A DNA stretch of 20,865 nt from positions 1 through 20,865 of IMG/VR virus record IMGVR_UViG_3300045257_000401. The stretch is one strand, 5' to 3'. Every line of letters begins with the position of its first letter. The stretch's first letter is position 1. Both the position numbers and the translations under genes were made by a program. A model generated the notes under the pieces. It saw only the letters and a list, made by a program, of their open reading frames with translations, ran no database searches and was not told the DNA's origin. Of this stretch, positions 1 through 20,865 are shown in pieces. This DNA comes from a virus.

Positions 1-37
1 CCAGCGCGGGGGCAAATTGGGCGTACTGCTCGGGCAT
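1..37 (-). CDS. 5' fragment of a leftward gene leaving the window
   Basis: An open frame starts at an ATG complementary to 35-37 and runs off the left edge after about 12 codons, beginning MPEQYAQFAPAL. No Shine-Dalgarno is visible. A good sigma-70-type promoter on the same strand (68-95) lies about 30 bases upstream, which is the main reason to believe the gene. A second ATG at 40-42 opens a different frame that reads less like protein. The product cannot be identified from so few residues. Confidence 0.35.
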   Translation of the reverse strand, partial: MPEQYAQFAPAL

Positions 38-67
38 TGCATAAAGGGAGTTAATCTCTATGCCTTA

Positions 68-95
68 ATTTTATCAAGCTGGAAAGCGGCGTCAA
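68..95 (-). promoter_or_regulatory. sigma-70-type promoter, leftward
   Basis: On the minus strand TTGACG (90-95) and TAAAAT (68-73) are separated by 16 bases, close to consensus. Transcription would start near position 61 and read the gene leaving the left edge. Together with the plus-strand extended -10 at 146-154 it makes 38-163 a divergent control region. Confidence 0.55.
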
Positions 96-145
96 ATGGC
101 TTAGGTATGCGAACTTAAAAAAGATATCCACAGGAAAAGTGCGTG

Positions 146-154
146 TGTTATACT
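146..154 (+). promoter_or_regulatory. extended -10 promoter directly before a start codon
   Basis: TGT followed by TATACT (149-154) fits an extended -10 element. The ATG at 164 is only 9 bases further on, so the transcript would begin within a few bases of the start codon and be leaderless or nearly so. No clear -35 is present. A near-match to the DnaA box (ATATCCACA, 124-132) sits just upstream. Confidence 0.5.
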
Positions 155-163
155 CTTCGGTCT

Positions 164-475
164 ATGATCCTCATCAAACAAATCAATGGGCGCTCTTGCC
201 CATTAATCATATGCGATGCCTGCAATGAGCCTATTACCAATATCAAAATGGGTATGGTGCGCTATAAAAGCGGTGGCGGCGACGGCGATATTTCTGAAGT
301 TCAACATTGCCACAAAACCACTTGCGACAAAGCCCTTTCGAATGTCGAGGGTAAACTTTCCTGGCAAGAATTATCACACCATTTGTTTTTCCTGCTAACA
401 AACTCTGGTATGCCTTCAAGCGAGATTGCCGCCGAAGTAAAACGATGGGAAGACTTTCAGTCGATGATGCCATAG
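164..475 (+). CDS. small zinc-finger-like protein, unknown function
   Basis: A 103-residue protein when started at the ATG at 164; a GTG at 143 in the same frame lies inside the promoter, so 164 is preferred. It carries a paired-cysteine motif CDAC (C17, C20) and a second cluster HCHKTTC (H48, C49, H50, C54), which together look like a zinc-binding unit of the kind common in small phage proteins. The C-terminal third is mixed and probably helical. There is no SD; the strong -10 nine bases upstream suggests leaderless translation. It is the first gene of the rightward block. Function unknown; a role in DNA binding or host takeover is only a guess. Confidence 0.65.
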   Translation: MILIKQINGRSCPLIICDACNEPITNIKMGMVRYKSGGGDGDISEVQHCHKTTCDKALSNVEGKLSWQELSHHLFFLLTNSGMPSSEIAAEVKRWEDFQSMMP

Positions 476-571
476 CAGCGACTTTGTTTCCTCCAGATAA
501 TTACTTTCCCACCCCACCTGGAGGTGGCGGAGTTGTCCCGCAGGTTGACGGCAGGGTGTATACTGTCCGTC

Positions 572-1057
572 ATGCGACTTCTACTCTTTCTCATTTTTGC
601 CGCTCAAGTATTTGGGCAGACAACACAGTCCATTAAACTGAAGCTGGACCTTAAAAAGGAGACAGTAATCGAGCAACGGGTGTATAGCCTAATCAGTCGT
701 GAATTACGAGCGCTACACGATATAGACTTTGTTGATGTCGAATATGATGCGGACTTCACTATCTCCATTATTATACTAGAAGACAAAAACAAAGCAGGAG
801 AAGTCATTGGTTTCTCTATGGCACAACTTCTAACAACAACACCAATGCCAATCCGCGTATTCCTCAAAGAAGGTATTGAGAAGGATAAGCTTGCCAGAAT
901 GTATCAGAAAATTCGCGAGGACTACCGACAAATTACTGATTTTGGCTTGAGTGGAGGAAGTCTCGAAGATCTTGAAAAGGAATGTGAAAGAATCATGGCC
1001 CGGTGGGACGCTAAGGTCTTTGATGATAGGCGAAAACTTCTTAAGTTGATAAAATAA
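572..1057 (+). CDS. secreted or periplasmic protein, unknown function
   Basis: A 161-residue protein from the ATG at 572. The frame is open further upstream, but 572 is chosen because the protein then begins with a classic signal peptide: MRLLLFLIFAAQVFGQ, with a hydrophobic core and likely cleavage after the F-G region. The mature part alternates beta segments (IDFVDVEYDADFTISIIIL) and ends in a charged helical tail. A TATACT (559-564) lies 7 bases before the ATG and there is no SD, so translation may be leaderless. One line inside the gene (781-840) is about 38% GC, while virion-gene lines I counted are near 60%, suggesting an acquired accessory gene. The product would act outside the cytoplasm, unusual for an early phage gene; host-envelope modification or superinfection exclusion are guesses. 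Confidence 0.7.
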   Translation: MRLLLFLIFAAQVFGQTTQSIKLKLDLKKETVIEQRVYSLISRELRALHDIDFVDVEYDADFTISIIILEDKNKAGEVIGFSMAQLLTTTPMPIRVFLKEGIEKDKLARMYQKIREDYRQITDFGLSGGSLEDLEKECERIMARWDAKVFDDRRKLLKLIK

Positions 1058-1110
1058 CCACTGCCAACTACGAAACTTCAGGTCTTGCCGTTTATTGCAC
1101 TACCGCTCCT

Positions 1111-1907
1111 TCCCCTTGGCAAACGCCGGGAGGAAAATAAAACTATTACCTTCCTGTTTGAGACTTAGTGCCTTAGCCCCTTGATCCGCTTTCAGCAATT
1201 TCAGTTGCCGGCGCCGGGCCGTCGCGGGTGGAATTCCTAAGATGTCGTCCCACTCCCTTGTGTGCATGCCAAGTCGCCGTTGTTGAAGCGGTCGAACAGA
1301 GCGGCGATTAGACTGCGCGCAAGCAGAGTTCAAACGGATGTTTATTGTGTCCAGTGCGGTTCCGTTAAAGCACTGGATACAGGAAGTTGTACAAACCAAA
1401 AACGCCACGCTAACAATTAGCAGGGCGTTACTGGTTTGTAAGACTTTTGGTTTTGGTACGTGGATGTCATTGGTGTTTTGATTTCAGGGTGATTGGTAGC
1501 TTCTACTCCGGTCCGCCAGAGGCTTGGCCCAAAGCCAAGCATTATAGCGTTCTACGGCGAGCACTTTTCAACCAATCACCCCTTCTCGGCGGCGCTACAG
1601 GGGCTGGCCCCCGGTTTCAGCTATTGCGCCTACGGCCAGGTTTTCCAATTGGTTTGCGCGAATGCCTTCGTCGCAAGGGCGGCGTCCGGCCGGACTCACC
1701 GTCAAGTAGCAGCTTTCACCCCTTCCTGGCGGGGGTTGTATGCTTCCGTGCCACTACCTGCACAATTGGAGCCGGAAGCTACTCACGAGCCAATAAAGAT
1801 GGCTCATGGTGCACCTCCTGGAGGAAATATCCTCGGAAACATTATACGCCACTTGGGCTGGAAAAGTTCGTGGATTTTGGCTTGCGGCTGCCGGCCGTTG
1901 ATCCGGC
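1111..1907 (+). ncRNA. large structured noncoding RNA (ornate-RNA-like), about 800 nt
   Basis: No convincing gene occupies 1058-1916; the stretch is packed with helices. Main pairings: 1111-1114/1128-1131 with 1118-1120/1125-1127; 1195-1198/1205-1208; 1226-1231/1250-1255; 1272-1280/1301-1309; 1313-1316/1323-1326; 1346-1357/1370-1381 (12 bp); 1390-1398/1432-1440 enclosing 1401-1406/1424-1429 and 1409-1412/1418-1421; 1487-1497/1571-1581 (11 bp) enclosing 1522-1528/1534-1540; 1591-1595/1626-1630; 1654-1662/1667-1676; 1684-1695 (palindrome); 1742-1748/1773-1779; 1787-1792/1800-1805; 1821-1825/1830-1834; 1890-1894/1903-1907. Wobbles G1349-U1378, G1273-U1308, U1280-G1301 and G1227-U1254 pair only in a plus-strand transcript. 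Size, complexity and phage setting recall GOLLD and ROOL RNAs, but family membership is not shown. Promoter, exact ends and terminator are not visible. Confidence 0.7.
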
Positions 1908-1916
1908 GACGTGCCC

Positions 1917-2228
1917 TTACCCTTGTTGCTCAGACTTGTACTTCCACTCCATAGCCCACTTCAAAAGCCACTCAATGGCAATTAGCTGGTGCTGATAGGA
2001 GGCCGAGTTTGGATCTTTGGCGGCAATACCTTGTTTAGCTTTAGAGCGAGCCTTTTGCAATTTATCCACAAGCTCCATTTTGAGGGTATTGTTTTCTTTC
2101 CGGGTTTCTTTAATGGACTCCGCGGCGTCGTGACGGAGCAGGTAGGTTTTGATTTGTTTGGCGACAGATTTGTCTACGGCTAGAAATTGATACAGCTCCC
2201 GCCTAATTTGTTCCTTTGTTTCCGGCAT
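1917..2228 (-). CDS. small charged helical protein, unknown function
   Basis: A 103-residue, highly charged, mostly helical protein. A long helix with coiled-coil character runs from about residue 30 to 65 (KETRKENNTLKMELVDKL), and the C-terminal part is rich in W (IEWLLKWAMEWKY). The start at 2228 (MPETKEQ) has AGGG eight bases upstream. An in-frame ATG at 2258 would add ten residues but lies in the loop of the hairpin at 2237-2286. The gene ends just past the last helix of the structured RNA, so the two are convergent. A perfect DnaA-box sequence (2062-2070) sits inside the reading frame. Family not recognised. Confidence 0.65.
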   Translation of the reverse strand: MPETKEQIRRELYQFLAVDKSVAKQIKTYLLRHDAAESIKETRKENNTLKMELVDKLQKARSKAKQGIAAKDPNSASYQHQLIAIEWLLKWAMEWKYKSEQQG

Positions 2229-2230
2229 AT

Positions 2231-2286
2231 AAAAATCCCTATAGTCAGGGGCCAACATTGCATTGGAACTCCCCCCGACTACAGGG
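2231..2286 (-). terminator. terminator-like hairpin just before a start codon
   Basis: Read on the minus strand, 2277-2286 pairs with 2237-2246 (ten positions, one G-U wobble that exists only on this strand) and 2273-2276 pairs with 2248-2251, with one bulged A. The stem is followed by A and five Ts (2231-2235) and then, within a few bases, by the ATG at 2228. It can end transcription from the 2358-2690 gene or act as an attenuator on the next gene. Confidence 0.6.
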
Positions 2287-2357
2287 GTCTTTGTTGCAAT
2301 GTTAAGTTAGTGAGTTCGCTTACGGTGAAGTGTAGCACATTAGCGGAAGTTGTCAAG

Positions 2358-2690
2358 TCAGTTAATAGCAACGATAAAATCTTCTTCGAGCTTCTTGTAA
2401 TCTTTCTCCGTCATTTTGTCCTTGTATTCTCTGTTAAAAATAGCGTTGGCATCTTCCGGTGTCACGCCTAGTTTTTCCATTACTGCTATAATCTTGCACT
2501 CATTTCCAATCTGGAAGACGCGAGCTACACTTCTGGCGCCAGCGTGACGGGCATTGGCTGCAAAAAGTTGCTGCGCAAACCAGAACATCAAAAACCACTT
2601 GATGCTGTGGTCTAAGAGGAGCCACGCTACAACTATTTCAGGAATGAAGTAAAGGAGCGATTTGGCGGCGCGTTTTGTCGAAATCCACAT
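2358..2690 (-). CDS. small membrane protein, unknown function
   Basis: A 110-residue protein with a basic N-terminus (MWISTKRAAK) and a hydrophobic stretch at about residues 11-42 that could form one long or two short membrane segments, followed by a soluble tail (about 55-110) rich in charged residues. The start at 2690 is supported by a promoter-like pair, TTGACT (2721-2726) and TAAACT (2697-2702) 18 bases apart, ending 6 bases before the ATG; with no SD this again suggests a leaderless message. It is transcribed divergently from the early operon at 2848. Family not recognised; a role at the membrane during takeover is possible. Confidence 0.65.
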   Translation of the reverse strand: MWISTKRAAKSLLYFIPEIVVAWLLLDHSIKWFLMFWFAQQLFAANARHAGARSVARVFQIGNECKIIAVMEKLGVTPEDANAIFNREYKDKMTEKDYKKLEEDFIVAIN

Positions 2691-2696
2691 GAGTAG

Positions 2697-2726
2697 AGTT
2701 TAAGTTCCTCGAATGCCCCAAGTCAA
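2697..2726 (-). promoter_or_regulatory. promoter-like pair, leftward
   Basis: TTGACT (2721-2726) and TAAACT (2697-2702) on the minus strand, spacer 18. The -10 ends 6 bases before the ATG at 2690. A perfect DnaA box begins 4 bases beyond the -35. Confidence 0.4.
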
Positions 2727-2729
2727 CCC

Positions 2730-2738
2730 TGTGGATAA
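2730..2738 (-). promoter_or_regulatory. DnaA box, perfect TTATCCACA
   Basis: TGTGGATAA on the plus strand is the exact complement of the consensus DnaA box. It lies in the 157-base divergent gap between a minus-strand gene and the operon containing the SSB-like gene, a sensible place for a replication origin or DnaA-responsive control. Two more perfect copies occur at 2062-2070 and 7016-7024. No iterons or obvious AT-rich unwinding element were found. Confidence 0.4.
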
Positions 2739-2847
2739 CTTTCCGTCAACCACTAAAACCCCAATGTTTGCAGCTATGGACAGTATTTTCGGTTTGCTTC
2801 ATACTTAAGAAAAGGTCGGCAACTTCACAAACCAATCATTAACTTCA

Positions 2848-3273
2848 ATGCAAACCAAGCTTCAACAATTGGCCAAAGAGCTGATTGAGTGTCGGGGTAA
2901 GCTCCAGGAGTTAGAGGAACGGCAAAGGGCCGAACGCGAGCCGTACGAGCTCGCTAATCAGGAAATCCGCAGCCAGCTACTCGGGATAATGAACAAGTCC
3001 GGCGTCCTCTCCACCAGGTACGAAGACTTTGCCATCAGCCGGAAAACCTCCAAGCGGGCGGTCGTGGTGGACGAAAGCAAAGCCATCGCTTATCTCGAAG
3101 CAAACCTCCCCGGCGGCATCCTTAAAACAGTCCATCCCGAAGTGCTAAAGCAGATTGAACGGGGTACTCGCTCGCCCCTGGACGGCGTGTCCGTCGAAAG
3201 CAAGGAGTATGTGTCCATAAGACAGAACAAAGAAACTAACGCCCCGGCCGATGTCGGGACAGAAACCACATAG
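2848..3273 (+). CDS. coiled-coil protein, possibly Gp157/Gam-like
   Basis: A 141-residue protein. Residues 1-45 form a charged coiled coil (LQQLAKELIECRGKLQELEE). The rest is a small alpha/beta region with a pattern I associate with phage Gp157 and Gam-like proteins: a lysine-rich strand (SRKTSKRAVVVDES), a short helix (AIAYLEANLPGG), then VKxxxxEVLKxI-type spacing and a late strand ending VESKEYVSIR. Those families bind DNA ends or inhibit host nucleases; the assignment here is tentative and rests on this pattern and on the position right before an SSB-like gene. The next gene begins just after, or slightly overlapping, its stop, so the two form an operon. Confidence 0.65.
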   Translation: MQTKLQQLAKELIECRGKLQELEERQRAEREPYELANQEIRSQLLGIMNKSGVLSTRYEDFAISRKTSKRAVVVDESKAIAYLEANLPGGILKTVHPEVLKQIERGTRSPLDGVSVESKEYVSIRQNKETNAPADVGTETT

Positions 3274-3277
3274 CCGT

Positions 3278-3931
3278 ATGCCAATATCACCAACCGCCGA
3301 GATGAAGGTGCCGGAAAAGAAAGACTGGCCGCTCATCCCGGAAGATGTCTACCAAGTCGAAATCACCGACATCGCCGAGGACGTGTCAGAATTCAAGGGC
3401 GAGAAAAAGGAAGTCTTCAAGTTTGAGTTCACCCTCATTGAGGACGGCGCCACCTATGGCCGCAAGCTGTGGAAGCGCGGCGTCCGCACCTCGCCCATTC
3501 CCTACAAGAGCGGTAAAAACTCGCTGACGTGGAAGGTCGCCTCGGCAATCGCCAAACACCCGCTGACCGAGGAAGAGGGCAAAGCCTACACCATCGCCAT
3601 GATGAACGCCATGATTGGCAAGCAGCTTCGGGTTACCGTGTCGGTTTCAGAGCCGAAAACGGATGGCAAGCAGTACAACAATATCGACAGCTTCATGATG
3701 GCCAAAAAAGACCTGGCGCCGTTTGACGAGGCCAAAGTGCCGAAGGACAATCTGCCGGCCGCTGCCACAACTGCGGCTGCTCCGGCTCCGGCTGTTCCGG
3801 TCCAACCCTCTAAGCTAGCCCAAACCGTCCATGCCTCCAGCGGCGGCAAGTTCGGCCATTCTGCGGAAGCGCCGGAAGACCCAGCCGAAGTCGAAATGGG
3901 GGAAATAGACCCTGACGACATACCTTTTTGA
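3278..3931 (+). CDS. phage single-stranded DNA-binding protein (SSB-like)
   Basis: About 217 residues from the ATG at 3278, which lies 5 bases after the upstream stop. An in-frame ATG at 3251 would overlap the upstream gene by 23 bases, and another at 3302 is possible. The N-terminal 130 residues are rich in beta strands (VYQVEITDIAEDV, VFKFEFTLIEDG) with basic and aromatic residues, as expected for an OB-fold or DUF2815/DUF669-like domain. A low-complexity Ala/Pro linker follows, and the protein ends in DPDDIPF, the acidic-phenylalanine tip by which SSB proteins recruit partners. This tip is the best evidence for the call. GC is about 60% in the line counted (3541-3600), in contrast to the next gene. 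Confidence 0.8.
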   Translation: MPISPTAEMKVPEKKDWPLIPEDVYQVEITDIAEDVSEFKGEKKEVFKFEFTLIEDGATYGRKLWKRGVRTSPIPYKSGKNSLTWKVASAIAKHPLTEEEGKAYTIAMMNAMIGKQLRVTVSVSEPKTDGKQYNNIDSFMMAKKDLAPFDEAKVPKDNLPAAATTAAAPAPAVPVQPSKLAQTVHASSGGKFGHSAEAPEDPAEVEMGEIDPDDIPF

Positions 3932-3944
3932 CCCATTCTAACAT

Positions 3945-4433
3945 TTGACGACCGTTCTAAAACAACATAGTATTCAGGTAAGACAATTAAACCTGATAAC
4001 AGCAGTGCAAAAACGATGTTTTAAGTGCGGTATAGTCAAGCCAATAAATAGATTTTACATTCATCCGACTACGGCTGATGGTTATCTCAACAAATGTAAA
4101 TTATGCACTCGTACCTATGTACGGGCTAGGTACTATAGTCCCGTCACACGACCTGCCATAATTGCCTACGAATGGAAGAGAGCTAGAGACCCTCTTAGAC
4201 GACAAAAAAGACTCATCTATCAAAGGCACTCGCGCCATAATCACCATGGGAAATATCGCGCCCGAAATAAGGTAAACAACGCAATTCGGGATGGCAGGTT
4301 AGCAAGAAAGCCATGTGAAGTCTGCGGTAGTCAAAAGGTGCAAGCTCATCACAAAGACTATAGGCGATATCTGGACGTAAATTGGCTTTGTAAACTCCAC
4401 CACCTACAGGCAGAATCCAAAACCCCTTTCTAA
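3945..4433 (+). CDS. HNH endonuclease with N-terminal zinc ribbon
   Basis: A 162-codon frame beginning with TTG; the true start may be the GTG at 4005, since the recognisable protein begins only at about residue 22. An N-terminal zinc ribbon (C25, C28, C51, C54) with the phage-type pattern KRCFKCGIVKPINRFY is followed by a basic region rich in R and H. The C-terminal HNH nuclease motif shows CEVCG (C124, C127), the catalytic-type AHHKDY (H135, H136) and WLCKLHH (C149, H152), giving a zinc-held beta-beta-alpha-metal fold. This is the architecture of free-standing phage homing endonucleases. GC in line 4021-4080 is about 38%, against about 60% in the gene before it, consistent with independent arrival. 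No SD is visible at either start. Confidence 0.8.
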   Translation: MTTVLKQHSIQVRQLNLITAVQKRCFKCGIVKPINRFYIHPTTADGYLNKCKLCTRTYVRARYYSPVTRPAIIAYEWKRARDPLRRQKRLIYQRHSRHNHHGKYRARNKVNNAIRDGRLARKPCEVCGSQKVQAHHKDYRRYLDVNWLCKLHHLQAESKTPF

Positions 4434-4443
4434 ATTAAACACA

Positions 4444-4467
4444 CCCGGCTCGGAGGGGGCCGGGCTT
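4444..4467 (+). terminator. terminator-like hairpin after the HNH gene
   Basis: CCCGGC (4444-4449) pairs with GCCGGG (4459-4464) across a 9-base loop, followed by CTTTCCT. The stem is GC-rich but the T run is short, so termination may be partial. It starts 10 bases after the HNH stop codon. Confidence 0.55.
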
Positions 4468-4479
4468 TCCTAAAACCAA

Positions 4480-4887
4480 ATGCCCTTACGTGAAAGAACA
4501 TGCCATACGCGGGGTTGCAAAAACAGCTTTCTGGCCTCGGACGGACGGCGAAAACTTTGCGACGCCTGCCGCCAAAACCGCGATAGGAACGGTTCGCGGA
4601 GACGATATGCGTGGTTATCAAAATCCCCGGCCTGGCGGAAAAAGAAAGCCGAGTGGATGCGCCGTTACAGGCAAGAACACCTGGATGCCATGCGTGCCTA
4701 CGGCGCTGAATGGATGAGGCGATATAGGGCAGGGGAAAAGACCAGAGGTGTTATTCCTCGGCCTGAACGTCAAACGAGACGATATCCCCGTAACGAGGCA
4801 GGTTTGGGCTTTAAGAGGTGCTTTAAATGCGCCTTCTGGTTAAAGGGTGAACAGGTTTGCCCGCGGTGCGGGCAGACAAATAAATAA
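4480..4887 (+). CDS. basic protein with zinc fingers at both ends
   Basis: A 135-residue, strongly basic protein. The N-terminus has C8, C13, C27 and C30 in a zinc-finger layout; the C-terminus has a rubredoxin-like ribbon, CFKC (C114, C117) and CPRC (C127, C130). Between them lies a basic helical stretch with a repeated phrase, AEWMRRYRQE and AEWMRRYRAG, about 25 residues apart. Such proteins usually bind DNA or RNA, and some are relatives of HNH or transposon-associated proteins that lack the nuclease core; no nuclease motif is visible here. The ATG at 4480 is the natural start, 13 bases beyond the terminator-like hairpin. Function not recognised. Confidence 0.7.
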   Translation: MPLRERTCHTRGCKNSFLASDGRRKLCDACRQNRDRNGSRRRYAWLSKSPAWRKKKAEWMRRYRQEHLDAMRAYGAEWMRRYRAGEKTRGVIPRPERQTRRYPRNEAGLGFKRCFKCAFWLKGEQVCPRCGQTNK

Positions 4888-4890
4888 AAG

Positions 4891-4941
4891 AAAGCCGGCT
4901 CGTGAACCCTGTTGGGGCAAGGTTTCGGAGACCGGCTTTTT
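4891..4941 (+). terminator. terminator between convergent genes
   Basis: AAAGCCGG (4891-4898) pairs with CCGGCTTT (4932-4939), extended by AACC/GGTT inside, and is followed by a run of Ts to 4941. On the minus strand the same hairpin is followed by a T-rich stretch (CTTTCTTTTATTT), so it can serve the convergent gene 4949-5320 as well. Confidence 0.8.
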
Positions 4942-4948
4942 GATTTGG

Positions 4949-5320
4949 CTACGCTTTCTTGAGGCCGAACGCTTCCAGCTCTTTGGCCGTGAACGCCTTT
5001 TTGCTTTCGCCCTGGCTGCGGTGTTTCCGGGCGTCGTGGTTTGGCGTGGTTAGGAAGTTGCAAACTGAGCAAGGCTTGGCCGGATCAACCGTGCCGGCGC
5101 CCGCCCTGCTTCCTTTCTTCTTCGGCGACGCTCCGTCTCCCTCCACCAGGCGGTAGGTAAAGCCGATTTCGTTCAATTCCGCTACGGCTTCCTCGGCTTT
5201 CTTTAAGGCTTCGGCTTTGGCGCTTTCCAGAAGTTTGCTTCGCTGTTCGTCCAGCTTCTTTATCTGTTCCAGTACGGTCATCTTCTTCTCCGGTCTCGGG
5301 GATATCGTCTCGTTTGCCAT
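4949..5320 (-). CDS. coiled-coil protein with C-terminal zinc-knuckle-like motif
   Basis: A 123-residue protein. The ATG at 5320 is chosen over an upstream TTG at 5326 because GAGG lies 6 bases before it, a good SD. The first 60 residues form a charged coiled coil (VLEQIKKLDEQRSKLL), then a basic low-complexity linker (SPKKKGSRAGAG), then a C-terminal motif CSVCNFLTTPNHDARKHR with C, C, H, H spacing that could hold zinc, ending KKAFTAKELEAFGLKKA. The layout, an oligomerising helix plus a small basic C-terminal module, recalls nucleoid-associated H-NS-like proteins, but the H-NS DNA-binding sequence is not present, so this is only an analogy. A phage-encoded DNA-binding regulator is a reasonable guess. 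Confidence 0.75.
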   Translation of the reverse strand: MANETISPRPEKKMTVLEQIKKLDEQRSKLLESAKAEALKKAEEAVAELNEIGFTYRLVEGDGASPKKKGSRAGAGTVDPAKPCSVCNFLTTPNHDARKHRSQGESKKAFTAKELEAFGLKKA

Positions 5321-5338
5321 TGTCAACCTCTTAAAGCG

Positions 5339-5362
5339 GAATTGTCAACTGAATTGTCAACT
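5339..5362. repeat. tandem 12-bp direct repeat (GAATTGTCAACT)x2
   Basis: Two exact copies of GAATTGTCAACT lie head to tail. On the minus strand each contains a perfect TTGACA, and a third TTGTCAAC occurs at 5321-5328. The repeat overlaps the stop codon of the small gene 5361-5441 and precedes the SD of the gene starting at 5320, so it could be an operator or twin -35 elements. No good -10 sits at proper distance. Confidence 0.6.
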
Positions 5363-5441
5363 AAACGTAATGCAGGAAAATGTAAAACCCCACCACAACG
5401 AACAGGCAGATTACCATCAGCTCCTTTTGCAGTTTCGTCAT
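5361..5441 (-). CDS. 26-residue single-pass membrane protein
   Basis: Twenty-six codons from the ATG at 5441 to a TAG at 5361-5363. The start is preceded by a near-perfect SD, AAGGAGG, five bases upstream (5447-5453), the best in the window. The protein has a short charged head (MTKLQKEL) followed by one membrane segment (about residues 9-24, VICLFVVVGFYIFL). It is too short for most gene finders. Its place between the hairpin at 5463-5514 and the gene at 4949-5320 suggests one operon. Such micro-proteins often modulate membrane enzymes or act as small toxins or holin regulators; the role here is unknown. Confidence 0.65.
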   Translation of the reverse strand: MTKLQKELMVICLFVVVGFYIFLHYV

Positions 5442-5462
5442 TCGCTCCTCCTTGACTAAAGG

Positions 5463-5514
5463 GAGAAGGCCAAAACCCGCGTCTCACGGGTTGGATAAAC
5501 CAAATGGCCTTCTC
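5463..5514 (-). ncRNA. nested two-stem hairpin, leader or terminator
   Basis: GAGAAGGCCA (5463-5472) pairs perfectly with TGGCCTTCTC (5505-5514), and inside it AACCCG (5474-5479) pairs with CGGGTT (5487-5492). On the minus strand it is followed by CCTTTAG and then the SD of the 26-residue gene. The weak T run makes a leader or RNA-processing element as likely as a terminator. Confidence 0.5.
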
Positions 5515-5531
5515 GTTCCAGGCGTGGAGGT

Positions 5532-5675
5532 TTAGTAGCACCAGTCGTGTTTAAATGTTCGGCCCGGAGGCATAGGCAATCCGCAACCTGCGCAAATCTC
5601 AGGCTGGCGCTTGCGGGCCGCTTCCAGCTTCATCCGGAGCTTCCTCTTGGCTTTCCTCTGGGCGGGTGTTTTCAT
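5532..5675 (-). CDS. 47-residue zinc-finger protein
   Basis: Forty-seven codons from the ATG at 5675 to a TAA at 5532-5534. The first half is a basic helix (MKTPAQRKAKRKLRMKLEAA); the second half is a compact zinc-binding motif: C28 and C31 (ICAGCGLPMP), then the phrase PPGRTFKHDWCY with H43 and C46. This C-x2-C...H-x2-C pattern is typical of tiny phage zinc fingers. It overlaps the 3' part of the gene 5599-5766 in another frame by 77 bases. No SD is seen, so it may be read by re-initiation or internal entry. Function unknown; nucleic-acid binding is likely. Confidence 0.6.
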   Translation of the reverse strand: MKTPAQRKAKRKLRMKLEAARKRQPEICAGCGLPMPPGRTFKHDWCY

Positions 5676-5766
5676 CGTCGGGCCATAGGTGTTTGCTTTG
5701 AACATGCCTGGGCATGTCCAGGTAGTGAACCTGTTTGCCGCAGAGGCAGCTTATCCAGTACTTCAT
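5599..5766 (-). CDS. 55-residue protein with C2H2-like motif
   Basis: Fifty-five codons from the ATG at 5766 to a TGA at 5599-5601. Residues 7-26 (CLCGKQVHYLDM..H..S.H) place C7, C9, H21 and H26 in a possible zinc site; the rest is acidic and disordered (DDENTRPEESQEEAPDEAG). It starts 4 bases after the stop of the micro-gene 5771-5848, so translation may be coupled. Its acidic tail and the basic N-terminus of the overlapping 47-residue gene are read from the same bases in two frames, so one of the pair may not be expressed. Family not recognised. Confidence 0.55.
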   Translation of the reverse strand: MKYWISCLCGKQVHYLDMPRHVQSKHLWPDDENTRPEESQEEAPDEAGSGPQAPA

Positions 5767-5770
5767 TATT

Positions 5771-5848
5771 TTAGTGGAATGAGCCGATTGCCACTTTCGG
5801 CAATAGCAAGAACATTAGGACACATAAAACGATAAGAAGTTTGTACAC
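5771..5848 (-). CDS. possible 25-residue membrane micro-protein
   Basis: A GTG-started frame (5846-5848) ending with TAA at 5771-5773, almost entirely one membrane segment (YKLLIVLCVLMFLLLP) with a short tail. The stop lies 4 bases before the next ATG (5766), a coupling arrangement. No SD is visible before the GTG, so the start is uncertain. The hydrophobic pattern and the second micro membrane protein nearby (5361-5441) are the reasons for listing it. Confidence 0.4.
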   Translation of the reverse strand: MYKLLIVLCVLMFLLLPKVAIGSFH

Positions 5849-5914
5849 GCATGAGTTGGTTGGCGCTTTTAGATGTCAACTAAAATGCGAGTTTTGTTTA
5901 CTTCCGGCGGTGCG

Positions 5915-5932
5915 ATGTCAACTTGTTGACAT
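5915..5932. promoter_or_regulatory. operator-like palindrome ATGTCAAC-TT-GTTGACAT
   Basis: Two perfect 8-bp inverted arms (5915-5922 and 5925-5932) with a 2-bp centre. A matching half site, ATGTCAAC, occurs at 5873-5880, and related TTGTCAAC half sites at 5321-5328, 5342-5349 and 5354-5361. The arms also contain TTGACA. This looks like a repressor or activator site controlling the small-gene cluster; no repressor gene is visible in the window. Confidence 0.5.
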
Positions 5933-5955
5933 TTTTCCAGCGGTGAATTATTAGC

Positions 5956-5996
5956 AAAAAGGGTTGTGGGGCGTGCCGTTGTTATCTGGCCGCCCC
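5956..5996 (-). terminator. terminator after the DUF932 gene
   Basis: On the minus strand GGGGCGGCC pairs with GGC-A-CGCCCC (outer arms 5991-5996 and 5968-5973, one bulged A), followed by ACAACCC and five Ts (5956-5960). It lies directly after the stop at 6006. Confidence 0.7.
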
Positions 5997-6005
5997 TTGA
6001 TAGTT

Positions 6006-6734
6006 TTACTTGACGTGTTCCAGAAACGGCGCCAGCTTGCCGGTGGCCTTGAACTGCGGTATCGGCTCCAGCTCCTTGAAGGCCGACGTGAAGGCGTTGG
6101 ACATGCTCCACATGGTGCGGGGCTGAAACTCCTCGTGCTGCGGATTGAAATACAGGCTGTGGACTTTCCGGTCCAGGTGACGCGGCGCGCTGTCCAGTTC
6201 GCCCTCGATGAAGGCGCGGTAGATGATGAGGCGGGCGGTAACGTCGGTGAGCTGGCTTCCCTGCCAGAGTTCGACGGACTTGACCATCGGCTCGAAATTC
6301 CGCTGCATGGAATCCACTCCGATGGACAGGGCGTTTTGCAGGCTGAAGTGTTTGGAGTGCTTGGCCAGGACCGGCTCAAAGTCGCCGGTGAAAGCCATGT
6401 TCTCGCAAACGAATACCCGGTAGCCGACAGTCATGGCCAGCCGCATGCTCTTGTCATGGGCGTTCCTGATGCCAAGGGCGAAGCGGCAGCCGCTGAAGGT
6501 GGTTTCAAGTTCCATAATCCCGAACATCTTCATGCCGTCGCGGGACACGGCGTATTCTTCCTTGTGGACGCCGATATGGCGGAAGCCGAGGGTTTCAACC
6601 AGGGCGCCGATTACCTCGTGGTGCGGAATGACCTGGTGTGTAGCGGTGGACATCGGAGTTGGCACAAGCGCCAGCTCCTGGCGGTTCATCTTGTGGTCGT
6701 TGTAGCTGATGAGCGTCGTTTCGGTTTGGGGCAT
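6006..6734 (-). CDS. DUF932 family protein
   Basis: A 242-residue protein with a strong SD (AAGGAGG) 6 bases before the ATG. The middle carries the DUF932 (phage/plasmid-like TIGR03299) signature: GIRNAHDKS at about 88-96 and GYRVFVCENMAFTGD at about 104-118, followed by a helical region containing repeated K/E/F positions. The family is common on phages and plasmids, and its biochemical function is still not settled; an association with DNA metabolism or counter-defence is often suspected. The gene stands alone between its own leader (promoter at 6971-6998, attenuator-like segments, cloverleaf) and its own terminator, so it is an independently controlled single-gene unit. Length is slightly below that of many DUF932 proteins. 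Confidence 0.85.
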   Translation of the reverse strand: MPQTETTLISYNDHKMNRQELALVPTPMSTATHQVIPHHEVIGALVETLGFRHIGVHKEEYAVSRDGMKMFGIMELETTFSGCRFALGIRNAHDKSMRLAMTVGYRVFVCENMAFTGDFEPVLAKHSKHFSLQNALSIGVDSMQRNFEPMVKSVELWQGSQLTDVTARLIIYRAFIEGELDSAPRHLDRKVHSLYFNPQHEEFQPRTMWSMSNAFTSAFKELEPIPQFKATGKLAPFLEHVK

Positions 6735-6764
6735 TAACTCCTCCTTAAGAGCTCCCTTGCGGGC

Positions 6765-6862
6765 GGTTGGTGGCGGGGGTTGACCCGCAAGCTAGGTTCT
6801 TAGCGACTCCTAGCCGGTAACGCTAAAGTGACCGAGCTACCTCACTGAGCAGCGCACCAACC
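6765..6862 (-). ncRNA. tRNA-shaped cloverleaf in the leader of the DUF932 gene
   Basis: On the minus strand a perfect 7-bp outer stem (6856-6862 with 6765-6771) encloses four arms: 6851-6853/6836-6838 with 6847-6849/6841-6843; 6831-6834/6815-6818 with one mismatch and two further pairs; 6809-6814/6791-6796; and 6784-6788/6773-6777. The first arm resembles a D-arm (CTCAGTGAGGTAGC) and the last a T-arm (GCGGGTCAACC), and the 6-bp third arm resembles a class II variable arm. It is not a normal tRNA: the T-loop has 6 bases and lacks TTC, the anticodon-like arm has no 7-base loop, and no CCA is encoded. It ends 18 bases before the SD. A degenerate tRNA or a regulatory tRNA mimic are the options. 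Confidence 0.5.
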
Positions 6863-6903
6863 GTCCAAAAGCGAATTGTTAAAGAGAGAGGCAGGGGAGC
6901 TGG

Positions 6904-6931
6904 GAAAAACAAAACTCCGGTTTGGGCGGAG
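6904..6931 (-). terminator. intrinsic terminator or attenuator
   Basis: CTCCG (6927-6931 read on the minus strand) pairs with CGGAG (6915-6919), followed by TTTTGTTTTT. It can end the lysin transcript, but it also lies downstream of the promoter at 6971-6998. GGGGAGC before it and GCTCCCC after it (around 6941 and 6897) are complementary to each other, and their GGAG and CTCC cores can also pair with the terminator arms, allowing alternative folds. Confidence 0.65.
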
Positions 6932-6970
6932 AAAACACCCGCTCCCCTAAAAAAGTGGGTACCCGAGTTC

Positions 6971-6998
6971 ATTATTGCACTTATAAACTTTTGGTCAA
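6971..6998 (-). promoter_or_regulatory. sigma-70-type promoter for the DUF932 leader
   Basis: TTGACC (6993-6998) and AATAAT (6971-6976) on the minus strand with a 16-base spacer, each five of six to consensus. Transcription would start near 6964, giving a leader of about 230 bases before the ATG at 6734. Confidence 0.6.
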
Positions 6999-7015
6999 AT
7001 CCAAGTTCTCTAAGC

Positions 7016-7024
7016 TGTGGATAA
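7016..7024 (-). promoter_or_regulatory. DnaA box, perfect TTATCCACA
   Basis: TGTGGATAA on the plus strand, two bases past the stop of the lysin gene and 18 bases upstream of the -35 of the leader promoter. It is flanked by the inverted pair CTAAG and CTTAG (7010-7014 and 7025-7029), so it sits in the loop of a small palindrome. Confidence 0.35.
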
Positions 7025-7025
7025 C

Positions 7026-7991
7026 TTAGACAAGCGTAGCCAGCTTGCTGTAATCGAAATCGTCAAAGATTTTCTCAAACTCATTGCCGAGGTAGTGCTT
7101 GTGCGTCAGGTCCATTCCAAACGGAAAGGCCTTGCTCAAGCAGAGCCCGTAGAGGCCGTGTGAAATCTCGTGGCGGGCGATGTCAACGAAGCCGTCCATG
7201 TTCGGATATGACGGCGTTTTGGTGTCCTCGTCGCAGACTATCATGGCCTTAATCGGACGGCGGGCGTAGCAGTAGCCAAGCTCATAGGCACCCGGAACAT
7301 TAAAGACCTGCCCATGCCAGTCCTTGGAAGCGATAACAAACAGGTTGATGTCGCTGCCCATGGGAACGTTGCGGTCAAACCAGTTCTCGGCGATTGCTTC
7401 CACTCTTGGGTCGGTCCCGTAAAACAGGGTGTTCCAGCCGTTTAGACTGACCAGCTTGTAGTCAATGATTAGCTCAATCCTGTTTTGGGACGCAGTGTAA
7501 AACCAATCCTGGAGCTGCGCCATCTTGGCCAGCAGGGTTTTGCTCCACTGCTGGTTGTTTAAGAGTATGGTGGTTGTGAGCTGCACCGGAAACGTGGGCG
7601 CCGGCAGGTCAAACTTAAACTGGCCCCGGAGCATGCCGTAGATTTTCGGGTAGGTCTTGGGTATCATCCGGGTGTGGTGGACCCGGCCGTCGTTGTGGAA
7701 GTTGCTCTCGGTCAGCCAGAGGTAGCCGGCACTGCAAAGATTGACCACAGCGACGTGGCCGGCGCCCATTCCCATGAATGTGCCGTCCGAGCAGACAATC
7801 ACGTCTCCAGGGCGAAAATCGCCGTCCACATTGCCAATGGGAATGCCATAGGCGTTGACGATTGCTTTCTTCTGGCCGTAGCTGTTGCCTACGACCGGGA
7901 AGTCCACGAAGTGGTGGGCGAACGTGCCGCACTCGCCGCCGATGGAGTTTTCGGGATAGGACTTTCTAAAGATTGGTGCGAGGTCAAGCAT
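7026..7991 (-). CDS. two-domain lysin: CHAP amidase plus HExxH metalloprotease-like domain
   Basis: A 321-residue protein. Residues about 15-120 look like a CHAP peptidase: catalytic-type cysteine in GGECGTFAHHF (C21), the GDVIV strand at 62-66, histidine in GMGAGHVAVV (H79) and a polar residue in LTESNF (E95 or N97). CHAP domains cut peptidoglycan stem peptides or cross-links. The C-terminal half (about 135-321) ends in a zincin-type site, ARHEISHGLYGL (H274, E275, H278), with H297 or H299 in LTHKHY as candidate third ligand. Cysteine hydrolase plus metalloprotease in one chain is unusual for an endolysin. No signal peptide is present, so release would depend on a holin; a two-membrane-segment gene lies directly upstream. 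No SD is visible. It is the last gene of the late block. Confidence 0.8.
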   Translation of the reverse strand: MLDLAPIFRKSYPENSIGGECGTFAHHFVDFPVVGNSYGQKKAIVNAYGIPIGNVDGDFRPGDVIVCSDGTFMGMGAGHVAVVNLCSAGYLWLTESNFHNDGRVHHTRMIPKTYPKIYGMLRGQFKFDLPAPTFPVQLTTTILLNNQQWSKTLLAKMAQLQDWFYTASQNRIELIIDYKLVSLNGWNTLFYGTDPRVEAIAENWFDRNVPMGSDINLFVIASKDWHGQVFNVPGAYELGYCYARRPIKAMIVCDEDTKTPSYPNMDGFVDIARHEISHGLYGLCLSKAFPFGMDLTHKHYLGNEFEKIFDDFDYSKLATLV

Positions 7992-8003
7992 AAGACGTTT
8001 AGA

Positions 8004-8183
8004 TTAGTAGAGCCAGTAGGTGCGCCGCTGGTCCTCCGGTAAGGTCCGCACGACAAAACCTCCGGCCACTACGAACACAATCACGGACCAGAGTATGAAA
8101 TTGGCGTACGGGTTGCCTTTTAGGATGATGAAAGTGTTGGACAGCCAATAAATGATAAAAGCTAAGACTACGCTAAATAACAT
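8004..8183 (-). CDS. 59-residue two-segment membrane protein, candidate holin
   Basis: Fifty-nine codons from the ATG at 8183 to a TAA at 8004-8006. Two hydrophobic segments (about residues 2-21, LFSVVLAFIIYWL, and 28-46, NFILWSVIVFVVAGGF) are joined by a short KGNP turn, and the tail is charged (RTLPEDQRRTYW). That is the profile of a class II holin, and the gene lies 12 bases upstream of the lysin. No SD is seen; the hairpin at 8205-8224 is just upstream. The larger membrane protein at 9461-9889 is a competing holin candidate. Confidence 0.7.
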   Translation of the reverse strand: MLFSVVLAFIIYWLSNTFIILKGNPYANFILWSVIVFVVAGGFVVRTLPEDQRRTYWLY

Positions 8184-8204
8184 GGAAGTGTATTTAATGA
8201 TTAA

Positions 8205-8224
8205 GGGGAGGGTTTCCCCTCCCC
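8205..8224 (-). terminator. perfect 8-bp hairpin between small late genes
   Basis: GGGGAGGG (8205-8212) and CCCTCCCC (8217-8224) are perfect complements with a 4-base loop. On the minus strand it is followed by TTAATCATT, a weak T run, so it may be a leaky terminator or an RNA processing or stability element between 8237-8401 and the candidate holin. Confidence 0.5.
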
Positions 8225-8236
8225 AACTATCTGACC

Positions 8237-8401
8237 TTAAGCGGCGGGAGTAGGAGCGGGAGCAGGCACTTCTTCCATCAGCTCGGACAATTCCACTCTT
8301 TCGTCTTGGCTTAGAGCAGGCATGGTAGGAGCGAATACGTGCGAAACGTATTTGCCTACCAATTCAAGTTCGCGCGCTGATTCTACTGGTGTTTGGGGCA
8401 T
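8237..8401 (-). CDS. 54-residue acidic protein, unknown function
   Basis: Fifty-four codons from the ATG at 8401 to a TAA at 8237-8239, with AAGGAAA five to eleven bases before the ATG as SD. The protein is a short amphipathic helix pair (ARELELVGKYVSHVF and SQDERVELSELMEE) with a Pro/Ala tail (VPAPAPTPAA). It has neither membrane segment nor metal motif. It belongs to a run of small late genes between virion and lysin genes. Family not recognised. Confidence 0.65.
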   Translation of the reverse strand: MPQTPVESARELELVGKYVSHVFAPTMPALSQDERVELSELMEEVPAPAPTPAA

Positions 8402-8435
8402 AGTTTTCCTTTCTTTGGTTATTGATTACAAAACT

Positions 8436-8621
8436 TTAAGCCGGCTGGCTCGGGTTGGTCACTGTAAACACTTCCGTCTTCACGGCTGGATTGGCCACGC
8501 TGGAAGTCAACACGATTTGCGTATTGTCCGGGCTGACGGCAACGCTAAAGCTGGTGTTGCCTGCCGCGACGTCGGCATTGATGGCCTCAACGACGGCGCT
8601 GACTAAATCAAAAATAGTCAT
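8436..8621 (-). CDS. 61-residue protein, unknown function
   Basis: A 61-residue protein with AGGG eight bases before the ATG. A short helix (FDLVSAVVEAINADVA) is followed by beta-rich sequence (SFSVAVSPDNTQIVLTSS, EVFTVTNP), an alpha/beta mini-domain without cysteines. The strand-turn-strand pattern would suit a small virion decoration or fibre accessory protein, but nothing identifies it. It lies in the same small-gene run as its neighbours at 8237-8401 and 8662-8775. Confidence 0.65.
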   Translation of the reverse strand: MTIFDLVSAVVEAINADVAAGNTSFSVAVSPDNTQIVLTSSVANPAVKTEVFTVTNPSQPA

Positions 8622-8661
8622 AGATTTCCCTTCATTGGTTATTGGTAAATGAGACTTTTCA

Positions 8662-8775
8662 CTAGGCTTTCTCCTGGAGTTCGGCCAGCTCTTTTTTTTC
8701 CGCGTTGGAGAGCTTTTCGGTCTTTTGCTTTTGTTCCAATTCTTGCTGGCGGGTTTTTTCTTCAGCAGTTTGCAT
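8662..8775 (-). CDS. 37-residue highly charged helical peptide
   Basis: Thirty-seven codons from the ATG at 8775 to a TAG at 8662-8664. A strong SD (AGGGAGG) stands 8 bases before this ATG; an in-frame ATG two codons earlier is too close to the SD. Composition is almost entirely K, E, Q, A and L in a heptad-like order (TRQQELEQKQKTEKLSNAEK), so it should form one coiled-coil helix. The excellent SD argues that it is translated. Function unknown. Confidence 0.6.
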   Translation of the reverse strand: MQTAEEKTRQQELEQKQKTEKLSNAEKKELAELQEKA

Positions 8776-8806
8776 GTTCATCACCTCCCTTGGTTGCTTG
8801 GTTAGT

Positions 8807-9217
8807 TTATTGGCAATAGGTATCAGTTATGAATTTGTAGCAGGTTTGGGGCTGGGTAGTTGTGGGAAGCCCCGTCCCAATCTGGGGAACTGAGGCCGGG
8901 CGCCATAGGCCGTCAAACTCGTGGGCGTCCTGCAAAAGCGCATTTTCATTTATGGTTACCGGCTGGCCGTTGTATGAAGGGTTGGGAAAAATCCAATCCG
9001 GGTTAGCCATTTCTGTACTGGAACCTAAAGGAAGCTGTATGGGCGCAGAACTCGGCAGGCCAACCATCCAAATCCTTGGGGTTATCGGCGTGCCGAACTT
9101 CTGGTCAGGGACCTTGCCGTCAAAAACAATAGTCCTTCCGTAGTTATTCAGGAAAGTAACTATGACTAGAACGGTAACCACCAGAGTTATAAGTACGTAA
9201 TCAAAATCTACCTTCAT
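8807..9217 (-). CDS. membrane-anchored exported protein, possible lysis accessory
   Basis: A 136-residue protein with an N-terminal membrane anchor (about residues 7-24, YVLITLVVTVLVIVTFL) and a proline- and glycine-rich exported part with two cysteines near the end (CYKF and DTYC) that could form a disulfide outside the cytoplasm. Its ATG overlaps the stop of the spanin-like gene by ATGA, so the two are translationally coupled. No lipobox is present, so it is not a standard o-spanin. It may be a lysis accessory or a membrane-anchored virion or host-surface protein. Confidence 0.65.
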   Translation of the reverse strand: MKVDFDYVLITLVVTVLVIVTFLNNYGRTIVFDGKVPDQKFGTPITPRIWMVGLPSSAPIQLPLGSSTEMANPDWIFPNPSYNGQPVTINENALLQDAHEFDGLWRPASVPQIGTGLPTTTQPQTCYKFITDTYCQ

Positions 9218-9459
9218 TTCTTGGCTTTTAACGCGTCAACGTCAATGCGGAGCTGGTCTACTTGCGCCTGCATCGATGTGGAAAAATCCCGCAACTTGTT
9301 ATCGGCGGCTATCCTGTCAAGTTGAATCTGGGCGTCGGCGGCCTTCCGCTGTTCCGTGGCTTGCAGTTGTCCGATGATCAGAAAGACCACAATGATAATC
9401 GTTGAGATGGCAAGGGCGTAGGTCGGAATCGGGTTTGGAGTGCTGAATTTTATATCCAT
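9214..9459 (-). CDS. spanin-like membrane coiled-coil protein
   Basis: An 81-residue protein with one N-terminal membrane segment (about residues 14-30, YALAISTIIIVVFLIIG) followed by a continuous coiled coil (about 32-79, QLQATEQRKAADAQIQLDRI). This is the layout of i-spanins (Rz-like), which link the inner membrane to an outer-membrane partner during lysis. The ATG is 1 base after the stop of the upstream holin-like gene, and its stop overlaps the next ATG, so three genes form a tight cassette. The spanin call rests on layout and position only. Confidence 0.6.
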   Translation of the reverse strand: MDIKFSTPNPIPTYALAISTIIIVVFLIIGQLQATEQRKAADAQIQLDRIAADNKLRDFSTSMQAQVDQLRIDVDALKAKK

Positions 9460-9460
9460 A

Positions 9461-9889
9461 TTATTTGGGTTTTAATGCATCAGTCCTTGCATTGGCTTCT
9501 TGAGCGCCCTGGGCAAGCCCCTGCTCTTTGCCGGCTGCAAGTGCCGCAGCCTGGGCGTTTTTAATGAAACCATCCAGCCGGGAGTTGACGCTTAAGTGAG
9601 TCTCCTGCGCCTTCTGGAAAGCAAGCACCGAAGCCGTGGTCGGAGTCAGAAAAGCGAATACCGCGGCGATGATGGTCAAAATGTCAGTTTGGGGACGGAA
9701 GTAGGCTATGGCAACAACAGCAGCCAAGCCGACAAAAAACATAACCGCCACCGTGACTAAGTATGGGATGTTGGATGCCTGCTTGGGAGCGACACTCATA
9801 TCAGCCAAAGTTCCCTGCTGGGTAGTAGGCGTGTCAGTCGGCGGAATTGTTGGTTGTGGAGGCATTGGGCCTTGGAAGGTGTCGGCCAT
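9461..9889 (-). CDS. holin-like membrane protein
   Basis: A 142-residue protein: a disordered Pro/Thr/Gln N-terminus (1-40), two membrane segments (about 43-64, YLVTVAVMFFVGLAAVVAIAY, split by a short turn from 70-88, ILTIIAAVFAFLTPTTASVL) and a C-terminal helix. The phrase LTPTTASVLAFQKAQETHLSVNSRLDGF resembles, in parts, the LTPTT and ETHxxVNSR positions I associate with many predicted phage holins and small membrane proteins. A promoter pair (9926-9954) lies upstream, so the lysis cassette can be read separately from the virion operon. A second holin candidate is at 8004-8183; they might be holin and antiholin. Confidence 0.65.
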   Translation of the reverse strand: MADTFQGPMPPQPTIPPTDTPTTQQGTLADMSVAPKQASNIPYLVTVAVMFFVGLAAVVAIAYFRPQTDILTIIAAVFAFLTPTTASVLAFQKAQETHLSVNSRLDGFIKNAQAAALAAGKEQGLAQGAQEANARTDALKPK

Positions 9890-9925
9890 TCCGGTGTTGC
9901 GTTAATTGTTTAACTTGCTAAGATA

Positions 9926-9954
9926 AGGATAGGTCTCTTGATAGAGTTTGGCAA
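9926..9954 (-). promoter_or_regulatory. promoter-like pair for the lysis cassette
   Basis: TTGCCA (9949-9954) and TATCCT (9926-9931) on the minus strand, spacer 17. It lies about 36 bases before the ATG at 9889 and points away from the plus-strand promoter at 9989-10017. Confidence 0.45.
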
Positions 9955-9988
9955 ACAGCTATGTAATGCGTTGTGAAGCCTTAGGCAC

Positions 9989-10017
9989 TTGACAGAAAAG
10001 GCTTTATACTGTATGGT
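9989..10017 (+). promoter_or_regulatory. sigma-70 promoter inside the late region, rightward
   Basis: A perfect -35 TTGACA (9989-9994), 17-base spacer and TATGGT (10012-10017). It points against the late operon and precedes the small plus-strand gene at 10067 by about 43 bases of leader containing a CGCG-CTT-CGCG hairpin. Confidence 0.6.
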
Positions 10018-10066
10018 TACAAGTTAGCTAATTAACCGGCGCGCTTCGCGTTTGGAAAGGAATTGC

Positions 10067-10174
10067 ATGTTGTTATTGATTGGTGTTGTCGTTGTGTGGG
10101 CTCTAATCTGGGCCAGCACCGTAGACCGTGAGTGGGATGAACGCCATCCCGGCGTTAACGAGCTTTTGGACTAG
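10067..10174 (+). CDS. 35-residue plus-strand membrane micro-protein
   Basis: Thirty-five codons from the ATG at 10067 to TAG, with SD AAAGGA five bases upstream and a strong promoter 50 bases before. The first 16 residues are one membrane segment (LLLIGVVVVWALIW); the tail is charged (DREWDERHPGVNELLD). It is the only plus-strand gene seen between 4887 and the right edge, and its 3' end overlaps the convergent 541-residue virion gene by 20 bases. A self-promoted gene inserted between late genes fits the definition of a moron, often involved in superinfection exclusion or lysogenic traits; no function can be assigned from sequence. Confidence 0.65.
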   Translation: MLLLIGVVVVWALIWASTVDREWDERHPGVNELLD

Positions 10175-11780
10175 TTGTATTGGCTATGGCGCGGCGACTG
10201 ATGATACTTCCCAGGGCCGTTAATACCCCAGGAGTTTCCAAGGCTTGATTGACTTTGTTTAAGGCTACTGCTCCTGCTGTCTGGCCCAGTGTTGAGTTTG
10301 CTAGGTGAAATACGCCCATAGCGCCCATCGCTGCTGCTGCCGCCGCCGGATCTCCGTGCAGGAGCGCTGTTCCCCCGGTGCCAAGTCCCGCCAACAATTC
10401 AAGCATATGGGTCAAGGCATGGGGCTTGGCCAACTGCGAATCAAGGGCATTACGGGCCGTTATGGACTGCGAAAGCGTGTCATAAAGGCCCGGCAACCGG
10501 ACATCCTGACCCTGAACAGTCTGGCGCAAGACGTTCGCAGCGGTCTTGTAAGAAGAAATCTTTACCGGGTCCTGGTTGATTGCCAGCCATTTGCTGTTGC
10601 CGATGAAGTCGCTGTCAATCTTCTGGCGCAAGCCGTTCAACTCCGCAGTTGTCAACTCGGGGTTGTTTTTCATTTTGGCAATCGGCAGAGTGTCCATCAG
10701 GCTCTGTACGCCCTCCGGCCCCAGCGTGTCGCCGTACTGCTTTGAGATTTGCGCTCTCATCTGTTCAATCAAATCGCTGGTGTTATGTTTGGTGGTATCG
10801 CTTGCCAGCACATCCTTGATCTGGCTGTTGGTGGCGTCAATGCTCTTTTGGGCGTCGTTCATCAGGTTCGTGGCCGTGCCGAATTTGCCCTGTTCAATCA
10901 TACCGGCTGACGGCGAGCGGTCGGCCAGGGCGGTCTTTTTGTCTACGCCAATAGCGCGGTTGTAAAGCGACTGGCTGACTGCCGGGCTGGTAAGGTACTT
11001 TGCGAATTCCGAGGCGCCCTGCACGCCTCCGCTTAGAATGCCGGTGAGCAGGCTGGTCATGCCTGCCTGTTTTTCAATATTGGTTCCGCTTTGATTTTGG
11101 TTCATTCCCTGCGTAACGCCCTGGGCGGCCCCGAACTCCGCCCCTTTGATGGCGGCGTTCGCAATCCTGCCGCCGGCGCCGGTTGCGTTTATCGGAGCCA
11201 CGATTTTGTCAATGACATTGGCCGCCTTCACCAAGGGGGCCGCGGTTGTTCCGGCGCCTGTCAGCGTTCCGGAGCCGGCCACATCCAAAGCCAGGTTGCC
11301 TGCACTTCCCAGCGTTTCTTTATTGGAGAGCTGGGTGCCCGGATCAATCTGCGCCTGGCTCGAAACACCGCCCTTATACAGATTCAGGTAATTCTGAACC
11401 GCTGTTTTCCTTTCCGGTGAACCTACCGGGTATCTCGCCATGATTATTGCCAGTTGTTGGGCTGCTGCCGCTTCCTGGTCGCCGGTCTGGTTGACTGCGC
11501 CGCTGGCAACACGCCCGGCCGTGGCAAGCCCCTGGCCAAGCTTGTCTATGCCGAGGAATTTGGAAGCCGTGTACCCCATGGTCGTCTGGCCTGGAAGCAG
11601 GCCGGTGAATTGGGGATTGTTGGGCGTGGGAGGGAGCTGCGCCGCGCCGTTGCCTGTGCCGGGCACGGCGGGTTTCCAGCCTTGCTTCAACGCCACTTCC
11701 TGGATGTCAGAAGGAGTCGGCATACTGCCAAAGTTTATGGTTTTCGGCCCCTGGTCAGTTTGGTATATGACGTTTGGCAT
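10155..11780 (-). CDS. internal virion or ejection-type protein
   Basis: A 541-residue protein low in cysteine and rich in Ala, Gly, Gln and Thr. The N-terminal 60 residues start MPNVIYQTDQGPKTINFGSM, of the kind found at the start of phage internal virion proteins. The centre (about 150-255) is a glycine/alanine-rich amphipathic stretch that could insert into membranes (GSAGNLALDVAGSGTLTGAG), and about 300-440 is helical. A hydrophobic Ala/Gly run lies near 455-495 (LLAGLGTGGTALLHGD, AAAAAMGAMG). Its start overlaps the stop of the upstream gene (TAATG), implying coupled translation. By position after a muramidase-like virion protein and by composition it is a likely DNA-ejection protein. Not confirmed by any catalytic motif. 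Confidence 0.7.
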   Translation of the reverse strand: MPNVIYQTDQGPKTINFGSMPTPSDIQEVALKQGWKPAVPGTGNGAAQLPPTPNNPQFTGLLPGQTTMGYTASKFLGIDKLGQGLATAGRVASGAVNQTGDQEAAAAQQLAIIMARYPVGSPERKTAVQNYLNLYKGGVSSQAQIDPGTQLSNKETLGSAGNLALDVAGSGTLTGAGTTAAPLVKAANVIDKIVAPINATGAGGRIANAAIKGAEFGAAQGVTQGMNQNQSGTNIEKQAGMTSLLTGILSGGVQGASEFAKYLTSPAVSQSLYNRAIGVDKKTALADRSPSAGMIEQGKFGTATNLMNDAQKSIDATNSQIKDVLASDTTKHNTSDLIEQMRAQISKQYGDTLGPEGVQSLMDTLPIAKMKNNPELTTAELNGLRQKIDSDFIGNSKWLAINQDPVKISSYKTAANVLRQTVQGQDVRLPGLYDTLSQSITARNALDSQLAKPHALTHMLELLAGLGTGGTALLHGDPAAAAAAMGAMGVFHLANSTLGQTAGAVALNKVNQALETPGVLTALGSIISRRAIANTTSPKAR

Positions 11781-13882
11781 TATGGTTGGATTGAATAATT
11801 AACGCCGCTGGAAGTTGTACCGCTTGATGGCGAGCCACCCGAAGCGACGCTGCCCGCAGTTTGTTGGATGTTCGGAAGCGTTTCAATGAGCTGGTTGGTG
11901 AGCAGCCGCTTCAATCCGTTTATCTTTTCAGTCGCGTATTCCAGGTTGTCAGTGATGTTCGGCAGACTGTTGGCGGCCGTATCGATTTCTCCCACGTTCA
12001 GCCGGAGGCCGGAGCCTGCCCCGCCTGCCAAAGCCTGGACGGTCTTAATAGCCGTATCGCGGGCTTGCTGGAAGTTGGCAAAGCGCGGGTCGGTTTGCAT
12101 CATTGCCGCGAGCTGGTTGCCTGTCAATCCTTTGATCCGTCCCATCAAACCGCTATCAAGGAGCTGGCTAGAAAGCGTGGACAGGTCAGCGAGGTTTTGG
12201 AAAATCACGTCAATGCTCTTGAGTCCGGAAACTTCGGCGCCGGTCAGGACGGGAATTTTGCTGCCGGCAGCCTGAATCTTGATGGCGTCTTCCTGGGCCT
12301 TCGGTATGCGGTCGGCATTGATATATTGGCTGCCCGGAACAGTTGAAAGGCTCTCGGCGTATTTCTGCACCAGCGGCGGAAGGCTGCCTGTCGCGGAACC
12401 TGCGCCTTGTCCTTGTCCCTGGCTAATGGCCTTCCAGTAATTGGAATCTTCATGCTGGGCAATTTGCGCGGCAAGCGAAGCTGTTGGAATCTGGCCGATT
12501 GCGGTATCCGCTGAAATCCCCAAATTCTTGGCAACGGTATTGGCGTAACCAACCGGGTCGTTGCGGTCGCTTGTAGGAGCATAGATTCTCATCATGTCCG
12601 TTAAGGAGCTGTTGGCGGTCAGTTTTTGCCCCGCGTTAGGGCCGTCAGGTATGTTGTGCGTGGAATTGCCATTTTGCTTTAGCTGTACGTCATTCATCAA
12701 AGCCTGGAACCCCGCCTGCGGCGTGGCAAAGTTCTGCCAGGAACCGTCAGGATTACGCAGGTTGCCGGGATTGTTGTTGACTGCGGCCGGTGTCGTCAAG
12801 CCGGAAGCAGGAGTAGCAGAAACGCCATAGGCTCCGGTGTTGGGGTTGAACGCCGTCGGCAAGCCTTCGGGGCCGGGGACGGAAGCAAACGGCGCTTGCG
12901 GGCCGGTCAGCTGCTGCCATTGGCCCGAAGCTTTGTCATAGCTGTAGCTGGCGCCGTTCGGGAACTGGACGGTTGCCGGCGTGGCGGCCTGCGTCTTGGC
13001 TGCCAGGTAGTCGGGCAGGTAGCGGCTGAGCTTGGCGGTTTTGGCGGCCTGGGTAGCCGTGGAAATGCCTTCGGCCTGCTGCACCAGGTAGGTGAGCTTC
13101 TGGGCGTTGAGCTGCTGGTTGGTGGTGAAGTCGGCGGTGTGGCGCGTGACCATGCCGTTGATGTCGTTGAGGCCCTGGGCGTAAAGGTCTTTGTACTGGG
13201 TCTGCTGGTTGACCAGGTTGCCAATCGTGGCCTGCGCCTGGTCCTGCAATCGTCCCAGGCGGCCCACTCGGGAAGCTTCGGACAGCCACGGGTTTTCATT
13301 GATAGAGCCGGTGGCGGCCGTCAAATCAGTCCGGGCCTTGTTTATCTGGCTGTTTAGGTCAATGATCTGCTGTTTCACGTCGCCCAGGCCCGCGGCGCCG
13401 TAGGCATCGTTAAAAACCTGGGTCGTGCTTTGCGACGGCGCGGCAAAAACGGAATTCGCCAAATCAGGAATGCCAAGCTGCTGGTAAATCGCTGCCCGCT
13501 CCTGCGGCGTTATGGCCGTCTGCGAACCGAGCATCTTTAAGAAGTCGTCTACGGTGGCTCCCGATAATCCGGCATTGGTGGCCAGGGTTTGGTTCTGGTC
13601 AACCGGCTGCAATACCGTCTGCTGCCCGGTAACCGGGTCGTACTGAACCTGCTGGCCGCTGTCAAAGCTGAACGTCTGCGGGGTAGTGACAACGGGCGCC
13701 GCCGGAGCGGGTCTTGGCTGCGGGACTACCGGAACAGCTACGGGAGTTGCCGCAGGCGCTGCCACAGGCACTGCTGCCGGTACTACCGGCATAGGCAACC
13801 CCTGTACCGGCATCGGCAATCCTTGCGGCGGCGGCTGGTTACTCTGCACATTGTAGGGGTCACCTTGAAGTTGTTGGGCCAT
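11780..13882 (-). CDS. large virion protein with muramidase-like domain
   Basis: A 700-residue protein. Residues 17-66 are a proline/valine-rich leader containing QGLPMPV twice in tandem; about 110-300 is helical with coiled-coil parts (VKQQIIDLNSQINKAR). Residues about 366-482 contain a recognisable module, NNNPGNLRNPDG, FATPQAGFQALMNDV, MRIYAPTSDRNDPVGYANTV: the pattern of phage structural lytic enzymes of the PRD1 P5/virion-lysozyme type that open the peptidoglycan for DNA entry. The C-terminal 200 residues are helical (SLKSIDVIFQNLADLSTLS-like) and probably oligomerise. The ATG is only 2 bases from the stop of the preceding gene, and no SD is seen. It pairs with the downstream ejection-type protein as an internal injection apparatus. 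Confidence 0.75.
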   Translation of the reverse strand: MAQQLQGDPYNVQSNQPPPQGLPMPVQGLPMPVVPAAVPVAAPAATPVAVPVVPQPRPAPAAPVVTTPQTFSFDSGQQVQYDPVTGQQTVLQPVDQNQTLATNAGLSGATVDDFLKMLGSQTAITPQERAAIYQQLGIPDLANSVFAAPSQSTTQVFNDAYGAAGLGDVKQQIIDLNSQINKARTDLTAATGSINENPWLSEASRVGRLGRLQDQAQATIGNLVNQQTQYKDLYAQGLNDINGMVTRHTADFTTNQQLNAQKLTYLVQQAEGISTATQAAKTAKLSRYLPDYLAAKTQAATPATVQFPNGASYSYDKASGQWQQLTGPQAPFASVPGPEGLPTAFNPNTGAYGVSATPASGLTTPAAVNNNPGNLRNPDGSWQNFATPQAGFQALMNDVQLKQNGNSTHNIPDGPNAGQKLTANSSLTDMMRIYAPTSDRNDPVGYANTVAKNLGISADTAIGQIPTASLAAQIAQHEDSNYWKAISQGQGQGAGSATGSLPPLVQKYAESLSTVPGSQYINADRIPKAQEDAIKIQAAGSKIPVLTGAEVSGLKSIDVIFQNLADLSTLSSQLLDSGLMGRIKGLTGNQLAAMMQTDPRFANFQQARDTAIKTVQALAGGAGSGLRLNVGEIDTAANSLPNITDNLEYATEKINGLKRLLTNQLIETLPNIQQTAGSVASGGSPSSGTTSSGVNYSIQP

Positions 13883-13884
13883 AA

Positions 13885-14631
13885 TTATTGCACGTTAAAA
13901 TTTCCAATAGGCGAATTGCGGGCTGTCCTGCCGCGGTCAAAATAGTTCGGCACGCTAAACATCGGATTGTTCCTGGCCTGCTGGTTTGCATGGTAGTCGG
14001 CCATCGGCTTCCAGAGAATATTCAAACTGGCATAGGCGGCCTTCATTATGCCGGCGGCTACGTCGTACTGTTTCTTCTTCTCGCTCCCCATAGCCTCCGC
14101 ATAAGCCAAATCCACAATGGCGTCGTTGCCGCTGTCTTCCTGGTTGTCGCTGTCCGGCGAGAAAGGCAGGAGGTCGGCATCCTGCGTGAAAGTAATGCAG
14201 CGCAGCTTGCCGTAGACATCAAAGCTTTGTCCGGCGGCGCAGGCGTTCATATTGATAAAAATAAACCTCTTGTACTCGCTCCAAACTTTGTCCTTGCTGT
14301 TCGGGTTGTCTTCAAGGAATTTGCGGTAATTACGGTAGATGAGCTTATCCTTTAGCGCGAACTCCTGGCCGTTGACTACCAGATTGTTGGCCCCGCCTGT
14401 TACCATGTCCTGCGGATAGTCAACATAACCGCTGATGATGTTCTGGGAAAGAAGGGTGCCGCTCTTGGCGCCCTCGGTGAAATCCCATGGGTGGAAGTCC
14501 CAGGCTTTTTCGGCGGCGCCCTGGATGTAATCCTGCAAGTCGGCGTCGTTGAACAGGCCATTGTTGGCTATATTGGCGTAGTCGATATCAAGTTTTCTGG
14601 CAAGCATTTCCCGGGCTTCAATATTGGTCAT
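13885..14631 (-). CDS. head-tail adaptor-like protein
   Basis: A 248-residue protein. The N-terminus is helical (MTNIEAREMLARKLDIDY, DLQDYIQGAAEKAWDF) and resembles gp11/tail-tubular-A-type adaptors of short-tailed phages, which sit under the portal. The centre has aromatic-rich strands (YRKFLEDN, RCITFTQDADLLPF), and the C-terminal helix contains YDVAAGIMKAAYASLNILWK, the kind of long helix that packs in connector rings. It precedes the large virion protein and follows the fibre-tip gene. No SD is visible before the ATG at 14631. The adaptor call is an inference from helical layout and order. Confidence 0.6.
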   Translation of the reverse strand: MTNIEAREMLARKLDIDYANIANNGLFNDADLQDYIQGAAEKAWDFHPWDFTEGAKSGTLLSQNIISGYVDYPQDMVTGGANNLVVNGQEFALKDKLIYRNYRKFLEDNPNSKDKVWSEYKRFIFINMNACAAGQSFDVYGKLRCITFTQDADLLPFSPDSDNQEDSGNDAIVDLAYAEAMGSEKKKQYDVAAGIMKAAYASLNILWKPMADYHANQQARNNPMFSVPNYFDRGRTARNSPIGNFNVQ

Positions 14632-14643
14632 AAATGTCTTTGG

Positions 14644-15204
14644 TTAAAGTCTAAAAACGCTGAGAAAGTTGGTGTCCTCGCTTCCGGAGTTTAGAATCGA
14701 ATTGCCGAAAGCATGCAGCTCAATAATCTCGCCTCCTTTTAACTGGTAAAGGCTGCAAGCAATCGAATCAAGCTGGCTTGTGGAGCCGGCATGCACCTGG
14801 TCCGGCACCCGGCCCACGCCATTGATGAACACCTGGGCGAAATTTACCGTACCGCTGACAGGGATGGAGAAACATGCCTTGCCGATAATGCAATACAGTC
14901 CGGGCGTCAGTATCTGCAAAGAGTGGCCCACAACGTCAGTCTTGACGCCGTTTGCGAATACCACCGTGTCAAGGTTGACCTTAGGGACGGGAAATGTAGC
15001 GGTGACTGTCTGGGCCGCCTGGAGATACATTTTAGCGGCCACGCCGCTTCTGGTCGTCCTGAGCCTTTCAAGGAACGGCAGGTAAGTATCGAACTGCTTC
15101 TTTAAATCAGCCAAAGTAAAATCCGTCGGAAGGGGTTGGCCTTCAGTTGCTACAGCCTTGACTTGGTCGGCCGCTTGAGCGGCAGCGAATTCTGCTTCGG
15201 TCAT
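14644..15204 (-). CDS. fibre or spike protein with C-terminal jelly-roll head
   Basis: A 186-residue protein. Residues 1-60 are helical, probably a trimer stalk (LADLKKQFDTYLPFLERLRT). From about 65 to the end there is beta-rich sequence with the pattern of C1q/TNF-type jelly-roll heads: GLYCIIGKACFSIP, VFINGVGR, CSLYQLKGGEIIELHAFG and the terminal FLSVFRL, the usual last strand of such domains. These heads often bind receptors or cap fibres. The start ATG overlaps the upstream stop by ATGA. Its modest size suggests a short fibre, fibre tip or decoration protein. Confidence 0.7.
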   Translation of the reverse strand: MTEAEFAAAQAADQVKAVATEGQPLPTDFTLADLKKQFDTYLPFLERLRTTRSGVAAKMYLQAAQTVTATFPVPKVNLDTVVFANGVKTDVVGHSLQILTPGLYCIIGKACFSIPVSGTVNFAQVFINGVGRVPDQVHAGSTSQLDSIACSLYQLKGGEIIELHAFGNSILNSGSEDTNFLSVFRL

Positions 15205-16880
15205 GGATTTGACAAGTCGTCGTAAATTAAGGATAAAGACGGAACAGAGATGCCGCTGCGGAAGTTTAGGTTTTCAAACACAACCTTAAGCAGGAACTTT
15301 TTGCCCTTGTACTGGTTCTGGATGTCAAAGAATAATCCGTCCACCGGCAGCGGAACAGCGTTGACTGTAAATTTCTTGGCAAGCTTGAATGGCTGAACGT
15401 TGATTAGCGCGCTGTCCTCGGTTAGATTTGGCAAAGCACTGTCGAGCGTCCAAAGTTCGTTAGCCGTATTTTGCGAAGCGATGTTTGTGATGTGCCGGAT
15501 GGCGCCGGCATTGGCGCCGGTAAGAATGGTAACTTCATCGCCAATCTCGGCGTCGTTAAAACCGGACTGCGTTCCGTCCACGTTGAGCTTGTTGGTGGCC
15601 GGGGCAATGCCGTTTTCCACGGCGTAATTCCACAGCGGGCGGCTATAGTTATAAACCTTCACGGAAACCGTAAACCCGGTTGCCAGGGAAAACTGCAAGA
15701 GGTTGTTGGCTACCAATTCAAGTTTGGCGGCTTGGGCCACTTTCTTGTTGTCCGACTGGCCAAACGGGGCGGAGATGAAGCTGGCTGTGGACGGTACCGT
15801 GTTTGTCAGTTTGGAAATGGCATAGTTGTTCAATGTTATGTCGCGGTGGGACAGGTAGATATCGTTGCTGCTGTCCTCAAATACCGTTCCCATGGTGATG
15901 TTTTGAGTGGCTCCGCTTGAACACGGAATGAACTGCCAAAGCTGGGTATCAAAATTGAACAAGTAAAGCCCGGACCGCTTCCGGCCGAAGTTGCCGGCCG
16001 GGTTACTGTGGGCGAGCAAAAAGGTACTGCCGCTGAAGCGGGTCCCCCCGGTGATTGGATTATTGACTATCTCGCCAATCAGCGGATCAGGCAGGGAAGC
16101 CATGGAGGACTGGTAAGGCAGCCGGGTCTTAGTGTAGCCATTGGTTATGAAAATCTCTTTCGTCGTGGTCACAATCCATTCGCCGTCGCCGGAGCGGCAA
16201 ATGGACAAGAGCGGGTAATTAGACCAAATCCAATCCGCAATCGAGCGGTTGGATTGCGCGTCCCAAAGCCCGACGAAGGAGCGGCTGCCCATGTTGACCC
16301 CGAGGAGTACGCCGGTGCGGTTTGTCCTGGCCACGATGCATTTGCAGTCAGAGGGAAACGTCAGGCCCGCGTTGTTGAAACTGTCGTCAGTGACGTTGAG
16401 TATCCCAACCCTGTTGCCGTGCGGGATGACCACCCAATCAAGATAGGTGTCCATGCCCTTGTCGCCCACTACGGAAGTGCCGAAATCCTTCCATGCCTCG
16501 GTCCACGATTGGCCTGAGCCCACGGCGTCCTTTTTGGAAAGGTAGCGGTCGTGCATGGCCAGCATCCGGCCGGTCTGGTCCACAATCAGTCCGTTGCCCG
16601 AGCTGGCTACCACTGTCGTATGCTCAATCATCCAGCCGGAACTGCGGGAAATTATCCGGCCGGTTTCGCCTATACCCCAAACAACGACGCCTTCCTGCAC
16701 CATCCAGCGGATCAGCCCCATGGCTGCGAGAGGGCCTCCGCTGATAGCTTCCGTCGTATTTTTGAAGAACGGACAAAACCCAAACGGCGTCGCTACCATG
16801 TTTGAGCAATGCTGGCACTCGCCGGCCAACTGGCCGTTGCCGAATCCTTTGAAACCTGATTGTGTTTCGATTTGAAGCAT
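15201..16880 (-). CDS. beta-propeller-like tail protein, possible nozzle
   Basis: A 559-residue protein, beta-rich throughout. Repeating WxxG/xxDG-type strands (VVWGIGETGRII, GNGLIVDQTGRMLAMHD, YLDWVVIPHGNRVGIL, GVLLGVNMGSRSFVGLW, EWIVTTTKEIFITNGY, GLYLFNFDTQLWQFI) suggest a beta-propeller over about residues 60-350, followed by a beta-sandwich part (about 380-559) ending SLSLIYDDL. This is the plan of gp12-type tail nozzle proteins of short-tailed phages. A cysteine cluster near the N-terminus (CQHCSNM, C43-like FCPFF) may bind metal. Start and upstream stop overlap (TAATG). The gene lies between two fibre genes, as expected for a distal tail part. Confidence 0.7.
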   Translation of the reverse strand: MLQIETQSGFKGFGNGQLAGECQHCSNMVATPFGFCPFFKNTTEAISGGPLAAMGLIRWMVQEGVVVWGIGETGRIISRSSGWMIEHTTVVASSGNGLIVDQTGRMLAMHDRYLSKKDAVGSGQSWTEAWKDFGTSVVGDKGMDTYLDWVVIPHGNRVGILNVTDDSFNNAGLTFPSDCKCIVARTNRTGVLLGVNMGSRSFVGLWDAQSNRSIADWIWSNYPLLSICRSGDGEWIVTTTKEIFITNGYTKTRLPYQSSMASLPDPLIGEIVNNPITGGTRFSGSTFLLAHSNPAGNFGRKRSGLYLFNFDTQLWQFIPCSSGATQNITMGTVFEDSSNDIYLSHRDITLNNYAISKLTNTVPSTASFISAPFGQSDNKKVAQAAKLELVANNLLQFSLATGFTVSVKVYNYSRPLWNYAVENGIAPATNKLNVDGTQSGFNDAEIGDEVTILTGANAGAIRHITNIASQNTANELWTLDSALPNLTEDSALINVQPFKLAKKFTVNAVPLPVDGLFFDIQNQYKGKKFLLKVVFENLNFRSGISVPSLSLIYDDLSNP

Positions 16881-18364
16881 TAGGGCGTAAATTTATCCTT
16901 GTAGGTTGTGTTTTGCCTGGTGAACTTGTCGGTGTACAAAGATGACAGGCCGTTAACCAGCAGTTTTGTTATCCGGGCAAGACGGAATGCGGAGTTGGAA
17001 ACGGAAACGGAGACCCCGCGCATAAACTTTATGTTCCTGACTGCGCTTGCAAAACGGGAGGCGGCATTGGATACTGTGACGCTTAACGCGCGGCTAGTCC
17101 CAAACACTTTGGCAATCGTCGCTAAGCGGCCGGCGGCATTGCTGACTATTGCCGTGGACTTTCGGCCATATGCAGCCAGGCGGCTCAGGCTTGTCAGACG
17201 TGAAGTGGCATTGCTTACCGATACTGAAATAGCACGGACAATGGTTTTTAAACCAACAAGGGTTGTCAAACGGAAGGCCCCATTAGAAACTGATACAGTA
17301 GGCTTGCGGAGATAACCCGACAGACGGCTCATGCTAATCGAGCGCGAGGCAGCGCGGGAAACGGAGGCGGAGACGGTTCGGACAAGGTTAGCGGCTATCG
17401 CATAGGTGACTACCAACTTGGGTTGGTTCGAACCGTTATCTGCCATATTAACCAAAAACCTACTTTGAGCAGAAGAAGCCCACGTTCCCGTGAAGCTGTT
17501 TAAAATATCCCAAGAAAGTTGGGCAGAATACTTGCTGACTCCCGTTTTAGAAATATTAGAAACGCCCGAAGCATTTAAGGTTATGTTGTTATAGCTAGTC
17601 AAAAAACTTCCAAACGCCACGCTGCCAAATGATGTCGTCTGACACTGCCCATAATCGCTGCTAACATATTGAGATGTTGAAGATGGAGTAGCTCCTGCGA
17701 TATGCAAATCTGGACTGCCAAGACCATTTGACGCTACAACCCCAAACAATGAGAGAACTGTTGCAGAAATAGTTGCACCTGATGTCAAAGATGATGTGTC
17801 AAAACAGAAAATACACCTATCCATTCGTCCATATTGATTCGTCGTTCCCGATGATGTTAACTGAGGATTGCTAGAAGCAGAAAGCATATCAACAAAAATT
17901 CCTGCTCCTCCCCTAATGGAACTAAAACTTTCATCAACACTCTGCCTGCTTACAATCCCATCAGCAGGACTATTTGCACCCGCCAACGGATTTGCGGTTA
18001 AGGAATTAAACCCAAAACTCCAATCGGGCACACACCTGTCCAGAATGACCCAGTCAAAAAAGTGCATCAGCCACCATACAGGCCTGAACGCTTCGTAAAG
18101 ATGCTGGGCGTAAGGCTGTCCAGACTTGAACTCTGTCGTTACCTGTACTCGCTCTCTGCCTATCCGCTTTACGCTGTGGGAAATGTAGTTTGGAGCAAGC
18201 TCGGCAATTTCCTTGCCTATCGGAAAATCCTGTTTGGTTATTCCGAGCACCCACCGAAACCACTTCTTGACCACCTTTGTGTTGCAGAGCCACAGCAAAG
18301 TATCCTGGTGCTTAATAAACCAGTCCTTACCAAACACCTGAAAATGTTCGGTGCTTTTTGTCAT
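16880..18364 (-). CDS. tail fibre with DNRLRE-like domain and six 24-residue repeats
   Basis: A 494-residue protein in three parts. Residues 1-100 are basic and aromatic (WFIKHQDTLLWLCNTKVV, WFRWVLGITKQDF), probably the virion attachment part. Residues about 115-325 look like a DNRLRE-type beta-sandwich: DRCIFCFDTSSLTSGATIS near the middle and the closing strand QPKLVVTY. Residues 328-471 are six tandem repeats of exactly 24 residues with core SVSVSNAASRL, followed by a tail with two copies of YxDKFT. The DNA for the middle part is AT-rich (line 17761-17820 is 35% GC) compared with neighbours near 60%, pointing to an exchanged host-range module. The start lies 3 bases after the upstream stop. 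Confidence 0.75.
   Translation of the reverse strand: MTKSTEHFQVFGKDWFIKHQDTLLWLCNTKVVKKWFRWVLGITKQDFPIGKEIAELAPNYISHSVKRIGRERVQVTTEFKSGQPYAQHLYEAFRPVWWLMHFFDWVILDRCVPDWSFGFNSLTANPLAGANSPADGIVSRQSVDESFSSIRGGAGIFVDMLSASSNPQLTSSGTTNQYGRMDRCIFCFDTSSLTSGATISATVLSLFGVVASNGLGSPDLHIAGATPSSTSQYVSSDYGQCQTTSFGSVAFGSFLTSYNNITLNASGVSNISKTGVSKYSAQLSWDILNSFTGTWASSAQSRFLVNMADNGSNQPKLVVTYAIAANLVRTVSASVSRAASRSISMSRLSGYLRKPTVSVSNGAFRLTTLVGLKTIVRAISVSVSNATSRLTSLSRLAAYGRKSTAIVSNAAGRLATIAKVFGTSRALSVTVSNAASRFASAVRNIKFMRGVSVSVSNSAFRLARITKLLVNGLSSLYTDKFTRQNTTYKDKFTP
16952..17383 (-). repeat. six in-frame 72-bp units encoding 24-residue repeats
   Basis: Six consecutive units of exactly 24 codons with no indels: each has R at position 2, SVSVSN or a variant at 5-10, and R near position 14. 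Examples are VRAISVSVSNATSRLTSLSR and SRALSVTVSNAASRFASAVR. The DNA copies have diverged while the protein register is kept, so the repeats are old and constrained at protein level. They probably form a regular fibre or solenoid. Confidence 0.8.
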
Positions 18365-18367
18365 TTT

Positions 18368-18979
18368 CTAGATGTTGACTGTCCAAGTAATGGCGATTGT
18401 GTCCGATGTCGCCAAGATAGCGGCAGAAGCCAGATTAGCTTCAGCGAACATGTTGCCTACCGAGGCCGCGTCAAACAGGGCAGAGGAGTTGATGGTCAAT
18501 CCGGCACCGGTTAGGGTAAACAGCTTGTAGATGTCATACGAGGCGGCGCCGTCCAATGACGCCGGAGCCACGTAGTTCTGGATGGTGCCGAGAGCACGGG
18601 CTACGCCGGCCGTGGCGGTCTCGCCGGACAGCGTGGTGTCGCCTGCGGCAGGGGTTAAGCTGGTCGGTGAGAGGGCGATGTACTTGGGCGCGGCCGGAGC
18701 GGACAGTCCGCCTAAAGTCGCGCCGCTCATGACCGAGGCTTGCAGGGCCGCGCCGACATTGACGCGGGCGTTATACTGCACCTGGGGCGTCTCGTACCTG
18801 TAGACTTTCCGGCCGTTCTTGTCGTAGCCCAGAAAGCGGCCGATTTGCACTTGCACGCGGTCAAAGCCTTTCAGCCCAAGGTTGAAGGCTATGTGCTTGA
18901 CAATTTGAAGCTTTAAGAGCCGCCTCATAGCTTTTACCCAGAGGCTGTCCTGCCGCTGGATGGGGGTGTTCGTTTGCAT
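18368..18979 (-). CDS. virion protein, possible minor capsid or fibre-base protein
   Basis: A 203-residue protein between capsid and tail-fibre genes. The N-terminus is basic and helical (SLWVKAMRRLLKLQIVKH), followed by a small strand-rich piece (GYDKNGRKVYRYETPQVQY). From about 95 to the end it is beta-rich with the phrase LSPTSLTPAAGDTTLSGE and closes with DTIAITWTVNI, a C-terminal beta-strand ending seen in several phage surface proteins. Its likely place is the virion surface. A stem-loop (19007-19035) precedes it and AGGAAA lies about 17 bases before the ATG, rather far for an SD. Confidence 0.65.
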   Translation of the reverse strand: MQTNTPIQRQDSLWVKAMRRLLKLQIVKHIAFNLGLKGFDRVQVQIGRFLGYDKNGRKVYRYETPQVQYNARVNVGAALQASVMSGATLGGLSAPAAPKYIALSPTSLTPAAGDTTLSGETATAGVARALGTIQNYVAPASLDGAASYDIYKLFTLTGAGLTINSSALFDAASVGNMFAEANLASAAILATSDTIAITWTVNI

Positions 18980-19006
18980 TGTTGTTGGTTGTTAATTTCC
19001 TAATTC

Positions 19007-19035
19007 CTGCTCCCCTCTAATGGAGAGAGAAGCAG
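19007..19035 (-). terminator. stem-loop after the capsid gene, probable leaky terminator
   Basis: Eleven pairs between 19025-19035 and 19007-19017 on the minus strand, including two G-U wobbles that exist only on that strand, with a 7-base loop. It lies between the capsid stop (19051) and the next ATG (18979). No T run follows, so partial termination, RNA processing or mRNA stabilisation of the abundant capsid message are possible. Confidence 0.5.
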
Positions 19036-19050
19036 AAGCGGGAAACTAGC

Positions 19051-20154
19051 TTAGGCGAACTTTATGAAAGCGGTGGCGGCGAAGTTTCTGCGCGCGTCGG
19101 CGACTTTTGCGCCGTAGACAAATAAGTCTTTGTAGGCGGAGCCGAAGTTGCCAATCAGGTCTTCTTCCATCCCGACTTCAAGGGCTTTGTCGGCAAAGGT
19201 CAGAAAGCCTTTCTGTCCCGCGATGACGTGATAACCGTTGGTGTTATCGCCCGCCACGCGGTTGCTCTTGAAGACTTTGAAGCCCTCAAGCTCGGTGATG
19301 AAGCCCTGGATAACCAGGCTTTCATAGGACGCGGGCACACTGAATTTGATGGCGGGGTCCTTCATCATGGCCGTGATTCCGGCCGGGGGAAGGAACAGAT
19401 AGCGGTCCTCATCCGGCACTTCCGCTTCATCCAGCTTTTGCTTCAAGTTCAAGACCATGGCCAAAAAGCTCGGGTTGGTGCCGAGGTTATCAATGGTTGT
19501 GACGGTATTGCCCTGGATCTCAAAGGCGGCGCCTGCGCCAATTGCCCCGCCGGTGTAGGCAGAGGCCAAATCGTCCGAGTCGTCCTCAATCACAATCGAG
19601 GTGGCTGAAGTATAGGTCTTGACGCGGTACCAAGTGGTGTGTCCGACAGCCTTGAACGGCTTGCCGACCATGGCGGCGGTAAAGGTGGTGCCGGAACCGG
19701 TAACTACGCCGGTCGTCACATCAACGGTAACGGTCCCGGTGGCGTACGACGTGCCGTAGACGTTGCCGGCAGCCGCCTTATTCCAGAAGCCGAGCAGATA
19801 GGTCATGATGTTCTTCCGGCGTTCGTTGGCGGTCTGCTCAATGACAGTGCCTTTCGGCTCCTTGATGTAACTCTTCCACTTGTCTATTGTCTTTTCTTTC
19901 CAGTAGAAAGCTTTGTACTGGTCAATGATGAGCTGGCCGTTTAATTCGGTCAGGTCATCGGCGGTGAGGTTTGCGCCGGTATATGTCTTTTCAGACAATT
20001 TGCCGAAGGTCAGCATGTTAAGCTTGGAGCCAACAGCGTTGATCTCGCCTTCGTAATCCCGGTTCACAAAATCATCTATCGGAGCTCTTTCGTAGATATA
20101 CTTTATCAGTTTCTGCGAAAAGGCCTCCGCTAGTTTGGTTGCGTATGGAGACAT
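19051..20154 (-). CDS. major capsid protein, HK97-type fold, with inserted beta domain
   Basis: A 367-residue protein. The N-terminal helix (YATKLAEAFSQKLIKYIYER), the middle phrase VPDEDRYLFLPPAGITAMMKD and the C-terminal part (ESLVIQGFITELEGFKVFKS, YHVIAGQKGFLTFADKALE, GSAYKDLFVYGAKVADARRN) are the usual marks of major capsid proteins of short-tailed phages. Between about residues 137 and 214 a glycine/threonine-rich beta segment is inserted (TGVVTGSGTTFTAAM, KAVGHTTWYRVKTYTSATS, GAAFEIQG), resembling small beta-barrel modules found in other phage proteins; it is probably exposed on the capsid. The gene has no SD; a hairpin (20161-20176) lies 6 bases before its ATG. It follows a scaffold-like gene, the normal order. 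Confidence 0.9.
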   Translation of the reverse strand: MSPYATKLAEAFSQKLIKYIYERAPIDDFVNRDYEGEINAVGSKLNMLTFGKLSEKTYTGANLTADDLTELNGQLIIDQYKAFYWKEKTIDKWKSYIKEPKGTVIEQTANERRKNIMTYLLGFWNKAAAGNVYGTSYATGTVTVDVTTGVVTGSGTTFTAAMVGKPFKAVGHTTWYRVKTYTSATSIVIEDDSDDLASAYTGGAIGAGAAFEIQGNTVTTIDNLGTNPSFLAMVLNLKQKLDEAEVPDEDRYLFLPPAGITAMMKDPAIKFSVPASYESLVIQGFITELEGFKVFKSNRVAGDNTNGYHVIAGQKGFLTFADKALEVGMEEDLIGNFGSAYKDLFVYGAKVADARRNFAATAFIKFA

Positions 20155-20160
20155 TAGTGT

Positions 20161-20176
20161 TTCGCTTTATAGCGAA
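20161..20176 (-). promoter_or_regulatory. hairpin just upstream of the capsid start codon
   Basis: TTCGCT and AGCGAA are perfect 6-bp arms with a 4-base loop, ending 6 bases before the capsid ATG, where an SD would normally be. It may be a processing or stability element for the capsid message. Confidence 0.4.
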
Positions 20177-20195
20177 GACACAGGGGGTAACAGAG

Positions 20196-20858
20196 CTAGA
20201 CTTCGCTTTCAATGAGGTCAGCTTTGAGCAAGCGCATATATTCCTTATAGTTGGTCTGCCTGAGTTTGGCGGCCTGCTCAATCGGCAGTTTGGCGGACTT
20301 AGGCGCCCCTCTCGGCCCTCCGGAGCCTCGCGGCAATCCGGGGGAAACCGCAGCGGGCGGCGGTGCCTGAGCCTGGGGTGCTTGGGCTTTGCCTGAACGG
20401 ATCAGGTAAGCGTCGGCAAGGGTTTGAATGTCAACGCCCTTATATTTCGGCTGAAACACAAACCGCTCAAATTCCTCATCGCCTTTGAGCTGTGCATACT
20501 CCGGTTTACGGAGAATGCTTTTGATCTCGTTCTCCCACTGCCTGTCGGCTTCGGCTTCGGCAAGCTTTAAATCCTGCCTGGCCTGGCGCTTCTTTGTCGC
20601 CAGAAGGTCTTTGACGAACTTCTGGCTGGTTGCGTCCATCTGGCTAAAGGTGGGATATTCGGCGAGAATCTCTGCGTCTGTAGGTGTGTCTTCACTGGTT
20701 AATTTGGTAAGGGTTGATTCCAAATTCCTGTTCTTGGAATTCAGAATCAATTGCGTATTCCGACGATGCCGATCACTCATTCCGATTTGATGGCGATCAC
20801 TATTCCGAGTGATGCCGATCACCGTCGGAGCGAAGCGACGCTGGGTTGTTCTTATCAT
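20196..20858 (-). CDS. scaffold-like protein, 5' end replaced by an insertion element
   Basis: A 220-codon open frame, but only about 181 codons (up to position 20751) look like phage protein. That part is charged and helical (FVKDLLATKKRQARQDLKLAEAEADRQWENE), has a Pro/Ala/Gly-rich linker (QAPQAQAPPPAAVSPGLPRG) and a short C-terminal helix (NYKEYMRLLKADLIESEV); with its place directly before the capsid gene this fits a capsid scaffold. The first 35 or so codons are read through the terminal repeats of what looks like an IS21-type element and are arginine/histidine-rich nonsense (SDRHQIGMSDRHRRN). Possible new starts are the ATG at 20780 inside the element or an internal ATG. The native start is lost, so the protein may be truncated or inactive. 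Confidence 0.65.
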   Translation of the reverse strand: MIRTTQRRFAPTVIGITRNSDRHQIGMSDRHRRNTQLILNSKNRNLESTLTKLTSEDTPTDAEILAEYPTFSQMDATSQKFVKDLLATKKRQARQDLKLAEAEADRQWENEIKSILRKPEYAQLKGDEEFERFVFQPKYKGVDIQTLADAYLIRSGKAQAPQAQAPPPAAVSPGLPRGSGGPRGAPKSAKLPIEQAAKLRQTNYKEYMRLLKADLIESEV

Positions 20859-20865
20859 GCTGAAG
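20752..20865 (+). mobile_element. left end of an IS21-family-like insertion sequence (partial)
   Basis: From TGCGTATTCCGACG at 20752 the sequence alternates ATTCCGA (20757-20763, 20779-20785, 20802-20808) with GATGCCGATCAC or GATGGCGATCAC (20765-20776, 20789-20800, 20811-20822), a period of 22-24 bases. Multiple terminal repeats of this kind, with a TG end, are typical of IS21-family elements and bind their transposase. At 20857-20865 an ATG CTG AAG on the plus strand could be the first codons (MLK) of an istA gene. The rest lies beyond the window, so istA, istB, the other end and a target duplication cannot be checked. Confidence 0.65.

Follow-up and report, generated by a model that had tools for sequence, protein, structure and literature searches.

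A pseudoknotted minus-strand RNA shared by Acidobacteriota phages and soil Acidobacteria chromosomes, a candidate translation-gated dual-function RNA

Positions 1058-1916 of the window (the whole virus record, 20,865 bp) form a helix-rich, gene-free stretch, and the question is which RNA, if any, it encodes. The original prediction was one structured RNA of about 800 nt, read from the plus strand. The helix-rich stretch exists, and an ornate, conserved, phage-borne structured RNA does lie in it; its strand and limits, however, are other than predicted, with a length of about 450 nt and a conserved core of about 356 nt. The stems named at the time are present (1346-1357/1370-1381, I3; 1384-1413/1417-1446, I1; 1487-1497/1571-1581, I4), and 1301-1450 is the most stable 150-nt segment in a scan of 1-4950, with z = -6.7 for the plus and -6.2 for the minus strand, a difference by which the strands cannot be told apart from single-sequence stability alone. 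An 800-nt plus-strand RNA could draw on the good plus-strand folding of this segment and on the stem 1346-1381, which is perfect in plus only. Outside 1250-1500, however, plus-strand folding is ordinary (z +0.8 to -1.4), 1100-1380 has no BLASTN conservation in relatives, and the four G-U wobbles offered as proof of the strand (1349-1378, 1273-1308, 1280-1301 and 1227-1254) all fall outside the conserved element. The left half holds, in place of such an RNA, a terminator hairpin and a minus-strand frame at 1267-1100 whose translation, MHTREWDDILGIPPATARRRQLKLLKADQGAKALSLKQEGNSFIFLPAFAKGKER, gives sub-threshold matches to Pfam Xre-like HTH (E 3e-4 and 1e-3). Because this frame looks coding and has that weak match, a gene probably occupies the left part of the RNA as first claimed, and the description of the neighbouring frames as shadows is probably wrong for it; the minus-strand frames 2690-2358 and 2258-1917 look coding as well. 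With the strand comparison given below also opposed to it, the 800-nt plus-strand RNA is hardly credible. Plus-strand coding in 1447-1995 (an open frame of 182 aa) was considered and rejected, as the frame has no Pfam match and is broken by small indels between relatives.

A protein search with the SSB-like product of 3251-3931 led to the related phage contigs L002 and L003, and an alignment search after it gave no further contigs; the protein of the neighbouring frame 1917-2258 found nothing. The nucleotide search for homologues recovered L002 and L013 by BLASTN, over 1629-1851 at 72-75% (72% for L002), L013 being a third phage contig reached with a conserved 19-mer. A pattern scan of genomes found a copy in a Bryobacterales MAG (L058). 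A covariance model built from four sequences (R1) detected members in another five genomes of this order, at E 1e-28 to 1e-5, as well as a degenerate copy in G290. With a model built from eight (R2), a further, more distant genome from the same class, G708, was recovered; R2 scores the R1 members higher partly by construction, four of them being in its build. Members occur in seven of 257 genomes of the order, one copy each, and in two of 396 genomes drawn evenly from the phylum, and the family spans Acidobacteriota phages and soil Acidobacteria chromosomes. The full-length members number eight; three are phage-borne, two of these being closely similar. Matches in G289 and G705 (L062, L076) were taken as chance, as were most contigs found with the pattern GGTGAAGTGTAG..GTCAA; the pattern TGCAGGTAGT..GGAAGCA matched 42 viral stretches and was true only for the two already known. 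Neighbour protein A2 had no match in the genomes, and BLAST of the L013 element against phages and plasmids returned none.

The conserved RNA lies on the minus strand. With the first ~170 nt of eight members aligned by MAFFT, RNAalifold gives the minus (sense) strand -33.4 kcal/mol with a covariation term of -2.87, against -21.4 and -1.34 for the opposite strand, and the z scores relative to column-shuffled alignments are -6.3 for sense and -3.0 for antisense. It is this comparison of both strands that places the conserved part, 1482-1846, on the minus strand. The model-fitted alignment A7 holds 63 G-U cells versus 6 A-C cells, a count biased towards sense because the model was built on that strand.

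Transcription is predicted to start at about 1837, behind a -10 box at 1846-1841, and to run past the core end at 1482 through a terminator hairpin at 1446-1384, giving an RNA of about 450 nt (Table 1). Relatives have -10-like hexamers at about the same place (TATACT, TACACT, TAGACT, TAGTAT, CATAAT, CATACT or TAAAAT); upstream of the -10 there is no consensus -35 at 17 nt, four relatives have TTGAAC-N19, and the promoter spacing is non-canonical. The conserved ends are constant across members, with P1 just after the -10-like hexamer and CCCTGAAA at the 3' end, and the core measures 345-428 nt in the full-length relatives. In the window, L002 and L013 phages the RNA is closed by a terminator-like hairpin, whose 3' side reads GGCGTTTTTGTTTTTG in L013 and identically in L002; in the window copy, some of its U tract is itself paired. 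L003 lacks the RNA, yet carries the same terminator hairpin (3' side GGGTTTTTGTTTTG) behind a small zinc-ribbon gene; behind the chromosomal copies we found no clear terminator. As part of what we consider the best overall explanation, the RNA is probably a stand-alone unit with its own promoter and, in phages, its own terminator. We do not read it as the leader of one gene, because of the terminator in phages and because no consistent co-oriented gene lies downstream in chromosomes. A role in cis, as leader or attenuator for the phage genes downstream, would agree with the minus-strand genes that follow in the phages and with the presence of both a leader-peptide-like ORF and a terminator, but some 300 structured nt separate that ORF from the terminator, and three chromosomal copies face a convergent frame instead, which makes this reading very improbable. 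At these three (L068 4358, L069 7388 and L071 7738) about 5 nt separate the conserved end of the RNA from the stop codon of the convergent frame, a 70-aa ORF in the case of L069, and such placing in three unrelated places might point to insertion at gene ends.

Table 1. Coordinates in the window of the minus-strand RNA, its signals and helices, and the adjoining small ORF
Feature	Position	Strand	Remarks
-10 box TATAAT of the RNA's own predicted promoter	1841..1846	-	direct reading; aligned upstream regions
Conserved RNA core, hairpin P1 to CCCTGAAA	1482..1837	-	356 nt
Helix P1, GAGGA/TCCTC	1821..1834	-	4/5 pairs changed on both sides
Helix P2	1774..1819	-	outer GGAGG (Shine-Dalgarno) with CTTCC; variable inner GAGCCA/TGGCTC
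Shine-Dalgarno GGAGGTG	1812..1818	-	invariant in 8/8 full-length members
Micro-ORF MSHLYWLVSSFRLQLCR-stop	1754..1807	-	18 residues in the window
P3 5' arm GCAGGUAGUGG	1751..1761	-	includes the micro-ORF's UAG stop
P5 5' arm GCCAGG, within P3	1725..1730	-	pairs with 1635-1640
P3 3' arm	about 1702..1712	-	
Hairpin P4, CGGU-GA-GUCC-GGCC-GGAC-GCCG	1680..1701	-	3 both-side changes; 100% of cells paired
Hairpin P6, conserved GGCA loop	1653..1677	-	2 pairs changed on both sides
P5 3' arm CCTGGC	1635..1640	-	
Closing stem P7, GGGTGATTGG/CCAATCACCC	1487..1581	-	11-bp stem of the original prediction
Terminator-like hairpin, 3' side GGCGTTTTTGGTTT	1384..1446	-	
Small ORF, 55 aa	1100..1267	-	weak Xre-like HTH match; outside the RNA

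The eight full-length members have in common hairpin P1, a hairpin that holds the Shine-Dalgarno (SD) sequence and start codon (P2), two more hairpins, a closing stem, and a long helix (P3) crossed by a covarying long-range helix (P5), which is a pseudoknot because its 5' arm, inside P3, pairs with 1635-1640. P1, P3, P4, P6 and the crossing P5 all covary in the sense strand. In alignment A10, made by MAFFT with no model and scored over P1, P2, P3, P4, P6 and P5, 13 of 39 pairs are changed on both sides, versus 6.9 +/- 1.5 in shuffled alignments (0/500 shuffles as high) and 2-6 in slid control versions, and 92.6% of cells are paired; the arms were chosen on the same sequences, a choice that favours the paired fraction more than it does the both-side changes. 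Covariation across homologues, whose absence was to have counted against the original prediction, is thus present, but on the minus-strand element. The arms of P1 become GGCGA/TCGCC, AGGGA/TCCCT or GAGGG/CCCTC in relatives, those of P5 are GCCAGG/CCTGGC, GTTAGG/CCTAAC (L068) or CTCGGG/CCTGAG according to the member (two pairs changed on both sides), and P7, which closes the 3' domain, is GGGCGAC/GTCGCCC in L070. The inner stem of P2 holds the ORF start and is supported by covariation; the nearly invariant outer stem lacks such support because it hardly varies. P3/P5 take the place of helices 3 and 4 in an initial automatic model, two helices with no both-side changes. The variable region of L070, upstream of the CCCTGAAA end, contains a tRNA T-arm-like stretch, GGGTTCGATTCCC, at which ARAGORN calls no tRNA.

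Every full-length member (8/8) has GGAGGTG followed, after 4-5 nt, by ATG, GTG or TTG and by an open frame of 17-18 codons that runs to C-R-stop (UAG). The family peptide pattern is M-x-K-[LI]-T-S-W-L-V-P-x-F-R-[LFY]-[RQH]-[LMV]-C-R-stop, and the peptides of the seven members other than the window are MGQASNWLVKRFRLRLCR, MGQASNWLVRRFRLRLCR, MNKLTAYLVKRFRYRLCR, MAKITSWLVPIFRLRMCR, MNQLTSWLVPSFRLRLCR, MTKLTTWLVPNFRLQLCR and MSKITSWILASFRFHVCR. This is the sole frame free of stops in all eight, and its BLOSUM score of 3.26, versus 2.86 in column shuffles, was matched in 0/1000 shuffles; in the same test frame +1 reaches 1/1000, though its level is much lower. Variation is spread almost evenly over codon positions 1, 2 and 3 (11, 8 and 10 of 17), and this absence of a third-position signal may be due to RNA pairing across these nucleotides. 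The frame is shortened in L077 and lost or changed in the degenerate L072 and L073. Read-through of the UAG was considered and rejected, as the downstream frames diverge by 1-nt indels. If the RNA were purely structural and non-coding, with a role like that of GOLLD or ROOL, the SD and the ORF would be by-products of helix conservation, and the pairing of GGAGG with CTTCC in P2, the conservation that continues beyond the stop codon and the lack of third-position bias would all be in keeping with this. Such an RNA would not, however, be expected to vary its start among ATG, GTG and TTG only, with an almost constant spacing from the SD, to keep the frame open in 8/8 despite a 3-nt indel when other frames hold stops, or to confine residue changes to conservative ones (L/Y/F, L/M/V) though these codons lie in the P2-P3 joint. 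We consider the purely structural reading rather unlikely, and the micro-ORF is likely translated.

On balance we favour, as somewhat probable, a stand-alone, pseudoknotted, translation-gated dual-function RNA of about 450 nt, from an apparently undescribed Acidobacteriota family. The sequence comparisons show the family, its strand and fold, the covariation of the pseudoknot and the conservation of SD, start and frame; that the RNA is transcribed, translated and switched, and what role it has, is inferred. The SD and start codon in the second hairpin would begin the 17-18-codon ORF, with its UAG within P3. A ribosome loading on the SD would open P2 and make the peptide, and on reaching the stop it would block P3, and hence the P3/P5 pseudoknot; when ribosomes are absent, the RNA would fold into its pseudoknotted body with the SD held in P2. 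The 5' arm of P3 includes the UAG, so that P3 could not form while a ribosome terminates there, and translation of the peptide would compete with the pseudoknot. More speculatively, given that the pseudoknotted helix includes the stop codon, one may imagine a new class of RNA in which the ribosome on a micro-ORF decides whether the crossing helix forms, here as a mobile translation-sensing RNA in Acidobacteriota phage-host conflict. Among dual-function RNAs, RNAIII/delta-hemolysin and SgrS/SgrT are stand-alone and structured and contain a short translated ORF. The new RNA is like them in being a stand-alone structured RNA with a short, here putatively translated, ORF, but its stop codon lies in a pseudoknot-crossed helix and its body is more conserved than the first half of the peptide; we know of no sequence relation to either. 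New classes of large structured RNA are, to our knowledge, rare, most of the large structured RNAs known from phages have no known role, and few RNAs are known from the order that carries the chromosomal copies. An SD-led ORF of 17-18 codons with its stop in a pseudoknotted helix is a small, testable feature, and with toxin and defence genes adjoining several chromosomal copies, both biochemistry and role are directly testable.

The L068 copy follows a DUF433/DUF5615 pair, the L069 copy follows TIR and Mrr-like genes, the L071 copy adjoins a PIN-domain gene (weak), and L072, the remnant of a prophage, has a gene resembling the one at 5565-6254 of L002. These TIR, Mrr, PIN and DUF433/DUF5615 neighbours, together with the presence of the RNA in phages, suggest that it acts in conflicts between phage and host or between prophages, the examples being too few for a statistic. 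Behind its first copy, L072 has a second, partial one at 2860-2960, which covers the 5' part of the RNA with SD, start and SSWLV. Hok-type type I toxin mRNAs have a very short ORF, keep their SD in structure and measure about 400 nt, all of which recurs here. An RNA of that kind would encode a small toxin in its 17-18 aa peptide, and its fold would block translation until processing or loss of the antisense; the SD held in a hairpin, the very short ORF, the stand-alone unit and the addiction-like contexts (phages, and beside TA genes) would suit it. The peptide, however, is cationic, whereas most type I toxins are hydrophobic single helices; no antisense partner was seen, a simple scan (a weak method) finding no plus-strand sigma-70-like site over the RNA; and conservation is strongest around and after the end of the ORF, where a toxin mRNA does not need it. 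We regard the toxin mRNA as a credible, if unlikely, reading.

Rfam release 15 gave 0 matches above the gathering threshold on either strand of the window, including the models for GOLLD, ROOL, OLE, HEARO, raiA and group I/II introns named in the original prediction. Gathering matches in the relatives were confined to a tRNA in L001, L004, L010 and L013, with none in L058 and L068-L073, and E-value searches returned CRISPR-DR10 and Six3os1_3 only, which were taken as chance. GOLLD and ROOL occur in phages and have no known function, and GOLLD expression goes up during lysis (PMC12286853). The preferred dual-function RNA is like them a large structured RNA of phages and prophages, but it has no Rfam match, possesses an SD-led micro-ORF, is found in other hosts, and is about half the size of GOLLD. 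It apparently represents a new family, the Solibacter-1 and Soil-1 motifs lying outside the comparison. Both are candidate non-coding RNAs, one from Solibacter (Bryobacterales) and one from soil, listed with no Rfam accession and, for Solibacter-1, for one species only (PMC2864571, Table 1). As the text of that article gives no consensus for them, these two motifs are the main doubt on the novelty of the family.

These phages carry other elements as well. A second minus-strand RNA occurs at 2236-2356 (-) of the window, at 5435-5569 in L002, ~4425-4555 in L003 and ~5225-5350 in L013. Its layout is a TTGACA-16-TACACT promoter, crossing arms A-B-A'-B' (a pseudoknot or attenuator) and a T run, a topology kept in the four phages with letters almost wholly different in L003 and L013. 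A repeat of ~50 bp, 82-92% identical, is found at 62-111 of the window, 4250-4298 of L002 and 3248-3302 of L003, and has the look of a promoter on the minus strand (TTGACG-16-TAAAAT), with a leftward gene set behind it; because that gene set is missing from the window, the window may be a partial genome. A 340-nt intergenic module, not found in the window, is about 90% identical between L013 (6380-6060, -) and L003 (3850-4170). It lies between a terminator hairpin and a leftward gene, and has strong plus-orientation folds (z -4.8 in L003).
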